A stretch of DNA of 64,000 nt, taken from Candidatus Nitrosomarinus catalina. Its GTDB lineage: Archaea > Thermoproteota > Nitrososphaeria > Nitrososphaerales > Nitrosopumilaceae. Below are positions 1-64,000 of this stretch, in pieces; position 1 is the first letter of the stretch; each line of letters begins with the position of its first letter. Location of the stretch: contig NZ_CP021324.1 in NCBI RefSeq assembly GCF_002156965.1, forward strand, positions 1,190,681 through 1,254,680, in the 5' to 3' direction. The position numbers were made by a program, and so were the translations under genes. Below the pieces are notes generated by a model that saw only the letters and a list, made by a program, of their open reading frames with translations, made no database searches and was not told the DNA's origin.

Positions 1-8360: not shown

Positions 8361-9341
8361 TTATTTTCTTCTTTGAACTTGGAAGATTTTGTATCCATAT
8401 TTTTTATTTATTTCAGTTTCAGGTAATTGAGAAATATCATATTCATTAAAATTTTTAAAAACATTATACAAATTATTATCAATAATCAAACTATTTTCAG
8501 GACATAATGAATTTATTTTAAAACATCGATTAACAGTTGGTCCAAAAATATCACTTATTGTAGATGTACTACTCTGAGCTACTTTAACTGAACCATAACT
8601 AATACTTATTTTATAATTTAATTCAGGCATTTTTTCTTCTAGAAGTTGTTTTTTTAAATCAGAATGTGATTCAATCATATTCAAACAACATTCTAAAATA
8701 TTTTTTGTGACTTTAGAGTCACTAAGATCTGTGTTCGGGAATCTAAACATTAGAGCATCGCCAATATTTTTTACCACTTCACCATCATAATTTTTAACAA
8801 TTTTAGCCATAAAATTTAGAAAAATTTCATATAATTTAGTAACATTATCATCGGATAAAGTAGCAGAAATTTTTGTGGAATCTTTCATATCAATTACAGC
8901 AACACAATCATTTTGAGTATGTTGAGAAAATTTTAGAAGTATATCCTCTTGTTGTTTGATTACTTCTTCTTTTTGTTTAATTGTAATTTCTGCCTCTTGA
9001 AGTTTTTTGGTCATATTATCAAAGGATTCAGAAAGATCACCTATCTCATCACGAGATTTAATATTGGTTCTAACATTAAAATCACCACGTGAAATTTGAT
9101 ATGTTGCTTCACTAAGTTTTGTAATAGGTTCAGAAAGACGTTTTGCTAAAAAATATGTCAAAATACTTAATCCAATCATTAAAGAAATACCGATTATTAC
9201 GATATTGACTTGTGATTGAAAAATTGAGATTTTTTCAAAATTAAGAAATATTACAGTTGTTGTAGATATAGAAATTAAAGTTGTAGATAAAACCAACACA
9301 AGTAATTTTTTCTGTAGACTGAAAAATGTAAAAGATGACAT
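8361..9341 (-). CDS. Membrane HAMP-linked class III adenylate/guanylate cyclase
   Basis: The 326-residue protein has two membrane helices (about 11-34 and 45-66) with almost no extracytoplasmic domain between them. A HAMP domain (about 67-118) and a coiled-coil linker of Lys/Glu/Gln-rich residues follow. A class III nucleotide cyclase domain spans about 140-322. Metal-binding aspartates are visible as Asp151 (VIDMKDST) and Asp195 (NIGDALMF). It would make a cyclic nucleotide, probably in response to a membrane or intracellular cue since no large sensor domain is present. No cyclic-nucleotide receptor is recognisable nearby. Substrate (ATP or GTP) cannot be told from the sequence alone. Confidence 0.88.
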   Translation of the reverse strand: MSSFTFFSLQKKLLVLVLSTTLISISTTTVIFLNFEKISIFQSQVNIVIIGISLMIGLSILTYFLAKRLSEPITKLSEATYQISRGDFNVRTNIKSRDEIGDLSESFDNMTKKLQEAEITIKQKEEVIKQQEDILLKFSQHTQNDCVAVIDMKDSTKISATLSDDNVTKLYEIFLNFMAKIVKNYDGEVVKNIGDALMFRFPNTDLSDSKVTKNILECCLNMIESHSDLKKQLLEEKMPELNYKISISYGSVKVAQSSTSTISDIFGPTVNRCFKINSLCPENSLIIDNNLYNVFKNFNEYDISQLPETEINKKYGYKIFQVQRRK

Positions 9342-9412
9342 ATGCTAGTTATATGATCATTATGATTAATAGCAATGACGTTATTCTCAGTTTTGCAGAT
9401 ATAATAAAAAAG

Positions 9413-9487
9413 TGGGCCCACGGTGATTTGAACACCGGATCTTCGCCGTGTAAGGGCGACGTCATAACCGAGCTAGACTATGAGCCC
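9413..9487 (-). tRNA. tRNA-Val (TAC)
   Basis: On the minus strand the acceptor arms GGGCTCA and TGGGCCC pair with one G-T wobble. The anticodon loop reads CTTACAC, giving anticodon TAC. The T loop TTCAAAT and discriminator A are present, and CCA is not encoded. It is 75 nt with no intron, and lies upstream of the cyclase gene, divergent from the glycosyltransferase. Confidence 0.95.
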
Positions 9488-9568
9488 ACTGAAACATACC
9501 TCGTTGAAATCCATTTAAACTTTGAGACATGGTAAAATATGGAAATCTGATAAAAAATAATCAAGATT

Positions 9569-10585
9569 ATGAATAATTATGATTTCTTTTCCAGTCCAAT
9601 TGGGTTAGGTCACGTTACTAGAGATATTGCAATTGTCAAAAATCTTAAAGATTTTTCTTTTAATTTTGTCACAGGTAGTGGAGCAGCTAAAATTTTAAAA
9701 AAAATTAATTATAATGTTGATGATGTCTATTACCCACCATCATTTGTTGTAGAAAATGGAGTACTGAATAATCAAACAAAATGGTTATGGAGTTATTATC
9801 AATATTATAAAAATTGTAAAAATATATCTAAAAAAATAATTAAAAAAAATAATTCAGAACTAATAATTAGTGATGAAGATTTTGCATCATTAACTAATGC
9901 ACAAGAACTAAAAATTCCAAATATTTTGATTACAGATGTATTAGAGACTAAATTCACAAAAGGAATAGCATCATTTATCGAAAAAAAGATGAATAAATCA
10001 ATGATGAATATTATTAAAAATTGCGACGTAGTAATAATTCCAGAAAATGGAGAAGATGTTGACAACATTAGAAGAATCGGACCAATTGTTAGAGAGATAA
10101 ATCTCTCAAGAGAAGAATTAAGGAAAAAATTTTTGTTTAATAAAAAAACAATTCTTATTTCAGTTGGTGGTACAGATGCAGGATTATTTTTAATCAAAAA
10201 ATCAATAGAATCAATTTTAAAATTAAATTTAGACATTGAAATTATTCTAGTCACTGGTCCATCTATAACAAAAAAATTTGATAATGTAAAAAATTTAGGA
10301 TTTGTAGATAATTTGCATGAATTAATTTATGCATCAGATATAGTAATTTCACTAGCAGGAAAATCAACAATTGATGAAGCTAATGCATACGGTACACCTG
10401 GAATATTTATTCCCATTAAAGATCATTTTGAACAAGAAAGTAATTCTAAAAATGAGGGATTTAGTTTTAATGATATCAACAAATTGGATGAATTAATTTT
10501 AGAAAAGCTAGAGAAAAAAAGAAAAAAAGTAAATGCCAATGGTGCAGAATTAGCCGCAGAAATTATTAGAAAATTTACAAAATAG
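9569..10585 (+). CDS. MurG-like GT-B glycosyltransferase
   Basis: The 338-residue protein has the two Rossmann-type halves of GT-B enzymes. The N-terminal half has the glycine-rich acceptor loop SSPIGLGHVTRD (about 8-19). The C-terminal half begins near TILISVGGTDAG (about 192) and holds the nucleotide-sugar signature region DIVISLAGKSTIDEANAYGTPGIFIP with GFVDNLHELI before it. It resembles UDP-GlcNAc-type transferases and would add a sugar to a lipid or protein acceptor in the cytoplasm, perhaps for surface glycans. No other glycan genes are adjacent, so the acceptor is unknown. Confidence 0.85.
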   Translation: MNNYDFFSSPIGLGHVTRDIAIVKNLKDFSFNFVTGSGAAKILKKINYNVDDVYYPPSFVVENGVLNNQTKWLWSYYQYYKNCKNISKKIIKKNNSELIISDEDFASLTNAQELKIPNILITDVLETKFTKGIASFIEKKMNKSMMNIIKNCDVVIIPENGEDVDNIRRIGPIVREINLSREELRKKFLFNKKTILISVGGTDAGLFLIKKSIESILKLNLDIEIILVTGPSITKKFDNVKNLGFVDNLHELIYASDIVISLAGKSTIDEANAYGTPGIFIPIKDHFEQESNSKNEGFSFNDINKLDELILEKLEKKRKKVNANGAELAAEIIRKFTK

Positions 10586-10629
10586 AATCAAATAGTTAAT
10601 AGATGGCAATTTAGTTTTAAGACAGTACT

Positions 10630-12045
10630 ATGAATAATTTGATCATTGCAAAATTTGGAGGCAGTGCAATAGGTTCTGATGGTGAATCAATTCCACAGAT
10701 TATTGAAAGAATAAAGGATTTGAAAATAGATTCTAAAGTAATTACTGTATTTTCAGCTCCATTAACCATACATGATGGGAAAAGGCGTTCTTTAACAGAT
10801 GTAATATTAGAACAAGGTAAAAATGCCGAAAACGGTATCAAGCCATCACTAGATATTGTTAAAACATGTTATCAAAAAATTATTCAATTAGTAAATGAAG
10901 AAAATAAAGAAAATTGTCAAAATACAATTGACGTACATCTAGAGAAATCTCAAAAAGCTCTCGAAGATGCACTTCAAAGTAAGGAATTTGCAGATGAAAC
11001 AAGATCAAGAGCGTTAGCATTTTCAGGAGAAATTTTAATGTCTCATGTTATGAATCATATTTTACGAAGTAATAACATCAAGACAGATGCAGTGGAATTT
11101 GATGACTGGCCAATAATTACAGATAACAACATAGAATCAACAAATTTTCTTAAATCTGAATCAAACGAAAAAATTGGCAAAATTGAAAAATTAGTAGAAA
11201 GTAATCAAGTTGTTACAATTGGAGGATTCATAGGAAAAACAGTAGATAATGTAACAACCACATACGAGCGTGGAGGTTCAGATAGGACTGCAGCAGACCT
11301 AGGGATACTATTTCATAAAAAATATGAAACCAGCATAGATTTTGAAAAAGATAGTTCAGTAGTATCAGCTGATCCAAAAATTGTAAAAGATGGGTTAAGA
11401 GAAGTTTTTCAATTATCATATAATGAAGCTAGACTTGCAGGGATGTTTGGGATGAAAATTTTAGATCCAATTGCAATTAAAGAAATTGTTGAACATGGTG
11501 TTGACATGCCAATTAAAATTACTAATATTAAAAATCCTGAAAAAATTACTGTAATTAAAAGACAATTAGATGAACAAAAGGGTCATCCGATAAAAATAGT
11601 TACAGGAAAAGAAAATTGCGCCATATTTAGAATAGAGACAAATTCAATACAGAAATTATTAACATCCTTAGACAAAGATAAACGATATAGTGAATTCATA
11701 ATTTTATCACCATTTACAAAAGATGGTGTAGAATTATCAAGAATATTATTTTTAGATGGAGATTATGTTAAAAGAAATGAAAAATACTTTTTAGGATTTG
11801 ATTCGCTTGCCACGATAACTTACAACCGAGGGGTTATCACATTGATTGGAGACGAAATGTGGAGAGTGCAACAAGTTGCATCAAGAACTAGTGCAAAAAT
11901 TGGTGAATCAGGATTAAATATTTTGAATATGGATGCACAAGAAGAAACATCAAGAATTTTGATTGTTGTAGAAGATGCTGAAGAAAATATTAGAAAAGCT
12001 ATTGTTGCGGTACACGAGGAAATCTCAAAAATTAATTTTATTTAA
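10630..12045 (+). CDS. lysC: Aspartate kinase
   Basis: This enzyme phosphorylates aspartate, the first step to threonine, methionine, isoleucine and, in some archaea, lysine. The kinase motif KFGGSAIG is near residue 9. The GGSDRTAADL segment (about 219) binds substrate. The C-terminal third (about 320-471) forms ACT-like regulatory repeats, with SRTSAKIGESGLNILNM typical of effector sites. Its 471-residue length matches monofunctional aspartokinases. Feedback control by an end-product amino acid is expected. A candidate structured RNA begins within 10 bp after the stop codon, and the branched-chain aminotransferase lies 450 bp downstream. Confidence 0.94.
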   Translation: MNNLIIAKFGGSAIGSDGESIPQIIERIKDLKIDSKVITVFSAPLTIHDGKRRSLTDVILEQGKNAENGIKPSLDIVKTCYQKIIQLVNEENKENCQNTIDVHLEKSQKALEDALQSKEFADETRSRALAFSGEILMSHVMNHILRSNNIKTDAVEFDDWPIITDNNIESTNFLKSESNEKIGKIEKLVESNQVVTIGGFIGKTVDNVTTTYERGGSDRTAADLGILFHKKYETSIDFEKDSSVVSADPKIVKDGLREVFQLSYNEARLAGMFGMKILDPIAIKEIVEHGVDMPIKITNIKNPEKITVIKRQLDEQKGHPIKIVTGKENCAIFRIETNSIQKLLTSLDKDKRYSEFIILSPFTKDGVELSRILFLDGDYVKRNEKYFLGFDSLATITYNRGVITLIGDEMWRVQQVASRTSAKIGESGLNILNMDAQEETSRILIVVEDAEENIRKAIVAVHEEISKINFI

Positions 12046-12050
12046 TTAAA

Positions 12051-12137
12051 GCATGGCGTTACAGGTTTTCACCAGTAAACGCCATTAAGGGTTTATTCTT
12101 GGACTCTTTATCTAGACTTAGTCCGGCGTTACCCACA
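12051..12137. ncRNA. Candidate structured RNA with alternative hairpins
   Basis: This GC-richer island lies in an AT-rich gap between two convergent genes. On the plus strand GGCGTTAC (12055-12062) can pair with GTAAACGCC (12075-12083; one bulged T). The latter can instead pair with a second GGCGTTAC at 12125-12132. A further stem GGACT/AGTCC (12101-12105 with 12120-12124) lies between, and GGGT (12089-12092) can pair with ACCC (12131-12134). The two outer pairings exclude each other, as in switches and attenuators. It does not fit tRNA, 5S, SRP or RNase P RNA. The strand is not certain; a bidirectional terminator is the simple alternative. Confidence 0.45.
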
Positions 12138-12188
12138 ACACGCTACTATAATTACAACAATTTACTATTTAATTCTAATCTATATAGT

Positions 12189-12395
12189 TCAGAGTCGTTC
12201 AGCTATATACCAACAAGCAATTCCAATTCCAATGATTGCATACCATTTGAAATTACTCTTATTTGTGAAAATATTCGGCGAGGCTAATTCTCCATCTGGA
12301 TGATTTGTCAAACGGATTTTACGCATTTGGAATGCTTGACCAATCAAGCCTACAGTAAGAAAAATAATTGCAATAAATCCCAAAGTCCATTCCAT
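12189..12395 (-). CDS. Small two-helix membrane protein, unknown function
   Basis: The 68-residue protein has hydrophobic helices at about 4-24 and 50-65 joined by a polar loop (RKIRLTNHPDGELASPNIFTNKSN). It starts at an ATG (MEWTLGFIA) and has no cysteines. It is divergent from the branched-chain aminotransferase gene with about 95 bp between, enough for two promoters. I recognise no family. Two-helix proteins of this size are often subunits or regulators of larger membrane complexes, but nothing here identifies a partner. Confidence 0.65.
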   Translation of the reverse strand: MEWTLGFIAIIFLTVGLIGQAFQMRKIRLTNHPDGELASPNIFTNKSNFKWYAIIGIGIACWYIAERL

Positions 12396-12489
12396 ATCAT
12401 TCTACATCATTAATCAGATATGTAGTTTCCAGGTTAACAAATAAGCAAAAAAATAACTCTTTAAATTACGATGATTTTTTTCTTTTCCT

Positions 12490-13404
12490 ATGATAGAAAC
12501 TGGTAAAATATGGATGAATGGAAAATTAGTTCCTTTCAAAGATGCCAAAGTTCACGTATTAACACATGCATTACATTATTCAACATCAATTTTTGAAGGG
12601 ATCAGATGTTATGATACTCCTAATGGTTCAGCAATTTTCAGATTACCAGAACATGTTGAAAGATTATTCAAATCTGCAAAACTATATTCAATGAAAATGC
12701 AATTTACTCAAAAAGAAATTTCAGAAGGAATTGTAAAAACGATTAAAGCTAGTGGACTAAAAGAAGCTTACATCAGACCATTAGCATACTATGGATATGG
12801 AACTATGGGATTAACACCCACAACCAACAAAGTGGATATGTCAATATCATGTTGGGAATGGAAAATGGGAGAATCAAAAGCTGGTAAATTTTCAGGAGCA
12901 AAATGTAAAGTTTCTAGTTGGATAAAAATTGATTCAAGATCACAACCAATGCAAGCCAAAGCAGCATCAAATTATGCAAATGCAGCTTTAGCAAGAATGG
13001 AAGCATTGGATAACGGATACGATGAAGCAATTATGTTAAATTCACAAGGAAAAGTTGCAGAAGGAAGTGCTGAAAACATATTCATCATAAAAGACGACAT
13101 TATACAAACACCACCGCTATCTGCTGGTGGACTAGAAGGAATTACTAGAGATAGCATTATACAAATAATTGAAGAAAATGGTGGTTTTGTAATTGAACGA
13201 GATTTGGAAAGAGATGATCTGTATAACGCAGATGAAATTTTCATGACAGGTACTGCTGCAGAAGTAAAATCAGTTACACAAATTGATAAAGTCAAAATCG
13301 GAACAGGAAAAATGGGCAGTGTTACCAAAGCGTTACAAAAATCATTCACTGATGTAGTAATGGGTAAAGATGAAAGATTTTTGCCATGGTTAACCTTCAT
13401 CTAA
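12490..13404 (+). CDS. ilvE: Branched-chain amino acid aminotransferase
   Basis: This fold-type IV PLP enzyme transfers amino groups between glutamate and the 2-oxo acids of leucine, isoleucine and valine. The 304-residue length is typical. Visible signatures are HYSTSIFEGIRCY near residue 30, the PLP-lysine region MQAKAASNYANAALA (about 155), GSAENIFIIK (about 194) and the phosphate-binding FMTGTAAEV (about 251). It acts in the cytoplasm at the last biosynthetic step of these amino acids. No other ilv/leu genes are close by. Confidence 0.95.
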   Translation: MIETGKIWMNGKLVPFKDAKVHVLTHALHYSTSIFEGIRCYDTPNGSAIFRLPEHVERLFKSAKLYSMKMQFTQKEISEGIVKTIKASGLKEAYIRPLAYYGYGTMGLTPTTNKVDMSISCWEWKMGESKAGKFSGAKCKVSSWIKIDSRSQPMQAKAASNYANAALARMEALDNGYDEAIMLNSQGKVAEGSAENIFIIKDDIIQTPPLSAGGLEGITRDSIIQIIEENGGFVIERDLERDDLYNADEIFMTGTAAEVKSVTQIDKVKIGTGKMGSVTKALQKSFTDVVMGKDERFLPWLTFI

Positions 13405-13443
13405 TTTCAAATGATTTTTTTACTCAAAAAAATATGAGAAATT

Positions 13444-13605
13444 ATGGATTTATGTGCAACAGGTGATACACCAGAAATTTGTTGGTTTTGTAGAAAAGGA
13501 CGTCACGAAGATTGTATGAAAAATATTCCAAAACAAGGAAAATCTGATGGGCCACATGATTGCACCTTTGACACACAATTAATTCCATGTAAATGCCAAC
13601 ATTAA
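13444..13605 (+). CDS. 53-residue Cys/His-rich small protein, probably zinc-binding
   Basis: An ATG at 13444 opens a 53-codon frame ending TAA at 13603. The product has seven cysteines and three histidines: a CWFC pair, HEDC, HDC and a final CKCQH. This density is far above chance and points to a compact zinc protein. It follows the aminotransferase by about 40 bp on the same strand and precedes a methyltransferase gene by about 45 bp. A longer frame exists on the opposite strand here, but it lacks any sensible composition. The function is unknown. Confidence 0.7.
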   Translation: MDLCATGDTPEICWFCRKGRHEDCMKNIPKQGKSDGPHDCTFDTQLIPCKCQH

Positions 13606-13648
13606 GAACAAGAAATAATAACAAATACAGCTTTAATTCAAAAATTTT

Positions 13649-14206
13649 ATGCAATATAATGAAGAATTTTGGAACAAATATGCAGATGAAAATGAATCAA
13701 GATATAATGAAGAATTTTCAAAATACATTAGAGATTTAGCTAGTTCTTTACCAGGCGTACAAAGTATTTTAGAAATAGGTTGTGGAACAGGAATTGATTT
13801 AAGATCATTCTCAGATTCATTTCAATTACACGGAATTGATCTAAATGATCATGCATTAGAAATTGGTAGAAAACAATTACCAAATGTAAATTTTCAAAAA
13901 GGCAATATCACTAAATTGCCATTTGATGATTCTTCAATAGACTTTGTATTTACGCATGGACTCATGAATTATCTAGATGACGATGTTTTAGAAAATGGAA
14001 TTGCAGAAATGTTCAGAATCTCAAAAAAATGGATTATGCATTGTGAAAAATATGAAAAAGTAGAAAAACAAATTGATGAGAATCATAAATTTCGTAATAT
14101 GGGTGAAAAATGGCTAGATTACAAAATAAAATTTGTTAGCGATGTAGATTTACATGAAGATTATGGACAAGACCAAACAAGATTTACTTTATTAAAAAAA
14201 GTTTAA
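13649..14206 (+). CDS. SAM-dependent methyltransferase (class I)
   Basis: The 185-residue protein has the Rossmann methyltransferase motif I ILEIGCGTGIDLRSF (about 40-54), an acidic motif II loop HGIDLNDHALEI and motif IV-like DDSSIDFVFTHGLMNYL. It matches the small-molecule methyltransferase (Methyltransf_11) type. The substrate cannot be inferred. It starts at ATG 13649. It follows the 53-residue Cys-rich gene and is convergent with tRNA-Lys. Confidence 0.85.
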   Translation: MQYNEEFWNKYADENESRYNEEFSKYIRDLASSLPGVQSILEIGCGTGIDLRSFSDSFQLHGIDLNDHALEIGRKQLPNVNFQKGNITKLPFDDSSIDFVFTHGLMNYLDDDVLENGIAEMFRISKKWIMHCEKYEKVEKQIDENHKFRNMGEKWLDYKIKFVSDVDLHEDYGQDQTRFTLLKKV

Positions 14207-14239
14207 TTTTTTTCCAAATTTAAAAAATATAATTTAAAG

Positions 14240-14313
14240 CGGGTCTAGAGGGATTCGGACCCTCGACAACCGGATTAAGAGTCCGGTGCGCTACCTGGCT
14301 GCGCCATAAACCC
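14240..14313 (-). tRNA. tRNA-Lys (CTT)
   Basis: On the minus strand the acceptor arms GGGTTTA and TAGACCC pair. The anticodon stem CCGGA/TCCGG closes loop CTCTTAA, giving anticodon CTT. T arm GAGGG/CCCTC and discriminator G are present. It is 74 nt, without intron or encoded CCA. Confidence 0.95.
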
Positions 14314-14373
14314 ACACTGAATAAAAATGACTAGAGTTGTTATTAATCTTGAGATTTTAAAATAAATGAAAAT

Positions 14374-14979
14374 TTAGTTTTGTGCTTTAGCTTCGATTTC
14401 ACTGTACTTTTCTAAAATTGCTGTAAGTGCAGTTGATACTGGAACATTGTTCATTTTCTTCTTTTCTGCAAGAAGTTTTTGGTATGCATCTAGTGTAATG
14501 TATACTGGAATTGAACCATTTCCTTCAAGCAATCCTCTAACATTGTAAAGTGCTGTTTCCATTCCTTTATCAGCTGATTTTGCAAATTTTGCTTTATCCA
14601 AAATTGCTCCTAATGGACCAAATGGCATCTCATAATCAACTGACATTGTAATTCTTGTAAGATTATCACCTAATGATTCAAATTCATTTGTGATTTCCCA
14701 ATGCTTGAATGGACCTTCGATTTGTTTTGCAACGATTTTTTCATTTCTGATAAATTCTGTTGTTTCACAATCCCACTCTAAACGTTTACCGCTAAAGTCA
14801 CCGATAATTCTAAAGGTTGTACCTACACCCATTCCTTCTTTGATATCCATTGGGACTACTGTCATTCCAACGGTATCATTTTTGATTTGATCAGAAACAT
14901 GTTCTGGTCTTGCAAAGTATGTGAAGACATTGTCTACAGGTGTTTTGATATCGATTGATTTTCTAACGAGTGTCAACAT
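14374..14979 (-). CDS. SRPBCC-domain protein with a ribbon-helix-helix-like tail
   Basis: Residues 1-145 form a START/SRPBCC (polyketide cyclase-like) ligand-binding domain: a first strand with KSIDIKTPVDNVFTYFARPEHV, a long beta sheet, and a final helix (about 120-148). The last 50 residues (IPVYITLDAYQKLLAEKK... VPVSTALTAILEKYSEI) show the strand-helix-helix pattern of CopG/Arc ribbon-helix-helix DNA-binding domains. The combination suggests a ligand-responsive regulator, but that is inference; the first domain alone could carry or modify a hydrophobic ligand. It is a lone gene, divergent from the exported protein gene at 15073. Confidence 0.75.
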   Translation of the reverse strand: MLTLVRKSIDIKTPVDNVFTYFARPEHVSDQIKNDTVGMTVVPMDIKEGMGVGTTFRIIGDFSGKRLEWDCETTEFIRNEKIVAKQIEGPFKHWEITNEFESLGDNLTRITMSVDYEMPFGPLGAILDKAKFAKSADKGMETALYNVRGLLEGNGSIPVYITLDAYQKLLAEKKKMNNVPVSTALTAILEKYSEIEAKAQN

Positions 14980-15072
14980 TTGGCTTTCTTGGCAATACTG
15001 ATTTAAAGGTTTTGAAGATTTTCCTGAAAAAAATTGATTTACAATATATTCATCTCTGATCGTGTATATTGT

Positions 15073-15594
15073 ATGACTAAACTGCGATCAACGCTGCTGA
15101 TCCTCGTAATAATTATTTCAGTAACTTCCGCCGTCAATTCGGCATATGCTCATTCATTGTTTAATTCTGCAGAAGAATTCTATGGAGGTTATAGAGTTCA
15201 AGTAGCCACAACACCTGAATTTCCACAATTAAACGAACCATCTCAATTTTTGGTAAGAGTTACTGATGCAGACTTTGAAGAAGTTGATAGTTTTACAATG
15301 GGAATTAGGGTTTTTTATAATGAACAACAAGTGAATGCAATTCCTCCAACAACTATAGAAGATGCACATTGGGATATTGATTATGTTTGGAAAAAACCAG
15401 GAAATCATATTGTCTATATTGATTTGTATGATATGGAAGGCACAAAAGGAACTTTAACGTACTCATTTAACATGGGAACTCAAAGCCCATTTGGAATAAT
15501 TTTCATAGTTGCAATTACGATAGGTGCATTAACGTTTGCAGTGATTATGGGATACATTTACCTACCTAAAATTTTTAAAAAAATTAGATCTTAG
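15073..15594 (+). CDS. Exported, C-terminally anchored beta-sandwich protein near the terminal oxidase
   Basis: The start is placed at the ATG at 15073 (MTKLRSTLLI), which gives a clean signal peptide ending at about VNSAYAHS; an upstream in-frame start at 15034 would add 13 residues before it. A beta-rich domain of about 100 residues (YRVQVATTPEFPQLNEPSQ...) resembles YtkA/FixH-like or Ig-like folds found near copper proteins. A C-terminal membrane helix (about 135-160) and a basic tail follow. It faces the outside and converges with the heme A synthase gene (11-bp overlap), so a role beside the oxidase is a contextual guess. Confidence 0.75.
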   Translation: MTKLRSTLLILVIIISVTSAVNSAYAHSLFNSAEEFYGGYRVQVATTPEFPQLNEPSQFLVRVTDADFEEVDSFTMGIRVFYNEQQVNAIPPTTIEDAHWDIDYVWKKPGNHIVYIDLYDMEGTKGTLTYSFNMGTQSPFGIIFIVAITIGALTFAVIMGYIYLPKIFKKIRS

Positions 15595-16027
15595 CTTTCA
15601 TAGGCATTTTTGCAATTCGGAATGCAAATAATGTTGTTAACAATACCATTGCGAATAAGAATATTCCAATTCCCAAATGAACAGAAACTAAAACAGCGTG
15701 TAATTTTAAGTCAATTACTAAAGCACCTAAAGTAATTTGTGTAATTACTAATGCTGTTGCTAAGGAACTAGTAATCTTAATTTTTACATCTGCATTTTTG
15801 TTAATCAAACTTGCAACCATTGTAGAGATTACCAAAATGCCTACACTTGCTGCAATTAATCTGTGAGTCCATTCAACAAAATATTCTTCTGAAGGCATGA
15901 AACCATTTGGACATTGAGGCCATTCAGGACATGTAAGTCCAAGTCCAGAAGCTGAAATGTATCCACCAATAAACATCAATGAATACAATACTACTAAAGT
16001 TGATAATGCTAGATATTGAATTGCCAA
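15584..16027 (-). CDS. ctaA: Heme A synthase, half-size archaeal CtaA/COX15
   Basis: The protein of about 147 residues has four membrane helices. It holds the extracellular loop SASGLGLTCPEWPQC with the paired Cys, plus His in VEWTHRLIAAS and HAVLVSVHLGIG. Bacterial CtaA is a tandem duplication with eight helices; single-repeat enzymes occur in some archaea and may dimerise. I chose the TTG at 16027, 2 bp after the stop of the cupredoxin gene. A longer frame from 16087 would overlap that gene and add polar residues. It oxidises heme O to heme A for the adjacent oxidase. Confidence 0.85.
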   Translation of the reverse strand: MAIQYLALSTLVVLYSLMFIGGYISASGLGLTCPEWPQCPNGFMPSEEYFVEWTHRLIAASVGILVISTMVASLINKNADVKIKITSSLATALVITQITLGALVIDLKLHAVLVSVHLGIGIFLFAMVLLTTLFAFRIAKMPMKAKI

Positions 16028-16029
16028 AA

Positions 16030-24475: not shown

Positions 24476-25152
24476 ATATTGAAGAAGAAATTAAAAAATG
24501 TGAAATTTTTTTAAAACAAATTAAACAATACGATCCTGATCCATTTTATGTAAATTATTTTTTTATTAAATACATTAATTCAATTGAGAATATAATCAAT
24601 GGAATTTTTGAGGAAGCAAATACAGATTTTGGACTATTTATTTCAGAAAAGATTACACAAAAAAAATTTCATAACAAAGCAAAAGCAAAACAAGATTTTA
24701 ATGCATTAAAATTTTCTGAATGGTTTTCAAACAAATATGAAATAGAGCATAAAAACCCATATCCAAATATTATGAATAAAATTCGTCAATTCAAAAATAT
24801 GAATGAAAAATTACCAGAAATTAAGATAATGATGAGAGGTACTGAAAGATACAAAGATGATTTTTATCAAGAAATTAAAATTGATTTAAAGAATAAAAAA
24901 ATTATTTCAAAAGAACAGTTAGAAATTGAAATCAAAAGACAGACTCCAATATTTTTAGAAATTATTAATAAAAAAAGAAATGAAAATGAAGAACCAAAAG
25001 TTACAAAAAAGAAAATTACGTCATCTGCATTTTTAACTTTAGAAGATGAACAAAAAATTGAAATTATGTATTTATGTCAAATATACACGCCTGTAATTAG
25101 ACGACTACTTGATGAATCAAGAGATAAAATTAAAAAAATAAAATTTCAATAA
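24472..25152 (+). CDS. Unknown soluble Lys/Glu-rich protein, coupled to the preceding gene
   Basis: The 226-residue protein is rich in Lys, Glu and Ile, and mostly helical by pattern, without membrane segments or cysteine motifs. The N-terminal 90 residues (FLKQIKQYDPDPFYVNYFFIKYINSIENI...) could form a HEPN-like four-helix region, and an EWFSNKYEIEHKNPYPN segment sits near residue 83. The HEPN idea rests on helix pattern only; the usual Rx4-6H motif is not seen. It overlaps the preceding gene by 4 bp. No toxin-antitoxin partner is recognised. Confidence 0.65.
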   Translation: MNIEEEIKKCEIFLKQIKQYDPDPFYVNYFFIKYINSIENIINGIFEEANTDFGLFISEKITQKKFHNKAKAKQDFNALKFSEWFSNKYEIEHKNPYPNIMNKIRQFKNMNEKLPEIKIMMRGTERYKDDFYQEIKIDLKNKKIISKEQLEIEIKRQTPIFLEIINKKRNENEEPKVTKKKITSSAFLTLEDEQKIEIMYLCQIYTPVIRRLLDESRDKIKKIKFQ

Positions 25153-25162
25153 TTTAATAAAT

Positions 25163-25651
25163 CTATTTTTGTCGATTTTGTAATCGTCTTTCCATTCTAG
25201 ATTTCCCTTCATCGAACTTTATACGATCCTCATCTGTTTTTAGAGCTAGAGTTGGGACAGGAATTGGCTTACCATTTTTACCAAGTGCAACAAATGTTAC
25301 AAAAGCAGTTGCAGTAATAGTTCTAATTCCAGTTACAATATCTTCAGCTTCTGCTTTAACTTCAATTTCCATTGAAGAATTATGAACATAATTAATTCGG
25401 GCATTTAAGAAAAGTACATTTCCAACAAAAACAGGTTTCAAGAAATTTACACTGTCTAAAGACACAGTTACTGCATTAGATTGAGAATGTCGCTGTGCAA
25501 CTATTCCTGCTACCATATCAATATTTTTTAAAATTTCACCACCAAACACATTTCCAGCTGGATTTGCATCTGAAGGAAACATTCTAACAATTACCTCAGC
25601 ATGAGATTCAGATGGAGTTTTTTCAGATTTTATAGAATTTTCTGAGGACAT
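25163..25651 (-). CDS. Acyl-CoA thioesterase, hotdog fold
   Basis: The hotdog-domain protein is about 162 residues from the ATG at 25651; an in-frame ATG at 25681 would add ten residues. Family motifs are SDANPAGNVFGGEILKNID (start of the central helix with the catalytic Asp/Asn region) and AVTVSLDSVNFLKPVFVG. It resembles YciA/ACOT-type thioesterases that hydrolyse acyl-CoAs in the cytoplasm, usually as hexamers. The exact acyl group is unknown. The gene follows ubiD by about 60 bp on the same strand and could be cotranscribed with it. Confidence 0.88.
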   Translation of the reverse strand: MSSENSIKSEKTPSESHAEVIVRMFPSDANPAGNVFGGEILKNIDMVAGIVAQRHSQSNAVTVSLDSVNFLKPVFVGNVLFLNARINYVHNSSMEIEVKAEAEDIVTGIRTITATAFVTFVALGKNGKPIPVPTLALKTDEDRIKFDEGKSRMERRLQNRQK

Positions 25652-25710
25652 TTTTTTATACCAACATACCTGTACATTCATCCAATTTAATTTGATCAGT
25701 CAATTAAAGA

Positions 25711-27042
25711 TTATTTGAAATATTTTTTCAGGTTAATTTTATCAATTTTAGGTATTTTGGCCATCTCAAATCCTTCGGGACGTTTAGAAGTAGAACGGGT
25801 TGCATCAATGCCCATTTTGGCAGTTTGTAATTTCTTTTGATCACTGGAAGGATCAAGACTAGAACCACGCACATTCTTAATAATTACCAAATCCTTATCA
25901 GCCTGAAATCTTGTTGCCATCGCATATTCAACAGATTCAGCACTGTTTGGATCAATATCCTCATCAACTACAGTCACTTGTTTTAATGAGCGATGAGATT
26001 CAAATGTTTTTTTAATAATTTTTTTAGCATCAGATTCTGTTTTCTTTTTAATTTGTACAACAGCATGTAACCAATTTGAACCACCATTTGTCATAGACAC
26101 CTGTTTTACCTGTGAGAAAGCCTTTTTCAATTCCCCATTTAGTTTAGATTCAATGGGCATTCCCATCAACAATCTGTGTTCGCCATAACCTGATAAAACA
26201 TCATGGAATATAGGATTATTTCTAAAATACAAATTCTCAATTTCAAAAATTGGTTGTGATCTTTTATGATCATAAGTCTGAAGCATTTCAACCATCCATT
26301 CAGGATGAACTTTATCACGCAAAATTTTTCCCTCCATTACAATTTCTGAACCAGACGGTACATTCAATCCAGAAAATGGAAGTTTTGCTAAAGTTAATTT
26401 TCCACCCAATAAAGAATTTGCAATATCAATTTCATCCTTACCCCAATCAAATTGATAAGCACCAGCAATTGAGATTGCAGGATGGACACCAACAGTAATT
26501 GCAATTTTAAGATCCTCACCATGTTCTTTTGCATCAATAAAGCATCGATGTAAGTGACGACCTTCAACCATTCTAATTGATAGATGTGTTTTGTCAATAG
26601 GCATCATCCTGTGAAATGATGAGTTTTGTTTTCCTGTTTCAGGGTTTTTTGCATAAGCCACTGAAGAAGTAATGAAAGGTCCTGATTCCTTTTCAAAATG
26701 AGTCACAACAGGCATTAAATTGATATTTTTTGACTTATTTTCCATGAATTTTCCAGTAGGCACGATTTTTGGTGCTTTTGAGTTTTTTATTGCTGAAATT
26801 ACTTTTTGATGTATGTTATTTTCCGTGCCACCAACTGCCAAAGCAAATCTTTTTCGAGTTCCAACTAAATTAGATACTAGTCTAAAATCACTTTCTTTGA
26901 TATTTTCAAATAATACTGCATGTGATTGATCTACTTTTGCTGTAACACCAGCAATTTCATATTTAGTTGAAACTTTGGTTTTAATGGTTTTAAGTTCTTT
27001 AATTTTTTTAACTTTGGAAATGTAATCTCTTAAATCACTCAT
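25711..27042 (-). CDS. UbiD-family decarboxylase
   Basis: The 443-residue protein starts MSDLRDYISKVKK; the ATG at 27042 is preferred to a TTG two codons earlier. It shows the UbiD three-domain pattern with VEGRHLHRCFID, ITVGVHPAISIAGAYQ and AMATRFQADKDL, including the acidic region that serves prenyl-FMN catalysis. UbiD enzymes remove CO2 from aromatic or unsaturated acids using prenylated FMN made by UbiX. In archaea they are linked to quinone or isoprenoid routes (for example anhydromevalonate phosphate decarboxylase). The start overlaps the PAC3-like gene by 8 bp. Confidence 0.9.
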   Translation of the reverse strand: MSDLRDYISKVKKIKELKTIKTKVSTKYEIAGVTAKVDQSHAVLFENIKESDFRLVSNLVGTRKRFALAVGGTENNIHQKVISAIKNSKAPKIVPTGKFMENKSKNINLMPVVTHFEKESGPFITSSVAYAKNPETGKQNSSFHRMMPIDKTHLSIRMVEGRHLHRCFIDAKEHGEDLKIAITVGVHPAISIAGAYQFDWGKDEIDIANSLLGGKLTLAKLPFSGLNVPSGSEIVMEGKILRDKVHPEWMVEMLQTYDHKRSQPIFEIENLYFRNNPIFHDVLSGYGEHRLLMGMPIESKLNGELKKAFSQVKQVSMTNGGSNWLHAVVQIKKKTESDAKKIIKKTFESHRSLKQVTVVDEDIDPNSAESVEYAMATRFQADKDLVIIKNVRGSSLDPSSDQKKLQTAKMGIDATRSTSKRPEGFEMAKIPKIDKINLKKYFK

Positions 27043-27376
27043 TTTCAATCATTTCCATTATCTCAGACATTAAGGCTTTTGCGGTTGACGGTTCTAATTC
27101 ATTTTTGACAAATATTGAGACCAAAGCAATCCCTTTCATCCTTGTACTAATTCGTTCAGAAACTAATCGTAAAAATAACGATTCATTTCTAGATGGAACT
27201 ATAGTAGTGGTAGTAGGTGTAGGACCAGTTGCTAAAGAAACTGTCATGGAACCAATCTTGTCATTATCTTCTGAGACTGAGACAAAATATCCATTTTCAA
27301 ATTTTTGAGTTCTTAAGGAAAAATTACGATTTTCTAATTTAATAATTTTATTTAGAAATCCATTTGAGGAAGTCAA
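27035..27376 (-). CDS. Small protein resembling proteasome assembly chaperone 3 (PAC3/Pba3)
   Basis: The 113-residue protein has the pattern long strands, Thr-rich loop (GPTPTTTTIVPSR), helix with ESLFLRLVSERIS, strand GIALVSIFVK, final helix KALMSEIMEMIE. Compared with the human PSMG3 sequence as I remember it, the order KMG-TLVSL, TT-V, EPLIHVFAKNL, LLALAVKD, LKALREVI matches well over the C-terminal 75 residues. If correct it would help assemble the 20S proteasome. This comparison was made from memory and is not a computed alignment. It is upstream of and overlaps ubiD, which has no clear link to the proteasome. Confidence 0.6.
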   Translation of the reverse strand: MTSSNGFLNKIIKLENRNFSLRTQKFENGYFVSVSEDNDKIGSMTVSLATGPTPTTTTIVPSRNESLFLRLVSERISTRMKGIALVSIFVKNELEPSTAKALMSEIMEMIENE

Positions 27377-27393
27377 TAACTTACAAACGAACC

Positions 27394-27855
27394 TTATGCT
27401 TTTATTGCTATTGATTCATTTTCTGGGTTTTTTTTGCAGTTCTTCTCATGTTTATCAATAAACACATAAGGTTTTTCACAATATTGACATGGTGTTTTTT
27501 CTTTACCTTTTGTTGTTTTTGCTTTTGTTGTTTTTGCTTTTGTTGTTTTTGCTTTTGTTGTTTTTGCTTTTGCTTTTGTTTTTCCTTCAGCTTCAGCAAC
27601 TAATTCTTGTTCCATTGCAGAAATAGAATTGGTTTCTGCTTCTGCGGAATCAGCTTCAACTCTAGCACGAAGTTTTGCTTTGTATTTCAAATTACGTGGT
27701 TTTGTTCTTAATCTATATCCACAACAAGGACACCACAATCCTTCCCATTTAATGAAAATTTCACAAATTTGACATCTTCTCTGACCTGATGCATAACGTC
27801 CTGTTCCAACAGGTTTTTGAGCTTTATATCTAACACAGATGCCTTTGCATGTCAT
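27394..27855 (-). CDS. Zinc-ribbon protein with Lys-rich repeat and C-terminal zinc finger
   Basis: The 153-residue protein has an N-terminal zinc-binding region: CKGICVRYKA, CQIC and CPCC near residues 3-45. A helical Glu/Ala stretch and four perfect KAKTT repeats (about 95-118) follow. A C-terminal CQYC...H...C finger lies at about 123-140. The basic repeat and zinc modules suggest nucleic-acid binding, and the N-terminal part looks like a ribosome- or transcription-associated ribbon; this is inferred from composition. It is the first gene of a probable operon running through the PAC3-like gene to ubiD. Confidence 0.75.
   Translation of the reverse strand: MTCKGICVRYKAQKPVGTGRYASGQRRCQICEIFIKWEGLWCPCCGYRLRTKPRNLKYKAKLRARVEADSAEAETNSISAMEQELVAEAEGKTKAKAKTTKAKTTKAKTTKAKTTKGKEKTPCQYCEKPYVFIDKHEKNCKKNPENESIAIKA
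27511..27570 (-). repeat. Four perfect 15-bp tandem repeats
   Basis: The plus-strand unit TGTTGTTTTTGCTTT occurs at 27511, 27526, 27541 and 27556 without a mismatch. On the minus strand it encodes the KAKTT pentads of the zinc-ribbon protein. In-frame length variation by slippage is likely between strains. Confidence 0.92.
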
Positions 27856-28054
27856 TTTAGTATTTTATATAGAAATTATAGGTATATAAGCATGGATCGC
27901 TAAAATTTATAAAAAATAAAAATTATTTTTAAAATAATTACAAGTTTTTTCATTATAAAATTATATTTTTCAAAAAAATGATTTAAAATAACCATAAATA
28001 TGTATTGTTTAAAATTTTTCAATATTTTCAAAATTTATTACAAATTTGTATAAT

Positions 28055-28074
28055 TTCTAAAAAAATTTTTAGAA
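28055..28074 (-). terminator. Perfect 9-bp AT inverted repeat at the 3' end of the gene at 28080
   Basis: TTCTAAAAA (28055-28063) and TTTTTAGAA (28066-28074) are perfect inverted arms with a 2-bp centre, 6 bp past the stop codon at 28080. In the direction of that gene the repeat contributes two T tracts, the usual archaeal termination signal. The surrounding 220-bp gap (27856-28079) is almost pure A+T, and I see nothing else in it. Confidence 0.45.
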
Positions 28075-28079
28075 AAAAT

Positions 28080-28850
28080 TTATGGAATTAGACAGGTGTT
28101 TGTTGCGTCATCAAATACAGTTCCAGCTCCACATTTGGAAGTAGTTTGAGTGCCTTCTAAAAGACAGGTGTTTGTTGCGTCATCAAATACAGTTCCAGCT
28201 CCACATTTGGAAGTAGTGTTAACATCAGATTCTGTCGTTTCATTAATCACTTCTGTTGGTGGCTGTACAGAATCATCATCTAAAGAAACTGTTTTGTCAA
28301 ATCCAGTATTCACAACAACTGCTCCACCAATTACAGCTAAAATTGCCAATACACCTATCACTATGAGAATATTTTTTTTATTCCCATTGTTAGATTTTTT
28401 TTCAATGACCTCGTTAGGTATTTTGTCAGGTATTTTTTCAACAGGATCTTCTTTTACTTCAGGATTTTTTATATCGCTACCACAATCAAGACAAAATTTA
28501 GAATTTACAGGAATAGATTTACCACATTTCCAACAGTAAATGTGTTCCATCTCTACAACATCATATTCATCTTCATCTACAACATCATATTCATCTTCAT
28601 CTTCAATATCCTCTTCAGAAACCATGGTTTTAGAATCTTCTTCATAGGGATCCTCGCCACGAATTTTTGCTAATTTTTTTTGGGTTTTGACTTGTTCAAT
28701 ATAATCATGAATTAAATGATCAAGATATGCTCTGTCAGAACCATATACCGTTCTTTTTTGTTTTAGCATTAGTTTGATATGTTCTAATCTATATGGGTCT
28801 CCCACTTTCATTTTGATTAAAATATTAACTTGATCAAGTAAGGACTGCAT
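28080..28850 (-). CDS. Zinc-ribbon membrane protein with duplicated Cys-rich C-terminal module
   Basis: The 256-residue protein has an N-terminal helical region (1-75), an acidic stretch containing a duplicated DEDEYDVV, and a zinc ribbon CWKCGKSI...CLDCGSDI (about 106-128). A membrane helix follows (about 159-182, NILIVIGVLAILAVIGGAVVV). The outside part ends in two copies of SKCGAGTVFDDATNTC. Each copy has two cysteines and probably forms a small disulfide loop, as in secreted Cys-rich modules. The zinc ribbon would be inside the cell and the loops outside. The function is unknown. Confidence 0.78.
   Translation of the reverse strand: MQSLLDQVNILIKMKVGDPYRLEHIKLMLKQKRTVYGSDRAYLDHLIHDYIEQVKTQKKLAKIRGEDPYEEDSKTMVSEEDIEDEDEYDVVDEDEYDVVEMEHIYCWKCGKSIPVNSKFCLDCGSDIKNPEVKEDPVEKIPDKIPNEVIEKKSNNGNKKNILIVIGVLAILAVIGGAVVVNTGFDKTVSLDDDSVQPPTEVINETTESDVNTTSKCGAGTVFDDATNTCLLEGTQTTSKCGAGTVFDDATNTCLIP
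28091..28217 (-). repeat. Two perfect 55-bp direct repeats
   Basis: Bases 28091-28145 and 28163-28217 are identical over 55 bp, 72 bp apart start to start. They encode the two SKCGAGTVFDDATNTC modules in the same frame. Perfect DNA identity points to a recent duplication or gene conversion. Confidence 0.95.
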
Positions 28851-28898
28851 TATTCATTTGTAAAATATCTTGAATTTAAAATTGATCAATATCGAGGA

Positions 28899-29234
28899 TT
28901 ATGCTTTCAAAATTGTAGAAACGACATGTTTTACCATATCATCAAAATTGGAATTTACATTTGATTCTATTTCAGCCAATTTGGAATCACCTTCTTGGGA
29001 AATTTTTGCAGATTCTGAATTTGCTTTTTCTTTTGCGGCATTAATCATTACTTCTGCCTCTTTGGTAGCCATCTCACGAGTTTTTTCTAACAATGTGTCG
29101 ATTTCACTCAAAGTTTTAACATTTAGTTGTTTTTTCATATCTCCAACTTTGCCTGTTAAGGAATCAAGATCATCTTCTAATCCGTTCAAAGATTTGATAA
29201 TTCCTGTAACTTTTGATTCAGCAACGTCTGCCAT
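28899..29234 (-). CDS. Coiled-coil protein resembling A-type ATPase peripheral-stalk subunits
   Basis: The 111-residue protein is nearly all helix, with heptad-like spacing and Ala/Lys/Glu-rich central part (TKEAEVMINAAKEKANSESAKI) and a hydrophobic end DDMVKHVVSTILKA. This matches the look of subunit H/E stalk proteins of archaeal ATPases, which have a long coiled coil and a short C-terminal anchoring helix. No ATPase genes are nearby, and composition alone cannot prove the assignment. It could be any coiled-coil adaptor. It starts MADVAESK at 29234. Confidence 0.6.
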   Translation of the reverse strand: MADVAESKVTGIIKSLNGLEDDLDSLTGKVGDMKKQLNVKTLSEIDTLLEKTREMATKEAEVMINAAKEKANSESAKISQEGDSKLAEIESNVNSNFDDMVKHVVSTILKA

Positions 29235-29308
29235 GTTATTCAGATTTGGTAAATTCCATTTATTAAATCATTCATTTTTAGGGCATATTTTAGGCACAAA
29301 AAGTGAGA

Positions 29309-29650
29309 TTATCCAGATGTGAGAAGCAAAATTGCTCTGGCTAGATCGCCTTTGGCCTCTTCTAAAGCACTTTTTGCCTTTTCTTCATCGACACCTGCTT
29401 GTTGGCTGACTAATTGAATATCATCATCAGAGTAAATTGGAACTTCTAATTCAGCTTCCTCATAGCTGTCTGCAGTTACAGTAAAGATGGAACTATCTTT
29501 TGCTTTCATTTCAGTCACTGAAGGCTTTGAAATGATAATCTCTTTTTTGTCAGTTTTAATAATAACTTCTTGTACATTTGATAATTCATTCATGTCAAGA
29601 CCCATCTTGTCCATCATTCTTCGCATTTCGCGGTTACCTCCTCGCATCAT
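29309..29650 (-). CDS. nac: Nascent polypeptide-associated complex protein (archaeal NAC)
   Basis: NAC binds ribosomes and shields emerging chains. The 113-residue protein has a basic, Met/Arg-rich N-terminus for ribosome contact. A NAC barrel follows (about 25-70, VQEVIIKTDKKEIIISKPSV...FTVTADSYEE), then a C-terminal UBA domain (about 75-112, DIQLVSQQAGVDEEKAKSALEEAKGDLARAILLL). The size and order match archaeal NAC homodimers. Its start overlaps the stop of the PUA-domain gene by 4 bp, so the two are translationally coupled. Confidence 0.93.
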   Translation of the reverse strand: MMRGGNREMRRMMDKMGLDMNELSNVQEVIIKTDKKEIIISKPSVTEMKAKDSSIFTVTADSYEEAELEVPIYSDDDIQLVSQQAGVDEEKAKSALEEAKGDLARAILLLTSG

Positions 29651-30120
29651 ACCACTATCTTCTCCTTACGACTTTTTAAACTATCTCTAACTTTTATGGC
29701 TACGCCCAAATTCAAATCAGAAATCATTTTTGAAGATAAAATTGCTTTACCAACTGCAATTACTTGATTCTCAAATAATACAGGAGTGTCAGATGAAACT
29801 TTAACATTTTTTCCGCACCAAGTAACATGTTTACAAAAAACGGATCTTCCTTCCATTACAAAAGGAGCAGCATCCTTGTTAACTTCAATACAATTTTCTT
29901 TGAATGTTTTACTTTGCAACAATGTCTGAGCAAAATTAATACTAATTGCCAAACTTCCATTTATTCTCAAAGTACAAAGTAATTTTCCTTTGTGTGAAAC
30001 TGTTCGAATTCTACCAGTTTTTCTGGATAATTCTATATCTAGATCTTTTGGTAAAAATTTTGATGTTCCCCTTCCAAATAGAGCGTCAAGTGATTGTTGA
30101 AGTTTAACAAATTTTTCCAT
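29647..30120 (-). CDS. PUA-domain RNA-binding protein
   Basis: The 157-residue protein has an N-terminal helical/beta part (1-70) and a C-terminal PUA domain (about 75-150). The PUA pattern is visible in NKDAAPFVMEGRSVFCKHVTWCG and QVIAVGKAILSSKMISD. It looks like the archaeal MCT-1/Tma20-type or a stand-alone PUA protein and would bind RNA or the ribosome. It lies upstream of, and overlaps, nac, which fits a translation role. Its promoter region is shared with the divergent PhoU-type gene at 30210. Confidence 0.85.
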   Translation of the reverse strand: MEKFVKLQQSLDALFGRGTSKFLPKDLDIELSRKTGRIRTVSHKGKLLCTLRINGSLAISINFAQTLLQSKTFKENCIEVNKDAAPFVMEGRSVFCKHVTWCGKNVKVSSDTPVLFENQVIAVGKAILSSKMISDLNLGVAIKVRDSLKSRKEKIVV

Positions 30121-30209
30121 ATTTGAAAATAAATTATTGGAAATATTAGTTGTTGTTAATCTATAATAATAATAAATAACTATATAGTTAGTTACAAAAT
30201 GATTAGATT

Positions 30210-31256
30210 ATGGAAGAACAAGGGGAAACTAGGAAAATACAGTTTACAGGCAAGTCATCATACATAGTTTCATTGCCAAAACAATGGATTAACGAATTAG
30301 GGTTAAAACAAGGAGACCAAATACGAATGGTCAGAAAAGGATCATCCACTTTGGAACTATTCCCGCCAAAATTTGAATCACGAACACAAAAGAAAGAAGA
30401 TGCCACTATAGAAATTTCCGAAGATGAAAAAGCAGAGTCCATAGTTAGAAAATTAATCTCATTATACTTTTTAGGATTTAGAACAATTAATTTAAAATCA
30501 AAAAATGGAAGACTGGACCCATCACAAAGAAACACAGCAAAAGAAGCTGTAAAAAGAATGTTAATGGGTTCAGAAATCATTTCAGATTCGAGTAGCGGAA
30601 TAACAATTCAGGTTCTTGTAAATTTATTAGAATTATCAGTTGATGGAGCTTTCAAACGAATGATACATTTAGCAAAATCAATGTCAAATGATGCAATTTT
30701 AGCGCTAAAAGAAAATAATTTAGATTTGGCGCAAGAGGTCATCAATACAGACGATGAAGTTGATAGATTTGGATTTTACATTATTCGTCAGTTGAAAATA
30801 GCAATACAAAATGAACATTTTCTAAAAGAAATGGGTTTTAGGAATGCTAGAAATTGTTTAGGTTATCGATTAGTTGTAAAAAATATTGAAAGAACTGGGG
30901 ATCATGCAGCATTTATTGCAAAGGACTTTTTGGAATTTAAAAAGCCAATCAAAAAAGAAATTTTGAATAAATTGCAAGAAATGAATAACTTTTCTTTGAC
31001 AGTATTAGATGAATCATGTTTAGCACTTTTCAAAGAGGATTATTACCAGGCAGAGAAAACTATCAAAAAAATAGAAGAAATTAGCAAATATGAAAAGAAA
31101 GTCAGGGATTCATCAAAATCATTAAAAGATGATGAAGAAATTTACAGAGTTAGAAGATTGTCAGAAAATATCAGAAGAATTTCTGAATATGCAAGTGATA
31201 TTGCAGAAATTGTCCTAAATATGAATATTGAAAAAACATTAAAGAAAATGGAATAA
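30210..31256 (+). CDS. AbrB/PhoU-type phosphate-uptake regulator
   Basis: The 348-residue protein joins an N-terminal AbrB/SpoVT-like swapped-hairpin domain (about 5-50, RKIQFTGKSSYIVSLPKQWINELGLKQGDQI) to PhoU-type helical bundles (about 120-340, with VDRFGFYIIRQLKIA and YRLVVKNIERTGDHAAFIAKD). Archaeal proteins of this build are thought to control phosphate transport or other signals. No phosphate transporter genes are adjacent. The hflX gene starts 9 bp after its stop, so they are probably cotranscribed along with the genes up to TFE. Confidence 0.9.
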   Translation: MEEQGETRKIQFTGKSSYIVSLPKQWINELGLKQGDQIRMVRKGSSTLELFPPKFESRTQKKEDATIEISEDEKAESIVRKLISLYFLGFRTINLKSKNGRLDPSQRNTAKEAVKRMLMGSEIISDSSSGITIQVLVNLLELSVDGAFKRMIHLAKSMSNDAILALKENNLDLAQEVINTDDEVDRFGFYIIRQLKIAIQNEHFLKEMGFRNARNCLGYRLVVKNIERTGDHAAFIAKDFLEFKKPIKKEILNKLQEMNNFSLTVLDESCLALFKEDYYQAEKTIKKIEEISKYEKKVRDSSKSLKDDEEIYRVRRLSENIRRISEYASDIAEIVLNMNIEKTLKKME

Positions 31257-31265
31257 TCTATCAAA

Positions 31266-32387
31266 ATGGACAAAGCAATTCTGATTACATATGACAAAGA
31301 GGATGCCATAAATGAAGCAAAGGGATTATGTGAAGCAGCAGGATATGAAGTAGTTCATATTATTCAAGAAAATTATCTTCAAAAACCAAAATATGGAATT
31401 AGTCTGGGAATTCTAGAAAAATTGCAAGAAATTGCAGATAAAATTAGACCAGATGTAATTGTATTTGACGAGATTCTAAAACCTAGTCAAAATTACAATC
31501 TAGCAACAGAATTACAAAGAGAAATTTTAGATAGAGAAGGACTAATTCTGGAAATTTTTGAAAGTAGGGCATCAAGTGCAGAATCAAAATTACAAGTAAA
31601 ATTAGCACAATTAAGATATGAAATGGTCAGAGCTAAAGAAAAAGTTCGTTTAGCAAACATGGGAGAACAACCAGGATTTATGGGAATAGGCAAATTTGAA
31701 GTTGATGTCTACTATAACGATATCAAACATAGAATGCAGACAGTAAAAAAGAAATTACTAAAAGCAGGAAAACAAAGAGAACTTCACAGACAAGGAAGAA
31801 AGAGAATGGGATTTACAACAATTTCATTGGCAGGTTACACGTCTGCAGGAAAAACTACATTATTTAATAAAACTACAGGTGAAACAAGAACTCAAAGTAA
31901 TGAGTTGTTTACAACATTGTCAACCACAACAAGAAGAATAATAATTAATCAAGAACCAGCATTAATTGCAGATACGGTTGGATTCATCAGTAAATTACCA
32001 GCATATATGATAGATGCATTCAAATCTACATTAGAAGAATTAACTTATTCAGACATTATTATTCTAGTTATTGATATTAGTGATTCGCAGTTAGAATTAA
32101 AGAAAAAATTTGCTAGTTGTATGAGAACATTGGATGAATTAGGAGTTAAAAAAGAAAAAATAATTTTTGCGTTAAATAAATTAGATCTAATTAAAGAAGA
32201 TCAAATTAATTACAAAAGAGAATTACTAAATTTAGTTGAAAATGAAAAAGTAGTTTTAGTCTCCTCAAAAACAGGTGAAAACATAAAACAATTGAAGGAA
32301 TTAATTCAGAATACGATTATAAATCAAAATCCATATAAATATAAAAAAAATGAAATGGAAGGAGTTGTAGATAAATTTGGTAATTGA
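31266..32387 (+). CDS. hflX: GTPase HflX
   Basis: This ribosome-associated GTPase of 373 residues has an N-terminal HflX domain (about 1-170) with a coiled part. The G domain follows with P-loop [12 protein letters not shown] (about 194), switch [12 protein letters not shown] (about 238), NKLD (about 299) and SSKTGENI. In bacteria HflX splits stalled ribosomes. The first position of the P-loop trio reads S instead of the usual N, a conservative change. The last 11 bp overlap the aTrm56 start, which suggests coupling in a translation-related operon. Confidence 0.93.
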
Positions 32388-32910
32388 AGTTGTTAGAATA
32401 GGACAGCGTGTTGTAAGAGACGACAGAGTGACTACGCATGTTGCACTAGTTTCAAGATCCTTTGGAGCAAAAAAAATATTCATGACAGAAGTAAATCCTG
32501 AAATTAAAGATACAGTTGAAAAAATTAACAACACATGGGGTGGAGATTTTGTTATTGAATTTGTCGATAATTGGAAATCAGTGATAAAAAATAAAAAAAG
32601 TGAAGGTTACAAAATAGTTCATTTATCGATGTATGGTGAAAAAATTAATCAAATTCAAAATCAACTACGTTTAGAAGACAAAATGTTGATTGTAGTTGGG
32701 GCTGAAAAAGTACCCAGAGAAATTTACGAATTAGCAGATTACAATGTGGGTGTCGGAAGTCAACCTCATTCAGAAATTAGTGCATTAGCCATTTTATTAG
32801 ATAGAATTCAGGATGGGCAACAATTTGAAAAAAACTTCCCAAATGCAAAAAGAAAGATCATACCCACAAAAAATGGCAAAAATGTCCAAGTAAATGAGAC
32901 AAGGGATTAA
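32377..32910 (+). CDS. tRNA (cytidine(56)-2'-O)-methyltransferase (aTrm56)
   Basis: This SPOUT-class methyltransferase modifies C56 in the T loop of archaeal tRNAs. The 177-residue protein starts at a TTG and shows the family opening [28 protein letters not shown]. The knot region with [41 protein letters not shown] forms the SAM site. A GGAG stretch about 13 bp upstream may serve as ribosome binding site inside hflX. It overlaps hflX by 11 bp and is followed 25 bp later by the TFE gene. Confidence 0.92.
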
Positions 32911-32935
32911 TACTAGAAACTAAGGATGAATTAAG

Positions 32936-33451
32936 TTGGTAGACAAATACGAAGATCCTTTTGTTAGAATTGCATCAATGATTGGAGGAGATGAATATCT
33001 CAAAGTAGCAAGATCTCTGTTAAAGGCCGAAGATGCAACTGATGAAGAAATAGCCAGTTCAACAGGTCTTAGAATTAACATGGTAAGAAAAGTGCTATAC
33101 GATCTTTTTGGAAAATCTTTGATTACAGGTATTAGAGTAAAGGATGAAAGAAAAGGATGGTTTGTTTACAGATGGAGAACAAGACGAGAAGAAGTAGAAC
33201 ATTTTATTGAAAATCAAAAAAAGAAAATTGAAGAGAGATTACAACAAAGATTTGATTATGAAAATGCATCAGACTTTTATCATTGTGGAAATGAGGATTG
33301 TCCAAGAGTTACATTTGAAGATGCATTGGAGGGCATGTTCAAATGTCCATCATGTCAAAATGTATTAAATATAAAAAAGAATGAAAAATCTCGAAAAGCA
33401 TATTCAAAAAAGATAGATGAAATCAAAAAAGATATGCAACAAACATTTTGA
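32936..33451 (+). CDS. tfe: Transcription factor E (TFE alpha)
   Basis: The 171-residue protein is the archaeal counterpart of the TFIIE alpha N-terminal part, which helps open promoters with TBP and TFB. An extended winged helix spans about 8-95 (EEIASSTGLRINMVRKVLYDLFGKSLI...WFVYRWRTRREEV). A linker and a zinc ribbon follow (FYHCGNEDCPRVTFEDAL...FKCPSCQNVL, about 113-143). The start is a TTG at 32936. It ends a codirectional run with the PhoU-type, HflX and aTrm56 genes. Confidence 0.95.
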   Translation: MVDKYEDPFVRIASMIGGDEYLKVARSLLKAEDATDEEIASSTGLRINMVRKVLYDLFGKSLITGIRVKDERKGWFVYRWRTRREEVEHFIENQKKKIEERLQQRFDYENASDFYHCGNEDCPRVTFEDALEGMFKCPSCQNVLNIKKNEKSRKAYSKKIDEIKKDMQQTF

Positions 33452-33499
33452 TTGATTAAAAAATTATTAAATTAATACAATTCTAAAAGAATAATTTCA

Positions 33500-33793
33500 T
33501 TAATCTTCATATTCGTCATCCTCATATTCATCATCATCTTCTTCATCCTCACATTGTTCTAATTCTAGATGACTTGGAATGCCATCATCTTGGAAAAAAA
33601 TCTCAATGCAAATATCAGTATTCAAAGTTGAAGCTAACGTTTCAGCCAAATTCTTAGGAAAATTACCTAATCTACTAGGATCATCAGAGTATCGATATTG
33701 GGTAATTTGTTCATCATGATGAAAATCAATCTCAATATCACCGCTTCTGAATTTTCTAACTTTAATTACTTCTCCAAAAATTGAATTAGACAA
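33500..33793 (-). CDS. Small protein with acidic tail, unknown function
   Basis: The 97-residue protein starts with a TTG 2 bp after the stop of the hemerythrin-like gene. The first 75 residues look like an alpha/beta domain (SIFGEVIKVRKFRSGDIEIDFHHDEQITQYRY...). The end is a strongly acidic tail (EDEEDDDEYEDDEYED), as in proteins that bind basic partners or DNA mimics. No family is recognised. The tight spacing implies cotranscription with the hemerythrin-like gene. Confidence 0.7.
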   Translation of the reverse strand: MSNSIFGEVIKVRKFRSGDIEIDFHHDEQITQYRYSDDPSRLGNFPKNLAETLASTLNTDICIEIFFQDDGIPSHLELEQCEDEEDDDEYEDDEYED

Positions 33794-33795
33794 AA

Positions 33796-34353
33796 TTAAT
33801 TTCCATGATTAGAAACATCACGAGTTAGATTTTCAGCTAATTCCTCATAATGTTGTCTTGATTTACCTAATTCATTCAATTGAGATTCTTCAATTCCAGA
33901 GAGTTCCTTGTCAACTTTTTCAGAAACATATTGTAATCTTGCTTCAGCCATCATGAATAATTTGTTGTTTTCTTTCCACAAATGTTCGGTAATATGATCA
34001 ACATAAAGTTGCATATCAGAAATTAATTTTTCAGAATCTCCAGATGAAAGATATTCTTTTGCTGAATTTTCCATAGAATTTCCAATTTCTCGAGAACGTT
34101 CATGATCGATTAACATCATAGCAATCGGTCCCATTTTACTTGGTAATCCTGCTTTTTCTAATGCAGGAAATAATGATTTTTCTTCCTTTGTATGATGACA
34201 AACATCAGTAAAATTTTTTGAAAAATCAATTACAGGAAGTAAAATTGATTCAGGAATTTGTTTACCATCATTTAATAATTCAATTGTAGATTGCATAGCT
34301 TTGATTACTTTTTCAATTAATTCATGATCACGTCGAAGTGATGTAGTAGACAT
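33796..34353 (-). CDS. Hemerythrin-like HHE-domain protein
   Basis: The 185-residue four-helix protein has the HHE iron-binding pattern: His in RRDHELIEKV (helix 1), CHHTKEEKSLFPALE (helix 2), IDHERSREIG (helix 3) and YVDHITEHLWKENNKLF (helix 4). Such proteins carry a di-iron site and serve in O2, NO or iron sensing or handling. A role in NO or oxygen response is reasonable for an aerobic ammonia oxidiser but not shown here. The final 45 residues add a helix beyond the domain. Confidence 0.88.
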   Translation of the reverse strand: MSTTSLRRDHELIEKVIKAMQSTIELLNDGKQIPESILLPVIDFSKNFTDVCHHTKEEKSLFPALEKAGLPSKMGPIAMMLIDHERSREIGNSMENSAKEYLSSGDSEKLISDMQLYVDHITEHLWKENNKLFMMAEARLQYVSEKVDKELSGIEESQLNELGKSRQHYEELAENLTRDVSNHGN

Positions 34354-34442
34354 ATTTAAAAAAAATAAAATCCAATATCTATATCTTTTTAATTTAAAAT
34401 AATTAAAATATAGAATTAGTTAACGAGGGTTCGCTAACTGGT

Positions 34443-34721
34443 TTAACGGTTAGATAGGCTTTTTGATTTAACAAATGCCCAGATCTTTTTGGTCATCTCA
34501 CTAGGAGCGATTGGTTTCTTACCAAATACTTGTTCTACAGTTTCTTGACGACCTGCAAAATTAATGGCGTATCCTCCAAATGCTGGTTTCTTTGTTTTTG
34601 ATTTAGTAGCGGCCTTTCTTTTAGGTGCAACTTTCTTTTTTGTTGCAGCCTTTCTTTTAGGTGCAACTTTCTTTTTTGTTGCAGCTTTCTTTTTTGTTGT
34701 AGTTTTCTTTTTTATTGCCAA
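34443..34721 (-). CDS. Lys/Ala-rich tail plus partial SWIB-like domain, candidate chromatin protein
   Basis: The 92-residue protein has a histone H1-like N-terminal half made of KKKAATKKKVAPKRK-type repeats (about 2-48). The C-terminal segment KPIAPSEMTKKIWAFVKSKSL (about 70-90) matches the first helices of SWIB/MDM2 domains. The protein stops where a full SWIB domain would continue, so the domain is about half length. There is a TTG start at 34721. It probably binds DNA through the basic tail; whether the half domain folds is uncertain. It lies alone between the hemerythrin-like gene and the riboflavin operon. Confidence 0.75.
   Translation of the reverse strand: MAIKKKTTTKKKAATKKKVAPKRKAATKKKVAPKRKAATKSKTKKPAFGGYAINFAGRQETVEQVFGKKPIAPSEMTKKIWAFVKSKSLSNR
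34612..34683 (-). repeat. Two perfect 36-bp tandem repeats
   Basis: Bases 34612-34647 and 34648-34683 are identical. They encode the 12-residue basic unit (ATKKKVAPKRKA register) of the SWIB-like protein tail. This suggests recent in-frame expansion. Confidence 0.92.
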
Positions 34722-34757
34722 TTTCTTGTACTTTCATTTGAGATAAACTATAAGAAC

Positions 34758-35399
34758 TTACACTTTGATGTAATTTATCACAAGATGATTTTTGAGCCTC
34801 TTAACAGATTTTAGTTTCAAATTAGGTGAATTAACTATTTTGGCAAATCCCTTTCCTTCAACTAAAGAGGTGGCATCATTTCCTCCAATTAGATAAGGAG
34901 ATAAAGTGATAATTAATTCATCAAAAATATTATTTTTAATAAATTCCCAATTTACTGTACCTCCACCTTCAACTAAAATAGTTTTAATTTTTTTAGTAGA
35001 AAGTTTTTTCATTAATAATTTTAAATTAACAGAATTTTCTCCAGAAATAATTATTTCTACTGGTAATTTTTTTAATTTTGATAGATTTGCTTTACTAATT
35101 TTTTTAGAAACAGCAATTATAGTTGGAATTTTATCACTTGATTTAATTATTTTAGAATTTTTTGAAATTGTACCTTTAGAATCTAAAATTATCCTTGTAG
35201 GATTTTTTCCTTTTGTATAACGTACTGTTAATAATGGATCGTCTTTTAACATAGTATTCTTTCCAATAAGGATTGCATCCACTTTTGATCTTAATTTATG
35301 CAATCTAGTACTATCTTCTTGGGAAGATAACTTAGAATCATTTGATCTTGTAGAAATTTTTCCATCAATTGAAATTGCTGCACTTAAAATGATATGCAT
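34758..35399 (-). CDS. arfC: 2,5-diamino-6-ribosylamino-pyrimidinone 5'-phosphate reductase
   Basis: The RibD-type reductase domain is about 213 residues. It shows the start MHIILSAAISIDGKIS, the loop VDAILIGKNTMLKDDPLLTVR, PTRIILDSKG, and the glycine-rich ILVEGGGTVNWEFI that binds NADPH. In archaea this enzyme reduces the ribose ring of the pyrimidinone to ribityl before deamination. I chose the ATG at 35399, which lies 1 bp after the stop of the amidohydrolase gene; a longer frame would overlap it. It is the last gene of the riboflavin operon. Confidence 0.93.
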   Translation of the reverse strand: MHIILSAAISIDGKISTRSNDSKLSSQEDSTRLHKLRSKVDAILIGKNTMLKDDPLLTVRYTKGKNPTRIILDSKGTISKNSKIIKSSDKIPTIIAVSKKISKANLSKLKKLPVEIIISGENSVNLKLLMKKLSTKKIKTILVEGGGTVNWEFIKNNIFDELIITLSPYLIGGNDATSLVEGKGFAKIVNSPNLKLKSVKRLKNHLVINYIKV

Positions 35400-35400
35400 A

Positions 35401-36591
35401 TTAGATTTTTCCATGTACAATTTTTCCTCCAATCATTACTGCTTTGATTGTTGATTGAGATGCTCTATGTACAATAGATGCATAAGGATTATGCATAGGT
35501 TCTAAATCTAATGCATGTTTATCAAGAAAAATACAATCAGCTATTTTTTTTGTTTGAATAACACCAATTTCTTTTTTTAGAATTTTTCCAGCATTGACTG
35601 TTGCCATTTTAAGAATTTCTTTGGGGTCTATTCTCTTTTTTTTAATTCCCATAGTTACCTTCCAGAGATAATCCATTTCACGAAACATGTCTGGTGAATT
35701 AATCATTACATTATCTGTACCTAATCCTAATAGACATCCAGCATTTTGCATTTTTTCAATATCAGGAATTCCTTCAGATAGTGAGGAATTGGCTCTAGGG
35801 CAAATAATTATGCCTCTAGTTTTCTTAGATGTAGCATCTAGATCTTTTTTAGAAGCATGAGTCATGTGAATCAAAAAATCAGGTTTTAATGATAATGCTC
35901 TAAGAGTTTCTGATTTTCCAGTAATTCGTTTTGATTTTTGAACACTTTCTATAGTTTCAGAAGAATGGATTGCTCGTAATTTTTTTGTTTTTGAATACGA
36001 TTGTAATACAGATGTACTATGCTCATTAGCACCACTAATACCAATTCCATCACAAATTTTTACTAAAGATGGAAGTTCAAGAGTTTTTTCCTTTGGAAAA
36101 GGGCTATTTTTTTTAATTTCTGATGTGCTTTGGTGAAAATCTAGTCTTCCTAGAAGAATTGTACGAATTGGCAAATCATCAACCGCTTTTTTAAGTAATA
36201 TTGCACCATCTAGTCCACCTTCTCTGAAATCAACAAATGTGGTAATACCTTTTTGAATCATAGAGCGACATGTATTTTTCATAAATGTTGAGAGATATTC
36301 ATTAGAAGTGTTTTTCAAAATTTTAGATTTAATTCCAAACATAGGATGTATTTTTTGATTTACAGTACTATTCAATGTAATATCTTTACCAATTGAATCA
36401 GCAATATGCGTATGAGAATTTATGAATCCTGGGATCAATAGTAATCCTTCACAATCTATTGTATCTTTTTTTGATTTAGATTGTATGTTCTGATTAATTT
36501 TCTGAAATTTATCATCTCTAATTTGAACATCAATATTTGAAATGAAATCTAAATTTTCACCAATTAATGCACTGATATTTTTTAATAACAT
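35401..36591 (-). CDS. Amidohydrolase-superfamily deaminase-like enzyme inside the riboflavin operon
   Basis: The 396-residue protein has all metal and catalytic positions of the cytosine/guanine/MTA-SAH deaminase group: His60 and His62 (NSHTHIAD), His209 with Glu212 in IHSSET, His245 (MTHAS) and Asp293 (LGTDN). CPRANSSLSEG precedes the last motif, as in MTA/SAH deaminases. Its ATG shares one base with the stop of GTP cyclohydrolase III, and its stop is 1 bp from the reductase start, so it belongs to the pathway operon. Archaeal riboflavin synthesis needs a pyrimidinone deaminase with no accepted gene; this is a strong candidate. A role as formamide hydrolase (ArfB function) is the other option. 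Confidence 0.88.
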   Translation of the reverse strand: MLLKNISALIGENLDFISNIDVQIRDDKFQKINQNIQSKSKKDTIDCEGLLLIPGFINSHTHIADSIGKDITLNSTVNQKIHPMFGIKSKILKNTSNEYLSTFMKNTCRSMIQKGITTFVDFREGGLDGAILLKKAVDDLPIRTILLGRLDFHQSTSEIKKNSPFPKEKTLELPSLVKICDGIGISGANEHSTSVLQSYSKTKKLRAIHSSETIESVQKSKRITGKSETLRALSLKPDFLIHMTHASKKDLDATSKKTRGIIICPRANSSLSEGIPDIEKMQNAGCLLGLGTDNVMINSPDMFREMDYLWKVTMGIKKKRIDPKEILKMATVNAGKILKKEIGVIQTKKIADCIFLDKHALDLEPMHNPYASIVHRASQSTIKAVMIGGKIVHGKI

Positions 36592-37337
36592 TATAATTCA
36601 TAAACATCAGGTTTCTGTTTTCCTGAATCTCGTATTTCACGTATAGTATCAAGAGATTTTGTGGCTAATTTAGCTGCATTCCTACTAGTTTTAGCATTTC
36701 CAATACCACAGTTCAAAGAAATTTGGTCATCATTTTTAATTATATCAATAAAATTTTGAACAGAATTTTTTGCATCATCACTTGCAATTACCATATAATT
36801 ATCACCGCCTAGAAAAAATGAAAGAGAATTTTTTTCAATGAAATATCTGCCAATTTTAGAATATAATTCAAAAACTTTTAATGAAATTTCATATGGAGAG
36901 TTATCTTTTCTTTGTGATTTTAGATCATCAACATCCAAATGCATTATTGAAACATCAAACTCTAAACTATTATCAATGAACCCATAGATACTATGTTCTT
37001 CATTTAATATCACACTATTTTGTTTACCCTCATATGCTTTTAGATTAGCATCAAATGGAGATTTTCCATATCCAATTGAAATAGTTAAACTAACTTCAAA
37101 TGATTCTTTAACGGATTTTTGAATTTCAATATGATCATTTAGAGTAAGACCATTTGATACAACAAAAAATTCATCTGATTTATTTAAAAATACCAAGCAA
37201 TTTTTTGCAGAAAATAATTCTTGTACTTTTTTGTAAAGAGAAGCCTGCAACATCTGTAATTCATGTTCTCTGTCACTACCTAATGTTAAAGTCCAAGGCC
37301 CATATTCAGTAATTTTTAAGATACTTAATTGGATCAT
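36591..37337 (-). CDS. arfA: GTP cyclohydrolase III (archaeal, FAPy-forming)
   Basis: The 248-residue enzyme belongs to the archaeal GTP cyclohydrolase III family, which turns GTP into the formylamino pyrimidine (FAPy) nucleotide that starts riboflavin and F420 synthesis. Two cyclase-like palm domains are visible. The first contains NKSDEFFVVSNGL and SIGYGKSPFDANLKAYE; the second contains FFLGGDNYMVIASDD (metal-binding Asp) and NCGIGNAKTSRNAAKLA. It sits between ribH (2 bp away) and the deaminase-like gene (1-bp overlap) in the riboflavin operon. Confidence 0.92.
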   Translation of the reverse strand: MIQLSILKITEYGPWTLTLGSDREHELQMLQASLYKKVQELFSAKNCLVFLNKSDEFFVVSNGLTLNDHIEIQKSVKESFEVSLTISIGYGKSPFDANLKAYEGKQNSVILNEEHSIYGFIDNSLEFDVSIMHLDVDDLKSQRKDNSPYEISLKVFELYSKIGRYFIEKNSLSFFLGGDNYMVIASDDAKNSVQNFIDIIKNDDQISLNCGIGNAKTSRNAAKLATKSLDTIREIRDSGKQKPDVYEL

Positions 37338-37339
37338 TC

Positions 37340-37750
37340 TTAAATTTTTTCCAATTCTTTTGAAATTGTAACAAGTGCTTCGATAGCTCTTTCTGCAACA
37401 GGTCTAATTCGGGCATAAGCGTGTCTTTCTTGCATTCCAGGTCCAGTTATTCCAAGAGAAACAGGTTTTTGATATTTTAGTGATAAATCAGTTAAGGATC
37501 TAGCTGCAGCATGAGATATCACTTCATCATGTTTAGTTTGTCCTTTTATTATAGCACCTAAAGTTGCAACACCGTCAACTTGTTGATTTTGTAACAATTT
37601 ATCTACAATTATAGGCATATCATAGGCTCCAGGAACCTTACAAACATGAGATATTGTTAATTTCATAGAATCTGCTTTTTCTTTTGCAACTTCTAACATG
37701 CGGGATGTTACCTCTTCATTAAATTCTGAAACTACAATGGCTATATTCAA
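37340..37750 (-). CDS. ribH: 6,7-dimethyl-8-ribityllumazine synthase
   Basis: The enzyme condenses the deaminated pyrimidinedione with dihydroxybutanone phosphate. The 136-residue protein has the family landmarks IAIVVSEFNEEVTSRM, VPGAYDMPI, the phosphate-binding GAIIKGQTKHDEVI with the catalytic His, and SLGITGPGMQERHAYAR. It lies 2 bp from ribB and 2 bp from arfA. Confidence 0.95.
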   Translation of the reverse strand: MNIAIVVSEFNEEVTSRMLEVAKEKADSMKLTISHVCKVPGAYDMPIIVDKLLQNQQVDGVATLGAIIKGQTKHDEVISHAAARSLTDLSLKYQKPVSLGITGPGMQERHAYARIRPVAERAIEALVTISKELEKI

Positions 37751-37752
37751 AA

Positions 37753-38418
37753 TTAATTCACCTTAGCGTATTCCAAAAGTTCTTTTCCATCAATTAATGG
37801 AATTCCATTTTGTTTTCCAAATTTTTCTGCTTTATCTACAGATAATGCAGTATAGGTTTCTGCATCCATCATTTCGCAAATAGCTGTTACTGGAGTCAAT
37901 CCTGCAGTCTTAGCCAAGTATACAGACATTTCTGTATGTCCTTGACGTGATGCCACTAATCCTTCTGATGCAATCAATAAAGGAACATGACCTGGAGTTT
38001 TAAATGATGATGAGAATTTTTTCTGTTTATTTTCAACTTTGTAGATATTAGCCATTTCCAAAATTGTTAATGCTCTGTCTTTATCTGTGATTCCTGTGTA
38101 AGTTTGATAATGATTTACAGATAATGAGAATGTTGGGTAATCGCCATACGGAGCTAAACCCATTATCATTTCTTTATTTGACATAGATGAACTTGCAAGA
38201 GTATCATGCATGTATTGTAATTCGAGCGATTTTGCAAAATTATTTTCAAGAGCAATACATAGTAATCCACCTGCATTCTGTCTCATTCGTGCAACATGCT
38301 CAGGAGTGATAAATTCTGCTGCAACAACCATGTCAATTTCATTTTCACGTCCTGCTGAATCAAATAATAATACAAATTCCCCACGTTTAAGAGATTCAAG
38401 TCCAGTTTCAAGTGACAT
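37753..38418 (-). CDS. ribB: 3,4-dihydroxy-2-butanone 4-phosphate synthase
   Basis: The enzyme makes dihydroxybutanone phosphate from ribulose 5-phosphate. Signatures are LLFDSAGRENEIDMVVAAEF (acidic metal loop), MRQNAGGLLCIAL, HYQTYTGITDKDRALTI, FKTPGHVPLL and RQGHTEMSVYLAK. The ATG at 38418 is chosen over a TTG two codons earlier. At 221 residues it is a monofunctional RibB without a GTP cyclohydrolase II domain, in keeping with the separate archaeal arfA. Confidence 0.95.
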   Translation of the reverse strand: MSLETGLESLKRGEFVLLFDSAGRENEIDMVVAAEFITPEHVARMRQNAGGLLCIALENNFAKSLELQYMHDTLASSSMSNKEMIMGLAPYGDYPTFSLSVNHYQTYTGITDKDRALTILEMANIYKVENKQKKFSSSFKTPGHVPLLIASEGLVASRQGHTEMSVYLAKTAGLTPVTAICEMMDAETYTALSVDKAEKFGKQNGIPLIDGKELLEYAKVN

Positions 38419-38490
38419 ATACAAAAATTATTTCAATCTAGGTATATAGTTTACTAAAAAATGGGTAATTACCACTATAATTGTAGATAA

Positions 38491-39081
38491 TTAGGCTTGC
38501 TTTAAAATATACTTTCCAAGAATGTCAGTTTCAATATTAACCTTATCTCCAACTTTCTTAGTATGAAAATTTGTAATTTCTATAGTATGAGGAATTAAAG
38601 AGACGGATGCCAGTGTTTTTTTAATATCAACAACAGTTAAACTAATTCCATCAATTGCAATAGAGCCTTTCTTAACAACATATTTTGCTAAATTTTTTGG
38701 AACTTCAAAGTATACTTGAACTTCTTTTGGTTTTTTAACAATTTTTTCGATTATTCCAACACCATCAACATGTCCTAAAACAAAGTGACCCTCTAATCTA
38801 TCACCTGCTTTCAAACTTCTTTCAATATTTACGACTCCACCAACTTTTAGATTACCAAGATCAGTTTTCTTTGTAGTTTCTTCAATCATTTCAAAAATAC
38901 ATTTAGATTTTGACAGTTTTGTTGCAGTAAGACATACACCATTTAGTGCAACGCTTTGTCCAATTTTTAATCCCTTTACTTGTTTACCCAAGTCAATAGT
39001 CATTTCAATTGCACTACGATTTTTTGTAATTTTTGAAATTTTATTTACTTTTCCAACTCCTTCGACAATACCTGTAAACAT
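38491..39081 (-). CDS. ribE: Riboflavin synthase, alpha type
   Basis: The enzyme dismutates two lumazine molecules to riboflavin. The 196-residue protein is a tandem lumazine-binding repeat: MFTGIVEGVGKV and SVALNGVCLTATKL in the first half, GHFVLGHVDGVGII and GSIAIDGISLTVVDI in the second. The bacterial-type synthase is found here in place of the shorter archaeal RibC seen in methanogens, which hints at old gene exchange. It heads the riboflavin gene run, about 70 bp upstream of ribB. Confidence 0.95.
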   Translation of the reverse strand: MFTGIVEGVGKVNKISKITKNRSAIEMTIDLGKQVKGLKIGQSVALNGVCLTATKLSKSKCIFEMIEETTKKTDLGNLKVGGVVNIERSLKAGDRLEGHFVLGHVDGVGIIEKIVKKPKEVQVYFEVPKNLAKYVVKKGSIAIDGISLTVVDIKKTLASVSLIPHTIEITNFHTKKVGDKVNIETDILGKYILKQA

Positions 39082-39135
39082 TAAAAAAAATACATTGTCT
39101 TTGTATAAAATGATTTAGATAATTCTAAACATTAA

Positions 39136-39840
39136 TTATTTTGAATCAGAATTTTGAAATTCATCATCACAAAATTGATGAAAAACAGTGCATTTATTCT
39201 CTTTAGCATCTGATTTGATTTTTGGCATATCTTTGTTGAGCACACCCTGAGCAGCTAAAAATGCTTCATCAGGCATGTTTAATTTTTCATATAATTTTGA
39301 TTTTGCAGGAGGTATTTCCCTTAAGCTTGAGTCAATTCGTTGAGCTAAGTCATAATAATCAATTGCATCTTGGAAATTTCCTAAATGACTTAATGAGATG
39401 GCTTTGTTCATTAATGCAGTTACATCATTAGGGTCAATAACAAGTGAAGTATCATAATATCTAATTGCATCTTTATGGCGATCTAATTCATTTAACGAGA
39501 TCCCCATGCTATTTAGGGCCCAAAGGTCTTTGGGGTCAATTGACAAAAGTGTTTCACATAATTTTAAAACTTCATCATATTTTTTCAAACTTTCCAAAGC
39601 AAATACTTTATTTTTTAGTGCATATGCATCAGTATTTTTGATTTCAAGAACTTTATCACAATATGTAATGGCCTCTTCAAAATTTTTCAAATATATCAAA
39701 GATAATGAGATATTTTGTAAAGCAAGCATGTCAGTAGGATCTTTCTTTAGCAGATCCTTACAATAATCGTATAATTGATCATATCTTTCACTATTAAAAA
39801 ATCGAGTAATTACATTGGTTGGATCAAGAAGGTCAATCAT
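39136..39840 (-). CDS. Tetratricopeptide repeat protein
   Basis: The 234-residue soluble protein has about five consecutive TPR units of 34 residues, with the usual spacing seen in LALQNISLSLIYLKNFEEAITYCDKVLEI and WALNSMGISLNELDRHKDAIRYYD. A Cys/His-containing tail (NKCTVFHQFCDDEFQ) follows. TPRs mediate protein contacts; no enzymatic domain is attached. It is directly followed by no partner other than the riboflavin run, and starts 4 bp after the stop of the upstream CitE-like gene, so the two are probably cotranscribed. Confidence 0.88.
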   Translation of the reverse strand: MIDLLDPTNVITRFFNSERYDQLYDYCKDLLKKDPTDMLALQNISLSLIYLKNFEEAITYCDKVLEIKNTDAYALKNKVFALESLKKYDEVLKLCETLLSIDPKDLWALNSMGISLNELDRHKDAIRYYDTSLVIDPNDVTALMNKAISLSHLGNFQDAIDYYDLAQRIDSSLREIPPAKSKLYEKLNMPDEAFLAAQGVLNKDMPKIKSDAKENKCTVFHQFCDDEFQNSDSK

Positions 39841-39844
39841 TCTC

Positions 39845-40699
39845 TTATTCTACAATTTCTAAAAGTGCTTTTGCTTGTTTATAGTGAACCTCGTCTATCA
39901 TTTTGCCATCAACTGTTGTTGCACCTTTACCTTTTTTTGTTGATTCCAAATACACTTTACAGACTTTTTTTGCCCACAAAATTTCAGTTTTATTTGGGTA
40001 AAATGATTTATGCACTGTAGAAATTTGATCCGGATGAATCACACTTTTGCCAGAATATCCTAAGCTTTTTCCAAAATTACAATCTTTTTTTAATCCTTTC
40101 AAATCATGTAGATCCTGCCAAATACCATCAATGGCAGATATTCCTGCAGCTGCAGCATCAACAGGTATTTTGTATCTAGAATATTTACCACCTGGTGCAT
40201 CTTTTGTGTATTCGACACCCAAATCATTTAGTAAATCAAAGATACCAAAAACAATTGCAGTTACGCGCTTTCCAAATGATGCAATTGGATATGAGTTTAC
40301 TACACCTTCTGCTGATTCAATGGATGGAATAATTTGAATGGGTTTTAGTTTTTTAGATTTTTCTAAACCAGAAAGAATTTTTTGTATTTTTTTTAATTCT
40401 GAAACGTTATTCACTTTAGGAATTACGATTCCATCAATTCCTTTTTGAACAATTTCTTTTAGATCTGATGGAATTTTTCCAGATAACGGGGAATTAGTTC
40501 TAACAAATATTGATGAAGAATATTCTGAACGAGATTTTAGGGCATTTTTGATTAATTTTCTAGCACTGATTTTTTCATTATCAGGAACAGAATCTTCCAA
40601 ATCAAAACATACAATATCAGCCTGAAGCTTTTTTGCTTTTTCTAGAAATCTGGGATTATTTCCGGGAACAAAAATGAGACTTCTGAAGAGCTGAGTCAT
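39845..40699 (-). CDS. CitE-like HpcH/HpaI aldolase family lyase
   Basis: This TIM-barrel protein of 284 residues resembles citrate lyase beta subunits and malyl-CoA/citramalyl-CoA lyases. Landmarks are RSLIFVPGNNPRFLEKA, VCFDLEDSVPDNEK (metal-binding acids), IFVRTNS, IIPSIESAEGVVN (Glu metal ligand) and GYSGKSVIHPDQI. No alpha or gamma citrate lyase subunits are present, so it likely acts on a CoA thioester. The neighbouring upstream alcohol dehydrogenase-type reductase is 7 bp away. Substrate unknown. Confidence 0.88.
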   Translation of the reverse strand: MTQLFRSLIFVPGNNPRFLEKAKKLQADIVCFDLEDSVPDNEKISARKLIKNALKSRSEYSSSIFVRTNSPLSGKIPSDLKEIVQKGIDGIVIPKVNNVSELKKIQKILSGLEKSKKLKPIQIIPSIESAEGVVNSYPIASFGKRVTAIVFGIFDLLNDLGVEYTKDAPGGKYSRYKIPVDAAAAGISAIDGIWQDLHDLKGLKKDCNFGKSLGYSGKSVIHPDQISTVHKSFYPNKTEILWAKKVCKVYLESTKKGKGATTVDGKMIDEVHYKQAKALLEIVE

Positions 40700-40706
40700 T
40701 AAATGA

Positions 40707-41783
40707 CTATGCGCCTTCAGGCTTCAATATGATTTTGCCGAAGAACTTACCAGTTAACATTTTTGTGTGAGCCTCTGCTGCTTGCTCAAATGTATAAACT
40801 GAGTCAACTGCAGCTTTAATTTTTCCTTGACCCATCCAGTATAGACCTTGATCTAATTCAGCTTTTGTTCCTTGTGTTGAACCTAAGACATTGATTCCTT
40901 TGAAGAATATGTGTCTAAGATCTATTTGTGCATCATAACCTGTTGTTGCACCACATGAAACTAGGGTTGAACCATATTTGAGCAATTGTAGTTGCTTGTT
41001 AAAGTGGGTTTGACCAATATGATCAAATGCTAGATCAATTCCAGGTGCTTCACCTTTTGTTTTTGCAATTTCTTTACTGATTTTGAAGACTTGTTTACTC
41101 CAGTCATCTTGTCTATGATCAACTGCATAATCAGCACCTAATTCTTTACATTTATCTAATTTATCTGGACTTGCAGTTGCAATAACATCACAGTTGTATA
41201 ATTTAGCAATTTGAATTGCAAAACTTCCAACACCAGAACCACCACCCATTACAAGTACGGTTTGACCTGGAGTAATGTTGGCTCTGCCAACTAACATGTG
41301 CCATGAAGTTAGAATTGTCATGGATGCTGCTGCTGCATCTTCATATGAAACTCCTTCTGGAATATGTGAAACATTAACTTCTGGTAGGTGAACTTCTTCA
41401 CTGTATGCACCCCATAGTGGACCAGTTTGGAAACCCCAAACTTGTCTTCGAGTACAATCAAATTCTCTTCCGGAAGTACAAGCACTACAAACTCTACATG
41501 CTAAATTAGAATGGGAAACAACTCTGTCTCCAACTTTGAAACCTGTTACATCTTCACCTACGGCGATTACATCTCCAGCTACATCTGAACCTGAAATGTG
41601 TGGTAGAGGAATTGCAATTGGAACACCTCTCATTCCCCAAATATCATTATAATTTAGGGCAGATGCTTTATTGGTAAAAACTACCTCATCTGGTTTTGGC
41701 TTCGGGGAATCAATATCTTCAACCTTGAGAATTTTTGCATAATTATCATCTGGTGCATATTCACGGTATACTACTGCTTTCAT
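40707..41783 (-). CDS. Zinc-type medium-chain dehydrogenase/reductase
   Basis: The 358-residue protein has the GroES-like domain with ISGSDVAGDVIAVGEDV, the structural-zinc-like CRVCSACTSGREFDC loop (about 95-110), and a Rossmann domain with VMGGGSGVGSFAIQIAK. The family includes alcohol dehydrogenases and the acryloyl-/crotonyl-CoA reductases of 3-HP/4-HB cycle archaea. Given the cycle genes elsewhere in this window, an enoyl-CoA reductase role is possible, but sequence motifs cannot decide it. It is cotranscribed with the CitE-like gene 7 bp downstream. Confidence 0.88.
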   Translation of the reverse strand: MKAVVYREYAPDDNYAKILKVEDIDSPKPKPDEVVFTNKASALNYNDIWGMRGVPIAIPLPHISGSDVAGDVIAVGEDVTGFKVGDRVVSHSNLACRVCSACTSGREFDCTRRQVWGFQTGPLWGAYSEEVHLPEVNVSHIPEGVSYEDAAAASMTILTSWHMLVGRANITPGQTVLVMGGGSGVGSFAIQIAKLYNCDVIATASPDKLDKCKELGADYAVDHRQDDWSKQVFKISKEIAKTKGEAPGIDLAFDHIGQTHFNKQLQLLKYGSTLVSCGATTGYDAQIDLRHIFFKGINVLGSTQGTKAELDQGLYWMGQGKIKAAVDSVYTFEQAAEAHTKMLTGKFFGKIILKPEGA

Positions 41784-41824
41784 GGTTTCAATCTAATTTA
41801 CCCCTAATTATATTTTATTGGGAT

Positions 41825-42109
41825 CTATACTCTGTTAATTTTAAAATCACGTTTAGGTTGTTGTGTAGAAATAAGAATTTGCTTCAATTGATCGTCAGTT
41901 ATCTGTCCGGGCATTTTTCCCTGTGTTGCCATTCCAATTAGATATTGCTCAACAAGATCGGATAACTCAGGTTTGACCATTTTGATATTATTTAATCTCA
42001 TTCTAGCTTCTGGAGTTAAAATTTGTTTTAGGATTTGCTCTTTTTGTGCTGCTGCTTCATGATTAGGATTTTGATCTTGTGGTATATCGTTTGGTTCAGG
42101 AAAACTCAT
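41825..42109 (-). CDS. PDCD5-family DNA-binding protein
   Basis: The 94-residue protein matches the archaeal/eukaryotic PDCD5 family: a polar N-terminus, then EQILKQILTPEARMRLNNIKMVKPELSDLVEQYLIGMATQG and a basic end with KRDFKINRV. The members are small three-helix proteins that bind double-stranded DNA; the cellular role in archaea is not settled. It lies 6 bp downstream of S19e, a pairing typical of archaeal genomes. Confidence 0.92.
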   Translation of the reverse strand: MSFPEPNDIPQDQNPNHEAAAQKEQILKQILTPEARMRLNNIKMVKPELSDLVEQYLIGMATQGKMPGQITDDQLKQILISTQQPKRDFKINRV

Positions 42110-42115
42110 TTTGAT

Positions 42116-42568
42116 CTAACGATAAATTTTCAATTCAGGTTTTTCTAGAATTAATTCATTGAGTATTTCTGTAGCAAGTCTATCTAGTTTTTGCATTCCA
42201 TTTTTAGAAACAACTCTACCTTTCTTTTCAACTATTTCTAAATAGCCAAGTTTCTCTAATCCATGAATTGCGTTACGAACAATTGCACCACTTGCATCTC
42301 TATGATGAGCAGCACCATATCCATGTGGTTTGCCACCACCATAATCTTTCTTTAATTCATTAACTCCAATTGGGCCATTAAAGTAAATTTTTCTCATAAT
42401 TGATGCACATCTAGTATGCCACCATTCACTGTCTTGTGGTGGTTTGTCTGCATGGGCGCCAGTTTTGACAAATGGAGTCCAAGAAGGAGCAGGAATATCT
42501 TCATTTTTTAGAATGTTAGCTAATCTCTCAATTAAGACATCTGCTGGTACATCATAGACTTTTGCCAT
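42116..42568 (-). CDS. rps19e: 30S ribosomal protein S19e
   Basis: The 150-residue protein of the small ribosomal subunit begins MAKVYDVPADVLIERLA; the ATG at 42568 is preferred over one three codons upstream. Family motifs are WTPFVKTGAHADKPPQDSEWWHTRCASIMRKIY and AAHHRDASGAIVRNAIHGLEKLGYLE, the latter forming the winged helix. It is cotranscribed with the PDCD5 gene. Confidence 0.96.
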   Translation of the reverse strand: MAKVYDVPADVLIERLANILKNEDIPAPSWTPFVKTGAHADKPPQDSEWWHTRCASIMRKIYFNGPIGVNELKKDYGGGKPHGYGAAHHRDASGAIVRNAIHGLEKLGYLEIVEKKGRVVSKNGMQKLDRLATEILNELILEKPELKIYR

Positions 42569-42759
42569 AAACTGCAAAAATCGATAATCGTCTTATAAAT
42601 CATTTTAAGAGAAAATGTCTGATAATTTAAGAACTTAGGCAGAGATAAATTTCTAAAAGATCGCAAATTCGATAAAAATTTTCAAATTAAAAAGACAAGT
42701 CAGAGAAAAAGAAAGTCAAGTAGAGACTCTTTTTAGAAAGTAATACCATAGTATAGCCA

Positions 42760-42849
42760 ATGAAAAAAGATTGGCGTCAATATGGAGAAGGTGGAAAAAA
42801 TAGATGGTCAAAAGAAAAAGAAAATGATACAGAAGAGGAATTAGAATAA
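42760..42849 (+). CDS. Possible 29-residue small protein
   Basis: ATG at 42760 opens a 29-codon frame ending TAA at 42847, reading MKKDWRQYGEGGKNRWSKEK and then an acidic end. Composition (charged, two Trp, Gly-rich turn) is more protein-like than expected from AT-rich spacer. It lies in a 290-bp gap between S19e and the exported repeat protein, transcribed opposite to both. A TATA-like CATAGTATA precedes it by about 10 bp, closer than the usual archaeal distance. The remaining gap (42569-42759) shows nothing I can name. Confidence 0.35.
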   Translation: MKKDWRQYGEGGKNRWSKEKENDTEEELE

Positions 42850-42857
42850 ATTATCAT

Positions 42858-44513
42858 TTATTGAATTTCTAAAATTCCTTCTTTGATTAAGAATTGAATT
42901 CCTTGAATGAAAGCATCATCATCAATTGCACCAGCTGCCCACCACTCTGCATTGTTTTTGATCCAATTTGGAATTTCATTTCCAGAGCTAGCTCCTTGTG
43001 AAGTAGATGGAATTTCTAAAATTCCTTCTTTGATTAAGAATTGAATTCCTTGAATGAAAGCATCATCATCAATTGCACCAGCTGCCCACCACTCTGCATT
43101 GTTTTTGATCCAATTTGGAATGGTGCTAGTTTTTTCTTTTGTTAAGATCGATTGAGAGTTAATTTCAAAATTAGATGTAGATACAAGAAAGTTTTTAAAA
43201 TTATTAGAATATTGACCAGTTAAAATTAATTTAAATTCATACTCTCCATCAGTTGGAATAAAAATAGATTCTTGATAAATTCCATCCGGAGCTAAAATAC
43301 CAAGATATTTTTCTCCAGTTCCAATATTTGACCAAATTTCTTTTCCAGAGGAATCAGTAATGCCATAAACAAACAAGAGATCTGTTACAGGAATATTATT
43401 TTTATCGTAGAAGGAAAATGTGAAAGGAATATTTTTACCAGAAACTAAATTAGAATTCCAATAAACTTCTCCAATTATATCATTTTCAAAAGAGAATTTA
43501 ATGTCATTAAAATTAATTTTTTCACCAGATAAAATTTCTAATTTAATTGAATCATTGTTTGATGTAGAAAGTAATTTACTTTTTATTTCGAAAAGATCAT
43601 TATGAGGAACCTCAATCTTTATAGAATTTTTTTCAGGATTTGAAATATTAAATTCATAAAACTCATTGGAAATTTCCACGTCATTAAGAGATATCAATAA
43701 TTCATTATCTACTGGAATAGACGAAAAATCTTTGTTAAATGAGATTATTTGGTTTAGACTTGAACTATCACTATGATCATTCCAGTCAAATGGTATTTCA
43801 TATGATATTTTATTTAATGATTCATCATATACAAAGTTAGAAATTTCATTATTATGAGATTTTACAGAAATTGGAAATTCTTCTGCTGAAGCAGTTTTTA
43901 TTTCAAAAATCTGTTTGTCTGGAAGATGCAAAAAGGTTTCAAAAAGCAAGTCTTGAGTAGTCAAAGTTTTTGGATTTGTTGCACCTACAATAGAAACTTG
44001 AACAGAATATTGTCCACTTTTATCAAAAATTGGTCCTTGAATTGTGGGTAGTGAATCTCCTCTTGCATAATATCCACCTGCTATAGCATGTTTTTCACCA
44101 TTATACACAGTACACTTCCAAAGTTCTTTTTCCATACATCCAGTTGTAGGTTTGATCTTTAGTTCCAATTTTCCATCTTCGTCATAAAAATACTCATTTG
44201 CAACTAAATTGTCATCTTGAAAAATTTTAACACGGTACGTCACACTTTGAATGTTAACATCAGTTTCACTATCAAAAAATCTAATTGATAGATTTGTAGA
44301 TTTTGAATCACCGAAACTGAAATCTTCTGGGAAAAGAGTTGTACTTACTGCAACTTTTAATCCATCAAGATCAATTGGAGGTGCCATTGCACCAGAATGA
44401 TGTTGAGCATATGCGGGAGTAATTGAAAATACAAAAAGAACCACAAATAGAGCTAAGACTAATTTTAGAATCATAATTGTAATGATTTTCAACTTATTAA
44501 AAAATAATTGCAA
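42858..44513 (-). CDS. Exported beta-rich protein with two C-terminal Trp-rich modules
   Basis: The 551-residue protein has a signal peptide (about 1-36, ending ITPAYAQHHSG) and a long beta-sandwich ectodomain of about 420 residues. Two nearly identical 37-residue modules (IPNWIKNNAEWWAAGAIDDD... to FLIKEGILEI) end the protein, separated by a Ser-rich linker. Related paired modules end the proteins at 60981 and 63154. I infer a cell-surface protein whose modules mediate attachment or assembly. It has no membrane anchor of its own at the C-terminus. Confidence 0.82.
   Translation of the reverse strand: MQLFFNKLKIITIMILKLVLALFVVLFVFSITPAYAQHHSGAMAPPIDLDGLKVAVSTTLFPEDFSFGDSKSTNLSIRFFDSETDVNIQSVTYRVKIFQDDNLVANEYFYDEDGKLELKIKPTTGCMEKELWKCTVYNGEKHAIAGGYYARGDSLPTIQGPIFDKSGQYSVQVSIVGATNPKTLTTQDLLFETFLHLPDKQIFEIKTASAEEFPISVKSHNNEISNFVYDESLNKISYEIPFDWNDHSDSSSLNQIISFNKDFSSIPVDNELLISLNDVEISNEFYEFNISNPEKNSIKIEVPHNDLFEIKSKLLSTSNNDSIKLEILSGEKINFNDIKFSFENDIIGEVYWNSNLVSGKNIPFTFSFYDKNNIPVTDLLFVYGITDSSGKEIWSNIGTGEKYLGILAPDGIYQESIFIPTDGEYEFKLILTGQYSNNFKNFLVSTSNFEINSQSILTKEKTSTIPNWIKNNAEWWAAGAIDDDAFIQGIQFLIKEGILEIPSTSQGASSGNEIPNWIKNNAEWWAAGAIDDDAFIQGIQFLIKEGILEIQ
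42863..43121 (-). repeat. Two perfect 112-bp direct repeats, 147-bp period
   Basis: Bases 42863-42974 and 43010-43121 are identical over 112 bp. They encode the two C-terminal Trp-rich modules in the same frame, 49 codons apart. Identity at silent positions shows recent duplication or ongoing gene conversion. No terminal inverted repeats or transposase are present, so this is not a mobile element. Confidence 0.95.
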
Positions 44514-44517
44514 ATTG

Positions 44518-44817
44518 TCAGGAGATTACTTTACGGTATGTGTGACCACAAAAATTACATGAGATTCTGATCGATTTAACAGATGCCCTACCCAAACGAA
44601 TTCTAGAATTTAGTCCTGGAGCAATGAATGATTTGCACTTTTTGCAAAAAACTATTCGAAGGTCATATGGCATTCGAATTTTATATTTACTGCTAATTCG
44701 GCGTGCAATGGAGGCCTGTCTTTGTGATAATTCAGGATCGGTTCTAGCATTACTGATTGCATTATCAATTAAAATTTGCATTCTTTCCATTGCAATTTTG
44801 TAAACTATAGGCTTCAC
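44518..44817 (-). CDS. rnp4: RNase P protein component 4 (Rpp21/Rpr2)
   Basis: The 99-residue zinc protein of archaeal RNase P matures tRNA 5' ends. An N-terminal helical part contains IAMERMQILIDNAI and a basic RQASIARRISSKYKIRMPYDLR. The zinc ribbon follows (FCKKCKSFIAPG...ISCNFCGHTYRK, about 57-94) with four cysteines. It lies between the exported repeat protein gene and tRNA-Gly. Confidence 0.93.
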   Translation of the reverse strand: MKPIVYKIAMERMQILIDNAISNARTDPELSQRQASIARRISSKYKIRMPYDLRIVFCKKCKSFIAPGLNSRIRLGRASVKSIRISCNFCGHTYRKVIS

Positions 44818-44868
44818 AATAATTTCTAAAAATACAGGTAAAAATTAGTTCTGATTAAAATTAAAGAC

Positions 44869-44942
44869 TGCAGTCAGCGGGATTCGAACCCGCGTCACAG
44901 GGTTGGAAACCCCGAATACTAACCAGGCTATACTATGACTGC
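44869..44942 (-). tRNA. tRNA-Gly (TCC)
   Basis: On the minus strand acceptor arms GCAGTCA and TGACTGC pair fully. Anticodon stem CGGGG/CCCTG closes loop TTTCCAA, giving anticodon TCC. T arm GCGGG/CCCGC with TTCGAAT is canonical and the discriminator is A. It is 74 nt without intron, 22 bp downstream of nep1 on the same strand. Confidence 0.95.
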
Positions 44943-44964
44943 GCTGAAAATAAAAACAAAATTC

Positions 44965-45633
44965 CTACATAAAAATGGTTTTTTCGTACTCATATAGGAT
45001 TCTGGATGCAACCACATGACATTCAAAGGATTCATTTCCAACAGAGTATAGATTTGTGATCTTATTTTGCACTGAATCAGAAAAATGACCCTTTTGAAAT
45101 CCACCTAGTACGATACATGAGTTATCAGGAATTTCAGATGCAATTTTTTGGTATGAACTTAATTCTCCTTCGGTAGAAAAACCAATAACATTAGATGGAT
45201 TGATTTCTTCAATTAATTCTGAAAAAGTTTGTTCCTTCATATCAAGTAACAATTCATTTTTTGACATAATTTTTTTTTCTTGAAATAATTTTTCAATTAC
45301 ACCTTGAAACCTATGATAAGATTTTGGGATGTGAACATTTTTTCCAAAATGAATTACTTTGTTATCAATAGTATGAACAAACAGATTTAATTTATTTTGA
45401 TAGTATAATGGAATTGATGTAGCTTCAAGTATTGAAAAATGAACAAGATCAGGTCGTCCACGTTTAATTTCATTTTTTATTCCCTTCATTGCAGCAAAAT
45501 GCCAGGAATTATCCAACAAAATATCAGAAGGATATTTGCCTAATTTTTTGGCATGTGAAACTACTGATGGGTGTTCTTCCAACTCATAGGGTACAAGTTC
45601 TAGTGCAGATTCGGATAAAATTAAAGAAATCAT
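44965..45633 (-). CDS. nep1: 16S rRNA pseudouridine N1-methyltransferase Nep1/Emg1
   Basis: This SPOUT-class ribosome biogenesis enzyme of 222 residues carries the family pattern RGRPDLVHFSILEATSIPLYYQNKLNLFVHTIDN, VHIPKSYHRFQGVIEKLF and the SAM-knot segments NVIGFSTEGE, CIVLGGFQKGHFS and LYSVGNESFECHVVASRILYEYE. It methylates the hypermodified pseudouridine in helix 35 of small-subunit rRNA. The gene starts 1 bp after the end of the upstream gene at 45635 and precedes tRNA-Gly. Confidence 0.94.
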   Translation of the reverse strand: MISLILSESALELVPYELEEHPSVVSHAKKLGKYPSDILLDNSWHFAAMKGIKNEIKRGRPDLVHFSILEATSIPLYYQNKLNLFVHTIDNKVIHFGKNVHIPKSYHRFQGVIEKLFQEKKIMSKNELLLDMKEQTFSELIEEINPSNVIGFSTEGELSSYQKIASEIPDNSCIVLGGFQKGHFSDSVQNKITNLYSVGNESFECHVVASRILYEYEKTIFM

Positions 45634-45634
45634 T

Positions 45635-46777
45635 TTAGTTTAGCATTTGAATTTGAGTTTTAAATTCATTCCATCCAATTTTTCCATTTTGATTAACGTC
45701 TACAAGACCAGTATTACAATTATACTGATTCAATCTTTCAATTACATGTTCACTGGTACCCATACTTGAACCACCGCCTAAAGTGATTGTTTGATCACCA
45801 ATTTTTTGCTCTTCTTTAACACAACTGTTTTCTTGTTGATCAATATACCTAAACCATGTCATAAATTCAATATCTGATTCATTTTGGGCATAAAAATCAA
45901 ACAATTTTTCTACAAATAATTTTTGAGAATCATCATTTCCTTCTACAAAATCAGATGTACTCCAGCTTATTTCAAAAAATCCTATTTTTTTATTTGGTAC
46001 AATTTCAAAAATCTTATTCAAATCTTCAATAGCCTCATCAGGGTTTTTACTTATTTCATTTAACGAATCAGTTGGAGTATATGAAAATGCAACAAAGTCA
46101 CCAGATGACAATTCTTGTACAACATTTCCAAGATTCTTATTCAATACATTATGTAGAGCAAATGAATTACCAAAATTAACATCTGGATGTTTTTCTTTTA
46201 TTCTATCATATACATTAGAAAACAGTTCTTGATATACTGGAATAAAGCGTTCATTGTATCTAAATTGTGATTCAGTTTCACCAGCAATTATTACCGAATC
46301 AATAATGTGATAACGTGAAAGAACAGCATCTAAAGCGGTAACTAGTTCATCTTGATTAATTCCATTTAGTGTGGGTTTTCCAATCCATTTAGGAAATGGT
46401 CCTAATGTTTCTCCATTAATAATTGAAAAGTAAAGAGTTACTTTATGATTATTTTTTTCATTTAATCCCATTAAAATATCAGATTGCAACCAATCAAATT
46501 TTCCTTCAACAGGTTCGATCATATTCCAATAAAGGTAAACATTACTTCTACCAATTCCGGTTGAAGAAGCATCTGCAAAGATTTCATCCAGTTGTTGTAA
46601 TGTAACTGAGGAAGATGGAGAATTAATCACCATGCCAATTGATTCATTATTTATTTTAGGTGAAACTTGAGATATTGTCGTATCAGTATCATCTACAGAA
46701 TTATCAGAAACAATAAAAACAAAAACTAATGCAATAACAGCAAAAACTGGGATTATGCCTAGTTTTTTCTTATCCAT
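45635..46777 (-). CDS. Membrane-anchored glycoside-hydrolase-like TIM barrel with an EF-hand
   Basis: The 380-residue protein has an N-terminal membrane helix or uncleaved signal (about 6-25), then a TIM barrel outside the cell. YWNMIEPVEGKFDW, IIAGETESQ and IGFFEISWS have the look of glycoside hydrolase strands, with the last two Glu as candidate acid/base and nucleophile. The C-terminus DVNQNGKIGWNEFKTQIQML is an EF-hand-type calcium loop, like half of a dockerin. The substrate is unknown, perhaps glycans of the cell's own surface. It lies 1 bp upstream of nep1. Confidence 0.75.
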   Translation of the reverse strand: MDKKKLGIIPVFAVIALVFVFIVSDNSVDDTDTTISQVSPKINNESIGMVINSPSSSVTLQQLDEIFADASSTGIGRSNVYLYWNMIEPVEGKFDWLQSDILMGLNEKNNHKVTLYFSIINGETLGPFPKWIGKPTLNGINQDELVTALDAVLSRYHIIDSVIIAGETESQFRYNERFIPVYQELFSNVYDRIKEKHPDVNFGNSFALHNVLNKNLGNVVQELSSGDFVAFSYTPTDSLNEISKNPDEAIEDLNKIFEIVPNKKIGFFEISWSTSDFVEGNDDSQKLFVEKLFDFYAQNESDIEFMTWFRYIDQQENSCVKEEQKIGDQTITLGGGSSMGTSEHVIERLNQYNCNTGLVDVNQNGKIGWNEFKTQIQMLN

Positions 46778-46823
46778 GAGGATAACAAAATAAAAGAAAG
46801 TAAAAAAGTTGTGATTCTGTTAT

Positions 46824-49475
46824 TTATCCAGAGGTACAACCACTGTATCCACATTCAATACAGATACTACAACCTTCTACAAAGACAAGATTATTTTTAC
46901 ACGTAGGACACAATCGTTCCTCTGCAACTTCTTCTTGTTTTGGAGCTTCAATCTTTATTTCTTCATCATGGACTTTTAGTGCAAGTGATGCACCAACTTG
47001 TGTTTTGATGTATTTGTTTGTAATATTTTCATGGATGTAAGATAGCATGTATTCACTTGGTGCAACTTCAAATGTTTTTTCTGCATTCTCACTTGTCATG
47101 TGAAGAACTTGTTTATGTCTAGAGCCATCACGGTATACAGTCATACCTTTGAGTCCAAGTTCATGGGCTAACAAGTATGATGATTTGACATCTTCAGCTG
47201 TTACATCATATGGCATGTTGATTGTCTTTGCAATTGCGTTTCCAATCCAATCTTGCCATACACTTTGAGCCATAAGGTGATCAGCCCAGTGTATATCCAT
47301 TGCAGTTACAAACACATCTTGCATCCATTGTGGAATTTCATCAATTCCACTCAATGAACCATAGTTGTCTGCAATCTTTTCAAGAATTTCATCTGTGTAA
47401 AGACCTTCATCTCTAAGAGCTTCTTCAAGAATCTTATTTGTGTAAAAGAATCTTCCAACAGTTACTCTTTTCTCAAATACAAGTGCAAATGCCGGTTCCA
47501 TTCCATTTGAACAATCTGCAATCATAGAAAGGGTACCAGTTGGTGCTACTGTAGTAGTTAGTACATTTCTAATTCCATGCTTTTTGATTTTTTCAATTAA
47601 TGGACCCCATTCAAATGAATGAGCACTTTTAGATTTTTCATAATATCCAGCTACTGGGATTTTACCTTCAGGATATTCAGTCTTGGAACATAATGGGAAC
47701 TCACCACGAGATGTAGCAAGTGCAACACTTTCTTCCATAGAATAGTAAGTCAATGCTTCAGAGAGTTTTGATTGGAGTTCATATCCTTCTTTGGAATTGT
47801 ATGGAATTTTGAGTTTGTATAATAGATCTGCTACACCCATTACTCCCAATCCAATTCTTCGAGACTCTTTTGAGGCTACATTGATTTCAGGAACTGGATA
47901 ATGATTTACATCGATGATATTGTCCAAAAATCTTGTTGTTTTTCTAATGATTTCTTCATATCCTTGCCAATCAAATTCGTAAGAACCATCTGCTTGTTTT
48001 TGCGCATAGTTTACTAAGTTGATTGAACCTAAATTACAAGACTCGTATGGGTAAAGACTTTGTTCACCACATGGATTTGTTGCTCTAAGTGGAGCTTGTC
48101 TTGCTTTAGCAAATACATTGTATTTGTTAATTTGATCAAAGAAGATCAATCCAGGTTCTGCACTTTTCCATGCAGATAATGCAATTAAATCAATTAATTG
48201 ATGTGCGTTAATTTCTTTAACTGGTTTTCTATCACGTGGACTTCTTAAGACATAATTTCCATCTTCAGTATTTACAAGTGCATTCCAGAAATCTTCCCAA
48301 ATACCAACACTGACATTAAAGTTTTCTAAAACACCAGGTTCTGTTTTGTTTGTAATGAATTTTTCAACGTCAGGATGCCATGCTTCAATAATTCCCATGT
48401 TTGCACCACGTCTTTTACCACCTTGTTTAACAACTTCAGTAACTGTATTGATGATGTTCATGAAAGATACTGGACCAGATGCAACACCAGAAGTTGATGC
48501 AACAATATCTCCTTCTTCACGAAGATCAGAATAATTAATTCCAACACCGCCACCAGATTTGAAAATTAATGCAGCATCAGAAGTAGATTTCATAATCTCT
48601 TCCATACCATCATTCATTCCAAGTACAAAGCATGCAGATAGTTGTCCTAATCTTCCACCAGCATTCATCATTGTCGGTGAATTTGGCAAAAAGTTTTGTG
48701 CTGTCATCATTTCAAAGTATTCAGTAATTCTATCAGAATAAACTTCAAGTTTTTTTGCTGCTAATAATGTCAAAAGATCTTTGAAACTTACTTTCATTTG
48801 ACCTTTGTTAGCAAGTGTGACATAATGATTGATCAAAGATCTAAAATGCCACTTGTTGAAGAAATAATCTCCTACTTTGAATTTATAATCAAAAGCATCT
48901 AATTTTTCAAGATAAGATTTAGCTTCATCTACATCTTGATTGTTATTACCAGATTTATCAAATATCTGAGAATCATATAGCATATCTCCAATTCCAACTA
49001 AAATTGCTACTCTCTCAAACATTTGTGTTGGAGTCTCGATAATTTCACTTTTTGAGTTTCTAAAGAGGTATCTTGAGGCTAAAACTCTCAAACAATTAAG
49101 ATCAAATTTCTTTGAAACTGGATCCAATGATTTTAGGTTTAAAACTCTCATCTTCTCATCTCTGAGTTTTCGTCTTTCGTGTCTGTAAACTATGTAAGAT
49201 TTTGCGATATCACTATTACCACTATCAATCAAAGTTGATTCTACAATATCTTGAATATCCTCTACAGTTGGTGATTTTTCGCTTGTAAATCCTTGTTCAA
49301 CAAGTTTGTTTAGCACTTCTCCTGCTAGTTTATCTGCAACACCACGGTCGGCTTTGGAGGTGGCGGCTAATGCCTGGTATATGGCATTTGAAATTTTATC
49401 TAAATCGAAAGCCGTAACTGTACCATTACGTTTACGGATCTCATTGATCGTATTTTCTATTTGTGAATTATCCAT
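46824..49475 (-). CDS. nrdJ: Ribonucleoside-diphosphate reductase, class II (adenosylcobalamin-dependent)
   Basis: The enzyme reduces ribonucleotides to deoxyribonucleotides with B12. The product is 883 residues from the ATG at 49475, chosen because GGAG lies 8 bp upstream and a TATA box at a fitting distance; a start at 49493 is also open. An ATP-cone spans about 10-95. The catalytic barrel contains NSPTMMNAGG, FKSGGGVGINYS, NPCGEQSLYPYESCNLGSINL and TVAPTGTLSMIADCSNGMEP, with the active-site Cys residues. The tail CPTCKNNLVFVEGCSICIECGYSGC binds zinc or carries redox Cys. No small radical subunit is nearby, fitting class II. Confidence 0.95.
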   Translation of the reverse strand: MDNSQIENTINEIRKRNGTVTAFDLDKISNAIYQALAATSKADRGVADKLAGEVLNKLVEQGFTSEKSPTVEDIQDIVESTLIDSGNSDIAKSYIVYRHERRKLRDEKMRVLNLKSLDPVSKKFDLNCLRVLASRYLFRNSKSEIIETPTQMFERVAILVGIGDMLYDSQIFDKSGNNNQDVDEAKSYLEKLDAFDYKFKVGDYFFNKWHFRSLINHYVTLANKGQMKVSFKDLLTLLAAKKLEVYSDRITEYFEMMTAQNFLPNSPTMMNAGGRLGQLSACFVLGMNDGMEEIMKSTSDAALIFKSGGGVGINYSDLREEGDIVASTSGVASGPVSFMNIINTVTEVVKQGGKRRGANMGIIEAWHPDVEKFITNKTEPGVLENFNVSVGIWEDFWNALVNTEDGNYVLRSPRDRKPVKEINAHQLIDLIALSAWKSAEPGLIFFDQINKYNVFAKARQAPLRATNPCGEQSLYPYESCNLGSINLVNYAQKQADGSYEFDWQGYEEIIRKTTRFLDNIIDVNHYPVPEINVASKESRRIGLGVMGVADLLYKLKIPYNSKEGYELQSKLSEALTYYSMEESVALATSRGEFPLCSKTEYPEGKIPVAGYYEKSKSAHSFEWGPLIEKIKKHGIRNVLTTTVAPTGTLSMIADCSNGMEPAFALVFEKRVTVGRFFYTNKILEEALRDEGLYTDEILEKIADNYGSLSGIDEIPQWMQDVFVTAMDIHWADHLMAQSVWQDWIGNAIAKTINMPYDVTAEDVKSSYLLAHELGLKGMTVYRDGSRHKQVLHMTSENAEKTFEVAPSEYMLSYIHENITNKYIKTQVGASLALKVHDEEIKIEAPKQEEVAEERLCPTCKNNLVFVEGCSICIECGYSGCTSG

Positions 49476-49481
49476 TATAAT

Positions 49482-49516
49482 ATCTCCTACCATAGTAGAA
49501 AACTAGTATCTATAAA
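49482..49516 (-). promoter_or_regulatory. nrdJ promoter: TATA box and Shine-Dalgarno
   Basis: On the minus strand TTTATAG (49516-49510) is a TATA-type box; transcription would begin near 49486. GGAG at 49487-49484 lies 8 bp before the ATG at 49475. This supports the shorter NrdJ start and a very short leader. Confidence 0.5.
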
Positions 49517-49604
49517 CTTTCAACAGAATTTGTTTGAAATTTTGGTTGAACATTTTTTACAACGCTCCAATGTTAATCGTAGTGGTACAAAATCATAAAA
49601 TGTT

Positions 49605-49645
49605 AAACGAGTATCGTATAATTAAATAGATGACAACAAACGAGT
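49605..49645. repeat. Paired AAACGAGT elements upstream of nrdJ
   Basis: AAACGAGT occurs at 49605-49612 and 49638-49645, 33 bp apart, that is about three helical turns. The 242-bp gap upstream of nrdJ is otherwise AT-rich with no open frame. The elements could be operator sites for the adjacent HTH/ATP-cone protein. They lie about 95 bp upstream of the proposed TATA box, so the link is tentative. Confidence 0.35.
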
Positions 49646-49717
49646 TAATAATTATCAGAACTTACTCCATACTCTCATTACGATGATCGCATTTAGAATT
49701 GGAACTTAATACAATAA

Positions 49718-51886
49718 CTAGACAACATATGGGGATTTACATTTTGGACACTTGTCTTCAAATGGTTCATCCTTAAATCCACACTCACCACAGATAGGAG
49801 TTGCTCTTACAAGTTTAAATGATGGAACTAGTTCTGCAGTTTTTTCAATTGATTTTTTGACTTCATCGACTTTCAAGTTTTTATCAATATCTAAAGTTAC
49901 AAGCAAGCCACCATTGAGTAATTTTGAGATTTTATTGGACTCAGAAATTATTTCAGACTTTGGAGTATATTCATCAATTTCTGAAGCATTAATCACAGTA
50001 CCTTGAGAATAAAAGTCACTTTCCATAGAATTAAGACTAGAATTTTTGCCGTATTTTTCACCATCTAGAGTAGCAAAACGAGATGAACCCTCTGTTTCAG
50101 TCATACAAATAGTCACATTGTCGCCTAATTCTTTACCCTTTTTGGCGCCAACATCAACTGCAGTTTCAATAACTTTGTGAAGCACAGCACGACCATCCTT
50201 ATTGTCTTTAAAGCCTAAAATGTTGAAAATAGACTCCCTAAGACCAACTAGATTTATGACCAAAGAAACAGAACTTCTTTGCATATATTGAGTATTTTTA
50301 GCAAGAATAGGATTGAGTCCTCTTCGGGTTAAATCTGAGATTTCTTTCTTTCTAAGTGCCATTGAAGCCAATGCAGGTTTCATTAGTAATGCTAATCTTG
50401 CTCTAAAGTAAGTCTCATCTTTGTTTGATTCAAATGCCAATCTAGGAAGGTTAATGGAAACAGATTGCAAATTGATTGCAAGTGAATTAGTAGATTTTGA
50501 AGAACCATTAGTTACTCCGCTACTTGCAGTTTGACCTTTGGCAATCATTACTTTACCACCAAGTAATAATATTTCAGAAATTGATTGTGATACATCAGTG
50601 ATCTTTCCTTTTTCATTATCAATTATCAAACCAATTTTTGGTATTGGTGTAATTGCAACATAGTTTTTGTATGCATTAATGATTGAATGAATTATTTTTG
50701 TATCAGAGCCTAGTTGTAATCTAATTGATATGTTTGTACTAGTTTTATTATATTTAGAAGTAGTAGAAGCAGTTGCAAATGTATTAGTTAATTGTTCTTC
50801 TAGTTCTGGAAGTGATTTAGAATGTTTTGCAAACACTGCAACTAATCCATCTAGTACAACTTCCTTTGAAGCCTCCTTTGATAAAAGTGAAATTAAAACA
50901 GACAAAGAAGTTGTAATTTCATTTAGTTGTTTTGAAACATTGATTCTTGATACATCAAGATATTTTCCTCCAAGATCAAGTCCATCATCAAGTAATTCTT
51001 TTGCATTTACAAATATTGTGTCAGGAATCATAGACCAAACTCCAGGATTTGAAATATGTATATCTCCAGATAAGTGATTGTCAGCTACATCTTTTGGTAA
51101 AACGTTTGTTAACAAATGTTCAGCAAATATTTTTTGACCAGTGTTAAACAAAAGACCTTCAGCACCATTATCAACATTGTCTAAATTAGAAACCATTTCT
51201 TGAACATCATAAACAGGCATGCCTAGGCGTGCAAGTTTGTTTCTGTATTCTTCATGACCGTGTTCTAAAAGAACAGAATTTACCATATCACGAATTACTG
51301 CGCCTGTAAGATAGGTGGTTTGATACTTGTAGATTCTATTTTCAACTTCTTCAGTAATCTTTTGTGCTAATTCTAGTGGAAGGCTGCCTTCACGTACTAG
51401 TGATTGAATAATTTTATGAGAATTAAATTCTTCAATGGATTCGCCAGATGTTCTGACATACATTTTTCCACTTTCAATAATTGATCTTTCTTCAATTTGT
51501 CTGGCTAAACTTAAAACAAGTTTTCCAAGATTAGTGATTGTATAACGTCTTTCAGATTTGTTAAGTGCAACTAGTGATTGTCTAAGTAATTTTCTCAAGT
51601 GATATGCAAATTTTCCACTTTCTTTTTTAGATTTGAAACCAGCTAATGATTTTAGCTCAGAATATGTTAATGGTCCTTTAGAGTTTAAAATTCTAAGAAT
51701 ATCAATTCTATTAGGACTTGCCATGACAGAGAAGATCATTCTGACACGTTTTGATGTGGATTGTAAAATTCCACCACGTTTTGAATCAGAGTCGTCGTCG
51801 ATATCAGAATCTAAATCTGCATCTAGATCGTCATCATCAGAATCTAAATCCATATTCATTTCTAATTCTTCTTCGTTCATTGTCAT
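49718..51886 (-). CDS. HTH / ATP-cone / inactive NrdD-like protein, candidate nucleotide-sensing regulator
   Basis: About 722 residues, in order: an acidic N-terminus (Asp repeats, about 10-35); an ArsR-like winged helix (about 45-125, MASPNRIDILRILNSKGPLTYSEL); an ATP-cone (about 140-230, VRTSGESIEEFNSHKIIQSL); and a long NrdD-like region (HLSGDIHISNPG, TETEGSSRFATLD) ending in a four-Cys zinc ribbon. Only five cysteines exist in the whole protein, four of them in the ribbon. The protein stops just after it, so the glycyl-radical loop and thiyl cysteine of class III reductases are missing. It probably senses ATP/dATP and controls nrd genes. ATG 51886 is chosen; 51898 and 51880 are alternatives. 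Confidence 0.88.
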   Translation of the reverse strand: MTMNEEELEMNMDLDSDDDDLDADLDSDIDDDSDSKRGGILQSTSKRVRMIFSVMASPNRIDILRILNSKGPLTYSELKSLAGFKSKKESGKFAYHLRKLLRQSLVALNKSERRYTITNLGKLVLSLARQIEERSIIESGKMYVRTSGESIEEFNSHKIIQSLVREGSLPLELAQKITEEVENRIYKYQTTYLTGAVIRDMVNSVLLEHGHEEYRNKLARLGMPVYDVQEMVSNLDNVDNGAEGLLFNTGQKIFAEHLLTNVLPKDVADNHLSGDIHISNPGVWSMIPDTIFVNAKELLDDGLDLGGKYLDVSRINVSKQLNEITTSLSVLISLLSKEASKEVVLDGLVAVFAKHSKSLPELEEQLTNTFATASTTSKYNKTSTNISIRLQLGSDTKIIHSIINAYKNYVAITPIPKIGLIIDNEKGKITDVSQSISEILLLGGKVMIAKGQTASSGVTNGSSKSTNSLAINLQSVSINLPRLAFESNKDETYFRARLALLMKPALASMALRKKEISDLTRRGLNPILAKNTQYMQRSSVSLVINLVGLRESIFNILGFKDNKDGRAVLHKVIETAVDVGAKKGKELGDNVTICMTETEGSSRFATLDGEKYGKNSSLNSMESDFYSQGTVINASEIDEYTPKSEIISESNKISKLLNGGLLVTLDIDKNLKVDEVKKSIEKTAELVPSFKLVRATPICGECGFKDEPFEDKCPKCKSPYVV

Positions 51887-52009
51887 GACTAAGATCAAGT
51901 ATAGGAGTAAATAAGACTTATGACTTGAATGATTCTAATAAAATAAAATAAAATATTGCAATGTAATAAAAAATATTAGAAAAAATATATAAAAAAGATC
52001 ATGGTGTGA

Positions 52010-52171
52010 TCATTTTTCTTCTACATCAAGTGAAAATTCAGATGTAGAAAGCTTTTGTCCACAAGACGGACACTTACCATTAGTAGGATTCAAAACATCT
52101 TTTAATGATTTTAACATTTTCATATCTTTGATCTTTTCTCCACATTTTCCACACGTTATTTCTACAGACAT
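52010..52171 (-). CDS. 53-residue zinc-ribbon protein
   Basis: A 53-codon frame from ATG 52171 to the TGA at 52010 encodes MSVEITCGKCGEKIKDMK, a Lys-rich linker, then NGKCPSCGQKL and an acidic end. The two CxxC pairs about 25 residues apart make a classic zinc ribbon. It lies between the NrdD-like regulator and the DUF35 gene on the same strand. The partner is unknown; such mini ribbons often bind RNA polymerase or the ribosome. Confidence 0.75.
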   Translation of the reverse strand: MSVEITCGKCGEKIKDMKMLKSLKDVLNPTNGKCPSCGQKLSTSEFSLDVEEK

Positions 52172-52240
52172 AAAATAATGAGATTTTTAAAATAATTAAG
52201 AATCTATTCTGATTTTTTTTAATAATTCAAACAAATATTT

Positions 52241-52606
52241 TTACTGTTTTTCTATGATGATTCCTCTTTCATCAAAACCAGTGATTTTTGCTCTAGTTCC
52301 AACAGGTAAATCATCAGGAGTTGCAATTCCTCCCATAAATCCAGAAATTCTCAATTCTGCATTATCTAATTGGAGTACTACAAAAGCATATGGAGTATGT
52401 TTTTCAAATCCTGCAGGCGGTACCGTGATAATAGTATATGTAGCAATTGAGCCTACACCCTCTAAAATAGTGTCTTCAAATCCTTTACTTCCACATTTTT
52501 GGCAGTAATATACTGTGGATAAATGGAGATGACCGCAACTTGAACATTTGTGAGTTAAAACTTTGCCTTCTTTTGCATTTTCAATCATTTGTTCTTCGAC
52601 AGACAT
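52241..52606 (-). CDS. DUF35 OB-fold/zinc-ribbon protein, thiolase partner
   Basis: The protein of about 121 residues has an N-terminal zinc ribbon (HKCSSCGHLHL...YYCQKCGSKG, about 19-42) and an OB-fold (about 48-118, VGSIATYTIITVPP...YAFVVLQLDNAELRISGF). I chose the ATG at 52606 (MSVEEQMIENAKEG), 1 bp after the thiolase stop, instead of the overlapping frame from 52657. DUF35 proteins form complexes with acetoacetyl-CoA thiolase and HMG-CoA synthase in archaea and channel CoA intermediates. Confidence 0.92.
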   Translation of the reverse strand: MSVEEQMIENAKEGKVLTHKCSSCGHLHLSTVYYCQKCGSKGFEDTILEGVGSIATYTIITVPPAGFEKHTPYAFVVLQLDNAELRISGFMGGIATPDDLPVGTRAKITGFDERGIIIEKQ

Positions 52607-52607
52607 C

Positions 52608-53771
52608 TTACACACTCTGGAAAACATGTACTGCACAACTTGCACCAGTTGCACCAAAATTATGAGTTAAACCAACTTTAGCATCTTTTACAGTTCTTGC
52701 ACCAGCTTTACCAGTTAATTGATCATATACTTCAACTACTTGTCCAATTCCAGTTGCACCGATTGGATGTCCTTTTGATTTAAGACCACCTGATGGATTA
52801 ATTGAGATATCTGAATTTAATTTTGTTCTACCTTCACGAATAGCTTGTATACCTTGTCCTTTATCAAAGAAACCTAAATCCTCAGTGTCAACAACTTCTG
52901 CAATTGTAAAACAATCATGTACTTCTGCAAAGTCTACATCTTTTGCAGTAATACCTGCCATCTTGTATGCAGCTTCTGATGCAATCTTTGTACTTGGAAT
53001 AGTTGTCATCTGTTCTCGTCCTTGTAATGCAGCAGGTGAACCACCTCTACCAGATCCAGTTACTTCAATGTAATCACCACCGTGTGCTTTTGCAAATTTT
53101 TCAGAACATAAAATTACAGAACTTGCGCCATCAGAAAAGGGACAGCAATCATAAAGTTTTAGGGGACTAGCAACTACTGCAGAGTTCATTACATCATCTA
53201 CAGTAATTTTTTTCTGCATGTGTGCTTTTGGATTTAATACTCCGTTATCATGATTCTTTACTGCAACTGCTGCAAAGTCTTCTTCAGTTGCATCAAACTC
53301 TGTCAAGTAAGCTCTTGCCATTGATGCAAACAATCCTGGAAACGATGCACCTGCTTGACCTTCATAAAAGAAATCAGAACAATATGCAAAGTAAGTTGTT
53401 GTCCATTCAGTTCCAGTGTGAGTTACTTTTTCAACACCAGTTGCAATTAGACAATCATAGAATCCTGCTGCAATATTTGCATAGGCTTCTCTAAATGATA
53501 CAGAACCACTTCCACAAGCTGATTCAATAGTTAATGATGGTTTATCTGGAATTCCCAACCTACTCATCAAAACAGGACCAATGTGTACCTGCTTATCTGC
53601 AATTCCAAAAACGTTAGAAATGTAAGATGCACCAATCTCTTTTGGGTCAATTCCTGCACTTTCTATGGCTGCAACTGATGCCTGAGTAGTAATATCTGCA
53701 ATACTATCGGCTAATTTTCCATATTTGGTGCTTCCAGCGCCAAGAACACAAACCTTTTCCACAAAACACAC
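52608..53771 (-). CDS. Acetyl-CoA acetyltransferase-type thiolase
   Basis: The 387-residue protein joins or splits acyl-CoA at a Cys. The nucleophile is in TIESACGSGSVSF (about 92), a His in EVHDCFTIAE and the second motif in GGLKSKGHPIGATGI, with HNFGATGASCAV near the end. The start is a GTG (53771, or a second GTG three codons later). With the downstream DUF35 protein it is likely to make acetoacetyl-CoA for mevalonate, or to cleave it in the 3-HP/4-HB cycle. Both uses exist in these archaea and the sequence does not separate them. Confidence 0.92.
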   Translation of the reverse strand: MCFVEKVCVLGAGSTKYGKLADSIADITTQASVAAIESAGIDPKEIGASYISNVFGIADKQVHIGPVLMSRLGIPDKPSLTIESACGSGSVSFREAYANIAAGFYDCLIATGVEKVTHTGTEWTTTYFAYCSDFFYEGQAGASFPGLFASMARAYLTEFDATEEDFAAVAVKNHDNGVLNPKAHMQKKITVDDVMNSAVVASPLKLYDCCPFSDGASSVILCSEKFAKAHGGDYIEVTGSGRGGSPAALQGREQMTTIPSTKIASEAAYKMAGITAKDVDFAEVHDCFTIAEVVDTEDLGFFDKGQGIQAIREGRTKLNSDISINPSGGLKSKGHPIGATGIGQVVEVYDQLTGKAGARTVKDAKVGLTHNFGATGASCAVHVFQSV

Positions 53772-53819
53772 TGACCAAAGTCCCTATAAAAATCGTTTTA
53801 GTAAATTCAACATCATAAA

Positions 53820-54287
53820 ATGCCAAGAAGAAAAAGTAAGCTAAAGACAGTTCAAATTAAGAAGATCACTGCCAGACATATAATAAAAATTACAAAGTCA
53901 ACAACAGAGGTTTTCAAAAAAGAGATCGCTCAATACTTAGACAATAATGGATTTCTATCATGGTCATCAAAAGAAAAAAAATACTTTCTTCTTGGAACAA
54001 ATTCTCCTAAAAAGGGATTAGTTCAATGTCCACAGTGTAAAGTTGGAGAGTTGATGGTTATTCGATCAAGAACTACAAAAAAACGCTTCATGGGGTGTTC
54101 AAATTTTTATGACGGATGTAAAGCATCATCACCGCTATTACAAAAAGCAAGAATGAGAGCAACAAAAAAACCATGTGAGGTTTGCAAGTGGCCAATGATT
54201 ATTTTTCGTTATTCAAGAAATCAAAAATGGACTCATCAATGTTCAAATTTTAATTGTGAAAGTAGAGTTACTAAATCTTCAAAGTAG
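53820..54287 (+). CDS. Topoisomerase-type C4 zinc-finger DNA-binding protein
   Basis: The 155-residue protein has a very basic N-terminus (PRRKSKLKTVQIKKITARHI) and a small helical region. Two fingers of the topoisomerase I C4 type follow: VQCPQCKVGELMVIRSRTTKKRFMGCSNF and KPCEVCKWPMIIFRYSRNQKWTHQCSNF. No topoisomerase catalytic domain is attached, so it is probably a single-strand DNA- or RNA-binding accessory factor. It is divergent from the thiolase gene and overlaps the convergent nitrilase gene by 17 bp. Confidence 0.85.
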   Translation: MPRRKSKLKTVQIKKITARHIIKITKSTTEVFKKEIAQYLDNNGFLSWSSKEKKYFLLGTNSPKKGLVQCPQCKVGELMVIRSRTTKKRFMGCSNFYDGCKASSPLLQKARMRATKKPCEVCKWPMIIFRYSRNQKWTHQCSNFNCESRVTKSSK

Positions 54288-55077
54288 TGTAAGTATCTGC
54301 TCTTCTATTTTTTAGTAGTGGTAAAGATTTACGAATTTGTTTTACTTTCTTTAAGTCAATGTTAACATAACCAATTCCCTGTTTCTTTTTCATATCAAGT
54401 AAAATTTTACCATACGGATCAACAACTAAACTTCTACCGCAATAAATATTTCCAACCTGATCAGGTGATACAACATAACATCCATTTTCAATTGCACGAG
54501 TTTTGTTAATTGTAATCCAGTGTTCCTCTTTCATAGGACCTTTAACCCATGCAGATGGTGCAATTAAAACTTCAGAGCCTGCAAGAGTAAGAATTCTTGA
54601 CATTTCTGGAAATCTTAAATCATAACAGATCATCATACCAGTTTTTCCAATAGATGTAGAGACAGGTTTTGATATTTTTGAGCCTGCAATCATTTTTTTA
54701 GATTCTTTAAAGCCTAATGCATCATAAAGGTGAATTTTACGATATACAGAAATTACTTTACCTAAATTATTAATTATAAACGAAGTATCATAAACACGAT
54801 TGTTTTTTTTAGATTTTTCATAAAATGAACCAACTACTTGAATATGATTTTCTTTTGCTGCTTTTGAAATACTAGATACAAAATTACCTTTAATTGTTTC
54901 AGATAAATTTGCAAGTTCCTTAGCAGTTTGAGATGATTTTGTATAAAACATCATAAATTCAGGAAATGCACATAATGTTGCATTTTTAGAAGATGCTTTT
55001 GAAATGTATGAAATTATTTTTTTTAGATTTTCTTCTTTGTTAGTTGATGCTTTGAATTGTACTACTGCAACTTTCAT
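54271..55077 (-). CDS. Carbon-nitrogen hydrolase (nitrilase superfamily)
   Basis: The 268-residue cytoplasmic enzyme has the Glu-Lys-Cys triad: Glu40 (CAFPEFMM), Lys114 (YRKIHLYD) and Cys151 (MMICYDLRFPE). It resembles the omega-amidase/Nit branch, which hydrolyses amides such as deaminated glutathione or 2-oxoglutaramate. A precise substrate cannot be read from the sequence. It starts at ATG 55077 and shares a short 3' overlap with the zinc-finger gene on the other strand. Confidence 0.92.
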   Translation of the reverse strand: MKVAVVQFKASTNKEENLKKIISYISKASSKNATLCAFPEFMMFYTKSSQTAKELANLSETIKGNFVSSISKAAKENHIQVVGSFYEKSKKNNRVYDTSFIINNLGKVISVYRKIHLYDALGFKESKKMIAGSKISKPVSTSIGKTGMMICYDLRFPEMSRILTLAGSEVLIAPSAWVKGPMKEEHWITINKTRAIENGCYVVSPDQVGNIYCGRSLVVDPYGKILLDMKKKQGIGYVNIDLKKVKQIRKSLPLLKNRRADTYTTLKI

Positions 55078-55127
55078 AAAATTGAATATGTTGATAAGAA
55101 TAAAAAGATAAAGAAGTAGACCATCAA

Positions 55128-56414
55128 TTACATTTTAAAGAAATTATTTAGATAGACTAATGATCCAGTAAGTAATACAATACCAAATATTACAAACAAT
55201 CCACCTGAAATCTTTTCAATCAATAACATTTTTGATTTTATTTTTGTGAAAAATACTAGGAATCTATCAATTGCAATTGCAGAAATTAAAAAGGGAATTG
55301 CTAATCCTAATGAATAAACTCCAAGTAAGCTGGCTCCAGTAATTACTGATGAGCTAGATGCTGCAATAGTCAAAATACCTGCTAAAATTGGTCCTATACA
55401 AGGCGTCCAGCCTGCACCAAAGGCCATTCCTACAACTAAAGGACCAAATTTTCCAGAATTTCTTTTACCCATGTCAAATCTGATTTGTTTTTCTAATTTT
55501 GGGATTTTAAAAAGTCCAATCATATGCAATCCCAATACAATTAGAACTACACCGCCAATTCTTTCAATCCATTGAATTGAATCAAAAAATAGATTTCCCA
55601 TAAAAGATACAGTTGTTCCTAATAACATGAAAATTATTGAAAAACCAATAACAAACATTATTCCTTTAACAGTTGCAGTTAATCTTAATTTACTTCTAGT
55701 AACTTGAGAAGTCTCTTGAGATAATTCTTTTGCACTCATTCCAGTAATCAATGATGCATAAACTGGAATCAAGGGTAAAACACAAGGAGAAAGAAAACTC
55801 AAAACTCCTGCACTAAATGCAATTACAAATCCTGCAATGAGTCCATCACTTAGAATTGTTGGTTCAGAAGATTGATAACTTGTTCCTTGAATTGTTGATT
55901 CCACTAAATTGATTGTGTCCTCAGAAACAGGATCAAAGGCTCCTTTCCATTGATAAATTATTTGTCCATCTGCATCAATTAAAAATGATTCAGGAACTCC
56001 AATTGTTCTAAATGCAAATTGAAATCTATTTTCAGGATCTAACCATACGGGATAAGTTAGATTATCTTCAGCCATTGTCTGAACTATTACTTGCTCAAAA
56101 CCAGGATCATCAATACTTACACCAATTATTTCAAAGTCTGAACGAGGAAACATACCATGTAATTCTCCCAATGCAGGCATTTCTTCTCTACATGGTTCAC
56201 ACCATGTGGCCCACAAATTAACAAGGATTGTTTTACCTTGATAATCAGTAATAGAAACAGGAGTTCCATCCAATGCAATAGCTTTGTAATCTGGAGCTTG
56301 TCGGAATTCTTGTGCATCAACTGGCATTAATTGAGCGTCAGAAAATGAAAATGCAACTAAGAAAATACCTGAAAATAAAATTAGTATACTAGGAATTTTT
56401 TTCGATGTTTTCAT
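55128..56414 (-). CDS. TlpA-like thioredoxin fused to CcdA membrane electron carrier
   Basis: The 428-residue protein has an N-terminal signal/anchor helix and an outside thioredoxin domain (about 38-180) with WCEPC at 71-75 (Cys72, Cys75) and cis-Pro in IGVPESF. A six-helix CcdA/DsbD-type membrane part (about 195-425) carries redox Cys in SFLSPCVLPLIP and GWTPCIGPIL. The fusion would carry electrons from cytoplasmic thioredoxin to outside disulfides in one chain, for maturation of copper or Cys-rich exported proteins. It starts 12 bp after the stop of the beta-propeller gene, so they share an operon. Confidence 0.92.
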   Translation of the reverse strand: MKTSKKIPSILILFSGIFLVAFSFSDAQLMPVDAQEFRQAPDYKAIALDGTPVSITDYQGKTILVNLWATWCEPCREEMPALGELHGMFPRSDFEIIGVSIDDPGFEQVIVQTMAEDNLTYPVWLDPENRFQFAFRTIGVPESFLIDADGQIIYQWKGAFDPVSEDTINLVESTIQGTSYQSSEPTILSDGLIAGFVIAFSAGVLSFLSPCVLPLIPVYASLITGMSAKELSQETSQVTRSKLRLTATVKGIMFVIGFSIIFMLLGTTVSFMGNLFFDSIQWIERIGGVVLIVLGLHMIGLFKIPKLEKQIRFDMGKRNSGKFGPLVVGMAFGAGWTPCIGPILAGILTIAASSSSVITGASLLGVYSLGLAIPFLISAIAIDRFLVFFTKIKSKMLLIEKISGGLFVIFGIVLLTGSLVYLNNFFKM

Positions 56415-56426
56415 ATTAGTTCAAAA

Positions 56427-57815
56427 CTAATTTTCAGCTGTTGTAATTTTAACAGAGTTATCGGTTTCAGTCCAAACAATTGATACCAATCCACTATCAG
56501 AGTCTATGTTAGTAAGTGATTTAGCATCATTTTCATTAATTGGGTTGTCTGATCTGATTAGTTCACCGTCAATGACTTGTGCAGTGAAAATCAATGCTTG
56601 TGTATCACCATATCTCCAAGATTTATCATTAGTAGAGAGTCCAGTTGCATCTTCCCATGTTAACCAAACAGTATCATCATTGTCAACTGTAATGAAGATT
56701 CTTTGTGGAGGAACCCAATCACCAGTTAAGATTGGCATTGGTTCGCTGAAACTTTGTCCGTTATCAGTTGAAGATGCATAATACATTCCTTGACGTTCAG
56801 TTGCACCAGTGTACCATGCAACATGCAAAGTTCCTACTGAATCAATTGCCATTGGTGCTCCAACGTGAACGCATCCCTTAAACTGGAATCCGTCATCATA
56901 AATTTTAACCGGGGCTCCAAATGTTTTACCACCATCAGTTGATGCTGCAACTACCATGTCTCTAACTTGAGTATCACCAGATCCGAAGACTTTACGCCAA
57001 GAGACATAAACACTGCCTTCACCATCTGCTGCAGTTTGTACGTTACAACAAGGACAAGCGTTTGCATCAATTAATTTAGTTGTATCAAAAGTAATTCCAC
57101 CATCTAATGATTGTGTGTATCTAACTCCTCTATCACGAGACTTGTCTTTTTCCATGTAACCAGTTGAATTCATTTTAGTTGGACCGTCTAACCATGCCAT
57201 GTGAATACCACCATGTCCATCAATAGACATATGTTGGAAGTATTTTCCTGAATGCAATTCATCTGCTCCAATTGTGATAGATGGTTCAAATGTTTTTCCA
57301 TCATCAAGGGATGATGTGAAAATTAATTGTCTGTAATTGCCCATGAACATATTTGGTTCATATCGTGAATTGGCCCATGCAACATAGACTTCACCGTTAT
57401 CACCAAGTTGAATTGTTGGTGCTACACGTCCATCTAAAGCAACATTGCCGTCAATCAAATTAACTCTAACTGATTCTGAAAATGTTTGTCCGTTATCAGT
57501 AGAGGTTTTTAAGAAAATGTTAGTTTTTTCGTCAACTGTATCTTGGTAAAGTACATAGATTTTACCATCATCACCAATTGTTACATTTGGTGCTGGCTGT
57601 GCTGCCATCATACTTTGAGCAATAGTAGTAGGTGCTGAAAATGAACTATTAGTATCTAAAATTGAAATTTCCTCTTCAACAATTGCTGGTTTTTCAGCCT
57701 CAGGCTGTTGAACATTAATTGTAACTTCACCAGATTCTGATGACATTAAGGCGAATGCTGAAATTCCTATAGCTGCAACAATTGCTACAGCTGCAATAGC
57801 CATTACTTTATTCAT
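56427..57815 (-). CDS. Exported BNR/sialidase-type beta-propeller protein
   Basis: The 462-residue protein has an N-terminal signal or anchor helix (about 3-25) and a propeller with five or more Asp-box repeats: STDNGQTFSE, SSLDDGKTFEP, QSLDGGITFD, STDGGKTFGA, SSTDNGQSFSE. A DANACPCCNVQ motif (about 252) could bind copper or form disulfides. The acid/base and Arg residues of true sialidases are not evident, so it is more likely a structural or metal-binding propeller. It is translated just upstream of the TlpA-CcdA gene, which may keep its cysteines in the right state. Confidence 0.85.
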   Translation of the reverse strand: MNKVMAIAAVAIVAAIGISAFALMSSESGEVTINVQQPEAEKPAIVEEEISILDTNSSFSAPTTIAQSMMAAQPAPNVTIGDDGKIYVLYQDTVDEKTNIFLKTSTDNGQTFSESVRVNLIDGNVALDGRVAPTIQLGDNGEVYVAWANSRYEPNMFMGNYRQLIFTSSLDDGKTFEPSITIGADELHSGKYFQHMSIDGHGGIHMAWLDGPTKMNSTGYMEKDKSRDRGVRYTQSLDGGITFDTTKLIDANACPCCNVQTAADGEGSVYVSWRKVFGSGDTQVRDMVVAASTDGGKTFGAPVKIYDDGFQFKGCVHVGAPMAIDSVGTLHVAWYTGATERQGMYYASSTDNGQSFSEPMPILTGDWVPPQRIFITVDNDDTVWLTWEDATGLSTNDKSWRYGDTQALIFTAQVIDGELIRSDNPINENDAKSLTNIDSDSGLVSIVWTETDNSVKITTAEN

Positions 57816-57834
57816 AAAATAAAAAATCCAAATT

Positions 57835-57871
57835 GTATATTAAATAATCTGGTGCATTCATGAGATGTACC
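57835..57871 (-). promoter_or_regulatory. Promoter and candidate operator of the beta-propeller/TlpA-CcdA operon
   Basis: The TATA-like GTATATTAAATAAT (57835-57848, plus strand) is centred 27 bp from the ATG at 57815, as for a leaderless transcript. Directly upstream lies ATCTGGTGCATT (57847-57858). It is part of an inverted repeat GGTGCAT/ATGTACC (57851-57857 with 57865-57871, one mismatch). The same 12-mer, with one change, precedes the gene at 59837. The divergent HTH gene starts 36 bp further on. Confidence 0.55.
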
Positions 57872-57906
57872 AATTTACATTTTATTAATGAGTAAAAATT
57901 ACTTTA

Positions 57907-58302
57907 TTGGAAAATTATGAAAAAGTTTTAGAACATATTAAAAAAAATCCAGGACAAACACAAGCACAGATTACACACAGACTAGAAATTCCACAATCCA
58001 CAGTAAAATATCATTTATTGGTTTTAGGTAAAGAAAATAAAATTTTTTCTGAAAAGTTATTCAAAACTCATTATTTTCCAATAGGAATAAGTGATGAATT
58101 AAAAATTGAATCTTGCATTAAATCAAATTATAATTTAAATGTAATTTTTGAAATGTGTAAAAATGAAAAGTCACTTGATGAAATTGCAGAATCTTGCAAT
58201 ATTTCAAAGAGTATGGCATCAAAAAGATTGCAAATTTTGGAATCACTTGATACAATTAAGAAAATTAAGGTAGAGAAGAAAATTAAATTTTGTAGAAATT
58301 AA
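57907..58302 (+). CDS. Transcriptional regulator with two winged-helix motifs
   Basis: The 131-residue protein starts at a TTG at 57907, with TTTTATTAAT 20-28 bp before it as TATA box. The first winged helix is at about 8-60 (NPGQTQAQITHRLEIPQSTVKYHLLVL), typical of archaeal MarR/ArsR-like regulators. A second helix-turn-helix lies at about 88-118 (KSLDEIAESCNISKSMASKRLQIL). No ligand domain is visible. It is divergent from the beta-propeller operon and convergent with the gene at 58320. Both neighbours share an operator-like element, so it probably controls them. Confidence 0.85.
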   Translation: MENYEKVLEHIKKNPGQTQAQITHRLEIPQSTVKYHLLVLGKENKIFSEKLFKTHYFPIGISDELKIESCIKSNYNLNVIFEMCKNEKSLDEIAESCNISKSMASKRLQILESLDTIKKIKVEKKIKFCRN

Positions 58303-58319
58303 TTTAAAAATAAATTATT

Positions 58320-59837
58320 TTATTCAGATATTTGTGTGAAAGGTGCATTAGGTTGTAATTCACTATCTACCATAAATTTGAATTTTAATGGTTCAGTTGT
58401 CTCACCTAAATCTGAAAGTAATACTTCAATCAAACCATTATTTTCAATAGAGAAATCTATTACATCTGTTCTAGTATAGTCATGTTGTTTTTCAACAACA
58501 GATGTACCATCAGTTGAGACATTTAGATTGTAAGAAACATCACCAATTGGTTTTTCAGTCATTCCATCTACAATTGAAATGTTTATTGCATTGTCAGAAT
58601 TTGCAGTTGGTTGATTAGTCCACCATTCCCAATTATCCCACCAAACAGATACGAGGTATTCTCCACCACTAGTATACTTTGTAAATGCAAATTGTTTTGC
58701 AAGAAGATCATCTTTTTCGATGACTGGTGGATTAACTACTATTACTCCAGTTTGTGAACCTTCAGTAATTGTTGCAATTGCATTTAGTTTTAGTTTATCT
58801 TCAGTCGAATATGGTTGTGGTAGTGTACGGTCATAGTATTCTGCATAAATATTATCTCCAGGAGAAACTTTGAGTTCGACTTGAGAACCTCCACTCTTAT
58901 AATATAATTCTCTAACAGTTGATTCACGTCTATCAGGATCTATGAATGTAATTTTTACAGGATAATCACCATGCATTTGAGGTGTTCCTCTAAAGTTTGG
59001 TTTCCAATAGGCATTAACTTCTACTCCACCTTGATCTGTGTCAGACCAAATATGCATTTGATATCCAGTTCTCTTATCAAATGGATAACGTAAACCATCT
59101 AAGTCTCTGATAGTGACTGTTGCGGTATCATCCATTGTATATTCTTCTTTATCAAAATTAAAGTCTGCAATTCTCCAAGTATGTGTTGCAGATTTAGACA
59201 TCACTTTATTTTCAGCATATTCAAAATTCATTGTAATTCCACCGTCTTGTCCTGATTCAACTCCTAGAACACCGTCATCAAGTGTACCTTGTGCTTTCCA
59301 AGCATTACCCTCACATCTATCACCACCATACATCCTTACACCATCATCATTAACGGTTGTAGAAAATCCACGAAGTTTGATTGAACCATAAAAGAGTCCA
59401 TGATCTTTTCCTGTTTCAATAAATGGATTACATTTACTTGATGAATCTGAACGTGCTGTTCCATCTCTAGAATTAACTGTGATTAGACCTTGACTACCAG
59501 TAGAATCAGTTCCTAATTCATCAAGTTTATGGGGATCAGTATTAAATCCAGGTGCCCAAAGTAACACATAGATTCGACTTCCCCATGAATATCCATCTGT
59601 TCTTTCTTTACATTTTGACATATAATCTTGAGGTTTCATGTGTGGTTTGTTATATTCAGTCTTTTTAATTGGGTTATTTTCACAAAAGAAAATTTTATTC
59701 CCATTGTTTGGTGCTTTAACTGCAGCATCTGCAGTTGGTAAAATCTCTCCATCATTATTTGCGTTAAATGGAATACCAGAAGTCAATAAAACTAGCATAA
59801 AGAAAAACGCAAAATATTTAGCTTTAATGAATCCCAT
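58320..59837 (-). CDS. Large exported beta-rich protein, unknown function
   Basis: The 505-residue protein has a signal peptide (about 1-38, ending near PTADAAVKA) and then a secreted domain with scattered Cys (FFCENNP, KCKERTDG, SKCNPFIE, DRCEGNAW) likely to form disulfides. From about 225 on, beta-sandwich-like segments with FDKEEYTMDDTATVTIRDLDG repeat the look of surface or S-layer-type Ig folds. A Trp-rich stretch YLVSVWWDNWEWWTNQ lies near 405. There is no C-terminal anchor. The family is not recognised; a cell-surface or copper/nitrogen-related role is only a guess. Confidence 0.78.
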   Translation of the reverse strand: MGFIKAKYFAFFFMLVLLTSGIPFNANNDGEILPTADAAVKAPNNGNKIFFCENNPIKKTEYNKPHMKPQDYMSKCKERTDGYSWGSRIYVLLWAPGFNTDPHKLDELGTDSTGSQGLITVNSRDGTARSDSSSKCNPFIETGKDHGLFYGSIKLRGFSTTVNDDGVRMYGGDRCEGNAWKAQGTLDDGVLGVESGQDGGITMNFEYAENKVMSKSATHTWRIADFNFDKEEYTMDDTATVTIRDLDGLRYPFDKRTGYQMHIWSDTDQGGVEVNAYWKPNFRGTPQMHGDYPVKITFIDPDRRESTVRELYYKSGGSQVELKVSPGDNIYAEYYDRTLPQPYSTEDKLKLNAIATITEGSQTGVIVVNPPVIEKDDLLAKQFAFTKYTSGGEYLVSVWWDNWEWWTNQPTANSDNAINISIVDGMTEKPIGDVSYNLNVSTDGTSVVEKQHDYTRTDVIDFSIENNGLIEVLLSDLGETTEPLKFKFMVDSELQPNAPFTQISE

Positions 59838-59860
59838 TGTAATTTTTGATCTTGATTTTT

Positions 59861-59922
59861 TTTTAATATAGGATCTGGTACATTTCTAAGATGAGTTATG
59901 GTACATGTTTAGGATGAGCTAG
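59861..59922 (-). promoter_or_regulatory. Promoter and tandem 23-bp elements of the exported protein gene at 59837
   Basis: TTTTAATATA (59861-59870, plus strand) is the TATA box, centred 28 bp from the ATG. Upstream lies ATCTGGTACATT (59873-59884), matching 11 of 12 bases of the element before the beta-propeller gene. The segment GGTACATTTCTAAGATGAG (from 59877) repeats imperfectly as GGTACATGTTTAGGATGAG (from 59900), a 23-bp spacing of about two helical turns. Confidence 0.55.
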
Positions 59923-59934
59923 AAAAAAAGAAAA

Positions 59935-60111
59935 TTAAAGTTGGTTTCCAGCTAGAAACCAATTTTCTTTAGGATTATCCTCAAAAACAACAATAACATG
60001 ACTTTCTTTTGTTTTTAGAATCTCTACAGCAGATTTTGTGATTGCTTTTGCATATTCATCCTTTTGTTCCTGGGTTCTTCCAGGATACATTGATACTGTT
60101 ATCAACGGCAT
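59935..60111 (-). CDS. 4-oxalocrotonate tautomerase-family protein
   Basis: A 58-residue frame starts MPLITVSMYPGRTQEQK at 60111 and stops at 59935. Pro2, which becomes the N-terminal catalytic proline after Met removal, is present. The helix KDEYAKAITKSAVEIL and strand HVIVVFEDNPKENWF follow the family order. Length is right for a 4-OT subunit, which works as a hexamer. The substrate is unknown; many family members keto-enol tautomerise unsaturated oxo acids. It lies between the rhomboid gene and the large exported protein gene. Confidence 0.85.
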   Translation of the reverse strand: MPLITVSMYPGRTQEQKDEYAKAITKSAVEILKTKESHVIVVFEDNPKENWFLAGNQL

Positions 60112-60151
60112 GAAAATTTTTAATTCATTGAAGAATTTATTCTTTCAATAG

Positions 60152-60925
60152 TTATCTAAAATCAGATCCATAACCATATCTTGTTCCATACGTAAAGTCT
60201 GAACTATGTGTTTTTTTATACAAATACCCTGTAGCAAGTCCGATTACAAAACCGCCAATGTGAGCAAGATAAGCCACTCCACCACCAGCTACACCAAATC
60301 CTCCAATAAAGAATGGAAGTAAATTTTGGAATATCAGCCAAAATGGCAAAAACCAGCGTGCCTGGATATGCATCATTCTCCAGAAAAATCCTAGCATCAA
60401 AAATGTCTGAATTCTAGTTTTAGGGAAAATTATCAAGTATGCTCCTAAAATTCCAGAAATTGCACCAGATGCACCAACTGCTGGTGTTGCACTAGAAACA
60501 TCACCGAAAATATGAACTAGTCCAGCAACAACTCCCCATATCAAATAAATTCCAAGAAATTTTATTTTTCCAAATTTTAATTCGATGTTATCACCAAAGA
60601 TCCACAGGAATAATAAATTACCACCAAGGTGAAGTAAACCACCATGCATGAATGTAGATGTCAACAATGTTAGTTCAGGAAAAGCTGGACAGCTTTGAAT
60701 TGTTCCACCCATATCCACTCCACTAAATGCACCTGTTATACAACCTGGAACTGCACCCCAATTGTAAAACATTACAAATGCATTTTGATTTGTAAAATCA
60801 AAAAATTGTCCAGTGTAAAGGACTTCTAAGAAAAATACAATTACATTTACAATAATTAATCCAATAGTTACTTTAGGTTTGAATCCAGGAGGATGTGGAT
60901 TTTCATCTCGTATTGGTAGCAGCAT
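60152..60925 (-). CDS. Rhomboid-family intramembrane serine protease
   Basis: The 257-residue protein has six or seven membrane helices. The catalytic Ser lies in GASGAISGILGAY (GxSG, about 152) and the His in AHIGGFVIGLATGY (about 229). The loop HGGLLHLGGNLLFLWIFGDNIE carries the conserved HxxxN. It cuts membrane proteins within or near their helices; the target here is unknown. The opening MLLPIRDENPHPPGF is typical of archaeal/bacterial rhomboids. Confidence 0.94.
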   Translation of the reverse strand: MLLPIRDENPHPPGFKPKVTIGLIIVNVIVFFLEVLYTGQFFDFTNQNAFVMFYNWGAVPGCITGAFSGVDMGGTIQSCPAFPELTLLTSTFMHGGLLHLGGNLLFLWIFGDNIELKFGKIKFLGIYLIWGVVAGLVHIFGDVSSATPAVGASGAISGILGAYLIIFPKTRIQTFLMLGFFWRMMHIQARWFLPFWLIFQNLLPFFIGGFGVAGGGVAYLAHIGGFVIGLATGYLYKKTHSSDFTYGTRYGYGSDFR

Positions 60926-60980
60926 AGATAATCTATTTGATTAAAAATTGTATAATAACATTATTCAAATAATAAAATCA

Positions 60981-62207
60981 TCATACAACAATAATTTGTC
61001 TTTCAATGAGATTTTTGATTATAATTAGGAATTCATCATCAGAAATTTGTTCTTCACTCCACCAACCAGCAATAGTTTTGGTCCATGAAGGAATTTTCCA
61101 ATCACTTTGTGAAGATTTTTCTAATGTTGAAACTTCAATTATTTGGGTATCAACTAGAAATTTTATTCCTTCAAGAAATTCTGAATCTATGATTTGATTA
61201 GTAGACCACCAACCTCCATTTTGTTTTACCCACATTGGGACTAAAGGCATGTCAGGAGGTAATCCCTCATCGAATCCTGAAATTTTCAAAATTCCTTGTG
61301 ATTGAGGCTGCACATCAAATGCTACGTGCCAATATCCCATTTGATCCATACTTTGTATAAAATCAATTGGTTCATCATTGAGAGTTACAGAGAATTTTTC
61401 ATTGCCAGATATTGGTGGAAATTCAAAATTAGCATATGTTGGAAAGGGATAGCTGTTAGTACTACGGATTGTTAGGTCAGTTCCTCTTTCATCATATTTT
61501 GCATCATAAAAAAATGTACCAGGTGAATCATATCTTAAATCAAATTTTCCTTCATTCTTTTTTACTGATATTGGAACCACACTCATATCAACTGGTCCGA
61601 AGCAACTATAGTAAAAAACATCTTCAGTTATAGAAGGATCTGGATACATTGTAAAATCTAAAATTTCTCCTGGTTCAATTTTTTCAATAAATTCAATATT
61701 TTGAGTAATATCTAAAACCCTGTCATATCCATGAACTACAGCAAATAATTTTGGATAGTGTATTGTTTGATTACCTGTATTTTGAATTTTTCCAGTGATA
61801 TGTCCATCATCATGTTTGATGAGTGTTTTATCGTATAGAACTTGGATTGGGATTTCATCTTTGATTGTTTTTTCAAATGTTAATTCAGGATTTACAAGTA
61901 CTGGAATATTTGATTTAATTTCAGGAAATTTAATTTTGAATGGGATTTCGGAACCAACAGCTAACGGAACATGTTTTATTGTTTTTGAGATTGTTTCTGC
62001 CCCATCAATTACTGATACAGTAATGGTTGGAATTACTGCAAAATTATTTTCGTTCTTTACATTTCCTACTACTGTATAGATTCCATTTGAATCAAAATAA
62101 CCAAGATATTCATGTAATGGAACAAAAACTTCAGCAAATGTTGGATTAGGGATGAATAGAAGAATAGTGAATAAACCCAACAGTAGAAGAGTTTGTGGCT
62201 GAAACAC
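60981..62207 (-). CDS. Exported beta-rich protein with two C-terminal Trp-rich modules
   Basis: I place the start at a GTG at 62207, 1 bp after the stop of the HTH gene. This gives a clean signal peptide (FQPQTLLLLGLFTILLFIPN, cut after TFA). The upstream frame from 62279 would overlap the HTH gene by 71 bp. The 408-residue product has a beta-rich body (NEEV-type strands such as YFDSNGIYTVVGNVKNE) and two modules ending the protein: PMWVKQNGGWWSTNQIIDSEFL and KIPSWTKTIAGWWSEEQISD. It is translationally linked to the regulator and the membrane protein upstream. Confidence 0.82.
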   Translation of the reverse strand: MFQPQTLLLLGLFTILLFIPNPTFAEVFVPLHEYLGYFDSNGIYTVVGNVKNENNFAVIPTITVSVIDGAETISKTIKHVPLAVGSEIPFKIKFPEIKSNIPVLVNPELTFEKTIKDEIPIQVLYDKTLIKHDDGHITGKIQNTGNQTIHYPKLFAVVHGYDRVLDITQNIEFIEKIEPGEILDFTMYPDPSITEDVFYYSCFGPVDMSVVPISVKKNEGKFDLRYDSPGTFFYDAKYDERGTDLTIRSTNSYPFPTYANFEFPPISGNEKFSVTLNDEPIDFIQSMDQMGYWHVAFDVQPQSQGILKISGFDEGLPPDMPLVPMWVKQNGGWWSTNQIIDSEFLEGIKFLVDTQIIEVSTLEKSSQSDWKIPSWTKTIAGWWSEEQISDDEFLIIIKNLIERQIIVV

Positions 62208-62208
62208 T

Positions 62209-62709
62209 CTAGAAAGAGTTGATAATGTCTTCAAATCCAGATGTAGATTTTTCAAGTGAACCTGGTCTGTGCTCTTCAACTAACTTGTCTACAAGCTCTC
62301 TTACTTTAATATGATATCTTTTTTTCAAATCTACCATTTTAGTTTCAACTAATTCGTCAGCAACAATTTGTGAAAGATAAAGTGAAACGGTTGAAGGGGA
62401 TTTTTTAACCTCCTTTACTAATTCTGTAAATTCTAATCCATCTTCTTTAATTAAAGCAAGTAACAAAGCGCGTGGAGTTTCTTTTCTGAGTGCTTTGATG
62501 ACAATTGATTCTTCTTCACTAATATTTGGAGAGTAAAACCTGACTTGTCTTGGACCACGCATTACTTTAACGAGGCCACCGTCTTCTAGTTTTTTTAGAT
62601 AATGAGACAAAACTCCATTTTTTAATCCAGATGAACGCATAATTTCACGGAATTGGATTCCAGGATTATCATCAATTAGTTCCTGTAATTTTTGAGATCT
62701 ATCAATCAT
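62209..62709 (-). CDS. Winged-helix regulator with two HTH motifs
   Basis: The 166-residue protein has a first winged helix (about 5-60, NPGIQFREIMRSSGLKNGVLSHYLKKLEDGGLVKVMRG) and a second (about 78-135, EFTELVKEVKKSPSTVSLYLSQIV). It resembles archaeal regulators that use paired wHTH domains. It overlaps the upstream membrane protein gene by 8 bp and ends 1 bp before the exported protein start, so all three form one operon. It could sense a membrane signal through its partner; that is inferred only from gene order. Confidence 0.88.
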   Translation of the reverse strand: MIDRSQKLQELIDDNPGIQFREIMRSSGLKNGVLSHYLKKLEDGGLVKVMRGPRQVRFYSPNISEEESIVIKALRKETPRALLLALIKEDGLEFTELVKEVKKSPSTVSLYLSQIVADELVETKMVDLKKRYHIKVRELVDKLVEEHRPGSLEKSTSGFEDIINSF

Positions 62710-63094
62710 TTCTAAAGACTCCTAAAGCCAATAATCCTAATGTAATAAAAGTCAACAAGTGCCCTACTTCATCTAGCGGCAATATTCCAAAATCAAAAAC
62801 ATTTGGATAGCTACTATCAACAAGTAAAGCAGATTCTGCACCAATAAAAGTAGTAAATGCAACTGCACTTAGTAGGAGACGTTTTGTTCTTAATCTAAAA
62901 TATGCAGATATTGCAAGTGTGGAAATAAACACAGCAAGTGTAATTCCTCCAATATGCAAAAAGATATGGGCTAAATGATATCCATGAAACAGGTGTGGAA
63001 TAATTATTGGAATTGCTAAAATTGCGATTACTCCAGTAACTACAACAGAAAATAAAGTAGATTTTCTTTCAAGTATGTTTTCAGGCTTAAACAA
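62702..63094 (-). CDS. Four-helix membrane protein, first gene of the regulator operon
   Basis: The 130-residue protein has four hydrophobic segments (about 15-34, 40-62, 70-90, 105-126). His residues lie in IPHLFHGYHLAHIFLHIGG and LDEVGHLLTF, placed where a heme or metal might bind. The combination of four helices and membrane His looks like a small cytochrome b-type fold, but the signal is weak. It precedes and overlaps the wHTH gene by 8 bp. Confidence 0.72.
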   Translation of the reverse strand: MFKPENILERKSTLFSVVVTGVIAILAIPIIIPHLFHGYHLAHIFLHIGGITLAVFISTLAISAYFRLRTKRLLLSAVAFTTFIGAESALLVDSSYPNVFDFGILPLDEVGHLLTFITLGLLALGVFRND

Positions 63095-63153
63095 AGTGAT
63101 CAGATGATTAGATTATCTAAATTTAAACACAACTGGTTCAAACTTCGAATAGA

Positions 63154-64000
63154 TTATGACTGAATTGGAATTATTTGTTTTTGAGTCAAAAATTCAAGAA
63201 TTTCAAAAAAAGTTTCATCATTAATTTCGCCATTGATCCACCAACCAGCAATAATTTGTATCCAAGAAGGTATTTTTTCTACTTCAGAAATTTCAGATGA
63301 ATTGTCATGAATCGTAATAATTTCATTTTCAATTAAATAATTAATGGTATCAATTAACTTAGAATCATTAATTTTTCCTTCTGACCACAACTGTATGTCA
63401 TTTGTAACCCAATCAGGAATTGAATCAGAATCAATATTTTTATTTTCATGAATTGCAATAGGAATACTAGTTGTTGCAAATTCATTACCATCCAAATTTT
63501 TAAAATTAAGGTTCACAATTCCTGAAATATTTTCAGGAATAAAAAAATCTGCAACATTATGCTCAGTCTTGGAATCAGTACTGATTCCATTTTGCTTAAA
63601 AATTAATTGATCATTTTGTGTTATAGAAAATTCATAATTTGTGGAAACAGGTTTGTTTTTCAAGAAAATATCAGTTATATCAAAAATAATTTTAGCATTT
63701 GAATTAGATTCAAGGTATTCAGGTTCCCAAGAAACAAGAATTCTAAACTGTCCATTGTCTGTAACTGAACTAATATGAGTATAATCACGATCTGGTGTAA
63801 TTTCGAAATTCATTCCATTTAGATTTGCACTGTTTTTAAAAATATTTACCAATTCCTTTTGATAGATTATAAAATGAACAACACGGCCTTCAGTAAAAAA
63901 ATCATCAACATTAACAATGTCATCTGATAACTTTATGTCATTTACAGACATTGAAAATCCAGATAAAAGTAGTGCACCAAATTCTTTTGGGATTATAATT
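63154..64000 (-). CDS. Protein with two C-terminal Trp-rich modules (3' part; continues past the window)
   Basis: The frame stays open upstream of the ATG at 63951 to the window edge (reading IIIPKEFGALLLSGFSM), so the true start is probably outside the window. The visible part has a beta-rich domain (about residues 20-165 counted from that ATG) and two terminal modules, SIPDWVTNDIQLWSEGKINDSK and KIPSWIQIIAGWWINGEINDE. These match modules in the proteins at 42858 and 60981. An exported location is likely by analogy, but no signal peptide is visible. Confidence 0.72.
   Translation of the reverse strand, partial: IIIPKEFGALLLSGFSMSVNDIKLSDDIVNVDDFFTEGRVVHFIIYQKELVNIFKNSANLNGMNFEITPDRDYTHISSVTDNGQFRILVSWEPEYLESNSNAKIIFDITDIFLKNKPVSTNYEFSITQNDQLIFKQNGISTDSKTEHNVADFFIPENISGIVNLNFKNLDGNEFATTSIPIAIHENKNIDSDSIPDWVTNDIQLWSEGKINDSKLIDTINYLIENEIITIHDNSSEISEVEKIPSWIQIIAGWWINGEINDETFFEILEFLTQKQIIPIQS

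Follow-up and report, generated by a model that had tools for sequence, protein, structure and literature searches.

The window, as we call the whole 64,000-nucleotide stretch of Candidatus Nitrosomarinus catalina DNA analyzed here, contains a riboflavin operon in which an amidohydrolase gene (35401-36591) stands between arfA and arfC. The question that this locus raises is which step of the pathway, if any, the amidohydrolase serves. With a probability of roughly 0.86, we believe that the gene encodes the host's riboflavin-pathway deaminase and is orthologous to MJ0699. The best reading is that of a zinc-type enzyme that would deaminate 2,5-diamino-6-ribitylamino-pyrimidinone 5'-phosphate. 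An earlier note had put forward a deaminase on the basis of the letters of the DNA, and linkage, co-occurrence with ArfA, the absence of a RibD-type protein, active-site conservation and the predicted fold all agree with that inference. The operon is composed of the following genes:

38491..39081, minus strand: ribE, riboflavin synthase of the bacterial (alpha) type (NF006767/TIGR00187, over cut-off)
37753..38424, minus strand: ribB, DHBP synthase (TIGR00506, over cut-off)
37340..37750, minus strand: ribH, lumazine synthase (TIGR00114, over cut-off)
36591..37337, minus strand: arfA, GTP cyclohydrolase III (GCH III), 248 aa (PF05165, 155 bits)
35401..36591, minus strand: amidohydrolase, 396 aa, ATG start, proposed deaminase (open reading frame; NF005552; PF01979; single genomic copy)
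34758..35399, minus strand: arfC, archaeal pyrimidinone reductase, 213 aa from the ATG at 35399 (TIGR01508, 200.9 bits, over cut-off)

In the window, the minus-strand order is ribE, ribB, ribH, arfA, amidohydrolase and arfC, and the genes are nearly contiguous. As the earlier note had described, the amidohydrolase gene shares one base with the arfA stop codon (base 36591 is the last of that stop), and a single base, 35400, separates its own stop from the arfC ATG. The other possible starts of arfC, an ATG at 35414 and a TTG at 35432, would run into the amidohydrolase gene. Pfam and NCBIfam identified the neighbours as GCH III, a RibD_C/archaeal reductase, lumazine synthase, DHBP synthase and riboflavin synthase. 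The gene is indeed built into the riboflavin operon, and since arfA and arfC flank it in all 24 genomes of the home family, with ribH and ribB adjoining arfA, the arrangement is not due to chance.

Regarding other genes of the window, the riboflavin synthase at 38491-39081 is of the bacterial (alpha) type, while two loci from other genomes (L181 and L183) carry instead a second gene of the lumazine-synthase family, which may be an archaeal-type riboflavin synthase. Positions 34443-34721 encode a small protein with a Lys/Ala-rich repeated N-terminus, a conserved-looking C-terminal part and no Pfam match.

Linkage to riboflavin and F420 genes

In six further loci, at 25-36% identity, the neighbour of the amidohydrolase is arfC, or else arfA and ribH. 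Of the 31 loci, 30 link it to one or more riboflavin genes, and the remaining one is a weak unrelated match. In a set of 80 ArfC loci of titled genomes, the amidohydrolase was next to arfC in 11, and 69, mostly from methanogens, had no adjacent amidohydrolase; arfC-linked copies were present in records of Nitrososphaera, Nitrosothermus, Bathyarchaeota, Hecatellales and others. Outside the home family, the gene lay at most 3.5 kb from arfA or arfC in 14 of the 24 genomes with ArfA, close linkage being absent in ten. Gene orders varied, including arfA-amidohydrolase, arfC-amidohydrolase and amidohydrolase-arfC, and in L181 the order was arfC-arfA-ribB-(second lumazine-synthase-family gene)-ribH-amidohydrolase. 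That the partners stay the same while their order changes speaks for a shared function and not for inherited synteny alone. The conserved linkage that the earlier note had proposed to look for is thus found throughout the home family and recurs beyond it in several orders.

Some of these loci also contain F420 genes. The order in L185 is amidohydrolase-arfC-cofG-cofH, and in L184 cofH/cofG adjoin arfC-amidohydrolase (cofG and cofH confirmed by NCBIfam in both loci). In L186, the amidohydrolase and arfC adjoin cofG/cofH genes that were recognised by eye, and in L164 cofE is close to the amidohydrolase. According to PMC8498797, FO synthesis uses 5-amino-6-ribitylaminouracil, a compound common to the riboflavin pathway. 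Because the FO (F420) and riboflavin pathways share this compound, the amidohydrolase should act at or before it.

The gene comes directly after arfA in the operon. Hence, one could argue that it encodes a deformylase that takes the formyl group off the ArfA product, the ArfB function that the earlier note had offered as its alternative. Amidohydrolases can cleave formamides, and the creatininase of the home genome lies outside the operon and below the ArfB cut-off (46 of 180 bits). The known deformylases, ArfB/BrbF, act in the same pathway but belong to a different protein family, the creatininases, and creatininase genes are found alongside the amidohydrolase: after arfC in L092 (where the contig end truncates the gene) and L112, and convergent to the amidohydrolase in L181. 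Besides, one creatininase gene, adjoining purU, is present in the home genome itself, and M. jannaschii also gives a creatininase match. Methanocaldococcus, the genus from which the characterised ArfB comes, has the amidohydrolase gene nonetheless. An archaeal ArfB is cited in PMC9478397. Regarding the protein itself, it has no PF02633 match, NF033501 is not among the NCBIfam matches listed (25 of 56), and its HxxE/H/D set is that of deaminases. With creatininase genes beside the amidohydrolase, we rejected it as a substitute for ArfB and regard a deformylase function as highly unlikely.

The sole creatininase gene of the home genome is located at 2559-3281 of L052, about 5 kb to the left of the window, immediately following a purU-like gene for formyltetrahydrofolate deformylase. 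Its best-scoring model is MftE (129 of 172 bits), and our guess is that it is the natural ArfB candidate.

Presence and absence across genomes

Among Thermoproteota outside the home family, we found the amidohydrolase in 24 of 24 genomes with ArfA and in 3 of 18 without it (Fisher p 8e-9, a value that overstates independence because the genomes are related). These 42 genomes were chosen for ArfC matches outside the home family, from a total of 52; the ten omitted all belong to family f9, which has 12 genomes with ArfC, and two of these ten (G056 and G093) carry a member of the amidohydrolase family. For the scoring, G077 and G113 were considered gene-bearing by their NF005552 matches alone (179 and 202 bits, respectively) and G071 despite a partial signature, while G106, G112, G118, G070 and G060 were counted as lacking the gene from the NF005552 search alone.

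The amidohydrolase and arfC were found together with no ArfA detected in three genomes, represented by loci L185 and L186 (G103 and G018) and L031 (G097). In L185 and L186, the presence of cofG/cofH after the amidohydrolase-arfC pair suggests another first enzyme. We did not find the amidohydrolase in other ArfC-bearing genomes without ArfA (f2, f22, f34, genus g36 of f21 and others). Two Bathyarchaeota with ArfC, G217 and G227, gave weak, paralogue-type NF005552 matches only, which counts against the deaminase reading. An ArfC-like reductase accompanied by neither ArfA nor the amidohydrolase was observed in G076, G088, G124, G142, G109, G049, G087, G051 and G125. Regarding Halobacteriota, all 80 genomes presented a best match of 217-422 bits, with the next-best listed match at 187 bits or less, save for second copies at 314-322 bits in two genomes. 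The 30 Halobacteriota sequences that were read have the residue signature described below, L229 being without R123 and E124. Finally, no relatives of the amidohydrolase were found in the viral contigs scanned.

The net reaction proposed here is that of the RibD/Rib2 deaminase, which has the cytidine-deaminase fold: the pyrimidinone ring is deaminated once reduction has taken place, as happens in fungi. Both fold and family of that enzyme are, however, unrelated to the amidohydrolase. The earlier note had called for a search for a separate RibD deaminase domain, and by the PF00383 search the home genome has no RibD-type protein. The single PF00383 protein detected resembles ComEB/dCMP deaminase (104.7 bits versus that model's cut-off of 219), and a RibD elsewhere in the home genome was therefore rejected. 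Pfam did not place PF00383 in the amidohydrolase either, and the domain was absent from 8 of the 27 amidohydrolase-bearing genomes of the Thermoproteota set, as well as from the M. jannaschii and S. acidocaldarius controls.

Family, active site and predicted fold

Against NF005552 (PRK07213, "chlorohydrolase"), the protein scores 322.1 bits over residues 2-387, with a cut-off of 294, and this is the sole amidohydrolase model that it passes among the NCBIfam matches listed (25 of 56). Pfam gave PF01979/PF07969 only, and the NF005552 search of the home genome (a single contig of 1.36 Mb, 98.9% complete) returned one gene. The family name "chlorohydrolase" is unsupported by the genomic context, both at 35401-36591 of the window and at locus L133.

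The deaminase pattern read in the earlier note is present as regards HxH at 60/62, His209-x-x-Glu212, Asp293 and the CPRANSS segment, but the invariant histidine, that of the HMTH motif, is His242 and not His245 (60 of 60 rows). The complete deaminase-type set (H60, H62, H209, E212, H242 and D293) was conserved in 60 of 60 family rows and in 47 of 47 further rows. D65, K88, E124, N294, E305 and R376 were also invariant in the 60 family rows, in which R266 (59), R149 (57) and R123 (54) were nearly so. In the 47 further rows, a count that leaves out L206 (G071, with its partial signature) and ten rows of paralogues or distant amidohydrolases, D65, K88 and N294 were present in all, E124 and R266 in 46, R376 in 45 and E305 in 42.

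The predicted model of the protein (pLDDT 95.7, pTM 0.94) places R123/E124, R149, R266 and N294 after barrel strands, on the expected active-site face, while K88 begins a helix. Its top structural matches were adenosine-type deaminases, with Z values of 43-44. Guanine and isocytosine deaminases (2i9u and 8is4, Z 41.8 and 41.7, respectively) have the same fold and came within about two units of the top matches, but they share 15-18% identity with the amidohydrolase and their substrates are free bases. The substrate cannot be read from the fold by itself, because the enzymes with the nearest folds act on rings of several types. Isocytosine and guanine do share the 2-amino-4-oxo ring element with the proposed substrate, so the deaminase chemistry is plausible, although unproven.

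Nucleoside and base deaminases are among the nearest folds, and the NF005552 model picked up no further protein of that kind in the home genome. Hence, it could be argued that the protein is such a deaminase, acting on 5'-deoxyadenosine, MTA, SAH or guanine, and that it sits in the operon by happenstance. Yet its scores are far under the family cut-offs for 5'-deoxyadenosine deaminase (NF005557, 103 of 522 bits) and guanine deaminase (69 of 375), and NF012037, another model of the 5'-deoxyadenosine/MTA/SAH deaminase group, gave 56 bits against a cut-off of 779. The DadD-type 5'-deoxyadenosine/MTA/SAH deaminases share the superfamily and the catalytic set, but are a separate clade with other pocket residues. 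In our unrooted tree, seven 5'-deoxyadenosine-type paralogues form their own long branch (100/100) among Bathyarchaeota-like rows, and all seven are without D65, E124, N294 and R376. Besides, a paralogue of this type exists apart from the amidohydrolase in Methanocaldococcus and in several other genomes, and the linkage and co-occurrence with arfA/arfC tell against a chance placement in the operon. On the sub-cut-off scores, the separate branch and the differing residues, we rejected an ordinary 5'-deoxyadenosine-type deaminase, and consider a nucleoside or base deaminase of any of these kinds very unlikely.

Another explanation is that the amidohydrolase serves this part of the pathway in a different way, either as the missing phosphatase or by deaminating a dephosphorylated or still-ribosylated intermediate. 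Phosphoesterases of the amidohydrolase fold exist. The phosphatase is also among the gaps in the archaeal pathway listed in PMC8305020. However, both the catalytic residues and the top structural matches are typical of deaminases and of other hydrolases of that barrel group that act on C-N or C-Cl bonds, with no phosphatases among the 50 structural matches listed. The many conserved basic residues, for their part, fit a phosphorylated substrate. We judge both versions of this explanation highly improbable, and keep to deamination of the phosphorylated ArfC product.

Earlier prediction for the family and proposed reaction

From the 24 genomes behind the titled loci, 11 matched NF005552 over its cut-off, the top one being Methanocaldococcus sp. 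SG1 with 560 bits, compared with 322 bits for the home protein. This model appears to describe the MJ0699/HVO_2483 family; the SG1 and home proteins have the same signature residues, at about 35% identity. No riboflavin gene adjoins the SG1 gene, whereas the home gene lies inside the riboflavin operon. The SG1 neighbours are instead genes for an MscS-type channel, the primase large subunit and DNA polymerase DP1, which we take to be MJ0700, MJ0701 and MJ0702 of M. jannaschii. Given these neighbours, the SG1 gene should be the MJ0699 orthologue, and the Methanocaldococcus member of NF005552 thus appears to be the orthologue of MJ0699.

The 2021 paper PMC8305020 reports that MJ0699/HVO_2483 had been predicted as riboflavin genes by Rodionova et al. 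2017. In its Table 6, the HVO_2483/MJ0699 row sits between ArfC and the phosphatase gap, so that the step is implied but unnamed, and the archaeal gaps that it gives are the haloarchaeal deformylase, which already has a candidate, the deaminase, whose candidate going by the order of the rows is HVO_2483, and the phosphatase. By implication, the deaminase assignment is already a published prediction for the MJ0699 family, and the idea is therefore not new for Archaea in general. In the literature searched, PMC8305020 was the only mention of MJ0699 or HVO_2483, and no experimental proof of the function of the family was found. The statement of the earlier note that no archaeal gene is accepted for the deamination thus stands as far as proof is concerned, but the family had already been predicted for this pathway, as PMC8305020 reports. 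What our analysis adds to the MJ0699 prediction is a member embedded in the operon, the recurrent linkage, the presence and absence data, the residue signature and the arguments against a deformylase.

According to the proposed mechanism, the protein would be a subtype-III amidohydrolase, a TIM barrel with the HxH/H/E/H/D set, in which a metal bound by His60, His62, His209 and Asp293 would activate water, while Glu212 and His242 would shuttle protons. The water would attack C2 of the isocytosine-like ring of the ArfC product, 2,5-diamino-6-ribitylamino-pyrimidin-4-one 5'-phosphate, and the departure of ammonia would give 5-amino-6-(5-phospho-ribitylamino)uracil. The family-specific basic residues Lys88, Arg123, Arg149, Arg266 and Arg376 may hold the ribityl phosphate. 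In this order of steps, we infer that deamination follows ArfC, and the product, once dephosphorylated, would feed riboflavin and, where it is made, F420.

More generally, it is likely that archaeal riboflavin/F420 deamination is carried out by an enzyme with an amidohydrolase fold that has no relation to RibD/Rib2 and is retained nearly everywhere that ArfA is, and that the basic residues mark specificity for the phospho-ribityl substrate, which would make the family-wide name "chlorohydrolase" wrong. The deaminase is among the last archaeal riboflavin/F420 enzymes without a proven gene, and, on the evidence from the operon and from co-occurrence, the choice comes down to a single candidate family and a single step. 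The residue signature separates the NF005552 family from the 5'-deoxyadenosine-type paralogues, and the misleading "chlorohydrolase" name in databases could be corrected.

Follow-up and report, generated by a model that had tools for sequence, protein, structure and literature searches.

Bacterial NrdR, the described regulator closest to the protein considered here, is a factor of ~150 aa that binds DNA through an N-terminal Zn ribbon, at paired NrdR boxes preceding RNR (ribonucleotide reductase) genes, and carries no RNR body. Nucleotide binding by NrdR has been reported to suffer from mutation of V48, E56 or K62, and F58 is situated in the adenine-recognising loop (PMC9110341). NrdR is rare in archaea (PMC12176259), and how dNTP supply is controlled in archaea lacking it was not settled in the literature we found. 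Our literature search, conducted mostly without subscription papers, returned no description of an archaeal HTH-ATP-cone protein or of a dead NrdD acting as regulator.

Here we analysed a 64,000-nt stretch of the Candidatus Nitrosomarinus catalina genome (the window), in which a 722-aa protein encoded next to the class II RNR gene nrdJ combines a winged helix, an ATP-cone and a body resembling class III RNR (NrdD). We consider it probable, at about 0.75, that this protein acts as a transcription factor which senses nucleotides, controls RNR and dNTP/pyrimidine genes and was built from a dead class III RNR. Most likely, it represents a hitherto undescribed regulator of DNA-precursor genes.

Domain layout of the 722-aa protein

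The reading frame extends on the minus strand from an ATG at 51886 to a stop codon at 49720-49718, exactly where the first-pass annotation had placed it. What that annotation had said of the layout was likewise borne out: the winged helix, the ATP-cone and the NrdD-like body are each matched in Pfam over cut-off, translation yields exactly five Cys residues (593, 699, 702, 713 and 716), four of them in a C-terminal zinc ribbon, with the chain ending 6 residues past the last ribbon Cys, and nrdJ, for which the gene had been named the upstream neighbour, indeed follows directly downstream in the same orientation. Residues 1-592 are devoid of Cys. Since this end point and these residue losses recur in Nitrosopumilales loci and across the phylum, a frameshift, a truncated copy or a lost C-terminus could be ruled out. 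The features of the locus are compiled in Table 1.

Table 1. Features of the regulator gene and the nrdJ upstream region (positions in the window).
Feature	Position	Strand	Basis
Regulator gene (wHTH-ATP-cone-pseudo-NrdD, 722 aa)	49718..51886	-	ORF and relatives
Core-promoter-like element (CTTATTTA context), ~25 bp upstream of the regulator ATG	51907..51914	-	Conserved AAGTCTTATTTA
Winged helix-turn-helix, residues 44-139, ArsR/HlyU-like fold	51470..51757	-	Pfam, profile, model, conservation
ATP-cone, residues 142-222	51221..51463	-	PF03477 over cut-off (142-214)
Body resembling NrdD (class III RNR), catalytically dead, residues 241-694	49805..51166	-	NRDD, Foldseek, lost Cys/Gly
C-terminal C4 zinc ribbon (C699, C702, C713, C716)	49739..49792	-	NrdD glycyl-radical loop beyond ribbon absent
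Palindrome GCGATCATCGT in the regulator-nrdJ gap, candidate regulatory site	49680..49690	-	CGATNATCG counts
TTGTnAA-N-TTSAA element ~83 bp upstream of nrdJ, weak candidate operator	49546..49562	-	80/116
TATA-box-like TTTATAG of nrdJ	49510..49516	-	Conserved position
Class II (B12-dependent) RNR nrdJ with own ATP-cone, probable target	46824..49475	-	TIGR02504 over cut-off, PF03477

An AlphaFold2 model, built from a 59-row alignment of relatives (A1), reached a mean pLDDT of 83 and a pTM of 0.76, with pLDDT values below 50 only in the acidic N-terminus (1-41) and one short loop. In its N-terminal domain, helices are predicted at residues 44-54, 58-70, 75-82 and 87-102 and strands at 106-117, residues ~87-102 forming the recognition-helix region. 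Pfam places DUF7347 at residues 51-125 and also finds HTH_20, both over cut-off, and the N-terminus of the A1 profile matches HlyU structures of the ArsR type with E values of 3e-5 to 2e-4. For the body, the Pfam NRDD match reaches 98 bits (best stretch 467-718). Comparison of the middle region with NrdD by structure prediction and profile search had been set beforehand as a test, and a match was found: the top Foldseek hits of the model are class III RNRs (9d3x, E 1e-20; T. maritima 4col and T4 NrdD 1h79 with TM scores by target of 0.62 and 0.65, respectively), and the A1 profile recovers the same class III RNR proteins at E 1e-35.

Within the ATP-cone, V144, E152, F154 and K158 align with the NrdR residues V48, E56, F58 and K62, while K50/R51 of NrdR, which contact nucleotide at the inner site, are replaced and an invariant arginine (R145) stands one position earlier; judged from this alignment, nucleotide binding by the ATP-cone is likely but not certain. 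ORFs of ~95-115 aa that match NrdR over its ATP-cone part only (model positions 47-124) occur in many genomes of the phylum (G016, G042, G069, G131, G230, G232 and others) and possibly represent stand-alone ATP-cone proteins.

Upstream of the regulator gene, AAGTCTTATTTA is conserved across Nitrosopumilaceae, and the transcript is probably leaderless. Directly upstream lies a gene for a 53-aa Zn-ribbon-like protein (MSVEITCGKCGEK...KCPSCGQKL; 52010-52171, minus strand), conserved in every Nitrosopumilaceae upstream region inspected. Elsewhere in the window, 57907-58302 (plus strand) encodes a 131-aa protein with two winged-helix domains in succession.

Genes beside the candidate regulator and what they may imply

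In the host, an intergenic gap of ~240 bp separates the regulator gene from nrdJ. Across the phylum, a nucleotide-synthesis gene is found within 3 kb downstream of the pseudo-NrdD gene at 32 of 44 loci, corresponding to 20 of 29 families that are not independent of one another; by a rough chance expectation (a few target genes in ~1,700), a few per cent of the genomes would show such a neighbour. Neighbours were identified by NCBIfam, Pfam and, for pyrB versus argF, blast comparison. They comprise nrdJ in aerobes (f1, f2, f3, f17) and, elsewhere, live nrdD (f26, f36, f28), the dCTP deaminase gene dcd (4 and 77 bp downstream in f45 and f49, respectively) or pyrB/pyrI. The nrdJ, nrdD and dcd genes are always located downstream on the same strand, whereas in the families with pyrB and/or pyrI (f4, f10, f15, f20, f22, f27, f33, f41, f46, f48, f51) the nearest one is convergent, an orientation that by itself does not imply control; f3 and f26 likewise have pyrB inside the 3-kb range. 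Four kinds of neighbour point to several separate linkage events. Around one third of the families have no nucleotide-synthesis neighbour at all.

Two side observations concern these loci. In f26, a glutaredoxin gene is located between the dead and live NrdD genes (L127 6736-7098 and L128 7188-7496, both minus strand). In f11, f16 and f31, the regulator gene and argF, which encodes ornithine carbamoyltransferase, diverge at a distance of 30-80 bp (L142 6528-7478, L147 6462-7427, L195 438-1385, L196 481-1437, all minus strand), and the two genes possibly share a promoter; at L142 and L147 the neighbour had been a candidate for pyrB but is argF by blast comparison, so that both loci were left out of the pyrB set.

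The linkage could also be taken to mean that the protein is a regulatory subunit that adjusts the activity of the live reductase (NrdJ or NrdD) by binding to it; its winged helix would then be a protein-binding or accessory domain. The co-linearity with live RNR genes would fit this explanation, and mixed dimers of live NrdD and the RNR-derived body are conceivable in anaerobes. We nevertheless regard it as unlikely: no other part of the protein is as well conserved as the winged helix, which has kept its HlyU/ArsR-like fold, the partner switches between class II and class III while the pseudo-NrdD protein persists, NrdJ already possesses an ATP-cone of its own, and many family members are encoded away from any RNR gene.

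Alternatively, the protein might be a general transcription factor of pyrimidine and carbamoyl-phosphate metabolism (pyrB/pyrI, argF), with the RNR linkage being secondary. This would fit the 11 families in which pyrB or pyrI is an immediate neighbour and the divergent argF genes in f11, f16 and f31, as well as f4, where NrdR goes with nrdD and the pseudo-NrdD protein with pyrB. However, the convergent pyrB shares no promoter with the regulator gene, an RNR gene or dcd follows on the same strand in nine families (f1, f2, f3, f17, f26, f36, f28, f45 and f49), the ATP-cone is a sensor of the RNR type, and the window contains no pyrB near the regulator gene. All this makes a primary role in pyrimidine metabolism quite unlikely.

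Lost catalysis and conservation across the phylum

The catalytic residues were compared in an alignment of 44 pseudo-NrdD family members with 38 true NrdDs of the same phylum. The Cys corresponding to C79 is present in 38/38 live NrdDs versus 0/44 pseudo-NrdDs, the CC pair in 38/38 versus 1/44 at each position, and the radical Gly in all 33 live NrdDs that cover the region versus 2/44, the latter two probably being alignment noise. The first-pass annotation had claimed that the thiyl-radical Cys and the glycyl-radical loop are lost and that the protein is unable to act as a class III reductase; the alignment confirms the former, and with the catalytic residues absent the latter holds as well. 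A glycyl radical supplied by a partner, which had been named as a possible refutation, does not apply here, as the loss extends to the active-site Cys and such a partner could not restore catalysis.

Matches to the protein at E <= 1e-8 were found in 205 of 300 genomes of the host's phylum, within which the spread was surveyed, ~174 of them being strong (E < ~1e-34); in a profile search, ~44 of 61 phylum genomes had a match running from the winged helix onward into the rest of the protein. Pseudo-NrdD is thus a large, divergent family present across much of the phylum, with members of 550 to 860 aa. Several families of the sample lack a member (e.g., f5, f12, f14, f18, f21, f24), and in f11, f16, f31 and f32 the bodies are shortened and more eroded while winged helix and ATP-cone are kept. 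The first-pass annotation was supported in its NrdR-like reading but had under-called the scale, in that the family extends throughout the phylum and lies next to genes other than nrdJ as well. Two weak matches were considered as viral carriers, and neither is a full-length member. In the unrooted tree, dead and live groups fall on opposite sides of one branch (SH-aLRT 100), with the branching order within the dead group unsure owing to long branches.

Mean pairwise identity among 12 Nitrososphaeria sequences from families f1-f3 amounts to 0.91 for the winged helix and 0.76 for the ATP-cone, versus 0.41-0.47 for the body; the values for the zinc ribbon and the acidic tail are 0.42 and 0.30. 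This gradient argues that selection keeps DNA binding rather than catalysis, and we regard the contrast as the clearest sign that the protein functions in DNA binding and nucleotide sensing. A decaying or mis-annotated relic without function might account for a body that has drifted and, in some families, become shorter (550-665 aa), but the ORF is intact in the Nitrosopumilales loci and the DNA-binding and ATP-cone domains are under strong purifying selection, which renders this explanation very improbable. That the protein still works as a class III reductase with a radical from a partner, as its retained NRDD body and zinc ribbon might suggest, can practically be dismissed, because the dead clade has lost both active-site Cys positions and the Gly, the host has nrdJ, and the activase NrdG was not found over cut-off in the genome (weak matches of 35 and 19 bits versus a cut-off of 126).

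The regulatory reading and its relation to known systems

The reading as a nucleotide-sensing transcription factor thus rests on the domains, the fold matches of body and N-terminus, the lost catalysis, the one-branch split, the conservation gradient, the linkage, the absence of NrdR and the palindromes upstream of nrdJ; we have counted against it the replacement of K50/R51, the confinement of the palindromes largely to one lineage, the lack of genome-wide specificity of a relaxed element, the convergent pyrB/pyrI genes, the unlinked third of the families and the presence of NrdR in f4. DNA binding by the 722-aa protein and the identities of its ligand and operator are inferred. In the proposed mechanism, the winged helix would bind the promoter of the adjoining RNR gene (nrdJ in the host) or, in relatives, that of nrdD, dcd or pyrimidine genes, and the balance of ATP and dATP would be sensed by the ATP-cone. 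Having ceased to be an enzyme, the NrdD body would provide a dimerisation and allosteric scaffold that relays the nucleotide state to the DNA-binding domain, such that RNR expression would track dNTP supply. By analogy with NrdR, the sign of regulation would probably be repression at high dATP.

As to the operator, CGATNATCG occurs in 77 of 116 nrdJ-upstream regions versus 0.3 in shuffles and in 2/116 regions upstream of the regulator gene, and TATGANNNTCATA in 70/116 versus 0.1, with 0/116 upstream of the regulator gene; the exact 11-mer GCGATCATCGT has its single genome occurrence in the regulator-nrdJ gap. The TTGTnAA-N-TTSAA element (also given as TGTnAA-N-TTRA) was seen in 80/116 nrdJ-upstream regions versus 6.5 in shuffles and in 17/116 regions upstream of the regulator gene, yet its relaxed form (TTGTnAA..TTSAA) has fewer genome-wide matches than the reversed control and is hence not specific, for which reason no regulon was called. 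A TATA-like element is positioned at a median of -39 relative to nrdJ in 111/116 loci. As the near-invariance of the winged helix extends further than the conserved palindromes, which are for the most part restricted to Nitrosopumilaceae, we have not assigned an operator. The possibility that nrdJ is preceded by a B12 riboswitch or another described RNA regulator was checked with Rfam, which gave no match at 49400-52300.

The NrdR family model TIGR00244 finds no match in the host genome, the 722-aa protein included, and exceeds its cut-off in 22 of 300 phylum genomes, all belonging to f4. In most of the phylum the pseudo-NrdD protein could therefore fill the role of NrdR. Family f4 (L153, L155, L156, L157), in which a bacterial-type NrdR gene just upstream of live nrdD coexists with a pseudo-NrdD gene adjoining pyrB, indicates that the latter is not everywhere a simple NrdR substitute, and in f4 it probably does something complementary. 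A wider version of the proposal can be offered only tentatively: an ancient, phylum-wide factor family may have arisen when a class III RNR gained a winged helix and lost catalysis, with nucleotides being read both at the ATP-cone and at the retained specificity or substrate pocket of the dead barrel, so that total and balance of the dNTP pool would be reported to RNR and pyrimidine promoters. Should the regulatory reading be true, a regulator derived from a dead copy of the enzyme it regulates would clearly exemplify the conversion of a metabolic enzyme into a gene regulator and would offer experiments on ammonia-oxidising archaea a direct starting point. Public records naming such a protein 'anaerobic ribonucleotide reductase' would be wrong.

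Compared with known systems, the protein resembles ArsR/SmtB-HlyU regulators in its N-terminal DNA-binding domain, both in fold and in sequence, but scores below the cut-off of the ArsR/SmtB metalloregulator model (24 versus 55 bits), lacks Cys in the winged helix and thus a Cys metal site, and has a large RNR-derived sensor attached. With NrdD (TIGR02487 / PF13597) it has the body fold, the ATP-cone, the C4 zinc ribbon and an NLPR motif in common; unlike NrdD, it possesses neither active-site Cys nor radical Gly, stays far below the TIGR02487 cut-off (88 versus 326 bits), and its family has gained a winged helix and falls across one branch from live NrdD. The likeness to NrdR consists in an ATP-cone that probably senses nucleotides, with several matching residues though not K50/R51, joined to a putative DNA-binding module, and in linkage to RNR genes of any class; here, however, the putative DNA binder is a winged helix followed by a dead NrdD body of ~480 aa, and the Zn ribbon, of NrdD type, is located at the C-terminus. 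The best-supported reading is that the 722-aa protein is NrdR-like in its working but a member of neither the NrdR nor the NrdD family.
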